Source: Campylobacter sputorum subsp. sputorum
Lineage (GTDB): Bacteria; Campylobacterota; Campylobacteria; Campylobacterales; Campylobacteraceae
Direction of reading: 5' to 3'
Length of the DNA stretch: 64,000 nucleotides
Assembly: GCF_008245005.1 (NCBI RefSeq)
Contig: NZ_CP043427.1
Location: 434,001 to 498,000 of the forward strand
Shown here: one piece after another, positions 1-64,000 of the stretch
Position numbering within the stretch: the first letter of the stretch is position 1
Layout of the letters: every line of letters begins with the position of its first letter
The notes under the pieces: model-generated
The model's input: the letters and a program-made list of their open reading frames with translations, nothing else
What the model was told of the DNA's origin: nothing
Databases searched by the model: none
Position numbers and translations under genes: made by a program

Positions 1-1596
1 ACTTCTTGCATTTTCTTTAGAGATTAAATTTATCTCTTCTATATCTTTTACTATAGTATTTATGCTTTTGCCTGTATCTATATAATCATCAACTGTAGCA
101 TCTGAAATCTTTATAGCATTACCTATAACCTTATTCATATCCTTTATAGTCTCTTCAACTTCTGAGGCTACATTTGTAAGGTTATTTATCTCTTTTGCAT
201 TGATATTCATCTGTTCGCTTGAATCATTTATTGATTGAACTATAATGTTTATAGTGGCATTTATCTCAACTAAGCTTGATTGAGTTTTTTCCGCTAAGTT
301 TCTAACTTCATCAGCAACAACAGCAAATCCTCTACCATGTTCTCCTGCACGTGCAGCTTCTATTGCAGCATTCAATGCAAGTAGGTTTGTTTGATCTGCT
401 ATCTCGTTTATAACATCTAAAACCTCTTTTACTTGATCTGCTTCTTTTGCAAGTTGATTTATTTTATTAGCCATTTCGCTTTCTGTTTGAGCACTAGTAG
501 ATATTTTGGCATTTAAATTTATCATAGCTTTATTTGCTTCATTTACATAAGTAATTGCTTCTTGAAGATTTTTCTTACCTGTTTTTGCTTCTTCTATAGA
601 ATCTTTCATGTTTGAGTTTATATCACTGCAGTTGCTACTTACTTTTGAAACTATAGCTGTTGAATCTTCAACTCTTTTTCCTGTTTGAAGTGAAGATGAG
701 CTAAGTTCGTTTGCGATTGATGAATTTTCGCTTGAGAGGTTTTTGGCGTCACTTATAAGTTTTCTAACTTTTTCTATAAACGTATTTATAGCTTTGCTTG
801 CCATAGCTATCTCATCTTTTCCGCTATCATCTAATTTTACGGTAAGATCCCCATCTCCGCTTGATAGATTTTGTGCTCTATGTATTAACTTATTAAGAGG
901 CGTTATTATAGAAATTTTTGCATATATTAAAGCAGCAATTATAGAAATAATAATTATAACTATTGCTATGCTTATAAATGTTTTGGCACTTGAATTGTTA
1001 TTTTCTTCTAATAAATTTAAAAATTTTTCTATATTTTGTTTTGTCGCTGTAATTGGTGCTCTAGCCATTATTATCCACTGAGCATCTGCTATGGAAATTT
1101 TCATTCCAGACTGCATATATTCTTGCCCATCGATAGTTATTTTAACATAGAAATTTCTATTTTCAATATTACTAAAAATTTCTTGATTAAATTTAACTCC
1201 ATTATCATCAGTGTTTTCAATCATATTTTTACCGATTAAATCTGGGTGATTTGGATTTACGATAGTTGTTCCTTTTGCATCTAATACTATAAAAGTTCCA
1301 TTTTTATTAACACCGTATCTAGCACTACTGATATATGCTAAAATATCTTGTTTGGTTTCTTCTATAGGCTCCTCAGCTTCTATGTAAACTTCAGCTATGG
1401 ATTCCGCAATTGTTTTTACAGAATCTAGCTGTTGCATTATACCAGCTTGTTTTTCTTGAGCAATGGAATTTCTTACTTGTTGTTCTGTAAATTTTATGAT
1501 TTTATTATCCACGCTTATTTTTTCAAAAATAAGTGCTGCAAATAAAAACAATAATGATGAGATTATAGCTATAGCTATTTTTAAAGATATTTTCAT
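1..1596 (-). CDS. Methyl-accepting chemotaxis protein, 3' end cut by the window edge
   Basis: Reading the minus strand from the ATG at 1596 gives 532 codons with no stop before the window edge, so the C-terminus is missing. The protein has an N-terminal membrane segment (about residues 5-22), a periplasmic region resembling a single Cache domain ([19 protein letters not shown], then DLIGKNM), a second membrane segment near residues 205-225, a HAMP segment and the chemoreceptor signalling hairpin. The hairpin tip is unmistakable: [19 protein letters not shown] followed by [12 protein letters not shown]. It should sit in the inner membrane and pass a periplasmic ligand signal to CheA/CheW. The ligand is unknown. 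A good ribosome site (GAGG) precedes the ATG. Confidence 0.93.
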
Positions 1597-1649
1597 CTTT
1601 AACTCCTCTACTCTTTTTAATTTAATAATTTTTAATTTAAAAGTAATTA

Positions 1650-1680
1650 TAACAAATATTTCTAAAATAAATATTTGTTA
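1650..1680. repeat. 11-bp inverted repeat in the divergent chemoreceptor/thi promoter region
   Basis: TAACAAATATT at 1650-1660 is the exact reverse complement of AATATTTGTTA at 1670-1680, with a 9-base spacer. It lies between the divergent chemoreceptor start (1596) and the thi riboswitch (from about 1729). The half-sites could be an operator for the chemoreceptor promoter, but an AT-rich background makes chance palindromes likely. Confidence 0.3.
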
Positions 1681-1714
1681 TAAAATATTTATTTTATATA
1701 AATACTAAATTTGT

Positions 1715-1720
1715 TAAAAT
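1715..1720 (+). promoter_or_regulatory. Probable -10 element of the thi operon
   Basis: TAAAAT preceded by TTGT lies about 9 bases before the 5' edge of the TPP riboswitch, the expected place for a transcript that begins with the aptamer. The upstream region is A/T rich with no clear -35, as is usual for Campylobacter sigma-70 promoters. Confidence 0.45.
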
Positions 1721-1728
1721 GCAAAAAC

Positions 1729-1803
1729 GCATCAGGGGAGCTTAAAGCTGAGAAATAAACCCTAAATACCTGAATATGGATAATACCAGCGTAGGGAGAA
1801 TGC
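1729..1803 (+). promoter_or_regulatory. TPP riboswitch (THI element)
   Basis: The conserved TPP aptamer blocks appear in order: CAGGGGAGC, then GCTGAGA (from 1747), ACCCT, ACCTGA, and GGATAATACCAGC followed by GTAGGGA. Outer bases GCAT (1729-1732) and ATGC (1800-1803) can close the P1 helix. It lies directly before thiS, with about 38 bases between the aptamer and the start codon, so translational control by ribosome-site masking is plausible. When thiamine pyrophosphate is abundant the downstream thi genes should be repressed. Confidence 0.95.
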
Positions 1804-1841
1804 TTCACTTCTTTTGGTGCTTAAAATTTAAGGATATACAA

Positions 1842-2039
1842 ATGCTTAGTATAAACGGGATTTTAAGTAGCGAGTTTATAAATTTTAGCATTGAAAAAAT
1901 GCTAAAACAAAAAAATTACGACATAAAACATATCGCAGTAGAGCTAAACGGCGAAATACTTCCAAAAAGCAAATTTCAAACTACTATCTTAAAAGATGGT
2001 GATAAAGTAGAAATTGTAAGTTTTGTTAGAGGCGGATGA
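1842..2039 (+). CDS. thiS: Sulfur carrier protein ThiS
   Basis: This 65-residue ubiquitin-like protein starts MLSINGI and ends in the Gly-Gly tail (SFVRGG) that ThiF adenylates and that carries sulfur as a thiocarboxylate to thiazole synthase. An in-frame ATG at 1776 lies inside the riboswitch aptamer and is not a credible start. The ATG at 1842 has an AAGGATA ribosome site and gives the usual family length. It overlaps thiF by 4 bases (ATGA). Confidence 0.95.
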   Translation: MLSINGILSSEFINFSIEKMLKQKNYDIKHIAVELNGEILPKSKFQTTILKDGDKVEIVSFVRGG

Positions 2040-2689
2040 TGGATAATTTAAATGAGTTTTTAAAAGATAAAGATAAATTTTATTATGAAATTTCAAAAAG
2101 AAATTCGCCAAATTCTATAAATTTGCTTAAAAATGCCAGAATTGGCATAGCTGGAGCTGGTGGAATTGGTTCAAATTTAGCCCTTAATTTAGCTAGAGTT
2201 GGAGTTGGAAACATTCATATTATAGATTTTGATAGCGTAGAACTTGTAAATTTAAATAGACAAAATTTCTGTCTAAAAGATGTTGGAAAACTAAAAGTTG
2301 AGGCTTTAAAAGAGCATATTTTAGCCATAAATCCTTTCATAAATGTTGTTTGCCAAAACATAAAAATCACTTCATCAAATGCTAGTGAAATTTTTAGAAA
2401 TGATGAGATAGTGTGTGAGGCGTTTGATGATGAAAATGCAAAATCTATGCTTGTTGATGAAATTTTATCAAATTATGATGATAAATTTGTGGTTGCAAGT
2501 TCGGGTTTGGCAGGATACAAGATAAGAGATGAATTTGGCGTAAAAAGTTTTGGAAATAGACTTTTTGTTTGTGGGGATTTTAGCGATGATGATATATATG
2601 AATATGGTGTAATGTCGCCCAAGGTTTGTATGTGTGCGGCACTTTGTGCGAATGTAGTTTTAAATTTGATATTAAAAGGTAAGTTATGA
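2036..2689 (+). CDS. thiF: Sulfur carrier protein ThiS adenylyltransferase
   Basis: This 217-residue E1-like enzyme activates the ThiS C-terminus with ATP. It carries the nucleotide-binding motif [14 protein letters not shown] followed by the acidic strand [18 protein letters not shown]. It is shorter than the E. coli ThiF/MoeB type and lacks an obvious pair of CxxC zinc motifs, matching the shorter ThiF subfamily. Near the C-terminus is a Cys-rich [10 protein letters not shown] segment. It overlaps thiS and thiG by 4 bases each, implying translational coupling. ATG codons at 2036 and 2039 are both possible starts. Confidence 0.92.
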
Positions 2690-3447
2690 AAGATATTTTA
2701 AAACTTGGAAATAAGGAATTTAGCTCAAGATTTATTTTAGGAAGCGGTAAATTTAGCTTAGAGCTTATAAAAAGTGCTATAAATGACGCCGGGGCGGAGA
2801 TTGTAACACTTGCATTAAGAAGGGCAAATGAAGGTGGAGTAGCAAATATACTGGATTTCATTCCTAAAAATGTAAAGATTTTGCCAAATACAAGCGGTGC
2901 AAGAACTGCAGATGAAGCAGTTAGGATAGCTAGGCTTTCAAGGGAAATTGGATGTGGAGAGTTTATAAAGATAGAAGTTATTAGAGATAGTAAATATTTG
3001 CTTCCTGATAACTATGAGACTATAAAAGCTACTGAAAAACTAGCAAATGAAGGTTTTGTACCACTTGCTTATATGTATCCTGATTTAAATGTTGCAAGAG
3101 ATTTAGTAAATGCTGGGGCTGGTGCGATTATGCCGCTTGGTTCGCCAATTGGTTCAAATCGCGGACTTTTGACAAAAGAATTTATAGAAATTTTAATAGA
3201 TGAGATCGATACGCCAATTATAGTCGATGCTGGTATTGGCTCTCCTGCTCAAGCTTGTGAAGTTATGCAAATGGGAGCTGACGCAGTGATGATAAATACT
3301 GCAATCGCAACAGCTGGCGATATAAATAAAATGGCAAAAGCATTTAAATTTGCCATAGAAGCTGGAAGAATGGCGTATCTTTCTGGGCTTGGTAGAGTTA
3401 GAAAAACTGCCGATGCAAGTTCTCCTTTAACTGGATTTTTGGAGTAA
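2686..3447 (+). CDS. thiG: Thiazole synthase ThiG
   Basis: This 253-residue TIM-barrel enzyme builds the thiazole phosphate ring from deoxyxylulose 5-phosphate, ThiS-thiocarboxylate and dehydroglycine. The segment [11 protein letters not shown] contains the Schiff-base lysine region. Phosphate-binding glycine motifs are seen as [19 protein letters not shown] and [20 protein letters not shown], and length matches the family. It overlaps thiF by 4 bases and is followed 2 bases later by thiH. Confidence 0.96.
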
Positions 3448-3449
3448 AA

Positions 3450-4613
3450 ATGAGAAGTAATCATATGCAATATCTTCAAGGAATGGAACAAATTAGCCAT
3501 GAGATTATGGATAAAGTTTTAAAAGCAAGAGATGAGTTTAATTGCGATAATGTAGATTTAAATGATGTTAGAAATGTTTTACAAAAAGATAAAATCAATG
3601 ATAAAGATTTACAAATTTTACTAAGCGAAATTGCACTTGAATGCCTTGAAGAGATAGCTAAAAAAGCTCAAGCTGTAACAAGGGCAAATTTTGGTAACTC
3701 GATTCAGTTTTTTACGCCACTTTATGTTTCGAATTACTGCGATAATCACTGTGTATATTGTGGTTTTGGTTGTAATAACGACATAAAAAGGCTTCATCTT
3801 GATGAAAAATCCATAGAAGAAGAGTTAAGAAATATAGTAAAAACAAAACTTAATGAAATTTTGCTTTTAACTGGAGAAAGTGAGAATTATTCAAGCGTTG
3901 AATACATAGCAAAAACTGCAAAACTTGCTAAGAAATATTTCTCAACCGTTGGAGTTGAAGTTTATCCGATGAATAGTGCTGATTATAAAATTTTACATGA
4001 AAATGGTGTTGATTTTGTAACTATTTTTAATGAAACTTATAGCACAATAAAATATGAAAAAATTCATCTTGCTGGAAACAAAAGAGTTTTTCCTTATAGA
4101 TTTAACTCTCAAGAAAGAGCATTAATGGGCGGTATGAGAGGCGTTGGATTTGGTGCACTTTTAGGACTTGATGATTATAAAAAAGATGCTTTTTCAACAG
4201 CTCTTCACGCTAGCTTGATACAAAAAAAATACCCACATGCAAATATTGCTATATCTGTTCCACGCCTTCGCCCAACAGGCTCAAATCACCGCATAAATCC
4301 GCACGATGTAGATGAAAAAAGACTTCTTCAAATAATCTGTGCTTATAGACTTTTTTTACCTTTTGCTTCAATTACCATTTCGACTAGAGAAAATGCTAAA
4401 TTTAGAAACGGAGCAATGCAAATAGCGGCAAATAAAGTTTCAGCCGGAGTAAGCGTTGGCATAGGAACGCATAGCAATAATGATAAAAATAGTGAAAATG
4501 TAGGCGATGAGCAATTTGAAATTTCTGATAATAGAAGTGTCAAAGAGGTTTATGATGATGTTATAAAACTTGGTTTGCAACCTGTATTTAAGGACTATGA
4601 TTATATTTCATGA
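3450..4613 (+). CDS. thiH: 2-iminoacetate synthase ThiH (radical SAM tyrosine lyase)
   Basis: This 387-residue radical SAM protein cleaves tyrosine to give dehydroglycine for ThiG. The cluster motif CX3CX2C is visible at about Cys97, Cys101 and Cys104 (YCDNHCVYCGFGC). The VSAGVSVGIGTHS segment and length fit ThiH. The ATG at 3450 follows a GGAG six bases earlier, inside the thiG stop region. It overlaps the next gene by 4 bases. Confidence 0.95.
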   Translation: MRSNHMQYLQGMEQISHEIMDKVLKARDEFNCDNVDLNDVRNVLQKDKINDKDLQILLSEIALECLEEIAKKAQAVTRANFGNSIQFFTPLYVSNYCDNHCVYCGFGCNNDIKRLHLDEKSIEEELRNIVKTKLNEILLLTGESENYSSVEYIAKTAKLAKKYFSTVGVEVYPMNSADYKILHENGVDFVTIFNETYSTIKYEKIHLAGNKRVFPYRFNSQERALMGGMRGVGFGALLGLDDYKKDAFSTALHASLIQKKYPHANIAISVPRLRPTGSNHRINPHDVDEKRLLQIICAYRLFLPFASITISTRENAKFRNGAMQIAANKVSAGVSVGIGTHSNNDKNSENVGDEQFEISDNRSVKEVYDDVIKLGLQPVFKDYDYIS

Positions 4614-5158
4614 GTTTAAAAATAGTTTTTGTTACAAAATCGACTTTGAGTAAAAAAAGCATAATTGATATTTTAAAAAGTGGCGTTATAAATAGAATTA
4701 ACGCCATTATTTTACGAGAAAATGAGCTGTATTATGAAAAATACGGCGATGAGATATTAGATATCTGTGGGCAAAATAAAGTAGAATTTATAACGCATAA
4801 TTTTGCAAATTATGCCATTACAAAGGGCTTAAAAAGCATACATTTTAGTTTTGAATGTTTTAAAAATATAGATAAAAATTTACTGTTAAATTTTAACGAT
4901 ATAAATGTTAGCATACACAATAAAGAGCAGTTAAATTTTGCTATCAAAAATGGAGCTTCATCTCTTACTTATGGAAATATTTTTGAAACAAATTCCCATC
5001 CTGGTAAAATAGGTGTTGGTTTAGAAAAATTAAAAAATTTAACTAATCTTACAAATTTAGATATTTATGCAATTGGCGGTATAAATTTGCAAAATATATC
5101 AAAATTTAAAGATATAAAAATAAAAGGTGTTTGTATGATGAGAGAGTTTATGAATTAA
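4610..5158 (+). CDS. TenI/ThiE-family protein, probably thiazole tautomerase-like
   Basis: A 182-residue TIM-barrel protein of the ThiE/TenI superfamily, shorter than usual ThiE (about 205-215). Family landmarks remain: IILRENEL near residue 35, SIHNKEQLNFAIKNGAS in mid-protein, FETNSHPGKIGVG, and YAIGGIN near the end. The HLGQ-type segment of true thiamine phosphate synthase is replaced by IHFSFE, and the T-x-T-K segment is altered. It therefore looks more like TenI (thiazole tautomerase) than a working ThiE. It is last in the thi operon, overlapping thiH by 4 bases. The true ThiE may lie outside the window. Confidence 0.75.
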   Translation: MSLKIVFVTKSTLSKKSIIDILKSGVINRINAIILRENELYYEKYGDEILDICGQNKVEFITHNFANYAITKGLKSIHFSFECFKNIDKNLLLNFNDINVSIHNKEQLNFAIKNGASSLTYGNIFETNSHPGKIGVGLEKLKNLTNLTNLDIYAIGGINLQNISKFKDIKIKGVCMMREFMN

Positions 5159-5189
5159 TAAGTTCTTTGAAATTTAATACTATTTATGA

Positions 5190-5195
5190 TAAAAT
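5190..5195 (+). promoter_or_regulatory. Possible -10 element upstream of the HDOD gene
   Basis: TATGATAAAATATAG in the 66-base gap after the thi operon offers an extended TAAAAT -10 about 30 bases before the HDOD start codon. No -35 is clear. Confidence 0.35.
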
Positions 5196-5224
5196 ATAGC
5201 AATTTTTAATTAGGTAGAAATACA

Positions 5225-6043
5225 ATGAATGATACTATATATACTAAAATAAAAGCACTTCCGCCTCTTAGCGATACTGTTGTGAAAATTCAAGCAGTTT
5301 GTAATGACGCTAATAGTTCAATGGCTGATCTTTCTCAAGTTGTAAAAAATGACCCTATGCTTACTGCAAATATTTTGCGTTCAGCAAACTCGCCACTTTA
5401 TGGATTTAGCAGAGAGATAAATGATGTTAGTCGTGCTATTTCGCTTTTTGGTATGGCTACTATTAAAGGTTTTGCACTATCTAGTGCTGTTAGAAAGAGT
5501 TTTAATATAAATTTATCGCCATACAATATGGGTGAGGAAAAATTTCTTATCATATCTTCTATGCAAAATGCTCTTATGCTGGCTTGGTATAAAAAAGTAG
5601 ATAATAGTATGTTAGATATACTTTCTCCTGCTTCGTTTTTAATGGAGATAGGAAAAATAGTTTTGGCAAATGAGCTTATAGAACAAGATCTTGGCGATAA
5701 ATTTAAAGATGCTATAAAAAATATAAAGTCCATAGAAGATTTGTCAAAATTAGAAGAAGAATTTTTTGATACAACAAACGAAGCTGTAACTGCTAGTATA
5801 TTTGAGCAGTGGAATTTAGAAAAAGAGCTTGTTGATGTTATTTTTCATTCAAATAATCCTATGAATGCACCGGTTTATATAAAGGATTATTGTGTTGCAG
5901 TTCAGATAGTAAAAAGTGCTGTTAATGTCTTTTATCAACTAGAAGATGAATATATGGAAAAATACACACTTCCTATGCTTAAAAAAGCTAGTTTAGATAA
6001 AGAAGTATTTTTACAAGCTGCACAAAAAGTAAAAGAGAAGTGA
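5225..6043 (+). CDS. HDOD domain signalling protein
   Basis: A 272-residue protein that is almost entirely an HDOD domain (about residues 8-205), a catalytically dead relative of HD phosphohydrolases. Visible landmarks are LPPLSDTVVKIQAVCND, VVKNDPMLTANILRSANSP and ISLFGMATIKGF. HDOD proteins usually act as signalling or scaffold proteins, and in Campylobacter relatives they affect motility; the exact partner is unknown. The stop codon overlaps the GTG start of rnr by 4 bases, so the two are co-translated. Confidence 0.88.
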   Translation: MNDTIYTKIKALPPLSDTVVKIQAVCNDANSSMADLSQVVKNDPMLTANILRSANSPLYGFSREINDVSRAISLFGMATIKGFALSSAVRKSFNINLSPYNMGEEKFLIISSMQNALMLAWYKKVDNSMLDILSPASFLMEIGKIVLANELIEQDLGDKFKDAIKNIKSIEDLSKLEEEFFDTTNEAVTASIFEQWNLEKELVDVIFHSNNPMNAPVYIKDYCVAVQIVKSAVNVFYQLEDEYMEKYTLPMLKKASLDKEVFLQAAQKVKEK

Positions 6044-7962
6044 AAAGTTTTTTAAAAAAACTACTTAGCGGCGTTAAAGAAAGTGAAGTTTCCCTAGCTC
6101 ATAGGGAAATTTTAAGAAATTTAGAAAATTTAAATGTTGTAACTCTACACAAAAACAGATACTATCAAAATAATGGTTTTGTTATAGGAAGACTAGATAT
6201 TTCTAGTAACCAAACCGGATATATAAAAACTTATGATGAAAAAATAAAAAAAGATATAATAGTAGAATCTAGGGATTTAAACGGAGCTCATATTGGCGAT
6301 ATAGTAGTAGCTAAGCTTATGAAAGGCAAGAAACTAAAAGCCAAAGTTTCTATGATTTTAAAAGCAAAAATCAAAACAAGCGTTGTGTATACAAAATCTT
6401 TTGGTGGAACAATACTTGGTGTAAATATAGCAACTATGCTCTCATCGCAGCTTAAGGCTTCTCAAAAATCACTCAAAGAATTGCCGCTTGGAACACTTTT
6501 AAAGATAGATAACATCACAAACGAGATTGTTGATGTTATAGGAAATATAAACGATCCAAGTTGTGATATGGACATATCTTTGGCACTTTATAATAAACAC
6601 AAAGATTTCCCAGATATCTGCCAAACACAAGCTCTTAGCTGGGGCAATAAAGTTGATAAAAATTTTTATCAAGACAGAGTGGATCTTACTCATTTGCCAT
6701 TTTGCACTATAGATCCAATTGATGCAAAAGATTTTGATGATGCAATATATTTTGATAAAATAAATAATCAAATTTACATAGCAATTGCCGATGTAAGTCA
6801 TTATGTTGAGCCTTATACCCCAATAGACAAAGAGGCAAAAGAACGCGGTTTTTCCATATATTTTCCACATATTGCTATTCCGATGTTACCAAGAAGTTTA
6901 AGTGAAAATATCTGTTCTCTTAAGCCAAATGAGGATAGACTTGCGTATTGTTTTAAAATAACTTTAGATGAAAATTTAAATGCTAAAAAAGAAGAACTTT
7001 TTGAAGCTATTATAAATTCAAAAAGGCGTTATAATTATGATGAAGTTGATGAAATTTTAGAAAGTAAAAAAGCAAAAGAAAGTGAGATTTCATCGTGGCT
7101 TTTGCCACTTTTTGAAGTTACTAAAAAATTAAAAGAAAATAGATTAAAAAATGGATTTGATTTTAGAAGTAAAGATCTTAGAATGATTTTAGATGATAAT
7201 TTTGCTTTAAAATCAACTCCTTTTGAAAACGAAACTCCATCACACTCACTTATAGAAGATTGTATGCTGCTTGCAAACAAGGCTGCTGCAAAAAGGATTA
7301 AAAAAGGAATTTTTAGAAATCACGGAGTTGCTGATATCAAAAAAATACACAAATTATTGGATGATTTAAGTATTTTTGGGCTTAATTTTAGTTATGAAAG
7401 CGATTTAGTTAAATTAATTGCAAAAATTCAAGCCAAAAGCAGTGAAATGGGAATAAGAGAAGAGGTTGATAAGCTTATCATAAAAGCACAAAAAAGGGCA
7501 GAGTATTCACATGAATGTTACGGGCATTTTGGTTTAGGATTTAAAGAATATTCTCATTTTACAAGTCCGATAAGAAGATATACAGATCTAATTTTGCACC
7601 GCCTTTTAAAAGCAAACGCAAACAATGATCATAAAAAATTTAACTACCTTCTTTTAAATATAGAAGATACATGTTTAGCTTTAAATGAACTTGAAAGAGA
7701 AGCCGATAAAGTAGCATTTGATTTTATGGATAGGAAATTTGCAAGATGGGCTAAGGATAAGATAGGCGAGGTTTTTAAATGTTATATAAGCTCAAATGAT
7801 AAAATTTGCGTTGCAAAACTTGATGATGAGATAAAAGGTGCGAGAATTTATATAAATAATTATAGTTGCGATTTGTTACAAAAAGTTATGGTAAAAATCA
7901 CTGAAGTTGATATAGCATCAACAAAAATTATCGGTAAAGTAGTTGAAAAATTAAATGTATAA
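6040..7962 (+). CDS. rnr: Ribonuclease R (RNB family exoribonuclease)
   Basis: A 640-residue 3'-5' exoribonuclease of the RNase II/R family. Cold-shock-like segments occupy the first 200 residues. The RNB catalytic core shows DPIDAKDFDDAIYFD with the metal-binding aspartates, and later YSHFTSPIRRYTDLILHRLL. It is short for RNase R (E. coli about 810), as in other Campylobacter, with a reduced C-terminal S1 region. The start is GTG at 6040, overlapping the HDOD stop (GTGA). The end overlaps holA by 8 bases. Confidence 0.93.
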   Translation: MKSFLKKLLSGVKESEVSLAHREILRNLENLNVVTLHKNRYYQNNGFVIGRLDISSNQTGYIKTYDEKIKKDIIVESRDLNGAHIGDIVVAKLMKGKKLKAKVSMILKAKIKTSVVYTKSFGGTILGVNIATMLSSQLKASQKSLKELPLGTLLKIDNITNEIVDVIGNINDPSCDMDISLALYNKHKDFPDICQTQALSWGNKVDKNFYQDRVDLTHLPFCTIDPIDAKDFDDAIYFDKINNQIYIAIADVSHYVEPYTPIDKEAKERGFSIYFPHIAIPMLPRSLSENICSLKPNEDRLAYCFKITLDENLNAKKEELFEAIINSKRRYNYDEVDEILESKKAKESEISSWLLPLFEVTKKLKENRLKNGFDFRSKDLRMILDDNFALKSTPFENETPSHSLIEDCMLLANKAAAKRIKKGIFRNHGVADIKKIHKLLDDLSIFGLNFSYESDLVKLIAKIQAKSSEMGIREEVDKLIIKAQKRAEYSHECYGHFGLGFKEYSHFTSPIRRYTDLILHRLLKANANNDHKKFNYLLLNIEDTCLALNELEREADKVAFDFMDRKFARWAKDKIGEVFKCYISSNDKICVAKLDDEIKGARIYINNYSCDLLQKVMVKITEVDIASTKIIGKVVEKLNV

Positions 7963-8947
7963 AAAAGAATTCGAAACTCTCTTAAACTCTTCAAAATTTC
8001 CAAACTATTTTTTAGTTTTTGGTAGCGATGATTATCAAATAGATGAGTATAGTGCAGAGATTTTAGAATTATATGGCAAAGATGAAAGTACGCAAATTTA
8101 CTATGACGAATATGATTTTAATGTGGCAAAATCTGTTCTTTTAGAGCCAAATTTATTTAGTTCAAATTCTGTTTTGCATATAAAAAGAGATAGCAAAATA
8201 CCAAAAAAAGAGCTTGAAGTTTTGGTAAATGCTTGCAAAAAAAATAGTGATTGTAAATTTTTATTTGAGTTTTATGAGGGCGATATGAAAATCGCACTTG
8301 AAAGCACAAAGGTTTTTGGTCAAAATTTTGTTAGATTTTTTGCACCTAGCAACCCAAATGAAGCTGTGTCTTTGCTTGCAAAAAAAGCCCAAAAACTTCA
8401 TCTTGATATAACAACTTCGGCACTTTATCAAATTTATAGTATCCATAATGAAAATTTATATCTTAGTGCAACAGAGCTAAATAAATTATCAAATTTAGGA
8501 AAAAAGATAGACGAACAGATGGTTAAGGATTTAGTTTTTGGTTTAAGTCCTGTAAGTTTTGATGAAATTTTTAATAAATTAATAGAGTTAAAAGATTTTA
8601 AAGATGACTTTTTTTTATGCTTTGAGAGTGCAAATTTTAATGAAATATCGTTTTTAAATTCTATTTATCTTTCTCTTTTTAGACTTTTTAAAATACATTC
8701 TTATGTAAAAAGCAATGGAACTTTTGATATAAAAGCTGCTATTGGTTACGCACCCCCTCCGAATATAGCTAAATTTTTACAAACACAGGCTTTAAAATTA
8801 AGCTTAAATACATTCAAAGAACTTTTTATGTTTTTAAATGGTGTAGAATTCGAACTAAAAACTGATTCAAATTTAGAAAAAAAATATTTTCTTTTATCTT
8901 CTTTGATTAAGTTTCAAGAGATAATTTATATAAACAGCAAAAATTAA
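7955..8947 (+). CDS. holA: DNA polymerase III delta subunit
   Basis: A 330-residue clamp-loader subunit that opens the beta clamp. N-terminal YFLVFGSDDYQIDEY matches the start of the HolA family (normally YLLYGxDxxL), followed by the extended alpha-helical C-terminal half. The degenerate P-loop region is typical of delta. It overlaps rnr by 8 bases. Similarity is weak at sequence level, as usual for delta, so the call rests on N-terminal motif, length and layout. Confidence 0.85.
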   Translation: MYKKEFETLLNSSKFPNYFLVFGSDDYQIDEYSAEILELYGKDESTQIYYDEYDFNVAKSVLLEPNLFSSNSVLHIKRDSKIPKKELEVLVNACKKNSDCKFLFEFYEGDMKIALESTKVFGQNFVRFFAPSNPNEAVSLLAKKAQKLHLDITTSALYQIYSIHNENLYLSATELNKLSNLGKKIDEQMVKDLVFGLSPVSFDEIFNKLIELKDFKDDFFLCFESANFNEISFLNSIYLSLFRLFKIHSYVKSNGTFDIKAAIGYAPPPNIAKFLQTQALKLSLNTFKELFMFLNGVEFELKTDSNLEKKYFLLSSLIKFQEIIYINSKN

Positions 8948-8959
8948 GTAAATTTAGTA

Positions 8960-9017
8960 TATAATAATAGCTTGTCTAAATAGACAAAAATCCCTTGCCC
9001 ACAACAAAAAAGTTGTG
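8960..9017 (+). promoter_or_regulatory. rpsF promoter and leader hairpin
   Basis: A TATAAT (8960-8965) after holA suits the rpsF-ssb-rpsR operon. A second TATAAT at 9021-9026 sits too close to the ribosome site (AAGGAG, 9033-9038) to leave much leader. Between them a hairpin can form, CACAAC (9000-9005), six A, GTTGTG (9012-9017). In other bacteria S6:S18 binds the rpsF leader; a role here is inference. Confidence 0.5.
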
Positions 9018-9043
9018 AGCTATAATATCCACAAGGAGAAAAA

Positions 9044-9472
9044 ATGAGACATTATGAGGTTTTGTTCATCTTAAAGCCTACGCTTACAGAAGATGAAGCA
9101 AAAGCAAAGCTTGACTTCGTAAAAGAAGTTATAACAAAAAATGGTGGCGAAATCGCTTCAGTAATCGAAATGGGAACAAGAAAACTTGCTTATACCATAA
9201 AAAAATATGATCGTGGCAATTATTTTGTAATCTATTTTAAAGCACCAGCTAATCTAATAGCCGAACTTGTAAGAAATCTTAGAATAACTGAAGAAATTAT
9301 AAGATTTTTAACAGTTAAATATGAAAATAAATTAGAAATTTCTGCATGGGAAAAGTTAAGTAAAGGTATCAAATTTAGCGAAATTGCTAAAAAAGAGAGA
9401 TCTCAAAAAGAACCAAGAACCCCAAAAGAACCAAAAGAAAACCAGGAACAAGAACCAAAAGAAGAAAATTAA
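9044..9472 (+). CDS. rpsF: Small ribosomal subunit protein S6
   Basis: A 142-residue protein starting [19 protein letters not shown] with the S6 fold and the IRFLTVKYE segment near residue 90. Beyond the roughly 100-residue core is a charged C-terminal tail rich in Lys, Glu and Pro ([19 protein letters not shown]). S6 pairs with S18 on the 30S platform, and both are encoded here with ssb between them. Confidence 0.97.
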
Positions 9473-9481
9473 GGATAAGTT

Positions 9482-10060
9482 ATGTTTAACAAAGTAGTTT
9501 TGGTAGGTAATTTAACTAGAGATATAGAACTTCGCTACTCTACTAGCGGTTCTGCGATAGGCAATAGTGCCATTGCAGTAACTAGAAAATATAGCACTCA
9601 AGGTGGTGAGAAAAGAGAAGAAACATGCTTTGTTGATATATCTTTTTTCGGAAGAACTGCAGAAATTGCCAATCAATATCTATCTAAAGGTTCTAAACTA
9701 CTTGTTGAAGGTAGACTTAAATTCGATCAGTGGACGGATAATAACGGACAAAATAGAAGTAAGCATAGCATAGTAGTAGAAAATATGGAGATGCTAGGCG
9801 GTGGAAATAACAACCAGCAAGGTGGTGGATATTCTCAAAATTATGGTAACCAAAATTATCAAAATGGTGGTTATTCGCAAAATTATAACAATCAAAATAG
9901 ACAAAGTCAAAATAGCTATTCACAAGGTTTTTCTCAAACAACTAATAGGGCTCAGTCTAAACCTCAAGATAATTATTACGATGATTTTGAAGAAAAAATC
10001 CAAGAAATCGATGTCGATTCTGATAAATTTGACAGCGGCGATGATGAAATACCATTTTAA
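9482..10060 (+). CDS. ssb: Single-stranded DNA-binding protein
   Basis: A 192-residue SSB: an OB fold over about 110 residues ([19 protein letters not shown]), a flexible linker of Gly, Gln, Asn and Tyr repeats, and the acidic tip GDDEIPF that recruits repair and replication partners. It lies between rpsF and rpsR, a conserved arrangement. Confidence 0.98.
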
Positions 10061-10074
10061 TCAAGGAAAATACA

Positions 10075-10335
10075 ATGGCAGAAAAAAGAAAATATTCTAA
10101 AAAATATTGCAAATATACAGAAGCAAAAATTGAGTTTATCGATTATAAAGATACAGCATTATTAAAATATTGCCTTTCAGAGCGTTTTAAAATTATGCCA
10201 AGACGCTTAACAGGTACATCTAAAAGATATCAAGAGATGGTTGAAAAGGCTATAAAAAGAGCTAGACAAGCAGCTATCATACCTTATATAGTTGATAGGG
10301 ATGATGTAGTTGCAAATCCTTTTGAAGGTCTTTAA
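10075..10335 (+). CDS. rpsR: Small ribosomal subunit protein S18
   Basis: An 86-residue basic protein with the S18 signature [20 protein letters not shown], followed by [13 protein letters not shown]. It is the last gene of the rpsF-ssb-rpsR operon and ends just before a strong terminator palindrome. Confidence 0.97.
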
Positions 10336-10342
10336 TACCATT

Positions 10343-10368
10343 GTTAGCTCTTTATATAAAGAGCTAAC
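10343..10368. terminator. Bidirectional terminator between rpsR and hemW
   Basis: A perfect 26-base palindrome: GTTAGCTCTTTAT and its complement. It lies between convergent rpsR and hemW and contains the hemW stop codon and last codons. Confidence 0.75.
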
Positions 10369-11405
10369 TCATCTGACAAAAGATAATTTTTATTATAAAA
10401 AATTTCGTTTTTTAACTCAAGTTTTTGGTTTTCAACTAAAAATTCTGCGTTTTTAACCTCTTTTTCATTTAATATACTTTTATTTACACCCACAATACTT
10501 CGCAAACCTAGAAATATTTTTTCAAATTTTATATCTTCGGGTGATAAATTTTCTACTATTTTTTTTGTTGGATTTTGTATGTATTCATTTATATTTTTTT
10601 GATTAAAATATCTTTTAGTATCTATGCATCCTACCGAAAATGCACCAAGCCCAATATAATTTTTTAATTTCCAGTATCCAAGATTGTGTTTGCAAATATT
10701 GCCAAAATTTGATATTTCGTATTGTTTGAAACCTAAATTTGTAATTCCTTCTATAAAAAATTTAGCCAAATTTTCATCATCTTTTGCATAATCTATCTTT
10801 TTATAAAAAGGTGTATTTTCTTCTAGTGTTAAAGAATATGCACTAACATGCGTTATATTTAATTTTTTTAAATTTTCAAGCTCTACGCAAAGTGAATTTT
10901 TATTATCTTCTTTGCTGCCATACATTAAGTCTATATTTATATTTTCAAAACCTGCTTTATTCGCATTGTTTATGGCATTAAATATATCTTTTGAGCTATG
11001 AATTCGCCCTAAAAATTTAAGTTTTTTTTCTATAAAACTTTGAGCTCCAAAACTTACTCTGTTTACCCCATAGCTTTTCATATCTTCTAGCCAATTAAAT
11101 GTAGCTGAGTTTGGGTTTGCTTCAACTGTTATTTCGGCACTTGTATCTAAATATTTTTCAACTATTTTAAAAAGTTTTTCATAATGCTTACTATTAACCA
11201 CGCTTGGTGTCCCGCCACCTATAAAAATAGTTTGTATTTTTATATCTTTTAAGCTAGTTATAGTGTGTTCAAATTCTCTTTTTATAGCATCAAAATACGC
11301 TTTTATTGTATCGTTGTTATAAGAAACGCTTGAGCCGAAAGAACAATAAGGGCATTTTTTTTCACAAAACGGAATATGTATATAAAGTAGCAAATTATTT
11401 TCCAA
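10344..11405 (-). CDS. hemW: HemW-type radical SAM protein
   Basis: A 353-residue radical SAM protein of the HemN/HemW family. The CX3CX2C cluster motif is in IPFCEKKCPYCSFGS near residue 13, followed by FIGGGTPSVV and VNRVSFGAQSF. Its length and the Cys-Ser-Phe after the motif fit HemW, a heme chaperone, rather than coproporphyrinogen dehydrogenase HemN (about 450 residues). It is divergent from rppH. The HemN alternative is less likely. Confidence 0.85.
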   Translation of the reverse strand: MENNLLLYIHIPFCEKKCPYCSFGSSVSYNNDTIKAYFDAIKREFEHTITSLKDIKIQTIFIGGGTPSVVNSKHYEKLFKIVEKYLDTSAEITVEANPNSATFNWLEDMKSYGVNRVSFGAQSFIEKKLKFLGRIHSSKDIFNAINNANKAGFENINIDLMYGSKEDNKNSLCVELENLKKLNITHVSAYSLTLEENTPFYKKIDYAKDDENLAKFFIEGITNLGFKQYEISNFGNICKHNLGYWKLKNYIGLGAFSVGCIDTKRYFNQKNINEYIQNPTKKIVENLSPEDIKFEKIFLGLRSIVGVNKSILNEKEVKNAEFLVENQKLELKNEIFYNKNYLLSDELALYIKS

Positions 11406-11491
11406 AAGTTTATTTTTATTATAACCAAATAACTAAAATTTAATCTATTTTTCGCTAAAATTTAATCAAATTGATAAAACAAGTTGGAGTT

Positions 11492-11959
11492 ATGGCAGAA
11501 AAAAAGTATAGACCAAATGTTGCTGCGGTGATTCTTTCTCCATCTTATCCTTTTAAGTGTAATATTTTCATAGCAAAAAGAAATGATATGGAAAATATTT
11601 GGCAGTTTCCACAAGGTGGAATCGATGATGGCGAGAGCGCTAAAACAGCTCTTTTTAGGGAATTAAAAGAAGAAATTGGTACAAATAATATAGAGATAAT
11701 TGGAGAATATCCAGATTGGCTTAGTTATGACTTTCCAGGACATGTCTGTGCAAAGATGTATCCCTTTGATGGTCAAACTCAAAAGTACTTTTTGGTTCGT
11801 TTAAGATCTCTACAAAATATAAATACAAATACTAAACATCCAGAATTTGTAGATCATAAATTTGTGCCTGTAGATAAAATTTTTGATTATATAAAACACT
11901 TTAAAAGACCGATTTATGGTAAAGTGATACAGTATTTTAAAAAGGAAGGATTCATTTAA
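11492..11959 (+). CDS. rppH: RNA pyrophosphohydrolase (Nudix)
   Basis: A 155-residue Nudix hydrolase that removes pyrophosphate from 5'-triphosphate RNA or cleaves dinucleoside polyphosphates. The Nudix box GGIDDGESAKTALFRELKEE and the entry motif YRPNVAAVILS are typical of RppH/NudH. I prefer the ATG at 11492 over an in-frame TTG at 11471, because homologues begin just before YRPNVAAV. The stop overlaps the lysC start by one base (TAATG). Confidence 0.92.
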   Translation: MAEKKYRPNVAAVILSPSYPFKCNIFIAKRNDMENIWQFPQGGIDDGESAKTALFRELKEEIGTNNIEIIGEYPDWLSYDFPGHVCAKMYPFDGQTQKYFLVRLRSLQNINTNTKHPEFVDHKFVPVDKIFDYIKHFKRPIYGKVIQYFKKEGFI

Positions 11960-13158
11960 TGTTAATTGTTCAAAAATATGGTGGAACAAGCATGGGAACG
12001 CTTGAGCGTATAGATGAAGTTGCCAAAAGAGTCATAAAATACAAAAACGAAGGACACTCTTTAGTTATTGTTGTTTCAGCTATGAGTGGTGTTACAAATA
12101 AACTTATTGAGTATGCTGAATTTTTTACAAAAAGACCTCAAGGCAGAGAAATGGATCAGCTTTTAAGTGCAGGAGAGAGAGTTACAAGTGCATTACTTAG
12201 CATAGCTCTTGTATCAAAGGGGTATGAAGCCATAACGCTTAGTGGAAGGCAGGCTGGAATTTTAACTGATAATCTTCACACTAAGGCAAGAATTCATTCT
12301 ATAGATACAAGGAGAATGAAAAATGAACTTGATGCTGGAAAGATAGTGGTAGTAGCAGGTTTTCAAGGAGTTAATGAAAATGGAGATGTAACTACTCTTG
12401 GTCGCGGTGGAAGTGATCTTAGTGCCGTTGCTATAGCTGGTGCAATGGATGCTGACTTGTGTGAAATTTATACAGATGTAGATGGTGTTTATACAACAGA
12501 TCCAAGGATTGAACCAAAAGCTAAAAAACTAGATAAAATAAGTTATGATGAGATGCTAGAGCTTGCAAGTCTTGGTGCAAAAGTTTTACAAAATAGATCA
12601 GTTGAACTTGCAAAAAAATTAAATGTAAATTTGGTAACTAGAAATAGTTTTAATGAAAATGAAGGAACACTTATAACAGGAGAGAATAATATGGAGGCAG
12701 TATTAGTTAGCGGTATAGCACTTGATAAAAATCAAGCTAGAGTAACAATAAGAGGAGTTGTTGATAAACCTGGAATTGCGGCTGAAATTTTTTCTGCTTT
12801 GGCAAAAAAAGATATCAATGTTGATATGATAATTCAAAATGTCGGTGTTGATGGAACTGCAAATATAGGCTTTACTATCCCACAAAATGAACTTGAGTTG
12901 GCAAAAGAAGTTATGAGTCAAACTGCACCTGCAAGTAAAATAGTATGCAATAGCGAAATAGTAAAAGTTTCTATAGTTGGTGTTGGTATGAAAAGTCATA
13001 GCGGGGTGGCTGCATTAGCCTTTAGCACACTTGCCAAAGAAGGCATAAATATACAAATGATTTCTACAAGCGAGATAAAAGTATCTATGATAGTTCACGA
13101 AAAATATGGTGAATTAGCTGTTAGAGCTTTGCATGATGCTTATAAACTGGATAAATAA
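11959..13158 (+). CDS. lysC: Aspartate kinase
   Basis: A 399-residue monofunctional aspartokinase making aspartyl phosphate for lysine, threonine, methionine and diaminopimelate. The N-terminal VQKYGGTSMG is the kinase signature, GGRGGSD-type nucleotide binding is at TTLGRGGSDLSAVA, and two C-terminal ACT domains (from about residue 265, MIIQNVGVDG and MISTSEIKVS) provide feedback control. It is translationally coupled to rppH. Confidence 0.97.
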   Translation: MLIVQKYGGTSMGTLERIDEVAKRVIKYKNEGHSLVIVVSAMSGVTNKLIEYAEFFTKRPQGREMDQLLSAGERVTSALLSIALVSKGYEAITLSGRQAGILTDNLHTKARIHSIDTRRMKNELDAGKIVVVAGFQGVNENGDVTTLGRGGSDLSAVAIAGAMDADLCEIYTDVDGVYTTDPRIEPKAKKLDKISYDEMLELASLGAKVLQNRSVELAKKLNVNLVTRNSFNENEGTLITGENNMEAVLVSGIALDKNQARVTIRGVVDKPGIAAEIFSALAKKDINVDMIIQNVGVDGTANIGFTIPQNELELAKEVMSQTAPASKIVCNSEIVKVSIVGVGMKSHSGVAALAFSTLAKEGINIQMISTSEIKVSMIVHEKYGELAVRALHDAYKLDK

Positions 13159-13161
13159 TAT

Positions 13162-13710
13162 ATGATGGATTTTTTTAAATGGACTTTGCAAGCCATAAGA
13201 GCTGAGGGTTCCATGAGTTGGATGGAAGAAAGAAGAGAAGAGTGGTCTCCTCTTCTTTCTTCAAGACTTAAGTTTTTACTTGATGGTAGAGTTTTTTTGT
13301 TAATTTGCGATGAGCAAAGAGAGTGGTTTTTGAGTTATTTTTTAACAAATATAAATAGGCGTTCAATTAGTGCATCACCTAGACCGCTTTTACCATTTTT
13401 TTCGCTAAAGTCAATTTATCCAAATTTAGATGATATTAGCTCAAAAGATGAAATGGCATTACTTGATGATCTTTTAGAGATAACTTTTCCAAACGGATTT
13501 ATATATTTTTACATAGGAAGTAGTTCAAATAAAAGAGCTCAAGTTGCTAAAGGTCGTGATGATAGTTATATGTGGTTACTTGATGAACAATCTCAAAATG
13601 GTTTTTCTTTAAACTCAAAAGATGAAAATATAGATAGTAAATTTTTATCTCTTTATAGTCTTTTTGATAAGAGTGTAGAGGCGGCAGTTACTGCAAAGGT
13701 AAGTTTTTAA
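13162..13710 (+). CDS. hobA: DnaA-interacting replication initiation factor HobA
   Basis: A 182-residue protein placed between lysC and the delta' gene exactly where other Campylobacter carry HobA. The N-terminus FFKWTLQAIRAEGSMSWMEE and the later segment KGRDDSYMWLLDEQ are characteristic. HobA is a tetrameric, SIS-fold protein specific to this phylum that binds DnaA domain I and helps its assembly at oriC, structurally like E. coli DiaA. It sits next to another replication gene (holB). Confidence 0.87.
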   Translation: MMDFFKWTLQAIRAEGSMSWMEERREEWSPLLSSRLKFLLDGRVFLLICDEQREWFLSYFLTNINRRSISASPRPLLPFFSLKSIYPNLDDISSKDEMALLDDLLEITFPNGFIYFYIGSSSNKRAQVAKGRDDSYMWLLDEQSQNGFSLNSKDENIDSKFLSLYSLFDKSVEAAVTAKVSF

Positions 13711-14322
13711 ATGCAAAGCGAGATCATAATAAGCAATGATTTTGAAAGTATAAAAAATGAAATTTTAGCAAATTATGATATAAATGATATTAGATTTTTT
13801 GAAGTTGATGAATTTTTAGTAGAGGACGCAAGAGATATCATAAAAGAAAGCTATATAGCCGAAGTTAGCGAAAAGCTCATTGTCATAATGGCGAAAAGCT
13901 ATAGAATTGAGGCTCAAAATGCACTTTTAAAAATTTTAGAAGAGCCACCTAAGAATATATTTTTTTGCATTGTAACAACTTCTAAAAGTTTGCTTCTTCC
14001 TACGATCAAATCTCGCCTTGTTATAAAAAATAGATTGAAAAAAATTCAAAGAAGTGAGATAGGTTTAAATTTAAAAAAACTTGAGTTAAAAGAAATTGTA
14101 GAATTTATAGATGAAAAATCAGCTTTACAAAGATCAGATAAACTCGATAAAAACGAACTTTTAAAGCTTTTTGATGATATTTTATATGCAGCATTTATAC
14201 AGGGTATAAATTTTTCTGCAAATGAACTTGAATACTTTTATAAGTTATCCACACTAATCACATTAAATGCAAAACCACATACTATTTTAACCCCACTTTT
14301 GCTAATGATATATAAAAAATAA
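13711..14322 (+). CDS. holB: DNA polymerase III delta' subunit, short form
   Basis: A 203-residue clamp-loader subunit. The delta' hallmark RIEAQNALLKILEEPPKNIFF and LLPTIKSRL are present. It is far shorter than E. coli delta' (334): the N-terminal nucleotide-binding loop and zinc module are absent, a form common in this phylum. It starts immediately after the hobA stop with no gap. Confidence 0.85.
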   Translation: MQSEIIISNDFESIKNEILANYDINDIRFFEVDEFLVEDARDIIKESYIAEVSEKLIVIMAKSYRIEAQNALLKILEEPPKNIFFCIVTTSKSLLLPTIKSRLVIKNRLKKIQRSEIGLNLKKLELKEIVEFIDEKSALQRSDKLDKNELLKLFDDILYAAFIQGINFSANELEYFYKLSTLITLNAKPHTILTPLLLMIYKK

Positions 14323-14332
14323 AGGATATATT

Positions 14333-18089
<3,757 letters not shown>

Positions 18090-18109
<20 letters not shown>

Positions 18110-18923
18110 TATAGATTCTATTGCGATTGGAACTTTTGATGGAATTCATAAAGGTCATAAAGAACTTTTAAAAAAACTTACCAAAAAAGGCGCTTTGCTT
18201 GTTATACAGATGTATAAGAAGTGTTTAACTCCTGGTGCAAAAAGATCACAATACTCTAAATTCCCATGCTTTTATTATGATTTTGAGCTAATAAAAAATA
18301 TGAGCGGGGATGAGTTTATAAACGCACTTTGCAATGATTTTGTAAATTTAAAAACAATAGTCGTAGGCTGTGATTTTAGATTTGGTAAAAATAGAGCTTG
18401 TGATACGATTGATTTAAAAAATTTTTTTAGTGGAGAAACTATAGTTGTTGATGAATTTAAAATAGATGGAATCGGTGTTCATAGCTCAAATATAAAAAAA
18501 TTTTTAAAAGATGGAAAAATTTATGAAGCAAATAAATTTTTAGGTAGAGAGTATTGTATTGAGGGTAATGTTATAAAAGGTCAAGGCATTGGCAAAAAAG
18601 AAATTTATCCTACTTTAAATTTATATATAAAAGATTATATCTTACCAAAAGATGGTGTTTATGCCTCAAGAGTAAGAATAAATAAAAAATATTATGATTG
18701 TGTAACTTTTATAGGCAATAGAGTTTCTAGTGATAATAATTTTGCAGTAGAAACGCACATTATAGATGAAAATATTGATGAAAAAGTAGATTTTGTCGAG
18801 CTATATTTTGTAGATTATATAAGAGGTAACGCTAAATTTAGCTCTTTTTGTGAATTAAAAAAACAGATAAGTATAGATATACAAAAAGCTAAAATAATGC
18901 TTGAAAATTTCAGACAATACTAA
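18090..18923 (+). CDS. ribF: Riboflavin kinase / FAD synthetase
   Basis: A 277-residue bifunctional enzyme converting riboflavin to FMN and FAD. The N-terminal adenylyltransferase has IDSIAIGTFDGIHKGHKELL; the C-terminal flavokinase domain begins near residue 155 with FLGREYCIEGNVIKGQGIGK and has YPTLNL. The ATG at 18090 is preferred over the GTG at 18060. It overlaps tlyA by 20 bases. Confidence 0.93.
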
Positions 18924-18941
18924 ATTAAACAAAGATTATAG

Positions 18942-19643
18942 ATGAAAGACAATATTTTTAAAAAACCAATTTCAAAACAGTTCGAATTTGATGAAAGCGT
19001 AGCAACGGTTTTTGATGATATGATATCCCGCTCTGTTCCGTATTATGAAATTTCTCAAAGCTTAAGTGTGGATATTTTATCAAAAATACTAAAAGAAAAT
19101 GCCGTAGTTTGTGATCTTGGTTGTTCGACTGCTTCAACTTTATTAAAATTATATGATTTAAGAAAAGATTTGATTTTCTACGGATACGACAATGCCCCAA
19201 AAATGCTTGAAATAGCTAAAAATAAGTCCATAGCATATGGTGCAAAAATAGTGTTTAAAGAGTGCGACATACTTGATTGTGAGTTTGTAAAAAGTGATGC
19301 GTTTATTTTAAATTATACTTTGCAATTTATCAGACCTATAAAAAGAGATGAGTTTATAAAAAAACTTTATAACAATTTAAACGATGATGGGGTATTGTTA
19401 TTTTCCGAAAAACTTGTTTTTGAAGATAAAAAATTTACAAAAAATATTATAGAAATTTATGAAGATTATAAAGAAAAACAAGGATATAGTAAATTTGAAA
19501 TATCTCAAAAAAGAGAAGCATTGGAAAATGTTTTGATTCCATATACTCAAGAAGAAAATTATCAAATGGTAAAAAATGCTGGATTTAAAAATATTGAATG
19601 TATATTTAAGTGGGCAAATTTTGCAGTTTTTTTAGCTTTTTAA
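18942..19643 (+). CDS. cmoA: Carboxy-S-adenosyl-L-methionine synthase
   Basis: A 233-residue SAM-dependent protein with the CmoA N-terminus FDESVATVFDDMISRSVPYY and methyltransferase motif VCDLGCSTASTLL. CmoA makes carboxy-SAM from prephenate for the cmo5U modification at tRNA position 34. It is the last gene of the housekeeping run and faces the tRNA-tuf promoter. Confidence 0.93.
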   Translation: MKDNIFKKPISKQFEFDESVATVFDDMISRSVPYYEISQSLSVDILSKILKENAVVCDLGCSTASTLLKLYDLRKDLIFYGYDNAPKMLEIAKNKSIAYGAKIVFKECDILDCEFVKSDAFILNYTLQFIRPIKRDEFIKKLYNNLNDDGVLLFSEKLVFEDKKFTKNIIEIYEDYKEKQGYSKFEISQKREALENVLIPYTQEENYQMVKNAGFKNIECIFKWANFAVFLAF

Positions 19644-19684
19644 CAAAAATTTTTATGTTTTTTATATATTTTTGTTACAAAGTA

Positions 19685-19713
19685 TTGACATAGATTATTT
19701 TTTAAGATATAAT
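19685..19713 (+). promoter_or_regulatory. Consensus sigma-70 promoter for the tRNA-tuf operon
   Basis: TTGACA (19685-19690), a 17-base spacer, then TATAAT (19708-19713), ending 21 bases before the first tRNA. Both hexamers match the canonical consensus exactly. Confidence 0.9.
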
Positions 19714-19734
19714 TTGCTTTCACGATTTAAGGAT

Positions 19735-19810
19735 GCTGGTGTAGCTCAGTTGGTAGAGCTACTGCCTTGTAAGCAGTAGGTCGGCGGTTCAAGTCCGTTC
19801 ACCAGCTCCA
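19735..19810 (+). tRNA. tRNA-Thr (anticodon TGT)
   Basis: A 76-base cloverleaf with encoded CCA. Acceptor arms GCTGGTG and CACCAGC pair; anticodon loop CTTGTAA gives TGT; T arm contains GGTTCAAGTCC. Confidence 0.97.
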
Positions 19811-19855
19811 TTTTGTGTAACAGTGTTTGACCAGACAATAAAAGCAATATTTTGA

Positions 19856-19940
<85 letters not shown>

Positions 19941-19949
19941 TTGCTACAT

Positions 19950-20026
19950 GCGGGAGTAGCTCAGTTGGCTAGAGCATCAGCCTTCCAAGCTGAGGGTCGC
20001 GGGTTCGAGCCCCGTTTCCCGCTCCA
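19950..20026 (+). tRNA. tRNA-Gly (anticodon TCC)
   Basis: A 77-base tRNA with encoded CCA. Acceptor arms GCGGGAG and TTCCCGC pair with one G-T pair; anticodon loop CTTCCAA gives TCC; T arm GGGTTCGAGCC. Confidence 0.97.
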
Positions 20027-20145
20027 CTTTTGGATACCTAAAACTGGGAGCTGTAGATATCTTAAAACAGTTTACTAGCCATGGTTTCCATTATAGTTGT
20101 TTGTGAATAAGAAGCGAAACTCTGCTTTGCCTTGACACTTAAAGT

Positions 20146-20220
<75 letters not shown>

Positions 20221-20285
20221 CGCTAAGTATTGCTTATATACACAAACTTGATATTAAAAAAATATATCATAAGACGGAGGAAGAA

Positions 20286-21485
20286 ATGGCTAAAGAAAAA
20301 TTTACACGTAACAAGCCACACGTAAACATTGGTACTATTGGTCACGTTGATCATGGTAAAACTACTTTAACAGCTGCTATATCTGCGGTTCTATCAAGAA
20401 GAGGTCTTGCTGAGCTTAAAGATTATGACAATATTGATAATGCGCCTGAAGAAAAAGAGCGTGGTATTACTATTGCTACATCACACATAGAGTATGAAAC
20501 AGAAAAACGCCACTATGCGCATGTTGACTGCCCTGGTCACGCTGACTATGTTAAAAACATGATTACTGGTGCTGCGCAAATGGATGGTGCTATTCTTGTA
20601 TGTTCAGCTGCAGATGGTCCAATGCCACAGACTAGAGAGCATATTCTACTATCAAGACAAGTTGGTGTTCCATACATAGTTGTTTTCTTAAATAAAGAAG
20701 ATATGGTTGATGATGCTGAGCTTATAGAGTTGGTTGAAGTTGAGGTTAGAGATTTATTAAATGAATATGATTTCCCTGGAGATGATACTCCAATCGTAAT
20801 AGGTTCTGCTCTTAAAGCTTTAGAAGAAGCAAAAGCTGGAACAGAGGGTGAATGGTCTGCTAAAATTATGAAACTTATGGATGCTGTTGATAGCTATATC
20901 CCAACTCCAACAAGAGATACAGATAAAGATTTCCTTATGCCAATCGAAGATATCTTCTCAATTTCTGGTCGTGGTACAGTTGTAACAGGTAGAATTGAAA
21001 AAGGTGTAGTAAAAGTTGGCGAGACTATTGAGATAGTTGGTATTAGACCTACTCAAACAACAACAGTTACTGGTGTTGAAATGTTTAGAAAAGAGCTAGA
21101 TCAAGGTGAAGCTGGAGATAATGTTGGTATCTTGTTAAGAGGTACAAAAAAAGAAGATGTTGAAAGAGGTATGGTTTTATGTAAACCAAAATCAATCACT
21201 CCTCACAAGAAATTTGAAGGCGAAGTTTATATTCTTACAAAAGATGAAGGTGGTAGACATACTCCTTTCTTTAGTAACTATAGACCACAATTTTATGTTA
21301 GAACAACAGATGTAACAGGTTCTATATCTCTTCCTGAGGGAACAGAGATGGTTATGCCTGGTGATAATGTAAAACTTACAGTTGAACTTATAAACCCAAT
21401 TGCTCTTGAGCAAGGAACTAGATTTGCGATTCGTGAAGGCGGTCATACAATCGGTTCAGGTGTTGTTTCAAAAATAATAGAATAA
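20286..21485 (+). CDS. tuf: Elongation factor Tu
   Basis: A 399-residue translational GTPase delivering aminoacyl-tRNA. G1 is [11 protein letters not shown]3 is DCPGHADY; G4 is NKED. The ATG at 20286 follows a GGAGG ribosome site and gives the standard MAKEKF start; upstream in-frame codons run into tRNA-Thr and are rejected. Co-transcription with the four upstream tRNAs is likely from the 19685 promoter. Confidence 0.99.
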
Positions 21486-21492
21486 ATTTTTA

Positions 21493-21512
21493 GACAGGGC
21501 ATTTACCCTGTC
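21493..21512 (+). terminator. Hairpin after tuf, probable attenuator
   Basis: GACAGGG and CCCTGTC (21493-21499 and 21506-21512) form a 7-bp stem with a 6-base loop, then ATTTTGTA. The weak U-run and rpmG 24 bases downstream suggest partial termination. Confidence 0.6.
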
Positions 21513-21536
21513 ATTTTGTATTGAAGGAATATTAAT

Positions 21537-21704
21537 ATGGCAAATTCTAGTAGAGTTAAAGTAGGTTTAAAATGTTCTGAGTGTGGAGATATAAATTACT
21601 CAACATACAAAAACACAAAGACAACTACAGAAAAGTTAGAATTAAAAAAATATTGTCCAAGATTAAAAAAACATACTATTCACAAAGAGATAAAACTAAA
21701 ATAG
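21537..21704 (+). CDS. rpmG: Large ribosomal subunit protein L33
   Basis: A 55-residue protein, [20 protein letters not shown], then NYSTYKNTK and [15 protein letters not shown]. It has the N-terminal CxxC zinc pair (KCSEC), but the second pair keeps only one cysteine (CPRLKK instead of CPRCRK). Start is ATG at 21537 after GAAGGAA. It lies between tuf and tRNA-Trp, a conserved position. Confidence 0.95.
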
Positions 21705-21720
21705 TGGGCGAAAGCCATTT

Positions 21721-21796
21721 AGGGCAGTAGCTCCAACGGTAGAGCGCCGGATTCCAAATCCGATGGTTGGGGGTTCGAATCCCTCCTGCCCTGCCA
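21721..21796 (+). tRNA. tRNA-Trp (anticodon CCA)
   Basis: A 76-base tRNA with encoded CCA. Acceptor arms AGGGCAG and CTGCCCT pair; anticodon loop TTCCAAA gives CCA; T arm GGGTTCGAATCCC. It precedes secE by 16 bases. Confidence 0.97.
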
Positions 21797-21812
21797 TTTG
21801 ATAAGGTTATAT

Positions 21813-21992
21813 ATGGAAAAGTTAATAAGTTATTTTAATATGTCAAAAGCTGAGTTAGGAAAAGTTATATTTCCTACAAAAGAGCAAATGAGAAATGCAT
21901 TTATCACTGTTGTTATAGTGGTTACTGTAATATCTCTATTTTTAGCTTTGGTTGACCTGATTATGTCTTTTAGTATTTCAAAACTAGTATAA
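21813..21992 (+). CDS. secE: Preprotein translocase subunit SecE
   Basis: A 59-residue single-span inner-membrane protein of the Sec channel. The amphipathic SKAELGKVIFPTKEQMRNA segment is followed by one hydrophobic span (about residues 30-50, ITVVIVVTVISLFLALVDL). The ATG at 21813 is preferred over an in-frame TTG at 21798 at the tRNA-Trp end. nusG follows. Confidence 0.95.
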   Translation: MEKLISYFNMSKAELGKVIFPTKEQMRNAFITVVIVVTVISLFLALVDLIMSFSISKLV

Positions 21993-22010
21993 TAAAGTGT
22001 AGGATTTATA

Positions 22011-22541
22011 ATGGGACATAAATGGTATGCTATTCAAACTTATGCTGGCAGCGAGATGGCTGTTAAAAGAGCTATTGAAAATTTGGTAAAAGTTAGAAAT
22101 ATAGAAGAAAAATTAAGAGATATTTTAGTTCCAACTGAAGATGTTTTAGAATTCAAAAATGGTAAAGAAAAGATACAAGAAAAAACTCTTTACCCTGGTT
22201 ATTGCTTTGCTTGTTTAGATCTTGATACTGCTTTATGGCATGCGATACAATCACTTCCAAAAGTTGGAAGATTTATTGGTGAAGCTATGAAACCAACGCC
22301 ACTAGGCGATAAAGATATTGCTACTATTTTAGAAAAAACCAATAAAAGAGCAGCACCTAAACCTAAAATATCATTTGATGAGGGTGAAAATGTTCGCATC
22401 AAAGAAGGACCATTTGCTAATTTTATAGGTATTGTAGAAGAGTATGATATGGTTCATGGCAAGTTAAAACTTAATGTTTCTATATTTGGTAGAAGTACAC
22501 CAGTTGAAATTTTATATTCACAAGTTGAGAAGATAATATAA
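22011..22541 (+). CDS. nusG: Transcription termination/antitermination protein NusG
   Basis: A 176-residue transcription factor: N-terminal NGN domain (WYAIQTYAGSEMAVKRAIEN) and C-terminal KOW domain (EGENVRIKEGPFANFIGIV). It binds RNA polymerase and couples it to Rho or ribosomes. It is the standard neighbour of secE and rplK. Confidence 0.98.
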   Translation: MGHKWYAIQTYAGSEMAVKRAIENLVKVRNIEEKLRDILVPTEDVLEFKNGKEKIQEKTLYPGYCFACLDLDTALWHAIQSLPKVGRFIGEAMKPTPLGDKDIATILEKTNKRAAPKPKISFDEGENVRIKEGPFANFIGIVEEYDMVHGKLKLNVSIFGRSTPVEILYSQVEKII

Positions 22542-22553
22542 GGAGAAAAGTTT

Positions 22554-22979
22554 ATGGCTAAGAAAGTTGTAGGCGAAATTAAATTACAAATTGCCGCTAC
22601 AAAGGCTAATCCAAGCCCACCTGTTGGACCAGCTCTTGGACAACAAGGTGTAAATATAATGGAGTTTTGTAAAGCTTTTAACGAAAGAACAAAAGATATG
22701 GCTGGATTTAATATACCAGTTGTTATAACTGTTTATGCAGATAAAAGTTTTACTTTTATAACCAAACAACCACCTGTTACAGATCTTATAAAAAAAGCAG
22801 TAGGTATATCTAAAGGTTCTGATAATCCACTTAAAAATAAGGTTGCAAAGATTACTAAAGCACAAATTTTAGATATAGTTGACAAAAAAATTGCTGATTT
22901 AAATACTAATGATAAAGAACAGGCTGCTAAGATTGTTGCAGGCTCAGCTCGTTCTATGGGTGTTCAAGTAGTAGAATAA
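22554..22979 (+). CDS. rplK: Large ribosomal subunit protein L11
   Basis: A 141-residue L11. It shows [20 protein letters not shown] and [13 protein letters not shown] in the N-terminal domain and the RNA-binding C-terminus with [17 protein letters not shown]11 forms the GTPase-associated centre with L10 and L12 encoded nearby. Confidence 0.99.
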
Positions 22980-22988
22980 ACCTTTTTA

Positions 22989-23012
22989 CCGCCAAGGTTT
23001 TAAATAAGGCGG
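22989..23012 (+). promoter_or_regulatory. Hairpin between rplK and rplA
   Basis: CCGCC (22989-22993) and GGCGG (23008-23012) can pair across a 14-base loop in the 62-base gap. It is the only GC-rich stem there and lies just before the rplA ribosome site. Its role, for example L1 binding or processing, is unproven. Confidence 0.35.
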
Positions 23013-23041
23013 AAGCACTTTTATAAATGCGGAGAAAAATA

Positions 23042-23743
23042 ATGGCAAAAGTTACTAAAAGATTTAATGAATTATTAAAAAAAGTTGATTCTAATAAAAC
23101 ATATAGTTTAAGTGAAGGTATTCAAACTGTAAAAGGACTATCATCTGCTAAATTTGATGAGACAGTTGAGATTGCTTTAAAATTAAATGTAGATCCAAGA
23201 CATGCTGATCAAATGGTTAGAGGATCAGTTGTTCTTCCTGCTGGAACTGGAAAAAAAGTTCGTGTAGCTGTTATAGCAAAAGATGCAAAAGCAGATGAGG
23301 CAACTAAGGCTGGTGCAGATATAGTTGGAAGCGATGAGTTGATTGAAGATATCCAAAAAGGTATTATGAATTTTGATGTTTTGATAGCAACGCCAAATTT
23401 AATGGGATTGGTCGGTAAAGTTGGTAGAATACTTGGACCAAAAGGTCTAATGCCAAATCCAAAAACAGGCACAGTTACAATGGATGTAGCATCTGCTGTA
23501 AATAATGCAAAGAGCGGACAAGTAAATTTCCGTGTTGATAAACAGGGAAATATACATGCAGGTGTAGGTAAGGCTAGTTTTAGTGTGGAACAACTTAATG
23601 ACAATATTTCAACTTTTATAAAAGCTATAAACAAGCATAAACCATCAACTGCTAAAGGTAGATATGTTAAAAATGCTTCTTTATCACTTACAATGAGTCC
23701 TTCTGTTGTTCTTGATACTCAAGAAGTTATGGATTTAAAATAA
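23042..23743 (+). CDS. rplA: Large ribosomal subunit protein L1
   Basis: A 233-residue L1. Landmarks include [40 protein letters not shown] and [19 protein letters not shown]. The ATG at 23042 (MAKVTKRF) with GGAG is preferred over upstream codons at 23027. Confidence 0.98.
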
Positions 23744-23765
23744 TTTTTTAATAATTATATCTTAG

Positions 23766-23845
23766 ATTAGAGATAGCCGAGGCTCTGTAAGCTTAATTGG
23801 GTTTATCCCTCTCTGCTTGAAATTGCTGGTCGGAAAGGAGTTAAA
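23766..23845 (+). promoter_or_regulatory. Probable L10 leader of rplJL
   Basis: The 102-base gap before rplJ contains a structured-looking segment: GAGATAGCCGAGGCTCTG and GGGTTTATCCCTCTCTGC, then the ribosome site AAAGGAG. In many bacteria L10(L12)4 binds such a leader to repress its own synthesis. Position and composition fit, but I have not folded it. Confidence 0.5.
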
Positions 23846-24331
23846 ATGATAAGAAGCGAAAAAGCAAAATTAGTTTCAGAATTACAAGAAGAATTTTCAT
23901 CATCTGAAGCTATTGTTGTATGTGACTTCAAAGGTTTGAGTGTTAAACAACTTGAAATTTTGCGTGCAAGTGCCAAAGAAAAAGAAGTTAATGTTCAAGT
24001 TATAAAAAATACACTTGCAAAAGTTGCTCTTAAAAAAGCTGGTATAGAAGCTTTAGATTTTAGAGATACAAACATTTTTGTTTGGGGAAAAGATCAACTT
24101 GCAGTTACAAAAGTTGTTGCTAAATTTGAAGAAACAAATAATCTTTTCAAGATTAAAACAGCTTATATTGAAAATGAAGTTGCTAGCGTTGAGAAAGTTG
24201 TGGCTCTATCTAAAATGCCAAGCCGCGATGAGCTTATTGCTATGCTTTTACAAGTGTGGAATGCGCCTTTACAAAATTTTGTTATAGGACTAAATGCACT
24301 TAAAGAGAAAAAAGCACAAGAAAGTGCATAA
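23846..24331 (+). CDS. rplJ: Large ribosomal subunit protein L10
   Basis: A 161-residue L10, base of the ribosomal stalk. N-terminal [20 protein letters not shown] and the segment [17 protein letters not shown] are typical; the C-terminal helix binds L7/L12 dimers. rplL follows 16 bases later. Confidence 0.98.
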
Positions 24332-24347
24332 AATTTAGGAGAATAAA

Positions 24348-24722
24348 ATGGCAGTTACTAAAGAAGATGTTTTAGAGTTTATTTCAGGTCTTTCAGTTCT
24401 TGAGCTTTCAGAGCTTGTAAAAGAATTTGAAGAGAAATTTGGTGTTAGCGCAGCTCCAGTTGTTATGGCAGGTGGTGCAGCAGCAGGTGGTGCAGCAGCA
24501 GCTGAAGAGAAAACTGAATTTGATGTTATCTTAACAGACGCTGGCGATAAAAAAATTAATGTTATTAAAGTTGTTAGAGCTCTTACTGGTCTTGGACTTA
24601 AAGAGGCTAAAGATGCAACAGAAAATACTCCTTCAACAATTAAAGAAGGTATCAGCAAGGCTGATGCTGAAGAGGCTAAAAAACAGCTTGAAGAAGCTGG
24701 TGCTAAGGTTGAACTTAAATAA
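24348..24722 (+). CDS. rplL: Large ribosomal subunit protein L7/L12
   Basis: A 124-residue stalk protein: N-terminal dimerisation region ([20 protein letters not shown]), an Ala/Gly-rich hinge (about residues 38-52), and C-terminal domain [19 protein letters not shown] and [12 protein letters not shown]. It recruits translational GTPases. Confidence 0.99.
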
Positions 24723-24726
24723 TATG

Positions 24727-24750
24727 TGGAAGGGATTTGTTTCCCTTCCA
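24727..24750 (+). terminator. Hairpin between rplL and rpoB (attenuator or processing site)
   Basis: TGGAAGGGA (24727-24735) and TCCCTTCCA (24742-24750) form a 9-bp stem with a 6-base loop. It is followed by AAAATAC, not a U-run, so full termination is unlikely. E. coli has an attenuator and RNase III site in the same place. Confidence 0.6.
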
Positions 24751-24794
24751 AAATACGATGCCAATTTTTGGCTAAATGCTTTTCTTTCAAATAA

Positions 24795-33465
<8,671 letters not shown>

Positions 33466-33471
33466 CACAAA

Positions 33472-33500
33472 AAAGGAGAGAAATTTTCTTTCCTTTGTTT
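33472..33500 (+). terminator. Terminator after rpoC
   Basis: AAAGGA-GAGAA and TTCTT-TCCTTT form an 11-bp stem with a three-base loop, then GTTTAATTT. It closes the tRNA-tuf-to-rpoC region. Confidence 0.6.
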
Positions 33501-33538
33501 AATTTATAAATTTATACTCATTAAAAAGGAGAAAATAA

Positions 33539-34105
33539 ATGGCATATTCTATGGGAGATTTAAAAAAGGGACTAAAGATAGAATTAGAAGGTGTTCCTTA
33601 TAAAATTGTAGAGTATCAACATGTAAAACCTGGCAAAGGAGCGGCTTTTGTTAGAGTTAAAATAAAATCATATATAGATGGTAGAGTTTTAGAAAAAACT
33701 TTTCATGCAGGCGATAAATGTGAAACTCCAAATTTAGAAGATAAGCAAATGCAATATCTTTATGATGATGGTGAGTTTTGTCAGTTTATGGATACTACTA
33801 CTTACGAACAAATCGCAATTAGCGATGAAGAGGTTGGAGAGAACAAAAAATGGATGCTTGATGGTATGATGGTTGATGTTTTGTTTCATAATGGTAAAGC
33901 AATCGGACTTGAAGTTCCTCAGGTTGTTGAGTTAAAGATAGTAGAAACTGCTCCAAATTTCCGTGGCGATACACAAGGAAGCAATAAAAAACCAGCCACA
34001 CTTGAAACTGGTGCAGTTGTGCAAATTCCTTTTCATGTATTAGAAGGCGAAGTTATCCGTGTTGATACGGTTAGAGGCGAATATATAGAAAGAGCAAATA
34101 AATAA
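33539..34105 (+). CDS. efp: Elongation factor P
   Basis: A 188-residue factor that rescues ribosomes stalled on polyproline. The loop [14 protein letters not shown] carries Lys33, the position modified by lysylation in many bacteria. It has three beta-barrel domains with the usual length. A very strong palindromic terminator follows. Confidence 0.98.
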
Positions 34106-34114
34106 TTTTTTATT

Positions 34115-34146
34115 TTGTATCTGTTTTAAATTTAAAACAGATACAA
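34115..34146. terminator. Bidirectional terminator between efp and the selenoprotein gene
   Basis: A perfect 32-base palindrome, TTGTATCTGTTTTAAA and its exact complement. T-rich tracts flank it on both sides. It separates convergent efp and the minus-strand SelW-like gene, evidence that the latter is a real transcribed gene. Confidence 0.8.
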
Positions 34147-34156
34147 GTTTTTAAAT

Positions 34157-34387
34157 TTAAATCATATCAATAAGCTTTAAAATTTCTCCATCATTAGGAA
34201 ATCTAGGCTCATCCATATCTCTTTTTGAAAATATAATCTTTCCATCTACTTCAATTATGAAGTTACCGCCACTACCTGCTACAAGTTCTATCTTTGCATC
34301 ATTATAGACGCTTTTTATTTCTTCTTCCACACGGGAAGCTTGTGGTCTATAAGATCAAGAATTACAATAAGTAATCTTTATATCCAT
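34157..34387 (-). CDS. SelW-like (Rdx family) selenoprotein with in-frame TGA
   Basis: The minus strand from ATG at 34387 encodes 76 residues if the TGA at 34355-34357 is read as selenocysteine (residue 11). The start reads MDIKITYCNS-U-SYRPQASR, placing Sec at the second position of the CxxU redox motif of the SelW/SelT/SelH thioredoxin-like family, followed by the usual Y-x-P-x-A. Downstream EEEIKSVYND, ELVAGSGGNFIIEVDGKIIF and FPNDGEIL also match the family. An AAAGG ribosome site precedes the ATG, and a SECIS-like hairpin lies just after the TGA. Probable role: small periplasm-independent redox protein in the cytoplasm. Decoding needs SelA-D, which are not in this window. A stop-inactivated CxxC gene is the alternative. 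Confidence 0.85.
34324..34338 (-). promoter_or_regulatory. Candidate bacterial SECIS hairpin
   Basis: On the minus strand, CTTCC-CGTGT-GGAAG forms a 5-bp stem with a 5-base loop. The loop guanine at its second position lies 23 bases after the TGA. Bacterial SECIS elements need a short loop with G in the first two positions, about 16-37 bases past the UGA, so the fit is good. Confidence 0.65.
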
Positions 34388-34485
34388 CTTTTAACCTTTA
34401 TTTTAAAATAAAAGTGCATTATAGTAAGTAAATTTAAATTTATTATAACATTGTATAATTACTAAAATCATATAAAGGAGTTTTT

Positions 34486-35028
34486 ATGAAAGTAGCGATT
34501 ATCTTAGCAACAGGTTTTGAAGAAATTGAAGCTGTTAGCATTATAGATATTTTAAAAAGAGGTGGTATTGATTGTGTTAGCGTGGGATTAGATAGAAGAA
34601 AAGTTACTGGGGCTCATAACATTACTGTGTATGCAGATATTGTATTAGATGATTTGCTTGTAAGCGAGTATGAAATGGCTATTTTGCCAGGTGGTTTACC
34701 AGGAGCAGATAATCTTGCAAATAGTAATAAGCTTTGCGAAATATTGCAATCTTTTGATGCGAACAATAAACATATCGGTGCTATTTGTGCTGCACCATTT
34801 GTGCTTGCTAAATTTGATTTAATTAAAAACTCATACACTTGCTATCCTGGTTTTGAGAAAAATGTGAATAAAAGTGGTTATATATCAAATCAAAATGTAG
34901 TTCGCGATCACAATATAATGACTTCTTGCGGTCCTGCAACAGCTATGGAATTCGGATTAGAAATTCTAAGAGAACTAAAAGGTGAAAAAGTATATTTAGA
35001 TGTTAAAAATGGATTGCTTTTTGAGTAA
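34486..35028 (+). CDS. DJ-1/PfpI family protein (YajL-like)
   Basis: A 180-residue DJ-1 superfamily protein. The N-terminus KVAIILATGFEEIEAVSIID, the glycine-rich AILPGGLPGADNLANS and the nucleophile elbow with its cysteine, IGAICAAPFVLA, are all intact. Relatives include YajL and DJ-1, linked to protein deglycation or oxidative-stress chaperoning; the exact activity is disputed. It is monocistronic. Confidence 0.9.
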   Translation: MKVAIILATGFEEIEAVSIIDILKRGGIDCVSVGLDRRKVTGAHNITVYADIVLDDLLVSEYEMAILPGGLPGADNLANSNKLCEILQSFDANNKHIGAICAAPFVLAKFDLIKNSYTCYPGFEKNVNKSGYISNQNVVRDHNIMTSCGPATAMEFGLEILRELKGEKVYLDVKNGLLFE

Positions 35029-35158
35029 ATTTTACTTAAATTGTAACAAAATTTAAAATTTGTTAAATATTTTTTAAAATCTTACTCAAAATATGTATAT
35101 TTTTGATATAATGCTTTATCCAAATTTAATTTGGAAAATAAAGCAAGGAATGTGTTCA

Positions 35159-35404
35159 GTGAATATTTATGTTGGTAATTTGTCATATCGTATGACAGAA
35201 GCAGAGCTAAGGTCTACTTTTGAGGCTTATGGATCAGTAAGTCGTGCAAAAATAGTAAAAGATAGAGAAACAAATCGCTCAAAAGGATTTGGGTTTGTTG
35301 AAATGGAAAATGTAAGTGAAGGCTCAAAAGCTATCGAAGCTCTAAATGATACAGAAGTAGGTGGTAGAAAACTCAGAGTTAATGAGGCTAGACCAAAAGA
35401 TTAA
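35159..35404 (+). CDS. RRM-type RNA-binding protein
   Basis: An 81-residue single RRM. RNP2 is NIYVGNLSY and RNP1 is SKGFGFVEM. The GTG at 35159 is chosen: AAGGA at 35145-35149 is nine bases before it but touches the ATG at 35150. Longer starts at 35093 add unmatched residues. Small RRM proteins of this kind are common in Campylobacterota and cyanobacteria; the RNA targets are unknown. Confidence 0.9.
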   Translation: MNIYVGNLSYRMTEAELRSTFEAYGSVSRAKIVKDRETNRSKGFGFVEMENVSEGSKAIEALNDTEVGGRKLRVNEARPKD

Positions 35405-35405
35405 C

Positions 35406-35429
35406 AAAAGGAGTTGTTTGACTCCTTTT
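35406..35429 (+). terminator. Terminator after the RRM gene
   Basis: AAAAGGAGT and ACTCCTTTT form a perfect 9-bp stem around a 6-base loop immediately after the stop codon; the U-run is part of the stem. Confidence 0.8.
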
Positions 35430-35653
35430 AGCAAGTATTATTAAGACACATTTTTATAAAAATTTGTGGCTTAGTCTCTCAAATTTTAAAAGCATTTATA
35501 TCTAAATTTTGATGATTTTATGATAAATTTTGTGATGTATTAATCACCCTTTAAATCCTTTTATTGGTGTTTAAATTTCCATCTTTTTGTAATTATAGTG
35601 CAAATTGTGTTTATAGTTTTTTCGTATAGATATTTTGTATTTAAAATGAAACT

Positions 35654-35683
35654 GCTAATGCTTTCAAATGCAGTAGCTTTTTT
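35654..35683 (+). terminator. Orphan terminator-like hairpin with U6 tract
   Basis: GCTAATGC (35654-35661) and GCAGTAGC (35670-35677) pair with one mismatch around TTTCAAAT, followed by six T. No gene ends here on the plus strand, so it could terminate a small RNA read from within the 35430-35650 gap. Confidence 0.45.
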
Positions 35684-35688
35684 AATAT

Positions 35689-35816
35689 AGCAAAAGCTCT
35701 GATTAGCTAAGGCAGTAACTTTTAACACCTTGTTTTAAAGTTTTCAAAACTTCTCTGGGTTTGTGCTGCCTAGTAGCTATCTTTCGGGACTTTGATTTTG
35801 CTCATAGTATCTTTTT
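35689..35816 (+). ncRNA. Candidate structured noncoding RNA
   Basis: Within the 496-base gap between the RRM gene and thiD, four helices nest into one rod: AGCAAAA/TTTTGCT (35689-35695 with 35796-35802), TAGCTA/TAGCTA (35704-35709 with 35774-35779), AGGCAG/CTGCCT (35710-35715 with 35766-35771), and the inner hairpin AAGTTTT-C-AAAACTT (35738-35752). A T6 run follows at 35811-35816. The closing stem, internal bubble and apical stem recall 6S RNA, but I see no decisive 6S sequence signature. The rest of the gap (35430-35650 and 35817-35925) shows no gene. Confidence 0.35.
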
Positions 35817-35925
35817 TAGTTTATATTATTTAAAATGAGCTGGTTAAATTTAACAAGTATATTAAATATTTCAAAAGCATAAAATTGATAAAATCATAAT
35901 TTTAATTAAAACAAGGATTTAATAT

Positions 35926-36714
35926 ATGAAAAATGTTCTTAGTATAGCTGGTGTTGATCCAAGTGGCGGTGCTGGCATTATAGCTGATTTAAAGGTTTTT
36001 ATAGCCCATGATGTTTTTGCTATGGGGGTTGTAACTGCTACTACAGCTCAAAACACACAAGGTCTTTTTGGTATGCAATTAATCGATACTAAAATGATAG
36101 AAGATGGCATAAAAAGAATTTTTGATGATATAAGAATAGATGCTATAAAAATAGGCGTAGTTCCAAGTGTTGAGATCATAAAAACAGTTGCAAATACTCT
36201 AAAAAGCATTCCAAATTTACCGCCTGTTGTACTTGATCCTGTTATGAGTTGCAAAAACGGAGATATTTGGTTAGAAGAAAATTCTCAAAAAACTCTTGTA
36301 AGTGAGCTTTTTCCAATATCTTATGTAATAACTCCAAATTTATATGAAGCACAGCAAATTTTACAAACCAAACTTACTAGCGAAGATGATTTTAAAGATG
36401 CTTGTATAAATTTAACTAAATTTGGTGCAAAAAATATTTATCTAAAAGCTGGTGATGTAAATGGCATTTCTTTGGATGTTTTCTATGATGGAAAAGATTT
36501 TGAATTATTAAAAACACCTAGAATAAACTCAAATCATACTCACGGAACAGGATGTTCTCTCTCAAGTGCTATTGCTGCAAATTTGGCAAATGGTGAAAGC
36601 GTAAAAAATGCTTGTAAAAAAGCAAAAGAATACATAACCGGTGCTATCTCTCATCCTGCTATGATAGGCTCAGGTTGTAATCCTATAGATCATTTTTATA
36701 AAAACCATATATAA
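35926..36714 (+). CDS. thiD: Hydroxymethylpyrimidine (phosphate) kinase
   Basis: A 262-residue ribokinase-fold enzyme phosphorylating HMP and HMP-P in thiamine synthesis. SIAGVDPSGGAGIIADLKVF at the N-terminus and the kinase motif NSNHTHGTGCSLSSAIAANL are typical. It stands alone, without the neighbouring thiE that some relatives have. A convergent terminator follows. Confidence 0.95.
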   Translation: MKNVLSIAGVDPSGGAGIIADLKVFIAHDVFAMGVVTATTAQNTQGLFGMQLIDTKMIEDGIKRIFDDIRIDAIKIGVVPSVEIIKTVANTLKSIPNLPPVVLDPVMSCKNGDIWLEENSQKTLVSELFPISYVITPNLYEAQQILQTKLTSEDDFKDACINLTKFGAKNIYLKAGDVNGISLDVFYDGKDFELLKTPRINSNHTHGTGCSLSSAIAANLANGESVKNACKKAKEYITGAISHPAMIGSGCNPIDHFYKNHI

Positions 36715-36718
36715 AAAC

Positions 36719-36763
36719 AATAAGGTAAATTTAGACATCACAAATGCCGAAATTTACCTTATT
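36719..36763. terminator. Convergent terminator after thiD
   Basis: AATAAGGTAAATTT (36719-36732) and its complement (36750-36763) form a 14-bp stem with a 17-base loop. The last codons of the convergent minus-strand gene lie inside it. Confidence 0.7.
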
Positions 36764-36976
36764 CATAATTTCGTATAATATATAAATTATTAATCCTAGT
36801 GCAATAAGAATCAAAATGCCATAAACATAAGTTTTGGCTATATAAGCTTCTTTATTTTGCCTTAGTTTATTTCTTTGTTTTATAAGTTCTTCTATCTGAG
36901 CATCTTTTTTCTTGCTTAATTCTTTTAGTTCATTTAGTGATTTTTCTATGGAATCTAACTTTTCTTCTTGTGTCAT
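36731..36976 (-). CDS. Small coiled-coil single-span membrane protein, unknown
   Basis: I do not recognise this 81-residue protein. The first 45 residues are highly charged and heptad-like (EKLDSIEKSLNELKELSKKK), predicting a cytoplasmic coiled coil. A hydrophobic span follows at about 51-70 (YVYGILILIALGLIIYILY). An AGGAG ribosome site lies before the ATG at 36976. It is 21 bases downstream of the UPF0316 gene on the same strand, so the two may be co-transcribed. Confidence 0.7.
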   Translation of the reverse strand: MTQEEKLDSIEKSLNELKELSKKKDAQIEELIKQRNKLRQNKEAYIAKTYVYGILILIALGLIIYILYEIMNKVNFGICDV

Positions 36977-36997
36977 ACAAACTCCTTTTAAATTATT

Positions 36998-37579
36998 TTA
37001 AATACTATTTTTAGAAAATTCTTTTATAGTGCTTTGATTTACCGGAACATTTATCATATTTAAGTTTGCATATCTTAAATCCTCTATAGTATAAAACGCC
37101 CAAGGGTTATTTTCTTTTATTAAAGGAAGTATATTGTCTATTTCGCAGCGTTTTATAACAACAAAAAGAATATTGATATCGCCATCATTTCCGTTTGCAT
37201 TTATCATACTTACACTATATCCGCTATTTCTTAGCATTTTTGCTAAATTTACTGCTTTTATTTTTGGTATTATCCTAACTACGACATGCCCTAGTGCTAA
37301 TTTTTCTTCAAGCAGTATGCCAAAAAGATTTCCAAGTGCAAAACCAAGGGCATACGCTATATAGTTTTGCCATCCATCAAGGTGTGCCATAACTTGAGTG
37401 ATTGCTATAAGCCATATTAAAATTTCAAAAAATCCTAAAATAGGTGCTATTATCTTTTTACCTTTTGAAACAAGGATAATTCTTACAGTTCCAAGAGTAA
37501 CATCTATAATTCTTGCCAAGCATATCAAAATAGGTATCCCAATATATCTAAAAAAATCACTTTGTAAAAATTCACTCAT
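36998..37579 (-). CDS. UPF0316 family membrane protein (DUF2179)
   Basis: A 193-residue protein with three hydrophobic segments in the first 90 residues (IGIPILICLARIIDVTLGTV, then IIAPILGFFEILIWLIAI, then NYIAYALGFALGNLFGILLE) and a soluble C-terminal DUF2179-like domain. This matches UPF0316, a family of unknown function. An AGGTG-type ribosome site precedes the ATG. Confidence 0.85.
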   Translation of the reverse strand: MSEFLQSDFFRYIGIPILICLARIIDVTLGTVRIILVSKGKKIIAPILGFFEILIWLIAITQVMAHLDGWQNYIAYALGFALGNLFGILLEEKLALGHVVVRIIPKIKAVNLAKMLRNSGYSVSMINANGNDGDINILFVVIKRCEIDNILPLIKENNPWAFYTIEDLRYANLNMINVPVNQSTIKEFSKNSI

Positions 37580-37681
37580 ATAACACCTTTTAGTTTTTTA
37601 TGATTTTACCAAATAAACAAAAAGTTTACAAATAATTATATCGGATAATTTTGAGTAGTTATATCAAAAGAAAATTAAATT

Positions 37682-37710
37682 TTTAGCACTACCTTGAAGA
37701 TAGTGCTAAA
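37682..37710 (-). terminator. Terminator after astA
   Basis: TTTAGCACTA and TAGTGCTAAA form a perfect 10-bp stem with a 9-base loop just past the astA stop. On the minus strand the hairpin is followed by AAATTTAATTTTC. Confidence 0.75.
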
Positions 37711-37715
37711 TTTTG

Positions 37716-39569
37716 TTAGTTAAAAGGTTTTTTATAATCAATTACTAATGCTCTATAACCGATTATATTTCCACCAACCATTTTGATTTCTAATTCTGGT
37801 GTTTTTGTGCCATATTTAAACTCATGAAGATATGGAGCAAGTTCTGCCGTGCCATTTCTAAATGCAACTAAATCCCCCATTCCAGCAGTAGCACTATAAA
37901 CCATCATAGTATCTGTTTTAGGTATATATTCTGTTACCGAGGTTATTGGGCTATACCATTCAAGTCCTCTTTCTTTACCAAATTCCCAAACTTGTTTAAC
38001 GGTCATATTTTTTTCATCAACTTCGTATTCAACTGCACGGCTGTATTTCATACTAACCATTGCAGGTTGCTCCATTCCGCGGCTATCTCCGTTATCAAAA
38101 GTGCTTATATGTCTTAGATGACCTTTTGATTTTTCTGGTATGACATAAGCAGTATGCTGTGTCCATGAGTAGTCAAATCCACCTTTTTCGCTTAAATATC
38201 CAGGGCAATGTGAGCCTTGTGCTTCACAAACTATCTTTTTGCCTTTTTCGTCAATTGGGGTTAGAATATATTTTTTATATTCATCGCTCCATCCCTCAGG
38301 AGAGCTTAAAATCCATTTTATTTTTTTATCTCTACCTATTTTTATTACAGCACTTTGGTGACGACTTGAAATAATGATACTATCATCGTATGGATCGTAA
38401 TTAACGCTATTTACATGAGCCCAGTTTCTGCCAGGTCCAACACCTGCAACATCGCCAAATGGCATATTGTCGCTCTCTAACTCTTCTTTTGAGACTGTTT
38501 GTCCAGCTTTACTAGCATCTACATTCAAGCAAACTGCACCTTGATCCATTGCTAGGATATTGTTATCTCTATACGGATCTAAAATTTCACTTAAATTCCA
38601 TTCATCTATAACATTTCCTTCTTTATCAAGTTCAACTATCACATCTCTAACAGTTCTTACATTTTTGCCGTCTTTGCGTTTCATATCTGAATCAGCAACA
38701 CGCAATAAATATGTGCCTTTACTTGTTTCTTCTGCATGGTGTGAAAAATCAATGTATGAACGAGGAAGCATTCTATCAAAAACTTTACGACCCATTAAGT
38801 CATATTTTTTGTAAGTTTGACCCATGCCCCAGAGTAAATTTCCATCTGATGTTTGATCAAAGCCCATCATATTGCCTTTTTTTCTTATATCATAAGGGTC
38901 TCTAAATTTGCTTACATCAAGTTGCCACCTAATGTCACCATTTGTATCAATCATCCATACATAACTTTCATAATCCCATTCTAAGGCACCTCCAGCAGGA
39001 TGGTTCCAAACAACTTGACTAGCATTTGGCAAAATTGAACTTAAATGATTCATTAGATATAAATTGTTTTTAACTTTAGGTGAAGCAGGGACTATAACTT
39101 CAGCTTTTGGTAAAAAGTTTTTTTGTGCAGTTCCTGAGCCATAAGTTGTAATCGGTGGTGCATAAATAGAGTATGTTTCGTTGATTTTTTGAGATTTTGC
39201 ATTTTTACCGCCCGGCTCAAATCTTGTGTAACTAACTTCAACTGTATTTATAAAATCTGGATAAAGCCCAAAAATAGGAATTCCTGCATATTGCATAAGT
39301 TTTGTATCTGATACATTATATTGTATATCAATGCCTTTACTACCTTTGCCCTTAACCGTAACTTTGGCGTCTTTTATGTGATATCCGCCATCATTAATTA
39401 TAGCAGTAAGCGGTGCTGTTCCATAAGGATTCATCACAACTGCACCTATTTTGCCAACAGCATTATATGTTTTTGGACCACTTGCTCCGCCAGCTGCGTA
39501 AATATCAGCAGGTGTTATACATACTAACAATCCTGCAACTAAGATTGATAAAGAAATCTTTGATTTCAT
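37716..39569 (-). CDS. astA: Periplasmic arylsulfate sulfotransferase
   Basis: A 617-residue enzyme moving sulfate from aryl sulfates to phenol acceptors. A Sec signal peptide ends near residue 26 (DIYAAGGASG). The beta-propeller carries the catalytic-His environment: SYIDFSHHAEE, RNWAHVNSVN, ISSRHQSAVI and, near His472, SWTQHTAYV, which I take as the covalent-intermediate histidine. Cys448 and Cys455 (VCEAQGSHC) match the structural disulfide of E. coli ASST, which needs a Dsb partner. In C. jejuni astA is beside dsbI-dba; here those genes are 20 kb away. It is divergent from a histidine kinase gene. Confidence 0.95.
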   Translation of the reverse strand: MKSKISLSILVAGLLVCITPADIYAAGGASGPKTYNAVGKIGAVVMNPYGTAPLTAIINDGGYHIKDAKVTVKGKGSKGIDIQYNVSDTKLMQYAGIPIFGLYPDFINTVEVSYTRFEPGGKNAKSQKINETYSIYAPPITTYGSGTAQKNFLPKAEVIVPASPKVKNNLYLMNHLSSILPNASQVVWNHPAGGALEWDYESYVWMIDTNGDIRWQLDVSKFRDPYDIRKKGNMMGFDQTSDGNLLWGMGQTYKKYDLMGRKVFDRMLPRSYIDFSHHAEETSKGTYLLRVADSDMKRKDGKNVRTVRDVIVELDKEGNVIDEWNLSEILDPYRDNNILAMDQGAVCLNVDASKAGQTVSKEELESDNMPFGDVAGVGPGRNWAHVNSVNYDPYDDSIIISSRHQSAVIKIGRDKKIKWILSSPEGWSDEYKKYILTPIDEKGKKIVCEAQGSHCPGYLSEKGGFDYSWTQHTAYVIPEKSKGHLRHISTFDNGDSRGMEQPAMVSMKYSRAVEYEVDEKNMTVKQVWEFGKERGLEWYSPITSVTEYIPKTDTMMVYSATAGMGDLVAFRNGTAELAPYLHEFKYGTKTPELEIKMVGGNIIGYRALVIDYKKPFN

Positions 39570-39699
39570 ATTGCATCTCCTTTTATAATATTTGTGTTAT
39601 ATTAATAATTTTAATTAACAAAATTGCAACACGAATATTAATATTTACTTAAAGTAAGATTTTATAAAAAACTGCTAAAATTATTTATTGGAGATTTTT

Positions 39700-41376
39700 A
39701 TGAAAAAATTTATTAAAAATTTAATTTTAAATATAGATAATTATAAAATATATCATACAATGGCTATTTTTTCTCTTGTTTTTATGTTTTTGCTAATAGT
39801 AACTTTTCTAAACATAAAAAAAGATGTTTATCAAAAAATAGAACAAAATCGTATTTTAACAACCCAAAGATTAGAATATGGCATCTCTCTTTGGATAGAA
39901 GAGCAGATAAAAAGTTTAGAAGCAGCTACTGTGTATTTGCAAAATAATCAAATCTATCAAGATGAAAATAAAATTATAAAATTTAACAAAAATTTTCTTC
40001 AATCATCGCCAAATTTTGACTTCATTCACATCTATGTTGATGATAAATATTTTTTTGTAAATTCTGATAAAATTTTTGATTTAGAGCATAACAAAAGTCT
40101 AAATTCTGTTGCAAATATAAATAATGCAAGAACGCTTGATTGGTATGTAAAAACAAAATCTATGATGAAAACAACTATAAACAACAAAACACAACATGCG
40201 ATTTTAAAAGAACGAACTATAAATATTTGCACACCTATTATCGATCAAGATAAATTTAAAGGTGTGGTATGTGGAATTCTTGGAACGAAAAGTTTATTTG
40301 ATAAAATCAAAAAAATTAAGCCGCCTGAGCATTTTTATTATTTTATTGTTGATGAAAGTGGCGAAATTCTTACTAAATTAGATAATGAAAATTTAATAGC
40401 TGGAATTTCACAAACTTGCTCAAAATTAGATAATAATGAAACAACTATCAAAATAAATAATGATGTAATAAATTTAAGCACAATAGATAGATTTGATTGG
40501 AAAATAGGCGTTGGTGTAAATAATGAAAATTTTTTAAAACAAAATTTTAAAACCATATTTGAACACAGCATTGTGTTGTTTATATTTTTTATATTTTTTA
40601 TGCTTGTATTAAATTTGGGATATGAGTTTATTATTCAAAAATTTGTTATTAAGAAAAATCAAATGGAAATTTTGCTAGCTAGAAAATCTAGATTAAATGA
40701 AATAGGCACGCTTGTTACAAGCATAAATCATCAATTAAAACAGCCCATAAATTCACTTAGTTTAATACTTTCAAATACAGAATTTTTTCGTCAAAATCAC
40801 AATTTAAATGACGATATGTTGAAGTCAAATTTAGATTTATGCTTTAAACAGATTGAATTGATAGATAAGTCTATAAGTATTTTTCGCAATTTTTATTCTA
40901 ATGATGATGCAATAAGCGAATTTTGGATTAATGAATCCATAAAATCATTGATTTTTGCGACTCATTGCGAACTTTCTCATCACAATATTACGATTAAATT
41001 TGAATCTAAAAATGACATAAAAGTTGTTAGTATTGAAAATTTTATTCAACAAATTTTATTGGTTTTAATCCAAAATTCAAAAGATGCGATAATAAGCTCA
41101 CAAAAAGTATCTATTCGTCAAATTTACATACAGATAAATCAAGTAGATAATTTTGTTGAGATTAGCGTGAGTGATTTTGCTGATGGAATCGATGAAAAGC
41201 TTAGTGAAAAAATTTTTAGCGAGGATAAAACGACAAACAAAAAGTTAGGTTTTGGTCTTGGATTATATTTTTCAAAAACTATTTGTGTGCAAAAACTAAA
41301 AGGCGATTTACAGCTTGTTTCTTCACGAAACCCAACAAAATTTACTTTAAGTATACCAATAAATTTAAGGAGCTAA
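39700..41376 (+). CDS. Sensor histidine kinase with periplasmic dCache domain
   Basis: A 558-residue membrane kinase. Membrane spans are near residues 24-43 and 290-312, enclosing a periplasmic domain with the dCache hallmark RTLDWYVKTKS. The phospho-accepting His is in SINHQLKQPINSLSL, and the ATPase has QNSKDAI (N box) and GFGLGLYFS (G2). The start is the ATG at 39700, six bases after GGAG; an upstream TTG at 39688 is less likely. The response regulator gene begins 2 bases after the stop. Divergence from astA and closeness to psrABC suggest either as target. Confidence 0.9.
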   Translation: MKKFIKNLILNIDNYKIYHTMAIFSLVFMFLLIVTFLNIKKDVYQKIEQNRILTTQRLEYGISLWIEEQIKSLEAATVYLQNNQIYQDENKIIKFNKNFLQSSPNFDFIHIYVDDKYFFVNSDKIFDLEHNKSLNSVANINNARTLDWYVKTKSMMKTTINNKTQHAILKERTINICTPIIDQDKFKGVVCGILGTKSLFDKIKKIKPPEHFYYFIVDESGEILTKLDNENLIAGISQTCSKLDNNETTIKINNDVINLSTIDRFDWKIGVGVNNENFLKQNFKTIFEHSIVLFIFFIFFMLVLNLGYEFIIQKFVIKKNQMEILLARKSRLNEIGTLVTSINHQLKQPINSLSLILSNTEFFRQNHNLNDDMLKSNLDLCFKQIELIDKSISIFRNFYSNDDAISEFWINESIKSLIFATHCELSHHNITIKFESKNDIKVVSIENFIQQILLVLIQNSKDAIISSQKVSIRQIYIQINQVDNFVEISVSDFADGIDEKLSEKIFSEDKTTNKKLGFGLGLYFSKTICVQKLKGDLQLVSSRNPTKFTLSIPINLRS

Positions 41377-41377
41377 T

Positions 41378-42058
41378 TTGCAACTTTCTACATTAAAACT
41401 TCTTGAAAATTTTACTATAATGATTGTTGAAGATGATGAAACTGCTTTAAGTATGTTAGAATTGGGCTTAAAGCCATATTGTAAAAAGCTATTTTTGGCT
41501 CGCGATGGCTTAGAAGGACTTGAAATTTTTAAAAAAAATCAAATAGATATGATTTTAACAGATTTGCATATGTCAAATTTAAATGGATTTGAGATGATTA
41601 AAATAATCTTATCTATAAAACCAAGTCAAAATTTCATAGTGATGACATCATATGATAGCGATCAAAATTTCTTAAATAGCATAAAACACGGTGCTTTAAA
41701 TTTTATCAGAAAGCCATTAAATATGCTTACTATACAAAGTTCGCTTATAATCGCTCTTTCAAACATCAAAAGCGAGAAAAAGCAAATTAGCAAAAGAGTA
41801 AGCGTTGATTATAGTAATGAAAATATCTATCTTGATGATGAGCTGGTGTTTTTATCGCAAAATAATCATAAAATTTTCTGGCTATTTTTATATAACTTAA
41901 ACAATGTTGTTAGTTATGAACTTATAGAAAGTTATGTTTATAATGATGAAAATTTTAGTAAAAAGGCTCTTCAAATGTCTATAAAGCGTATAAAATCACA
42001 ACTTGTTGATATAAAATTAGAAAACATTTCATCAATCGGATATATTTTAAAAAGCTAA
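41378..42058 (+). CDS. Response regulator, receiver plus winged-helix-like output
   Basis: A 226-residue regulator starting at TTG 41378 with AAGGAG eleven bases upstream. The receiver (residues about 12-130) has IMIVEDDETAL, the phospho-Asp in MILTDLHMSNLNGFE, VMTSYDSD and the Lys in IRKPLN. The C-terminal 90 residues (NKIFWLFLYNLNNVV-like, then KKALQMSIKRIKSQL) look like a divergent OmpR-type DNA-binding domain. It pairs with the kinase just before it, and psrA follows 68 bases later. Confidence 0.87.
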   Translation: MQLSTLKLLENFTIMIVEDDETALSMLELGLKPYCKKLFLARDGLEGLEIFKKNQIDMILTDLHMSNLNGFEMIKIILSIKPSQNFIVMTSYDSDQNFLNSIKHGALNFIRKPLNMLTIQSSLIIALSNIKSEKKQISKRVSVDYSNENIYLDDELVFLSQNNHKIFWLFLYNLNNVVSYELIESYVYNDENFSKKALQMSIKRIKSQLVDIKLENISSIGYILKS

Positions 42059-42062
42059 ATTT

Positions 42063-42080
42063 ATTTTACATTAATTTTAC
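42063..42080 (+). promoter_or_regulatory. Direct repeat upstream of psrA, possible regulator site
   Basis: ATTTTAC occurs at 42063-42069 and again at 42074-42080, an 11-base period, about one helix turn, as in OmpR-type half-sites. It lies in the only 68-base gap between the regulator and psrA. Confidence 0.3.
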
Positions 42081-42126
42081 GATGATTGTCTAACATTACT
42101 CCATACCAATAAAAAAGGAGTGCAAA

Positions 42127-44406
42127 ATGGATAGAAGAAGTTTTCTAAAAGGCACAGCAGGCATTGGGACATTAGCAGCTTTTGAGCTAAATTTAGGAGC
42201 TAGTGCAAAAGATATAGTTGATGGTACTGGCGTAAGTAAAAGTGTAAAAAGCATTTGCGAAATGTGTTCATCTCGCTGTCCTGTTGATGTAAGAGTTGAA
42301 GAGGGTAAATGTACCTTTATAACAGGAAATCCAAAATTTTCATCAAATAAAACAGCAGTTTGTGCAAGAGGCGGAGCAGGAGTTAATCAGCTTTATGATA
42401 AAGATAGACTTGTTAAGCCGTTAATTCGAGTTGGCAAAAGAGGCGAGGGCAAATGGAAAGAGGTTAGTTATGATGAAGCACTTAAATTTGCAGCTGATAA
42501 ACTTAATGAAATCAAGGAAAAATACGGTCCACAAAGTGTAGTTTTTACTTCAAAAAGCGGAGAAAGTCATGGGCAAATGACAAATTTTGCCTGTAGTTAT
42601 GGAAGTCCAAATATTTTTTCACATTGGTCTTGCTGTCCGATTACTGAAAAAATAGCTATTCCGCACACATTTGGAACATCGCCAAAAAGAGATTTTAAAA
42701 ATGCAAAATATATTGTAAATTTTGGTCATAATTTATTTGAAGGTATTAACATTTCAGATACTAAAAAACTCATGGCTTTTGCAGATAAAAAAGATACTAA
42801 GCTTTTAGTTTTAGAACCAAGATTTAGTGTGGTTGCATCTAAGGCTGATGAGTGGCTGCCTGTAAAACCGGGAACTGATTTGGCATTTGTAATGGCACTT
42901 ATTCATGTGTGGATAAGAGATGAAAAATATGATAAAAAATTTATTGAGAATTATACAATAGGATTTGATGAGGTTGCAAAAAGTGTAGCCAACTCTACTC
43001 CAAAATGGCAAGAGGGAATAACAGGCATAAGTGCTGAGAGTGTTGAGAGAATTGCAAATGAAATTTATTCAAAAGCACCGCAAGTTATCATTGACTGGGG
43101 ACATAAAACCACTACAACAAGAGCAGAATATCAAAGAACAAGAGCTATAGCTATCGCAAATGCTTTGATGGGAAATTTTGAGAAAAAAGGCGGGTTATTT
43201 TTTGGCAAAAATGCTAAGAAATTTAATGAGCTTTGCGGAGAAGATTTATTTCCTGTTTTATCAAATCCAAACAGCGAGTTTAAAGTTCCAAAATCACCTA
43301 GAATAGATGGTTGTGGAGAAGATGGTAGCAAACACTTTTTTATTCCTAGAAAACATGGTGTTTTGATGGATATAGCTCCTGTTATTTTAAATAAAAAACC
43401 ATATCCTATAAAGGGTTGGGTAAATACCAGGTTTAATCATCTTATAAATGTTGCTGGAACGCAAGATGTTATAAAAGCTATAAATGAACTTGATTTTGTA
43501 ATGTCAATTGATATTTATATGAGCGATTTTAGCCAATATGCTGATGTTGTATTCCCAGAAGCGACATATCTTGAAAGAGATGAAAGCATACAAGATAAAT
43601 CAGGCACTGCACCTGGATATTATATGAGAAATAAAGCAATTGAGCCAATAAACGGCACTTTAAGCGGATATGAGATATTTAGAAAGCTTGCTAAAATTAT
43701 GAACATTGATGGTCTTTATAAATACAATGATATAAATGAGTTTAGAATGATTCAAGCAAAAGGCGATGCAAAACTTTTAGAAACTTTAATAAAAGATGGC
43801 TATATTTCGTGGAAAGTTCCACAAGTTTATTATAGAGAGGCAAGTTATGTTTCTAAATTTGTAGAAAAATATCCAAATGCAGCTAAATTTGTTGATGAAA
43901 ATGGTGAGATGAGTTCGCAAATGAAATTTAAAACTCCAAGCGGAAAGATAGAGCTATTTTCGTTGCAAGTTGAAGAAAAGCTCCCAGGAGAAGGCTGTCT
44001 TAATACCAACAATATGGATGTTTTTGATGGACATGAGCTTTGTTTAATGAGCGGTAAAACACCTATTCATACAAACGGACATACTCAAAATATCAAAATT
44101 TTAAATGATATGATGAAAGATGCTCCAATTTGGATAAATACAAAAACGGCAAATAAAAAAGATCTAAAAACCGGCGATAAGATTATGCTAAAAAATAGCT
44201 TTGGAGAAGAAAAAGGAACCGTTTTTGTAACTGAGGGGATAAGAGAAGATACGCTTTTTGTTTATCATGGCTTTGGACATATTAGTAAAGAGTTGAAAAG
44301 AACTTATGGTGATGGAACTAATCAAAGTAAGATTTTAAATCCAGCTGACGGAAATGTTTGTGGCACAATGGTTACAAATGTTGGCGTTGATATTGTAAAG
44401 TTGTAA
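42127..44406 (+). CDS. psrA: Molybdopterin oxidoreductase, polysulfide/thiosulfate reductase catalytic subunit
   Basis: A 759-residue periplasmic Mo-bis-MGD enzyme. It starts with a Tat signal, MDRRSFLKGTAGIG. The [4Fe-4S] ligands are Cys44, Cys47, Cys51 and Cys79. SHWSCCPITEK gives Cys169 or Cys170 as the molybdenum ligand, as in PsrA and PhsA. It forms an operon with a four-cluster ferredoxin subunit and an NrfD-type anchor, the PsrABC/PhsABC arrangement. The likely reaction is reduction of polysulfide or thiosulfate using menaquinol; tetrathionate or another oxyanion cannot be excluded from sequence alone. Confidence 0.88.
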   Translation: MDRRSFLKGTAGIGTLAAFELNLGASAKDIVDGTGVSKSVKSICEMCSSRCPVDVRVEEGKCTFITGNPKFSSNKTAVCARGGAGVNQLYDKDRLVKPLIRVGKRGEGKWKEVSYDEALKFAADKLNEIKEKYGPQSVVFTSKSGESHGQMTNFACSYGSPNIFSHWSCCPITEKIAIPHTFGTSPKRDFKNAKYIVNFGHNLFEGINISDTKKLMAFADKKDTKLLVLEPRFSVVASKADEWLPVKPGTDLAFVMALIHVWIRDEKYDKKFIENYTIGFDEVAKSVANSTPKWQEGITGISAESVERIANEIYSKAPQVIIDWGHKTTTTRAEYQRTRAIAIANALMGNFEKKGGLFFGKNAKKFNELCGEDLFPVLSNPNSEFKVPKSPRIDGCGEDGSKHFFIPRKHGVLMDIAPVILNKKPYPIKGWVNTRFNHLINVAGTQDVIKAINELDFVMSIDIYMSDFSQYADVVFPEATYLERDESIQDKSGTAPGYYMRNKAIEPINGTLSGYEIFRKLAKIMNIDGLYKYNDINEFRMIQAKGDAKLLETLIKDGYISWKVPQVYYREASYVSKFVEKYPNAAKFVDENGEMSSQMKFKTPSGKIELFSLQVEEKLPGEGCLNTNNMDVFDGHELCLMSGKTPIHTNGHTQNIKILNDMMKDAPIWINTKTANKKDLKTGDKIMLKNSFGEEKGTVFVTEGIREDTLFVYHGFGHISKELKRTYGDGTNQSKILNPADGNVCGTMVTNVGVDIVKL

Positions 44407-44416
44407 GGTGGATAAA

Positions 44417-44983
44417 ATGAAAAAATATGTAATGATACACGATGAAAATTTATGCATAGGATGTCAAGCTTGTTCTGTTGCATGTAGAAATGAAAACAAA
44501 GTAAGTGATGGTGTTTATAGGCTTCAAGTACACGCAAATATGAAAGGTGTATTTCCAAATTTACAAACAAATTTTGAAAGACAAAGCTGTGTTATGTGTG
44601 AAGAAAGTCCGTGCGTGGATGTTTGTCCAACAGGAGCTAGTTTTAAAACCGAAGATGGTATAACTTTGGTTGATCCAAGAACTTGTGTTAGCTGTAAATA
44701 CTGCGTTTTAGCCTGTCCTTATGATGCAAGATTTGTTGATCCAGTTAGTAAAGTTATAGGAAAATGCACATTTTGCTATGAAACAAGACTTGCAAAAGGG
44801 CTTGAACCAGCTTGCGTGACAGTTTGTCCTACAAATGCACTTATATTTGGCGATTCAAATGATAAAAATAGCGAAGTAAGTAAAGCAATGGCTACAAATG
44901 CTGTAATTTATCCTAAAGCTCACAAAGGAACAAAGCCGTCTTTGGGATATATAAAAAATACAAGAGGGGGATATCATGAATAA
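44417..44983 (+). CDS. psrB: Ferredoxin-like [4Fe-4S] subunit (PsrB type)
   Basis: A 188-residue electron-transfer subunit with four cysteine clusters: CIGCQACSVAC, CVMCEESPCVDVCP, CVSCKYCVLACP and CTFCYETR with CVTVCP, sixteen Cys in all. The ATG at 44417 follows AAGGTGG; a GTG at 44408 is within that site and unlikely. It carries electrons between the membrane subunit and PsrA. It overlaps psrC by 8 bases. Confidence 0.93.
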   Translation: MKKYVMIHDENLCIGCQACSVACRNENKVSDGVYRLQVHANMKGVFPNLQTNFERQSCVMCEESPCVDVCPTGASFKTEDGITLVDPRTCVSCKYCVLACPYDARFVDPVSKVIGKCTFCYETRLAKGLEPACVTVCPTNALIFGDSNDKNSEVSKAMATNAVIYPKAHKGTKPSLGYIKNTRGGYHE

Positions 44984-45947
44984 TATGTGGGGAGATATGG
45001 CACAATATGGTGCTATTTACTGGCCTTGGCCAATTGCTGTGTATCTTTTTTTAGCTGGTCTTAGTGCGGGTTGTACGATAGTTGCACTTCTTGTAAAATG
45101 GAACAAACATTCGGATAATACCTCTTCTATTTGGGATGCTATGGTAAAAGCTGGTGCAATAACAGCGCCCGTTACTATAATAATCGGTCTTTTGCTACTC
45201 ATATTTGATCTTGGTAAACCGCTTAGTTTTTACTGGTTGCTTATATCTTATAATTTTGGTTCTGTTATGAGTCTTGGTGTATTGTTTTTGCTTGTTTATA
45301 CGCCACTTAGTGTGCTTTTTGCTTTTATTATTTTTGAAGATAGCATTGAAAAAAGTAGTGTTTTATCGGTATTTAGCTTTATACCAAGAATAATTAGAAG
45401 TTTTGCTAGTATATCAAAATTAGTAGAGTATATTTTATTGATACTTGCAATTTGTGTGGGAATGTATACAGGGTTTTTGCTTAGTGCTATTAGTAAAATT
45501 CCACTTTGGAATACTCCTATTTTACCTATTTTGTTTTTAGTTTCTGGATTTTCAAGCGGAATTGCTGCAAACATACTTATAGGTATGGCATTTTTTAAAG
45601 GTTCATTAAACAAAGATAGCATAAAATACCTTTTAGTTTTGGATTTGCGTGCTATACTTTTTGAGCTTCCTTTGCTTTTCATTTTATTTATAGGAATGAA
45701 TTTTCAAGGCGGACAAAGTGCAGTTGCAGCCGCTCAAGCTCTTAGCGATCCGTATTATGGTAAATTATTTTGGATAGCTGTTGTAGGAATTGGTCTTTTG
45801 ATGCCTATTGTTATTGCGGCTACTGCTCTTAAAAATCACGCTTATAAACCAGGATTTATAATCTTAAATTCTGTTGTTGTGTTAGTTGGTGTGATTGCTT
45901 TAAGATATTATATAGTTTATGCAGGACAACTATTTACAGGAGTATGA
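44976..45947 (+). CDS. psrC: NrfD/PsrC-type membrane anchor subunit
   Basis: A 323-residue polytopic inner-membrane protein with about eight hydrophobic segments, starting YWPWPIAVYLFLAGLSAG, the NrfD family opening. It should oxidise menaquinol and hand electrons to PsrB. The first ATG (44976) has GAGGGGG five bases upstream; another ATG at 44985 is possible. A regulator gene overlaps its 3' end. Confidence 0.93.
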   Translation: MNNMWGDMAQYGAIYWPWPIAVYLFLAGLSAGCTIVALLVKWNKHSDNTSSIWDAMVKAGAITAPVTIIIGLLLLIFDLGKPLSFYWLLISYNFGSVMSLGVLFLLVYTPLSVLFAFIIFEDSIEKSSVLSVFSFIPRIIRSFASISKLVEYILLILAICVGMYTGFLLSAISKIPLWNTPILPILFLVSGFSSGIAANILIGMAFFKGSLNKDSIKYLLVLDLRAILFELPLLFILFIGMNFQGGQSAVAAAQALSDPYYGKLFWIAVVGIGLLMPIVIAATALKNHAYKPGFIILNSVVVLVGVIALRYYIVYAGQLFTGV

Positions 45948-46607
45948 TATAAAGATATTATTACTTGAAGATAACTATGCTTATAGACTTAGCATAAAAG
46001 AGTATTTAGAAACTCTTGGATACGAAGTTGATGAGGCTAGTGATGGGCTTGAAGCGTGCGACAAGATAGCTGCTTCAAGCTATCATCTTTTAATCTTAGA
46101 TATAAAAGTTCCTGAAATTTCAGGACATGAAGTTATAAAATATGCAAAAAGCTTAAATTTACAAACTCCTATAATGATAATGACATCTTTAACCAGCATA
46201 GAGGATTTATCCTACGGCTATGAACTTGGTTGCAATGAGTATCTAAAAAAGCCATTTGAGTTAGCTGAGCTTAAATTTAGAGTTAATGAGCTTATGAGAA
46301 ATATTATAATAAAGATGACAAAAATATCATAAAACTTGCAAATAACTATGAATATGATACTATTTTAAAAGTTATTAAATTTAAAAATCAAGATATAGTT
46401 TTAACAAACAAAGAGATATCTATAATAGAATATTTATTAAGCAAAATAGGTTCATTTGTAAGTATAGCTGAAATTATAGATGAAATTTGGGAAGATAAAA
46501 ATGTAGATAGTGCAGATATAAGAGTTCATATTAGTAAAATTAGACAAAAAACTTATGATGATTTTATAGTATCTTCAAGAGGATTTGGATACAAAATAAA
46601 TGCTTAA
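45919..46607 (+). pseudogene. OmpR-family response regulator interrupted by a frameshift
   Basis: Residues 1-130 form a receiver: ILLLEDNYAYRLSI, LILDIKVPEISGHE with the phospho-Asp, IMIMTSLTS and YLKKPFELAE. The frame stops at 46332. In the adjacent frame, from about 46308, a complete winged-helix output domain continues (IVLTNKEISIIEYLLS, IRVHISKIRQK, SSRGFGYKINA) to a stop at 46605-46607, and has no normal start codon. So a one-base indel near 46300-46311 separates the halves. The ATG at 45919 overlaps psrC by 29 bases; a CAGGAG is placed for a start near 45949 but no standard codon is there. The downstream kinase still overlaps the frameshifted end. Confidence 0.85.
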
Positions 46608-47730
46608 AAGGTTAAATATACCTATAATTGTTGCTATTTGTATAACGCTACTATTTATTTTTCAAGGAATACAAATAGTAAATTTAAGTTCTAAAAAAGA
46701 TGAAAATACAGAGATTTTAAATTTAATCTACAAAAGCAAAGAGATAATACATGATATCAAAAATATACAAAACAAAAGCACACTTATATATGAATTTGGC
46801 ATTTACGATAAAGATGATAATGTTTTATACTCCAAGCTTTCTATAGCACCTAAAAATAGAGATTTTCAAATTTTAAAAAGCGATGGGTATTTGTATTATA
46901 AAACATCATTTGTTGATGATGGGGATTTGTTGTTTTTGGTGGTTGCTAAAAAGCTAGATTATACTAAATTTATATTTTTAGCAACTTTAATGGCTATAAT
47001 AACGATAGTTGTTGTATTTGCACTTATGTATGTAAGCTATGAAAGTATTTCAAAACCATATCAAGAACAAAAAAAACTTATGAGTATGTTTTTTAACGAC
47101 GCTATGCATGAATTAAAAACTCCGCTTGGCATAGCAACTATAAATTTAGAAATGCTTGGATACAAAGATAAACACACACATCGCATAAAATCGGCATTAA
47201 AAGAGATGAAAGTAACTTACGAAGATGTTGAGTTTTTTATAAAAAATTCTTATACTAATCTTCCTAAAATAAAGATAAATTTTTCATATTTTTTGCTCTC
47301 TAGGGTTAAGTTTATAAGCACTATAGCAAATGTTAAAAATATTAAAATATTAACTAATATTGAAAAAAATTTAGAAATTTTTATGAGCGAGATTGAGGCT
47401 ACAAGACTTGTGGATAACAACCTTTCAAACGCTATAAAGTATTCTAAAGAAAATAGTAAAATTTTTATAAATTTAACTAAAAAAGATGATGATTTTATAC
47501 TTTTTAGTGTTGAGGATTTTGGTCGCGGCATAAAAGATACAAACGAAATTTGGAAACGCTACACAAGAGAAGATTATTCTCAGGGTGGTTTCGGATTAGG
47601 TTTAAACATCATCTCATCAATATGTAAAAAGTATTCCATAAAATATGAAGTAAATTCTATTTACGGAAAAGGAAGCACTTTTAGCTATAAAATACCCATT
47701 TATATGGATAAAATACTAGATAATATCTAG
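46600..47730 (+). CDS. Sensor histidine kinase
   Basis: A 376-residue kinase with spans at about residues 7-26 and 125-147 enclosing a short periplasmic domain (about 95 residues). The H box is AMHELKTPLGIATINLEML, and the ATPase has NNLSNAIKYS, DFGRGI and GGFGLGLNI. It overlaps the frameshifted regulator by 8 bases, so it was that regulator's partner. If the regulator is dead, this kinase is orphaned. Confidence 0.9.
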   Translation: MLKRLNIPIIVAICITLLFIFQGIQIVNLSSKKDENTEILNLIYKSKEIIHDIKNIQNKSTLIYEFGIYDKDDNVLYSKLSIAPKNRDFQILKSDGYLYYKTSFVDDGDLLFLVVAKKLDYTKFIFLATLMAIITIVVVFALMYVSYESISKPYQEQKKLMSMFFNDAMHELKTPLGIATINLEMLGYKDKHTHRIKSALKEMKVTYEDVEFFIKNSYTNLPKIKINFSYFLLSRVKFISTIANVKNIKILTNIEKNLEIFMSEIEATRLVDNNLSNAIKYSKENSKIFINLTKKDDDFILFSVEDFGRGIKDTNEIWKRYTREDYSQGGFGLGLNIISSICKKYSIKYEVNSIYGKGSTFSYKIPIYMDKILDNI

Positions 47731-47731
47731 T

Positions 47732-48586
47732 TTAGTATCGCATTAATTTTGATATGCTATTTTCTACTTTATCATTATTAAAGTGAAGTATAATAAAGCC
47801 TATTTTGTTGTTTTTTATATCATAAAGTTCTATTTTGTAAAAATAATTTGAGTTTATTTTTGCAAACTCTTCATTTTCAAAATCAAATTTTTTTAGCGTG
47901 GTTAGTATGTTTAAATTTGCACTGCTTTCATTTAAAATGGCGTAATTTTTAACAAGTGAGTTTCTTTGAAAGCATTCTGAAAAATACTTTTGATCAACAA
48001 GCACAAATATATCATATCCTCTTCTTTTAGCTATTGTATCTAAATGGTTAAAATCAAGCATAACTTCCAAGCTTCCTAAAAATTTACTATCATACGAAAT
48101 TGGAGAAATTCCCCTTATAAAAACTCCACATCTCCCAGCTTCTATGCCATAAACTGATTTTTTAGAGTTTTTTACCTCTAAAAGCGTGTGTCTAAATTTA
48201 GTCAAATCATCGCCAAATTTATCATAATTCCAACTTCTTACCAAGCTTTTTAATTCGCTTGTATGCGTGTGAAGCATAATGTTTTGATATAGTGGAATTT
48301 TGCTTAATATATCTATATAGTTATTTAATGTTGTATAGCAAAAATGCCTATCTTGAGACAAAAGACATTTTTTTATATCTTCATTTTGCGAAAGTATCAA
48401 AGAAAGTGTCATTGCATTAATGTTATCTTCTTTTATGGTGCTTAGTAAAATTTCTGAGTTTATATCAAAATATTGTTTTACCATAAACTCTTTTTCGCTT
48501 ATTTTAAATTTATAAAAAAGTACTCCAAGTATAATCACTAAAATAACAGCAACTATTAGTATAAATTTTTTAAGAGTCTTTTTCAA
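47732..48586 (-). CDS. Cache-domain sensor protein without output domain
   Basis: A 284-residue protein with one N-terminal hydrophobic span (about residues 7-25) and a periplasmic domain like the dCache_3 family: LRSWNYDKFGDD-like segment, VYGIEAGRCGVFIRGISP and LGSLEVMLDFNHLD. It ends at about the end of that domain with no kinase, HAMP or chemoreceptor module. It may be a co-receptor or a remnant of a chemoreceptor. It overlaps the HIT gene by 17 bases, and converges on the kinase with a one-base gap. Confidence 0.75.
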   Translation of the reverse strand: MKKTLKKFILIVAVILVIILGVLFYKFKISEKEFMVKQYFDINSEILLSTIKEDNINAMTLSLILSQNEDIKKCLLSQDRHFCYTTLNNYIDILSKIPLYQNIMLHTHTSELKSLVRSWNYDKFGDDLTKFRHTLLEVKNSKKSVYGIEAGRCGVFIRGISPISYDSKFLGSLEVMLDFNHLDTIAKRRGYDIFVLVDQKYFSECFQRNSLVKNYAILNESSANLNILTTLKKFDFENEEFAKINSNYFYKIELYDIKNNKIGFIILHFNNDKVENSISKLMRY

Positions 48587-48950
48587 AACATTCCTTTAAA
48601 TTTTTGTTTAAAAGCTCACTAAATTTATCAAAGCTTGGTAAATTTAACTTAGCATCTCTTTGTTTTTTACCCCACATACACTCTGGAAAATAGCTGTCAT
48701 TTTTAAATCTAGCCATAACATGTAAATGCACTCTTGGTAAATAGTTTGCAAAACTAGCCATATTTATCTTATCTGGATTGTAAAAACTAATCATAGTTTT
48801 TTCAACACAAATTGCAGCTTTAAAAATAGCTTTTTGTGTAAATTCTTCACAATCACTAATTTCTTTATACTCTTTTTTTGTGAAAATTTTTACCCACGGA
48901 ATCTCATTAACTTCTTGTTCAACATATATCAAATCATTTTCGTAAATCAC
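48570..48950 (-). CDS. HIT family hydrolase
   Basis: A 126-residue histidine-triad protein with core PRVHLHVMARF. The catalytic central His (His77) and His75 are present but the third triad position is Met79 where H-x-H-x-H is expected. The N-terminus IYVEQEVNEIPWVKIF is HIT-like. HIT proteins cleave nucleotide-phosphate bonds such as in diadenosine polyphosphates; substrate here is unknown. Confidence 0.82.
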   Translation of the reverse strand: MIYENDLIYVEQEVNEIPWVKIFTKKEYKEISDCEEFTQKAIFKAAICVEKTMISFYNPDKINMASFANYLPRVHLHVMARFKNDSYFPECMWGKKQRDAKLNLPSFDKFSELLNKNLKECFEKDS

Positions 48951-49101
48951 GGCATTTCCTTGCTAAATTTAAAATCCATTATATCATAAATTTAGCATTT
49001 TAAGGATATAGCTTAAATTTTATATTAATTGTAATTTCAAAACTATAACTAAGCGTAAAGTATATAAAATATATATAAATTACAAAATAAGGAGGGTTTT
49101 T

Positions 49102-51942
49102 ATGGAACTAAAGTGGAAAGAGGCAAACTACGAAGAGTTTATCCAAAAAGCTAAAAAGATAGCAAAAGATAGAGTTTTTAATAGTTATTTGCTTAGATAT
49201 GCTTATGGAATAGACGCGTCTTGTTACAGATATATACCTCAAGTTGTTGTAAAAGTAGCAAATGAAACTGAGGTTATAGAATTAATCCATCTTGCAAAGA
49301 AATGCAAAACTCCTATAACATTTAAAGCAGCTGGAAGTTCTTTATCAGGACAATGCTGTAGCGATAGTGTTTTAATCATAGCAAATGATGGTTGGAAAGA
49401 TTATAAAATTTTAAAAAATGCAGATAAAATCACTCTTCAATGCGGTGTTATCGGAAGCGATGCTAATAAATATTTGCAGCCATATGGTAAAAAAATCGGT
49501 CCAGACCCTGCAACTATAGCAACTGCATTAATTGGCGGTATTTTAAACAATAACGCAAGTGGAATGTGCTGTGGTGTTTATCAAAACTCATATCAAACGA
49601 TTGATTCGCTAAGAGTGATTTTGATGGATGGAACTTTGCTTGATACATCAGATGAGGTTAGTTTTAGTAAATTTTTAAATACTCATAAAGATTTAGTTAA
49701 TGGTCTTTTGGATATTAGAAATGAAATTTATAAAGATGATGAGCTTAAAAAACTAATCGAAAAGAAATTTAAGATTAAAAATACAACAGGTTATAGTATA
49801 AATTCTTTTGTTGATTTTAGTGATATCAGGGATATTATAAACCATATTTTCATAGGAAGCGAAGGAACTTTGGGTTTTGTGAGCGAAGTTACATATAACT
49901 GCGTTGATGATCCTAAGTTTAAAGGTTGTGCTTTGATGTTTTTTGAAACGCTAGAAGATGCAAGCAGGGCAGTGGTTGCTATAAATCCGCTTGATAAAAA
50001 AGAGGTAGTTGCAGCCGAGATGATGGATTATGCTTGTTTAAAAAGTGTAGCAAATCTTAGTAATGTTCCTGAGTTTTTAAAAAATGTAAAAGAGGGTGCA
50101 ACTTGCTTACTTTTACAAACTCAAAGCAGTGATGAAAAGATTGTTGATAGAAATTTAAAAGTTATAAAACAAACCCTTAAAGATATACCTGTTTGCATGC
50201 CAACTCTGATTTCAAAGGATCCAAACGAATACAACAGCTGGTGGGCTATAAGAAAGGGAATTTTGCCGATTGCAGCTGGAGCCAGAAAGTCAAAAAGCGT
50301 TGTTATAGTTGAAGATGTTTGCTTTGAAATAGATAAATTTTGCGATGGCGTGATTATGCTAAAAAATCTTTTTAAAAGATACGGATTTGAAAATAACGGA
50401 GTGATATTTGGTCATGCATTAAGTGGAAATTTGCATTTTGTCATAACACCTGATTTAAGTGATAAAAATGAATATGAAAATTTTTCAAATTTAGTAAAAG
50501 ATATGGCTTATGAGACAGCAAATATGGGTGGAAGTATAAAAGCAGAACATGGTACTGGACGGATGGTTGCACCATTTGTTGAGGTTGAATGGGGTAAGAA
50601 AGCTTATGAGATAAATAAAAAAGTCAAAGAGCTTTTTGATAAGGAATTTTTGCTAAATCCAGATGTTATCATAACAGATGATCCGCAAATTTATAAGAAA
50701 AATATGAAGGTAATGTCGCAAATTGATGATTTGTTTAATCTTTGTATGGAATGTGGGGCTTGTGAGAGAAATTGCCCGTCAAAAAATATCACTTTAACGC
50801 CTAGGCAAAGGATAGGAGTTTTAAGAGAGCAGCAAAGGGCATTAGAAGATGGCGATATCAAACTTTCAGATGAGTTAAAAAAAGGTTTTGAGTATTATGG
50901 TGCCGAAACTTGTGCAGCTTGTTCTATGTGCGAAGATTTGTGTCCTCTTAGCATAGATACAGCAAAAATAGCACTTAGTTTAAGAAAAGCAGCTAGTGAT
51001 AAAACACTAAATTTAGCAAATAAAATTTATAACAACATAGATAAAACAGTGAAAATAGCGAAATTTGCACTAAAAACAGATGAACTTGCTAGTAAAGTAA
51101 TAGGAGAAAAAAATATATCTAAAATTACTTCAGCAATCCACTCAAAAATTCCTATGTTTCCTTATGCACCAAGCGTTATGCCAAGAGCAAATACTTATGA
51201 GCTAAAAAGCCAAATTTCATCACAAAATCAAACTAGCGTTGTGTATTTTACAACCTGTATAAACAGAGGCTTTGCACCAAACAAAAAAATGCGTGATACT
51301 AGGGCTTTACAAGAAGTTTTTGAAAGTTTATGCAAAAAAGCTAATGTAAATGTGATTTATCCACAAGATTTAGACAGACTTTGCTGTGGTATGGGTTTTG
51401 TAAATTACGATAGTATACAAAAGCAAAATCAAGATAAATTTTTAGATATTCTTTTAAAAGCTAGTAATGGCGGTAAATACGATATAGTTATAGATCATTC
51501 TGCGTGTTTTTATCATACGCTAAAAATGGCTGCTAAACAAAATAGCTCTTTAAAAATTCTTGACATAAGTGAATTTTTATATAAAATATCTTCAAATTTA
51601 GATATCAAAAAAATAGATGAAACCATAATTGTTCATAAGCAGTGTGAACTGAAAAAAAGTGGTAAATCTGATTACATAGAAAAACTTGCCAAAATGTGTT
51701 CAAATAGCGTTTTTGATATAGAAAGTTTTGCGTGTTGTGGATTTGCTGGAGATAAAGGATTTTTCACACCAGAGTTAAATTTAAGTGCTACAAAAAATTT
51801 ATCCAAAGAGATAAAATTTAAAGCAGCTACAATAGGCGTTAGTTCTAGCTCTAGTTGTGAAGTAGGGCTAAATTCCCAAAGCGATATATCTTTTCAAAGT
51901 ATAGCTTATTTGCTAGATAGATGTTCTAGTAAAAAGCATTAA
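49102..51942 (+). CDS. FAD/Fe-S oxidoreductase, D-lactate dehydrogenase type
   Basis: A 946-residue protein with three parts: an N-terminal FAD-binding domain (about 40-230, TFKAAGSSLSGQ and IGGILNNNASGMCCG), the oxidase C-terminal domain, a ferredoxin-like pair (CMECGACERNCPS near 547, CAACSMCEDLCPL near 609), and a C-terminal region with two CCG motifs (CCGMGF, CCGFAGDKG). It is about the size and order of the C. jejuni membrane-associated D-lactate dehydrogenase, feeding electrons to quinone. It is monocistronic with AAGGAGG before the ATG. Confidence 0.85.
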   Translation: MELKWKEANYEEFIQKAKKIAKDRVFNSYLLRYAYGIDASCYRYIPQVVVKVANETEVIELIHLAKKCKTPITFKAAGSSLSGQCCSDSVLIIANDGWKDYKILKNADKITLQCGVIGSDANKYLQPYGKKIGPDPATIATALIGGILNNNASGMCCGVYQNSYQTIDSLRVILMDGTLLDTSDEVSFSKFLNTHKDLVNGLLDIRNEIYKDDELKKLIEKKFKIKNTTGYSINSFVDFSDIRDIINHIFIGSEGTLGFVSEVTYNCVDDPKFKGCALMFFETLEDASRAVVAINPLDKKEVVAAEMMDYACLKSVANLSNVPEFLKNVKEGATCLLLQTQSSDEKIVDRNLKVIKQTLKDIPVCMPTLISKDPNEYNSWWAIRKGILPIAAGARKSKSVVIVEDVCFEIDKFCDGVIMLKNLFKRYGFENNGVIFGHALSGNLHFVITPDLSDKNEYENFSNLVKDMAYETANMGGSIKAEHGTGRMVAPFVEVEWGKKAYEINKKVKELFDKEFLLNPDVIITDDPQIYKKNMKVMSQIDDLFNLCMECGACERNCPSKNITLTPRQRIGVLREQQRALEDGDIKLSDELKKGFEYYGAETCAACSMCEDLCPLSIDTAKIALSLRKAASDKTLNLANKIYNNIDKTVKIAKFALKTDELASKVIGEKNISKITSAIHSKIPMFPYAPSVMPRANTYELKSQISSQNQTSVVYFTTCINRGFAPNKKMRDTRALQEVFESLCKKANVNVIYPQDLDRLCCGMGFVNYDSIQKQNQDKFLDILLKASNGGKYDIVIDHSACFYHTLKMAAKQNSSLKILDISEFLYKISSNLDIKKIDETIIVHKQCELKKSGKSDYIEKLAKMCSNSVFDIESFACCGFAGDKGFFTPELNLSATKNLSKEIKFKAATIGVSSSSSCEVGLNSQSDISFQSIAYLLDRCSSKKH

Positions 51943-51991
51943 AACTATTTAATATAAACTTAAATTTAGCGTAGTTTAAATAAAACTCCGC

Positions 51992-51997
51992 TATAAT
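51992..51997 (+). promoter_or_regulatory. rpsB promoter (-10)
   Basis: TATAAT in the 187-base gap before rpsB. The leader (about 130 bases) contains AT-rich complementary stretches around 52040-52075 but no motif I can name. Confidence 0.55.
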
Positions 51998-52129
51998 TTA
52001 AGTTTCATTTCACACACATCCATTCCTAAATTTGGTTGCAAACTGCCTTTTAAATTTTAAAATGGCAACTTGTTAAGGGGTGTGGAGGAAAAACTAAATT
52101 TCGCGATTTTTCGCATAAGGAGACAACTC

Positions 52130-52921
52130 ATGGTTACAATGAGAGATTTACTAGAATGTGGTGTTCATTTTGGTCACCAAACTAGAAGATGGAATCCAAA
52201 GATGAAAAAATTCATTTTTGGTGAGAGAAAAGGTATTTATATAATAGATTTACAAAAAACTATTAGATATTTCAGATATACATACAATATCGTTAGAGAC
52301 GCAGCAGCTGAGGGCAAAACTATACTTTTTGTTGGAACAAAAAAACAATCAGGTTTAGCTATAAAAGAGTATGCTGAAAAATGTGGTATGCCTTATGTAA
52401 ATCATAGATGGCTTGGCGGTATGATGACAAACTTTGATACAATTCGCCAATCAATAAGAAAATTAGATGTTATAGAAAAAATGGAAGAAGATGGCTCTAT
52501 AAACCTTCTTACAAAAAAAGAAGCTTTAATGCTACGCCGCAAAAAAGAGAAATTAATAGACACTCTAGGTGGTATTAGAAATATGAAAACTCTTCCTGAT
52601 ATGTTTTTTGTTATTGATACTGTAAAAGAAAAAATAGCAGTAACAGAAGCAAATAGACTTGGAATTCCTGTTGTTGCACCAATTGATACAAACTGTGATC
52701 CAGATGTTGTGGATTATCCGATTCCTGGAAATGATGATGCGATTCGTTCTATTCAACTATTTTGTGCGGAATTTGCAGAGGCAATAAACGAAGGTAAAGC
52801 TTTAAGAGATCAAGATGAGAGCGTGCAAGATGAGAAAGATCCTGTAACTAAAGAAGAAAAAGATGAGATTCTTGACGAAGCTATGAGTGAAGAAGATTTT
52901 GAAGAAGCGGAGGAAGAGTAA
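52130..52921 (+). CDS. rpsB: Small ribosomal subunit protein S2
   Basis: A 263-residue S2 starting [18 protein letters not shown] at ATG 52130, eight bases after AAGGAG; the longer frame from 52070 is rejected. [16 protein letters not shown] and [13 protein letters not shown] are S2 landmarks. The C-terminus is strongly acidic. It overlaps tsf by one base (TAATG). Confidence 0.98.
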
Positions 52922-53979
52922 TGCAAATAAGCTCAGCTATGGTAAAAGAGCTTCGTGAAAGTACTGGAGCTGGAATGATGGAGTGCAAAAAAGCACTTGT
53001 TGAAACAAATGGAGATATGGAAAAAGCAGTTGATTATCTAAGAGAAAAAGGTCTTGGAAAAGCTGCAAAAAAAGCTGATAGATTAGCAAGTGAAGGTCTT
53101 GTTAGTATCGCTATAAACAAAGAACTAACAAAAGCTACTGTTGTTGAGATAAATTCAGAAACAGATTTTGTTGCAAAAAATGCACAATTTATCTCATTAG
53201 TAGAAAATACAGCACAACATATACAAGACAAATCTATAAAAACAACAGATGAGTTAAATGCTAGTATGATAAATGGTGTTAAATTTGATGAAAATTTAAA
53301 AACTCAAATAGCAACAATAGGCGAAAATATCGTTGTTAGAAGATTTGCTACTGTTGAACAAAGCAATGGTGTTTTAAATGGTTATATCCATTCAAATAAT
53401 AGAGTAGCTGTTATAATAGGTGCAACTTGCGAAGGTGCTGATAAATCAAAAGTTGCTGATTTTTTAAGACAACTTTGTATGCATGCAGCCGCTATGAAAC
53501 CTCAAGTTATAAGCTATAAAGATTTGGATAAAGATTTTGTTGAAAAAGAATTTATCGCACTAAAAGCTGAACTTGAAAAAGATAATGAAGAGTTATCAAG
53601 ACTTGGAAAACCGCTTCATCATATACCTCATTTTGCAAGTAGATTGCAATTAAGTGATGAAGTTATGAAAAAAGCTACAGAAGATATAAAAGCTGAATTA
53701 AAAGCAGAAGGAAAACCTGAAAAAATTTGGGATCACATAATTCCAGGTAAAATAGATAGATTTGTTGCTGATAATACTATTTTAGATCAAAGACTTACAC
53801 TTCTTGGACAATTTTTTGTAATGGATGATAAAAAGACTATAGAGCAAGTAATAAACGAAAAAAGCAAAGAGCTTGGCGGTAAAATCACTATAACAAACTA
53901 TGTTAGATTTGAAGTTGGTGAGGGTTTAGAGAAAAAAAGCGAAGACTTTGCAGCTGAGGTAGCAGCTCAAATAGGCTAA
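52921..53979 (+). CDS. tsf: Elongation factor Ts
   Basis: A 352-residue guanine nucleotide exchange factor for EF-Tu. N-terminal VKELRESTGAGMMECKKALV and INSETDFVAKN are signatures. It is longer than E. coli EF-Ts (283) as usual for the phylum. It is coupled to rpsB and lies 2 bases from an ABC ATPase gene. Confidence 0.97.
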   Translation: MQISSAMVKELRESTGAGMMECKKALVETNGDMEKAVDYLREKGLGKAAKKADRLASEGLVSIAINKELTKATVVEINSETDFVAKNAQFISLVENTAQHIQDKSIKTTDELNASMINGVKFDENLKTQIATIGENIVVRRFATVEQSNGVLNGYIHSNNRVAVIIGATCEGADKSKVADFLRQLCMHAAAMKPQVISYKDLDKDFVEKEFIALKAELEKDNEELSRLGKPLHHIPHFASRLQLSDEVMKKATEDIKAELKAEGKPEKIWDHIIPGKIDRFVADNTILDQRLTLLGQFFVMDDKKTIEQVINEKSKELGGKITITNYVRFEVGEGLEKKSEDFAAEVAAQIG

Positions 53980-53981
53980 AA

Positions 53982-54626
53982 ATGGAACTTTTAAGAGCGG
54001 AGAATTTATCTTGCGAGTATGATTACCCGCTCTTTGAAAATGTAAATTTAAATTTAAACGAGTGTGATACTATAGCTATACTTGGTATTAGTGGCTGCGG
54101 TAAATCCACTCTTTTACATGCATTATCAACTCTTTTAAAGCCAAAAACTGGCGAAGTAATTTATAAAAATAGATCAATATACACTCTAAATGACAAACAA
54201 AAACTTGATATAAGAAGAAATGATTTTGGTATAATATTTCAATCACATTATCTTTTTAAAGGTTTTAGTGCTTTGGAAAATATAGAGCTTGCTTCTGTTT
54301 TAAATAACAAAAAATTAGATAAAGACTTATGTGAAAAATTGCAAATTTCTAATGTTTTAAACCAAAAAGCTACAGAGTTAAGTGGCGGACAGCAGCAAAG
54401 GGTTAGCATTGCGAGGGTTTTAAATAAAGAACCTAAGATAATTTTTGCTGATGAGCCAACTGGAAATTTAGATAAAGCTACTTCAAAAGAAGTTATGAGT
54501 GTTTTATTTGATTATGTAAAAGAAAAAAAAGGCGGACTTATCCTAGTTACACATGATGAGCTTTTGGCTTCAAAATGCTCACAAATTTATCGTCTTGAAA
54601 ACAGACAACTACAAAAATGGAGTTAG
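53982..54626 (+). CDS. ABC transporter ATP-binding protein (LolD/FtsE-like)
   Basis: A 214-residue ATPase: Walker A GISGCGKST, signature LSGGQQQRVS, Walker B IIFADEPTG, and H-loop LVTHDE. It resembles the LolD/MacB/FtsE group, but no permease is adjacent; the next gene, overlapping by 10 bases, is fliR. The substrate cannot be deduced. Confidence 0.9.
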   Translation: MELLRAENLSCEYDYPLFENVNLNLNECDTIAILGISGCGKSTLLHALSTLLKPKTGEVIYKNRSIYTLNDKQKLDIRRNDFGIIFQSHYLFKGFSALENIELASVLNNKKLDKDLCEKLQISNVLNQKATELSGGQQQRVSIARVLNKEPKIIFADEPTGNLDKATSKEVMSVLFDYVKEKKGGLILVTHDELLASKCSQIYRLENRQLQKWS

Positions 54627-55390
54627 TAAATTTTATATCTAACCAAAATACTTTAACATTTATGCTACTTTTTGTTAGAATGAGTGCTTTGTTTTTGTTT
54701 TTCCCATTTTTTTCACATACTCAAATTCCTTTTGTAATAAAAACTTCTCTTTCGCTTTTATTTACAATTTTGTTTTTCCCTATGGCTAAGATAGTAAATT
54801 TTAATGATGGTTATATGAATTATCTAGTTTTTGAAATTCTTAGCGAGGCACTTTTTGGACTTTGTGCTGGTATAATTTTGTATCTTGTATTTGCAGCCTT
54901 GCAACTTGCAGGAGAGCAAATCGCCTTTGTTATGGGCTTAACTATGGCAAATGTTATAGATCCGCAAAGTGGTATAAATACGCCTATTATTTCAAATATA
55001 TTAAATTTTATAGCACTTATACTTTTTTTACTTTTGGATTGTCATCATGTTGTGATAATGTTTTTTTCAAACTCGCTTGATTTTATACCACTTGGCAGCT
55101 TTTATCCAAATCCAGAGCTTTTAACATATGTATCAAAAAGTGTGGTAAATTTATTTATGTTTGGTTTTATTATAGCTTTTCCAGTATTAGCATTTTCGCT
55201 TATGGCTGATTTTATATTTGGAATGCTTATGAAAACTATGCCGCAATTTAATCTTTTGATAGTTGGATATCCTATAAAAATTTGTATGGCATATGTGGTT
55301 TTAATAGCAATTCTTGGTATAATTATGGAAGTTTTTAAAAAACTTTTACTAGCTGCTATGAATAATTTACCAAATTTATTTTTTAGCTAA
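54617..55390 (+). CDS. fliR: Flagellar export gate protein FliR
   Basis: A 257-residue polytopic membrane protein with about six hydrophobic segments, part of the FliPQR gate of the flagellar type III apparatus. FIGHTER landmarks include MLLFVRMSALFLFFPFF, GEQIAFVMGLTMANVIDPQS and MKTMPQFNLLIVGYPIKI. It overlaps the ABC ATPase. Confidence 0.95.
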   Translation: MELVNFISNQNTLTFMLLFVRMSALFLFFPFFSHTQIPFVIKTSLSLLFTILFFPMAKIVNFNDGYMNYLVFEILSEALFGLCAGIILYLVFAALQLAGEQIAFVMGLTMANVIDPQSGINTPIISNILNFIALILFLLLDCHHVVIMFFSNSLDFIPLGSFYPNPELLTYVSKSVVNLFMFGFIIAFPVLAFSLMADFIFGMLMKTMPQFNLLIVGYPIKICMAYVVLIAILGIIMEVFKKLLLAAMNNLPNLFFS

Positions 55391-55448
55391 GCAATTAATA
55401 ATCAAATTTATCATAAAATAAAGCAGTTGGTTTTCAAAGGAGAAATTA

Positions 55449-56861
55449 ATGAAAGTTGTTTTGTTAAATAATAACCCCGCTGTTTCAAGACTTATTAGCT
55501 TAAGCGTAAATAAACTTGGATATGATTTTCAAGAAGTTGCTTCTAGGGATGAGATTACTTCTAATGTAGATATTCTTGTGGTAGATAGCGAAATAGATGG
55601 CTTTGATTCTAGCTTAACATCGCTTGCAAATCATACTGTTTTTTTGGTGCCTAAAAATTTAGAAAATATACCAGAAGGTGGCGAAATTTTAGAAAAACCT
55701 TTCTTGCCAACTAGATTTATAGAAATTATTGAGTCTTTTTCACAAAATTCTTTTGCTGATGTAGAGCCAAAAGAAGACGATGATATCAAATTCGCTGATT
55801 TTGAAGATGTTATGAATGATATAGAAATGTCTAGTAGTTTAGAAAATGACTTAAAAGATAATTTAAGTATAGACGAAGATAACATTAAAAATGAAGATAT
55901 CGCAAATAAAGATATTGATGAAAAATTAGATATAGAAAATTTAGACAATACAAAAGAAGAACATGGCGAATTATTTGAAAATGAAGATATATCAGAGGTA
56001 TGCGATACGCAAGAAAATCAAAGCGTAGATGATTTTAAAGAAAGTTTGGAAAAAGAAATTTCAGATATCAATACAGATAATGTAGATGACATAGACGAAA
56101 TTACTAGCATTATAGATGAGATAGATAATATGGGTGATGAAAGTAGTGATGAGCAAAATTTACAAGATGATATGGCAAGTCAGTTAAAAGAAGAGATACC
56201 TACTGAGAATTTAGAAGATGAAGCTATTCAAACAAATGAAGAAAATCAAGATGATTTTGAAAAAAGCTTAGATGAAGTTTTAGGGCAAGATGATTTACAA
56301 GAAGATGTCGTAGAGACAAATTTGGAAGAAGATTCTTTAAAAGATGATGTGAATTTAGATAGTGGTCTTGTTGATGAAAATGAAGAAGTTGGTGAAAATT
56401 TAGATGAACAACAAGATGATTTACAAGATAATTTTAAAGAAGATTTGATTGAAGATGATTCTTTAAGTGAGAATGCATATGAAGAAGATATAAATTTACA
56501 AGAAGACGAGGCACCTGAATTTGATAGCGAAGAAGCTACTTTTGAAGACAAGGTTGAAGATAAAAATATAGAGCAATTATCTAATGAAGATATACAGGAT
56601 ATAAACGAAATTACAGAAAAAGCTATGAAAGTAGCACTAAATGAAGAAGTTGTGGATAATGTTGAAAATAATGATGAAAATATAAACGAAGATACCAATT
56701 TAAATATTCACGATGAGCTTGATATAAAAAATGATTCTTTAAAGAAGGATATTGCCAACAAAATTAGCGATGAGATTAATTCAACTTTGAGTCAAAGCAG
56801 CATTAGAGAAGCGTTGAAAAATATGAAAATAAATATAAATATAACTTTTGAGGATAAGTAA
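55449..56861 (+). CDS. Highly acidic protein with an N-terminal receiver-like domain
   Basis: A 470-residue protein occupying the same place as the 'highly acidic protein' of C. jejuni between fliR and gmk. Residues 1-95 look like a degenerate receiver domain: KVVLLNNNPAVSRLI, VDILVVDSEIDG (Asp46 at the phospho position), VFLVPK and LEKPFLPTRF (Lys83). The acidic pair usually near the first strand is Asn-Asn. Residues 100-430 are low complexity, rich in Asp/Glu/Asn, probably disordered. The last 40 residues (SSIREALKNMKININITF) form an ordered-looking tail. Function unknown. Confidence 0.8.
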   Translation: MKVVLLNNNPAVSRLISLSVNKLGYDFQEVASRDEITSNVDILVVDSEIDGFDSSLTSLANHTVFLVPKNLENIPEGGEILEKPFLPTRFIEIIESFSQNSFADVEPKEDDDIKFADFEDVMNDIEMSSSLENDLKDNLSIDEDNIKNEDIANKDIDEKLDIENLDNTKEEHGELFENEDISEVCDTQENQSVDDFKESLEKEISDINTDNVDDIDEITSIIDEIDNMGDESSDEQNLQDDMASQLKEEIPTENLEDEAIQTNEENQDDFEKSLDEVLGQDDLQEDVVETNLEEDSLKDDVNLDSGLVDENEEVGENLDEQQDDLQDNFKEDLIEDDSLSENAYEEDINLQEDEAPEFDSEEATFEDKVEDKNIEQLSNEDIQDINEITEKAMKVALNEEVVDNVENNDENINEDTNLNIHDELDIKNDSLKKDIANKISDEINSTLSQSSIREALKNMKININITFEDK

Positions 56862-56863
56862 AG

Positions 56864-57475
56864 TTGGCTGGGCAAATTTTAGTTATTTCTGGTCCTAGCG
56901 GTAGCGGTAAAAGCACACTTTTAGAAAGATTGCTAAAAGAAGAAGATGGGATTTATTTTTCTATATCCTCTACAACAAGAGATATCAGAGATGGTGAGAA
57001 AAATGGTGTAAATTATCATTACATATCTCAAGATGAATTTAAGCAAGGTATAGAAAATGGCGATTTTTTGGAGTGGGCTAAAGTTCATAAAAATTATTAT
57101 GGAACTTCATTAAAGCCTGTTAAAGAAGCATTAGAGCAAGATAAAATCGTTATTTTTGATATAGATGTTCAAGGTTTTAAAATAGTAATGTCGAAATTTG
57201 CAGATATTACAACATCTTTATTTATAACAACAAAAGATCAAAAAGAGCTTAAAAAAAGACTTCAAAATAGAGGTACAGATAGTGATGATATTATAGAACA
57301 GAGGATTTTTAATGCTGTCGGAGAGATGGAGCATATTTTAGAATATGATTATTTCTTTATAAATGATGATTTAGAGCAGTCATATAAAAATTTGCGTTCT
57401 ATTTTAAATTGTATGCGTATAAAAAGCTCTAACATAAATTTACGCGAAAGCATAAATAATTGGTTAGAATCTTAA
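56864..57475 (+). CDS. gmk: Guanylate kinase
   Basis: A 203-residue enzyme making GDP from GMP. P-loop ISGPSGSGKSTLLERLL, the GMP-binding STTRDIRDGEKNGVNYHYIS and EWAKVHKNYYGTS are typical. The start is TTG at 56864, two bases after the acidic-protein stop, with GAGG ten bases upstream. Confidence 0.97.
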   Translation: MAGQILVISGPSGSGKSTLLERLLKEEDGIYFSISSTTRDIRDGEKNGVNYHYISQDEFKQGIENGDFLEWAKVHKNYYGTSLKPVKEALEQDKIVIFDIDVQGFKIVMSKFADITTSLFITTKDQKELKKRLQNRGTDSDDIIEQRIFNAVGEMEHILEYDYFFINDDLEQSYKNLRSILNCMRIKSSNINLRESINNWLES

Positions 57476-57498
57476 AAAATTTAATTAAAGGGTAAAAA

Positions 57499-57693
57499 AT
57501 GGGATTTTCAAGTATTAGCCACTGGGTTATAGTTTTAATTATTATAGTTTTGCTTTTTGGAGCAAAAAAGATACCAGAACTTGCAAAGGGTGTTGGTAAG
57601 GGAATTAAAACATTTAAAAAAGAGTTAGAAGACGATGAGGATGTTGCATCTAAAACAAAAGATAAAGATGAATTAGAAGATAAAAAAGCATAA
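57499..57693 (+). CDS. tatA: Sec-independent translocase protein TatA
   Basis: A 64-residue single-span protein: MGFSSISHWVIVLIIIVLL, then the FGAKKIPELAKGVGKGIK amphipathic helix with the FG hinge, and a charged tail. TatA forms the Tat pore that would export the Tat-signal protein PsrA of this window. argS follows. Confidence 0.96.
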   Translation: MGFSSISHWVIVLIIIVLLFGAKKIPELAKGVGKGIKTFKKELEDDEDVASKTKDKDELEDKKA

Positions 57694-57711
57694 TAAAATT
57701 TAGGAAAATTT

Positions 57712-59307
57712 TTGAAAAATATTGTTTTAAAAGAGATAAAAAATATCTTAGGTTTTGATGTAGTTTTAGAAAAACCTAAGGATAGAAATTTAGCACATTA
57801 TGCTAGTCCTGTTGCATTTTCGTTGGCAAAAGAGATGAAAAAGTCTCCAAAAATTATAGCCGAAGAATTAGCTAAGAAATTTGTTAATAGCGATATTTTT
57901 AGTGAAATTACGGCAGTAAATGGATATTTGAATTTTAAATTATCAAATAATTTTTTAAATTTACTTGCTTTAAATGCATTAAATCATAGTAGTGATTTTG
58001 GTAAAAGTGACAAAAAAGATGAGAAAATACTTATAGAATACATTAGTGCAAATCCAACCGGACCGCTTCATATAGGTCATGTTAGGGGTGCTGTTTATGG
58101 AGATACTCTATATAGAATTGGATCTCATGTGGGTTATGATATCACTACAGAGTATTATATAAATGATGCTGGAAATCAAATAGATCTTCTTGGTACTTCT
58201 ATTATTTTATATGCAAAAGATAATTTATTTAACGAAAAAGTAAGTTATCCTGAAAAATTTTATAGAGGCGAGTATATAAACGAACTTGCATTAAAGGCAA
58301 ATGAGCTTTTTGGCAAAGAAATTTTTTATGATGAAAATTACTTTGAAAAACTATGTTTATGGGCAAAAGATGAAGTTTTAAAAATAATTAAAAAAGATTT
58401 AAGCGATGCAAATATCTCTATACAAAACTGGGTTAGTGAGAGAGGTTTTTATGATAAACTTGATTTAACTATACAAAAACTGCAAAAAACTGGCGGTATG
58501 TATGAAAAAGATGAAAAAGTTTGGATAAAATCAAGCGAACTTGGCGATGAGATGGATAGAGTTGTCATCAGAGAAGATGGTCGTCCAACATATCTAGCCG
58601 GAGATATAGTCTATCATAATGATAAATTTGAACGCGGTTTTGATAGATGTATAAATATCTGGGGCGCTGATCATCATGGTTATATAAAAAGAATGCAATC
58701 AGCCATTCATTTTTTGGGTTATGACGAAAATAAACTAGAAGTTATTTTAATGCAAATGGTAAGTTTGCTTAAAGATTCAAAGCCTTACAAGATGAGTAAA
58801 AGATCCGGAAATGTTGTACTTATGAGCGAGGTTACGCAAGAGTTGGGTTCTGATGCGTTGAGATTTATTTTTGTTAGCAAGAAAAACGACACACAGCTAG
58901 AATTTGACATTGATAGTCTTAAAAAACAAGATAGTTCAAACCCTATTTTTTATATAAATTATGCTCATGCAAGGATAAATCAAGTTTTTGGTAAAGCTAA
59001 CAAAAATTTAAATGATGTTATAGATGCTGATTTTTCAAATTTAAGTGAGGATTGTAAAAATTTACTTTTTGAAGCACTTCTTTTAAATGAAGTTTTAGAA
59101 GATGCTTTTAGCTCAAGGCAGGTACAAAAGCTTAGTGATTATCTATATGCTTTATCATCAAGCTTTCATAAATTTTATAATGATAATAGGGTTGTTGGTA
59201 GCGAAAATGAAAATGAGCTTCTAAAACTTTTTGGAGTTGTTGCACTTTGCATTAAAACTGGATTATCATTAATGGGTATAAAAGCAAAAGATAAGATGGA
59301 GCACTAG
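57712..59307 (+). CDS. argS: Arginyl-tRNA synthetase
   Basis: A 531-residue class I synthetase. HIGH motif is in NPTGPLHIGHVRGA and KMSK in KPYKMSKRSGNVV. A DALR-type anticodon-binding domain ends the protein. The start is TTG at 57712 after AGGAAA. Confidence 0.97.
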   Translation: MKNIVLKEIKNILGFDVVLEKPKDRNLAHYASPVAFSLAKEMKKSPKIIAEELAKKFVNSDIFSEITAVNGYLNFKLSNNFLNLLALNALNHSSDFGKSDKKDEKILIEYISANPTGPLHIGHVRGAVYGDTLYRIGSHVGYDITTEYYINDAGNQIDLLGTSIILYAKDNLFNEKVSYPEKFYRGEYINELALKANELFGKEIFYDENYFEKLCLWAKDEVLKIIKKDLSDANISIQNWVSERGFYDKLDLTIQKLQKTGGMYEKDEKVWIKSSELGDEMDRVVIREDGRPTYLAGDIVYHNDKFERGFDRCINIWGADHHGYIKRMQSAIHFLGYDENKLEVILMQMVSLLKDSKPYKMSKRSGNVVLMSEVTQELGSDALRFIFVSKKNDTQLEFDIDSLKKQDSSNPIFYINYAHARINQVFGKANKNLNDVIDADFSNLSEDCKNLLFEALLLNEVLEDAFSSRQVQKLSDYLYALSSSFHKFYNDNRVVGSENENELLKLFGVVALCIKTGLSLMGIKAKDKMEH

Positions 59308-59378
59308 GATTTATTATTTTTTTATTAAAATTAAATTATAATTTTGTAAATTTATAAAGTTTGTTTAAGGGAGATACT

Positions 59379-59546
59379 ATGGAATTTTTAATGGTATTGA
59401 TGTTTTTATTGGCAGGCATATATATTTGGCTAAAACCACATAAACAAAAGTTGGTTTTTTGTTTTGCGTATCTTGGAATTTTTATACTGATTTTTATGAT
59501 GGCATATGTAAATAAATTTACAATTTTACCAATGGGTAATTTTTAG
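59379..59546 (+). CDS. dba: Small Dba-like membrane protein
   Basis: A 55-residue protein with two hydrophobic spans (MEFLMVLMFLLAGIYIWL and FCFAYLGIFILIFMMAYV). It lies 9 bases before dsbI, as the small Dba protein does in C. jejuni, where Dba and DsbI act together with AstA. The ATG at 59379 follows AAGGGAG; an upstream TTG at 59361 is unlikely. The name is based on position, size and topology. Confidence 0.7.
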   Translation: MEFLMVLMFLLAGIYIWLKPHKQKLVFCFAYLGIFILIFMMAYVNKFTILPMGNF

Positions 59547-59555
59547 GAGGGTGCA

Positions 59556-60272
59556 ATGAATACAAATCAAAATATCGCTTGGGGCGATGACGAAAAATTG
59601 TTTTTCAATCTTTTTGCACTTGCTGCGTTACTTTTAGTAGCACTTCCAGTTGGAATTGCATGCATTATTTTGGGTTTTGGAATGGGCGATAGTCCATGCA
59701 TTATGTGTTGGCATGAGAGATTTTGTATGGTTGCTATTTCTTTTGTTGCACTTTTAGTTATTCGTTATGGTTTTAAAATTAAATACTTAGCTAGTATTTT
59801 ATTTTTAACATGCTTAGGATTGTATGATGGATTAGTGCATTATAGTTTAGATGGTACATACGGCGGATATTTGGATATTAAACAAGGCTTTGGTCTTGAA
59901 ATTTTAGGTGCTCATACTCAGTTTTGGGTTGTAGTAGTGCATTTTTTTGTATTTGTATTTTTAGGTTTGATTTTATTGCTTGGAAGAAATGTTGGAAGTA
60001 TTATTCATAAAAGTGAAAAAGGCGAATATGGCAAAATTTTGCCTGAATTTTTACTTGGTAAAATTGCAATTATTGTATTTGTTGTAGTTATGGCTTTTAA
60101 CTTGGTTCAAGCACTTGTAACTGCTGGTTTGCCACCATTTAACGCATCTGCAACACCTTCAAGGATGACCTTTGATGTATCGAAGTGGTTTTGGGAACTA
60201 GATCATTGGTATGAGACAGAAATTGATTACAGAAATGATTGGAATCCGAAATTACCATATTTACCTAACTAG
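59556..60272 (+). CDS. dsbI: DsbI-type disulfide oxidoreductase, membrane domain only
   Basis: A 238-residue DsbB/DsbI family protein with five or so hydrophobic segments and the redox motif CIMC (GDSPCIMCWHERFCM) in the first periplasmic loop. I see no second cysteine pair in the next periplasmic loop (TYGGYLDIKQGFGLEILG). C. jejuni DsbI is one protein of about 500 residues with a C-terminal beta-propeller; here that part is the separate next gene. Function: reoxidising a periplasmic thiol oxidase, probably for AstA. Confidence 0.85.
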   Translation: MNTNQNIAWGDDEKLFFNLFALAALLLVALPVGIACIILGFGMGDSPCIMCWHERFCMVAISFVALLVIRYGFKIKYLASILFLTCLGLYDGLVHYSLDGTYGGYLDIKQGFGLEILGAHTQFWVVVVHFFVFVFLGLILLLGRNVGSIIHKSEKGEYGKILPEFLLGKIAIIVFVVVMAFNLVQALVTAGLPPFNASATPSRMTFDVSKWFWELDHWYETEIDYRNDWNPKLPYLPN

Positions 60273-60280
60273 GAGATACT

Positions 60281-61162
60281 ATGAAAATTATAAATTTTAT
60301 TTTAGCCCTTTGTGTAACACTTTTTGCACATAATTTTGAGTTAGATTTTAATAAAGGTGCGGTTGAAAATGTAAAACAACTTAGTGCAATTGATAAATTT
60401 GAGCTAAATTTAACAACAAAATCGCCTGTTTTAGGGCTTGATTATCAAAATGGAGAATTTTTAATTGCAACTAAAGATTTAGAGCTTTTAACACTAGATG
60501 AAAATTTAAAAAAGGAAAAAAGTTATTTAAAAAATACAAAAGATTGGATTATTCAGTTTGAAGATGGTGTTTCAGCTGCGTATTTTAAAGATTCTATTGG
60601 AATTATGAGCTATAACAAAACTTATGCGTTTTTTAAACATGATACAAATAAGAGCAAAGAAGAAATAAATTTGGCGTGGCGTTATCTTTTAAAAGGATAT
60701 GAAAATTTCACGCTTGATTTCAAAGACAGATATTACACAATACGTGCAAAACAACAATATATTTTATCATGGGATTATAGTGATTTTTATAAAGAATTTT
60801 TTATAGCTACTGTACCTGATGATATTAAGGAGTATTGGAGTATCGCAAGTTTTAGTGAAGAAGATAATATGCTTTCAAGTGAGTTTATACCGACATTTGG
60901 TGAGAATTTAAAAATCAAAGATCAAAGAAATTTGAACGATTACTACATAACTGGAATGGATGCAAATGGTGAGTTTGTATATTTGTTATCTATTCAGTAT
61001 TCAAGCATTTTAAAACTTGATTCTCGTACAAGAACGATAGTTGATGTATATGTGTTTAAAGATGTTAAAGACGCTACAGCTCTTGCAATTAAAGATGGCA
61101 TATTTTACATAGCTTCGAGAGAAAGTGGCAAGAATTTTATATATACTTTTAAGGCTGAGTAA
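60281..61162 (+). CDS. Exported beta-propeller-like protein, DsbI C-terminal counterpart
   Basis: A 293-residue protein with its own N-terminal signal (FILALCVTLFAHN). The rest is strand-rich with repeated motifs such as VLGLDYQNGEFLIATKDLEL and ITGMDANGEFVYLLSIQ, predicting a small beta-propeller. It begins 8 bases after dsbI with GGAG before the ATG. Size, order and fold match the C-terminal half of single-chain DsbI. The only Cys is in the signal region. Confidence 0.78.
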   Translation: MKIINFILALCVTLFAHNFELDFNKGAVENVKQLSAIDKFELNLTTKSPVLGLDYQNGEFLIATKDLELLTLDENLKKEKSYLKNTKDWIIQFEDGVSAAYFKDSIGIMSYNKTYAFFKHDTNKSKEEINLAWRYLLKGYENFTLDFKDRYYTIRAKQQYILSWDYSDFYKEFFIATVPDDIKEYWSIASFSEEDNMLSSEFIPTFGENLKIKDQRNLNDYYITGMDANGEFVYLLSIQYSSILKLDSRTRTIVDVYVFKDVKDATALAIKDGIFYIASRESGKNFIYTFKAE

Positions 61163-61199
61163 GTTATAAACAATGTGATAAATTCACATTGTTTATAAC
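61163..61199 (+). terminator. Terminator of the dba-dsbI operon
   Basis: GTTATAAACAATGTGA (61163-61178) and its exact complement (61184-61199) form a 16-bp stem with a TAAAT loop, followed by TTTAATAATTTT. Confidence 0.85.
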
Positions 61200-61447
61200 T
61201 TTAATAATTTTACACAGCATTAAGTGTTTTCAAGTTGTTTTTAAATTATATTATTAATTTTTTAAATAGTATATTTTTGAGATATAAAAAATGTTATTTT
61301 GATACTTTTTTACAAATTTCAAAAATATTCCAAATGTTTTAACAGCTATTTTTACTTATTGATTTCTTTTAATTTTTTTATAATAAAAAATATAATTATT
61401 CAATTAAAATATATTTTGTTATAATCACGCTTTTTAAAAGGATAAAT
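61200..61447 (+). promoter_or_regulatory. AT-rich intergenic region with a TATAAT promoter
   Basis: No ORF of note is present. TATAAT at 61420-61425, after a T-rich stretch, is a good -10 for the following transporter gene, whose ATG is 23 bases later. No other structure is apparent. Confidence 0.55.
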
Positions 61448-62500
61448 ATGTATAAAAATAGCAACAAAGCATCTAAAAAACAGATAGCCCACGAGAAAAT
61501 TTTTAAAAAACGAAAAAATAGAGCTTATATTTTGCTCGTTGTTTTGACGCTATGCTCTTTTGGTTTATCGAAAATGCAACCATTTTCTACACTTGGATTA
61601 AGCCCTCTTATAATCGCAATTATACTTGGAGCTTTTTTTGGAAATATAGCGAGAAATCTCACATCACTTCTTGTTAGAACTGGCGTGATTGCTGTTAGCA
61701 CAAAGCAGATTTTAAGACTTGGAATTATATTTTATGGATTTAGAATAACTATAGATGATATTATTTATGTTGGTGCAAAAGGTGTTATTTTGGCTGCTTG
61801 TGTGGTTTTTTTGACATTTTTTATCGGATATTTTATAGGCAGAGCTTTGGGAATAGAAAAAAAATTATCAGCATTGATAGCATCTGGAAGTTCTATTTGC
61901 GGTGCTGCTGCGGTTTTAGCGACAAATAGTGTTATAAAAGGTAAAAGCGAGCATGTTGGAGTTGCGATTTGCACAGTTGTTGTTTTTGGAACTATTGGAA
62001 TGTTTGCTTATCCTATTTTATTTAAAATGGGTGTATTTGATTTAGATGCTTCACATATGGGAGTTTTGATGGGTGGAACTTTGCATGAGGTAGCTCATGC
62101 TGTCGCAGCTGGAGCTGCTGTTGGAGGTGAAGGTGCAAATAATTCTGTTATCATAAAAATGCTTAGAGTTTTAATGCTTGTGCCATTTTTGATAATGATA
62201 GGATTTTTATCATTTGGCGATGAAAAAGAAAAGAGAAATTTAAAATCTTCTGTGCCGTATTTTGCATTATGGTTTTTAGTTGCTGTTGGTGTCGGCTCAA
62301 TTAGTTTTTTCCCTAAATTTACACTGCCTTACATAGAGCTTTTTGATACATTTTTATTAAGTGTTGCTATGTGTGCGCTTGGCTTTACAATGAGAAAAGA
62401 TGTGTTAAAAAATGCTGGATTTAAGCCGTTTTTACAAGCGATAATAATAGCTATTTGGCTTTTGGCTTTTGGATATTTATCTGTAAAATATTTTATATAA
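61448..62500 (+). CDS. YeiH/UPF0324 family putative anion exporter
   Basis: A 350-residue membrane protein with about ten spans. The family landmarks SGSSICGAAAVLATNS and GTLHEVAHAVAAGAAVG are clear. These proteins are annotated as putative sulfate exporters (PSE family), with weak experimental support. The location, one gene from dsbI and in a window with an arylsulfatase-like enzyme, makes a sulfur-anion role attractive, but this is inference. Confidence 0.9.
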   Translation: MYKNSNKASKKQIAHEKIFKKRKNRAYILLVVLTLCSFGLSKMQPFSTLGLSPLIIAIILGAFFGNIARNLTSLLVRTGVIAVSTKQILRLGIIFYGFRITIDDIIYVGAKGVILAACVVFLTFFIGYFIGRALGIEKKLSALIASGSSICGAAAVLATNSVIKGKSEHVGVAICTVVVFGTIGMFAYPILFKMGVFDLDASHMGVLMGGTLHEVAHAVAAGAAVGGEGANNSVIIKMLRVLMLVPFLIMIGFLSFGDEKEKRNLKSSVPYFALWFLVAVGVGSISFFPKFTLPYIELFDTFLLSVAMCALGFTMRKDVLKNAGFKPFLQAIIIAIWLLAFGYLSVKYFI

Positions 62501-62597
62501 AATTAATGTTAAATAAAAATATTATTATTTTAATTAATTATAGGTTTATGCAATTTAATTATAATTTTGTTGCTAAATCAAACACAAGGATATAAAA

Positions 62598-62915
62598 ATG
62601 AAAAAATTAGTTATCGCTACTATGTTAGCATGTTTTACCGCTGGATCAGTTTTTGGGGCTGATGGTGCTACTATTTTTAAAAAATGCGCAGTTTGCCATG
62701 GTACTAAAGCTGAAAAAAGCTATCTAAACAAAGTTCCTGTTTTAACAACAATTGAGCCAGAAAAAAGACTTGAAAATATGAAAGGTTATAAAGCTGGCAC
62801 AATAGGTGATGGTAAAGGACTATTTGGCATGGGTCTTGTTATGAAAGGTCAAATGGCTACTTTATCTGAAGAGGATATGAAAGCGGTAAATGATTATATT
62901 TCAACATTGAAATAA
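62598..62915 (+). CDS. Periplasmic monohaem cytochrome c, copy 1
   Basis: A 105-residue class I cytochrome c with a cleavable signal (MKKLVIATMLACFTAGSVFG) and haem site CAVCH; an axial Met is likely in FGMGLVMKGQM. It corresponds to the small cytochrome c beside ccoS in C. jejuni, an electron donor for the cbb3 oxidase. It has its own TATAAT (62560-62565) and terminator. The next gene is a near copy. Confidence 0.94.
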   Translation: MKKLVIATMLACFTAGSVFGADGATIFKKCAVCHGTKAEKSYLNKVPVLTTIEPEKRLENMKGYKAGTIGDGKGLFGMGLVMKGQMATLSEEDMKAVNDYISTLK

Positions 62916-62923
62916 TCTAATCT

Positions 62924-62953
62924 ATCGGGAAGCTCTTGCTTCCTGATTTTTTT
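62924..62953 (+). terminator. Terminator after cytochrome c copy 1
   Basis: ATCGGGAAGC and GCTTCCTGAT form a 10-bp stem with one G-T pair, loop TCTT, then six T. Confidence 0.85.
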
Positions 62954-63049
62954 ACTTATGTTTTTAATATTTATAATATCAATTTAATTAATCATAAATT
63001 TACTAAATTTAATTATAATTTTAAAACTAAATCAAATAAAGGATATAAA

Positions 63050-63367
63050 ATGAAAAAGTTAGTTATAGCTAGTATGTTAGCATGTTTTACCGCCGGCTCA
63101 ATTTTTGCAGCTGATGGTGCTACTATTTATAAAAAATGTATAGCATGTCATGGTGCTAAAGCTGAAAAAAGCTATCTAAATAAAGTTCCAGTACTTACAC
63201 AAGTTGATCCTGCAACAAGACTTGAAGATATGAAAGCTTATAAAGCCGGAACAGTAAATGGCGGTAAAGGTAAATTTAATATGGGTGCTGTTATGAAACT
63301 TCAAATGTCTTCACTATCTGAAGAAGATATGAAAGCAGTAAATGATTATATTTCAACATTGAAATAA
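63050..63367 (+). CDS. Periplasmic monohaem cytochrome c, copy 2
   Basis: A 105-residue paralogue of the preceding protein: same length, same signal peptide style, haem motif CIACH and the same ending DDYISTLK-like NDYISTLK. The ATG at 63050 follows AAAGGATATAAA; a longer frame from 62936 is not coding. It has its own TATAAT (63014-63019). Divergence is concentrated in mid-protein (TQVDPATRLEDMKAYKAGT). Confidence 0.94.
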   Translation: MKKLVIASMLACFTAGSIFAADGATIYKKCIACHGAKAEKSYLNKVPVLTQVDPATRLEDMKAYKAGTVNGGKGKFNMGAVMKLQMSSLSEEDMKAVNDYISTLK

Positions 63368-63368
63368 T

Positions 63369-63602
63369 TTAATCCATCGGGAAGCTCTTGCTTTCCGACT
63401 TTTTTTTCAAAGCTTCTTTTTTCTTTATTTCCATATTATACGCATCGTTTAGTGCGTCTTCTCCATCATTTTGAGTTGCTCTTAAAAATTTATCATGATC
63501 GTCAAATTGTCTATTTTTTAAAGCCCAAAGCAAAGCCCCTAAGGCTATAAGACCAAGCAATATTGACACACTTAGCATTAAAGCTATTATTTCTACACTC
63601 AT
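63369..63602 (-). CDS. ccoS: cbb3 oxidase maturation protein CcoS
   Basis: A 77-residue single-span protein: EIIALMLSVSILLGLIALGA and LLWALKNRQFDDHDKFLR (the conserved CcoS W-A-x-K-x-x-Q-F-D-D segment). It is needed for cofactor insertion into cytochrome cbb3 oxidase. It overlaps ccoI by 4 bases. Its last seven residues are encoded by the terminator of the convergent cytochrome gene. Confidence 0.93.
   Translation of the reverse strand: MSVEIIALMLSVSILLGLIALGALLWALKNRQFDDHDKFLRATQNDGEDALNDAYNMEIKKKEALKKKSESKSFPMD
63377..63407. terminator. Convergent terminator between cytochrome c copy 2 and ccoS
   Basis: TCGGGAAGC and GCTTTCCGA form a stem with a bulge around TCTT, then a T8 run. It parallels the copy 1 terminator, and the final ccoS codons lie within it. 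Confidence 0.75.
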
Positions 63603-64000
63603 TTTATCTCCTTTATACTTTTTATGCGAAGTGCATTTAACACAACTATTATAGAGCTAAAAGACATCGATAGTGCTGCAAATAGCGGTATTATATATCC
63701 ACACATTGCAAGGGGAATGGTAAGAGAGTTGTATATTAGTGAGAAGATAAGATTTTGCTTGATTATTTTATATGTGCGTTTGGCTATTAAAAAAGCATTT
63801 TTTAAATTTAGTATTTCATTTCCAAGTAAAACTATATCGCTTTTTTCCAAGCTTATATCAGCCCCATTTCCAACACATATAGAAACTCTTGCATAACTTA
63901 GTGCCAATGCGTCGTTTATGCCGTCTCCTACCATCGCAACGCTGTGACCTTTTTTATTTAAATTTTCTATAAATTGTGCTTTTTGTATAGGTAAAAGTTC
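63599..64000 (-). CDS. ccoI: Copper-transporting P1B ATPase CcoI, C-terminal part (runs off the window)
   Basis: The minus strand from the window edge reads 134 codons in frame to the stop. It starts ELLPIQKAQFIENLNKKG, then has the P-type hinge MVGDGINDALALSYARV, and two final spans (IIKQNLIFSLIYNSLTIPLA and FAALSMSFSSIIVVLNA). CcoI delivers copper to the cbb3 oxidase. The metal-binding and phosphorylation regions lie beyond the window. ccoS downstream supports CcoI over CopA. Confidence 0.9.
   Translation of the reverse strand, partial: ELLPIQKAQFIENLNKKGHSVAMVGDGINDALALSYARVSICVGNGADISLEKSDIVLLGNEILNLKNAFLIAKRTYKIIKQNLIFSLIYNSLTIPLAMCGYIIPLFAALSMSFSSIIVVLNALRIKSIKEIK

Follow-up and report, generated by a model that had tools for sequence, protein, structure and literature searches.

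The window (the whole 64,000-nucleotide stretch of Campylobacter sputorum subsp. sputorum DNA that was analysed) very probably carries, to judge from its sequence, a functional SelW-like selenoprotein gene of the Rdx family. The gene lies on the minus strand, and its in-frame TGA is followed by a hairpin of the bacterial SECIS type. This reading is preferred because four lines of evidence agree: membership in the SelW/Rdx family, selenocysteine machinery in the genome, a TGA that is kept across relatives, and a hairpin with compensating base changes. The strongest covariation after the active site of SelW selenoproteins, between residues 18 and 21, is probably written by the pairing of this hairpin and not by the protein. 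The features of the locus are as follows.

34157..34387, minus strand: selW-like selenoprotein gene, 76 codons plus TAA, predicted from sequence and profile matches
34355..34357, minus strand: in-frame TGA, codon 11, predicted to be read as selenocysteine (CxxU motif C8-N-S-U11)
34324..34338, minus strand: bacterial SECIS-type hairpin (CUUCC 34338..34334, loop CGUGU 34333..34329, GGAAG 34328..34324)
34395..34399, minus strand: possible ribosome-binding site AAAGG, 7 bases upstream of the ATG, found by eye
34418..34423, minus strand: possible -10 promoter element TATAAT, found by eye
34114..34147, plus strand: terminator-like hairpin whose T-run is confined to the plus strand; consistent with efp rather than selW

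Genomic locus and family membership

The frame runs on the minus strand from the ATG at 34387 to the TAA at 34159..34157. The initial annotation described it as 76 codons broken by the TGA at residue 11 alone, at the second redox position of a CxxU motif, and both statements are borne out by the sequence. A standard-code listing of open reading frames holds only a 57-aa ORF with a GTG start at this locus. The frame is located in the gap of 380 bases, correctly reported before, between the end of efp (34105) and the start of a DJ-1-like gene (34486). Both of these genes are found near selW in 27 of 60 family loci, for which about 2 kb were examined on each side; the DJ-1-like gene alone is found in 14, efp alone in one, and neither in 18. 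No DNA similar to the selW locus was found in the phage records searched. Elsewhere in the window (37716-39569, minus strand), a 617-aa ORF has a translation that we take to resemble arylsulfate sulfotransferase.

Of the signals that had been cited in support of the gene, the terminator is not borne out. As a ribosome site, AAAGG at 34399..34395, read by eye, is a possible candidate. The terminator-like hairpin is found on the plus strand alone, the side of its T-run, so that it fits efp and is no evidence for selW. The TATAAT at 34423..34418 is absent from the sites found in a promoter scan, the total of which was not above that of shuffles.

For the profile searches with the 76-residue translation, which had been proposed along with the initial annotation, Cys was put in for codon 11. 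The protein matches Pfam PF10262 Rdx (3.8e-18, 65.9 bits against a cut-off of 22.6), the NCBIfam equivalog NF041051 SelTWH_Campy (6.6e-32, 109.6 bits against 88) and TIGR02174 (1.4e-14, 54.1 bits against 34.2), each above the curated cut-off, and no difference from the first two families was noted. A search of the whole genome with PF10262 returned the selW-like frame as the single match. Sequence matches to the solved Rdx structures 3dex, 2fa8, 2obk and 2oka have E-values of 1.6e-6 to 4.8e-4; these are cysteine proteins, with Cys in all four alignments where selenocysteine is predicted here.

A SECIS-type hairpin downstream of the TGA

No insertion signal was given in the initial annotation; it is located here. 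The 5-bp stem begins 16 bases 3' of the TGA, with its arms at offsets 19-23 (5') and 29-33 (3') counted from the T of the TGA, and a G stands early in the loop CGUGU. All five pairs are found in register in 58 of 59 family rows, or 48 of 49 distinct rows, a count that leaves out L093 (an N in the stretch), the second copy of L068 and two TGC copies. When the partners were slid by -3 to +3 columns, the full stem was found in 0, 0, 0, 0, 0 and 3 of the 49 distinct rows. The in-register stem is complete in 39 of 42 further loci and has four pairs in the other three (L030, L033, L035). Across relatives, base changes in the stem compensate each other. The one failing family row, L105, is the selW relic of genome G098 and keeps four of the five pairs; in this genome, which lacks selB, the stem persists in a weakened form.

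As background, the fixed-register stem was counted after every TGA and TGC of the window and was found at 22 of 2252 TGAs and 20 of 1811 TGCs. When a G is also required at one of the first two positions past the stem, 8 of 2253 TGAs on both strands remain, and the frames are open on both sides in one of these eight, the selW-like gene. A lenient best-stem scan returned a stem in 42 of 42 further loci, but a similar scan for any 5-bp stem returned 601 of 2252 window TGAs and 4 of 9 TGC plasmid loci; since lenient stems are that common in window TGAs and TGC loci, only the fixed register is counted as evidence. The folding energy of the stretch gives a z of -1.20, with 23 of 200 shuffles folding equally well, and an Rfam scan of 34000-34600 returned five hits with E-values up to 5, of which none reached the gathering score. 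Another candidate hairpin, CCACA...UGUGG (offsets 12-16/26-30), was rejected because relatives do not preserve its pairing.

Ten plasmid loci were taken from 15 hits. The Thermomicrobium locus has a TGA and five of five pairs; the other nine, from two bacterial families only, have TGC and one to three of the five pairs. On the Thermomicrobium roseum plasmid NC_011961.1 (L154), the annotated Rdx CDS begins after the in-frame TGA. The upstream part and the complete hairpin suggest that this is a truncated annotation of a SelW selenoprotein.

A tandem selW pair is found in L068, L070 and L072, three of the five fetched genomes of one genus group (g2) with selW. In L068 the second copy has a TGA, and its complete stem lies one codon further on; in L070 and L072 it has a TGC, and the hairpin is not intact. 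Of the five pairs, these two TGC copies keep three and none in register, and two and four one codon later; no 5-bp stem was found in either by the lenient scan. From their sequences, an exchange of selenocysteine for cysteine after duplication is possible in these two copies.

Coupling of residues 18 and 21

The stem spans the codons of residues 17-22, and because the hairpin lies inside these codons its pairing would tie residue 18 to residue 21: the pairs 21-31 and 22-30 link the first two bases of codon 18 with those of codon 21. The coupling was analysed in 86 distinct rows of 101 (family and further loci). Residues 18-21 are S-E in 45 of the distinct rows, A-A in 22, F-K in seven, S-G in five, and F-E and L-R in two each; A-V, V-A and T-V are seen once each, the A-V row being the relic. 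Among the 91 pairs formed by residues 12 to 25, this one has the highest mutual information, with 1.349 bits against 0.844 for the next pair, and 0.768 against 0.212 after column-mean correction.

The third codon bases, which are free of the protein, behave in the same way. Those of S18/V20 are paired in 26 of 26 distinct rows (C-G in 10, T-A in 15, G-C in one), those of S18/L20 in 13 of 13, those of S18/A20 in 9 of 9 and those of A17/E21 in 46 of 46. Since the third-base pairs change together too, RNA is the better explanation of the coupling. On a tree of 99 rows, the 18-21 state must have changed 17 times or more. The rows share ancestry, and well-supported branches give only two independent comparisons for 18-21 and one for the third-base pair; for this reason no significance is given for the coupling.

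In the Rdx fold, positions three apart may share one helix face, and the coupling might accordingly stem from a side-chain contact between residues i and i+3 of a helix, with F-K and S-E readable as contacts. Such an origin is unlikely. A protein contact cannot explain the third-position pairs kept in all 26 and all 46 distinct rows, and the cysteine forms, without the hairpin in register, have other residue pairs, S-A and G-A. The coupling thus remains best read as a product of SECIS pairing. In a limited search of the open-licence literature, no description of a natural coupling of two residues by a SECIS hairpin was found.

The point is small but testable: an in-frame recoding hairpin can make two residues co-vary in a way that is mistakable for a protein contact. 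If the reading is true, residue coupling imposed by RNA would be a fingerprint at the protein level for finding hidden selenoproteins, and it would be a trap for contact prediction from covariation.

Conservation of the TGA and co-occurrence with selB

Both genomes searched in the genus have the TGA, which is kept in the sister genome at 96% protein identity. In the family, SelTWH_Campy matches at E<=0.001 are found in 103 of 153 genomes, 79 of them over the cut-off. Among the 106 family matches listed, 103 have one TGA. The three without are the TGC second copies of G005 and G016 and a match in G098 that starts after the TGA, which was missed for this reason and is present when the locus is aligned by hand. 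Codon 11 is TGA in 61 of the 63 gene copies of the 60 fetched family loci, and TGC in the other two. At the order level, TIGR02174 matches are found in 81 of 398 genomes, with one TGA in each of the 82 matches listed. When named genomes were scanned, 14 relatives were found, belonging to Arcobacter, to Desulfobacterota and to further phyla, all with TGA at codon 11, and the same holds for each of the 42 further loci, which come from several phyla and of which five are genes already in the family set. The selW gene of the window is ordinary for its clade.

To call selB present, a best match below 1e-60 was required; this holds for 118 genomes over the profile cut-off and for G129 and G132, which have full-length matches just under it. 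The 33 genomes with weaker matches to the selB model presumably contain only EF-Tu and the like. Among the 153 family genomes, 101 have both TGA-selW and selB, one has selW only, 19 have selB only and 32 have neither (Fisher p 1.4e-18, for genomes that are not independent). G098 is entered here without TGA-selW; if its relic is counted as TGA, the numbers are 101, 2, 19 and 31. The lone selW-only genome, G133, in which selB was not found, is 57% complete. Since 19 genomes with selB lack selW, the gene is dispensable. Miller et al. 2017 reportedly described Campylobacter clades deficient in selenium metabolism.

Other stops or frameshifts in relatives had been named as evidence that would speak against the gene. 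One relative with a further break was found in the 153 genomes, G098, which has no selB; its selW frame is shifted before the TGA. This decayed copy, and the fact that the window's frame closes at codon 11 in the standard code, could suggest a pseudogene or a sequencing error in which the TGA is a plain nonsense codon. Such an origin is highly improbable, as the TGA is kept in the closely similar sister, in nearly all family copies and in all further loci, and as the base changes in the hairpin compensate each other.

A second alternative would be that only a truncated product is made, from the internal GTG start at 34330 (57 aa) and lacking the redox motif. The ORF is open in the standard code, and the Thermomicrobium relative is annotated from just such a start after the TGA. 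Nevertheless, there is very little room for this explanation: conservation extends over the ten codons that precede the TGA, with I5, Y7 and C8 invariant in 15 rows, and the hairpin makes sense for recoding only.

Selenocysteine machinery of the genome

The genome (1.75 Mb, one contig) was searched for selA, selB, selC and selD, the lack of which would have spoken against the gene, and the full set was found. There is one tRNA-Sec (54.8 bits, over the Rfam cut-off), which ARAGORN also calls, with the anticodon tca. The selB, selA and selD genes are each over their profile cut-off, and selA adjoins selB. The selD gene (G000:C1:82052-82960, outside the window) has itself one in-frame TGA, at the AGU site, with a short possible hairpin after it as read by eye. 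One TGA each is also found in two fdhA-like frames (1579162-1580820 and 1667422-1669245, outside the window), whose matches to the formate dehydrogenase alpha model stay under the cut-off. From these sequences, at least four genes of the genome look like selenoprotein genes.

Taken alone, the sequence of the window's gene is also compatible with a TGA decoded as another amino acid, e.g. as Trp or Cys by a near-cognate tRNA. This is hardly to be expected in a genome with tRNA-Sec, selA, selB and selD, for a gene that tracks selB and whose distant relatives encode the aligned cysteine by TGC.

For the selenoprotein reading, the following steps are proposed. SelB with Sec-tRNA would bind the hairpin, and the UGA would be read as selenocysteine. 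The product would be a thioredoxin-like oxidoreductase of 76 aa, and its C8/U11 pair may cycle between a selenylsulfide and the reduced state. Residue 18 would be tied to residue 21 by the base pairing.

Comparison with known SelW genes

SelW-like proteins were described in other bacteria in 2006, with cysteine forms scarce in organisms that use selenocysteine, according to the available part of that paper (PMC1794560). A 2026 review counts them, in the portion at hand, among the proteins predicted with high confidence (PMC13188914). In Epsilonproteobacteria, the accessible text of Cravedi et al. 2015 (PMC4607533) reports unannotated SelW genes with a common hairpin of 5/6 bp that follows the TGA by a few bases and has an invariant G in its loop. 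The gene of the window is like these in being of an unannotated type and in having a hairpin with a loop G after the TGA. For a SelW of C. fetus, the same text gives no optimal SECIS, and the 18-21 coupling was not found in that part of the paper. From recombinant work, as far as the excerpt goes, it is known that a SECIS inside the reading frame can make changes to the protein unavoidable (PMC11431864).

The closest known system is SelW of C. jejuni, predicted on CJnc60, for which Ribo-seq, termination profiling and peptides show translation past the UGA and for which read-through needs tRNA-Sec, as given in the available sections of PMC11955535. Its ORF (80-81 aa) is likewise small, contains a UGA and was missed by annotation. 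In contrast, the gene of the window belongs to a different GTDB genus, has 76 aa and is known here from sequence. The earlier description of the gene as hidden thus holds under the standard code, but a curated NCBI family exists and the C. jejuni gene is published. With the gene of the window, one more selenoprotein would be confirmed of a kind that standard-code gene calling would miss. The SelW kind of gene was already known in Campylobacter; what is added here is the located hairpin, its weakening in the absence of selB, and the coupling of two residues.
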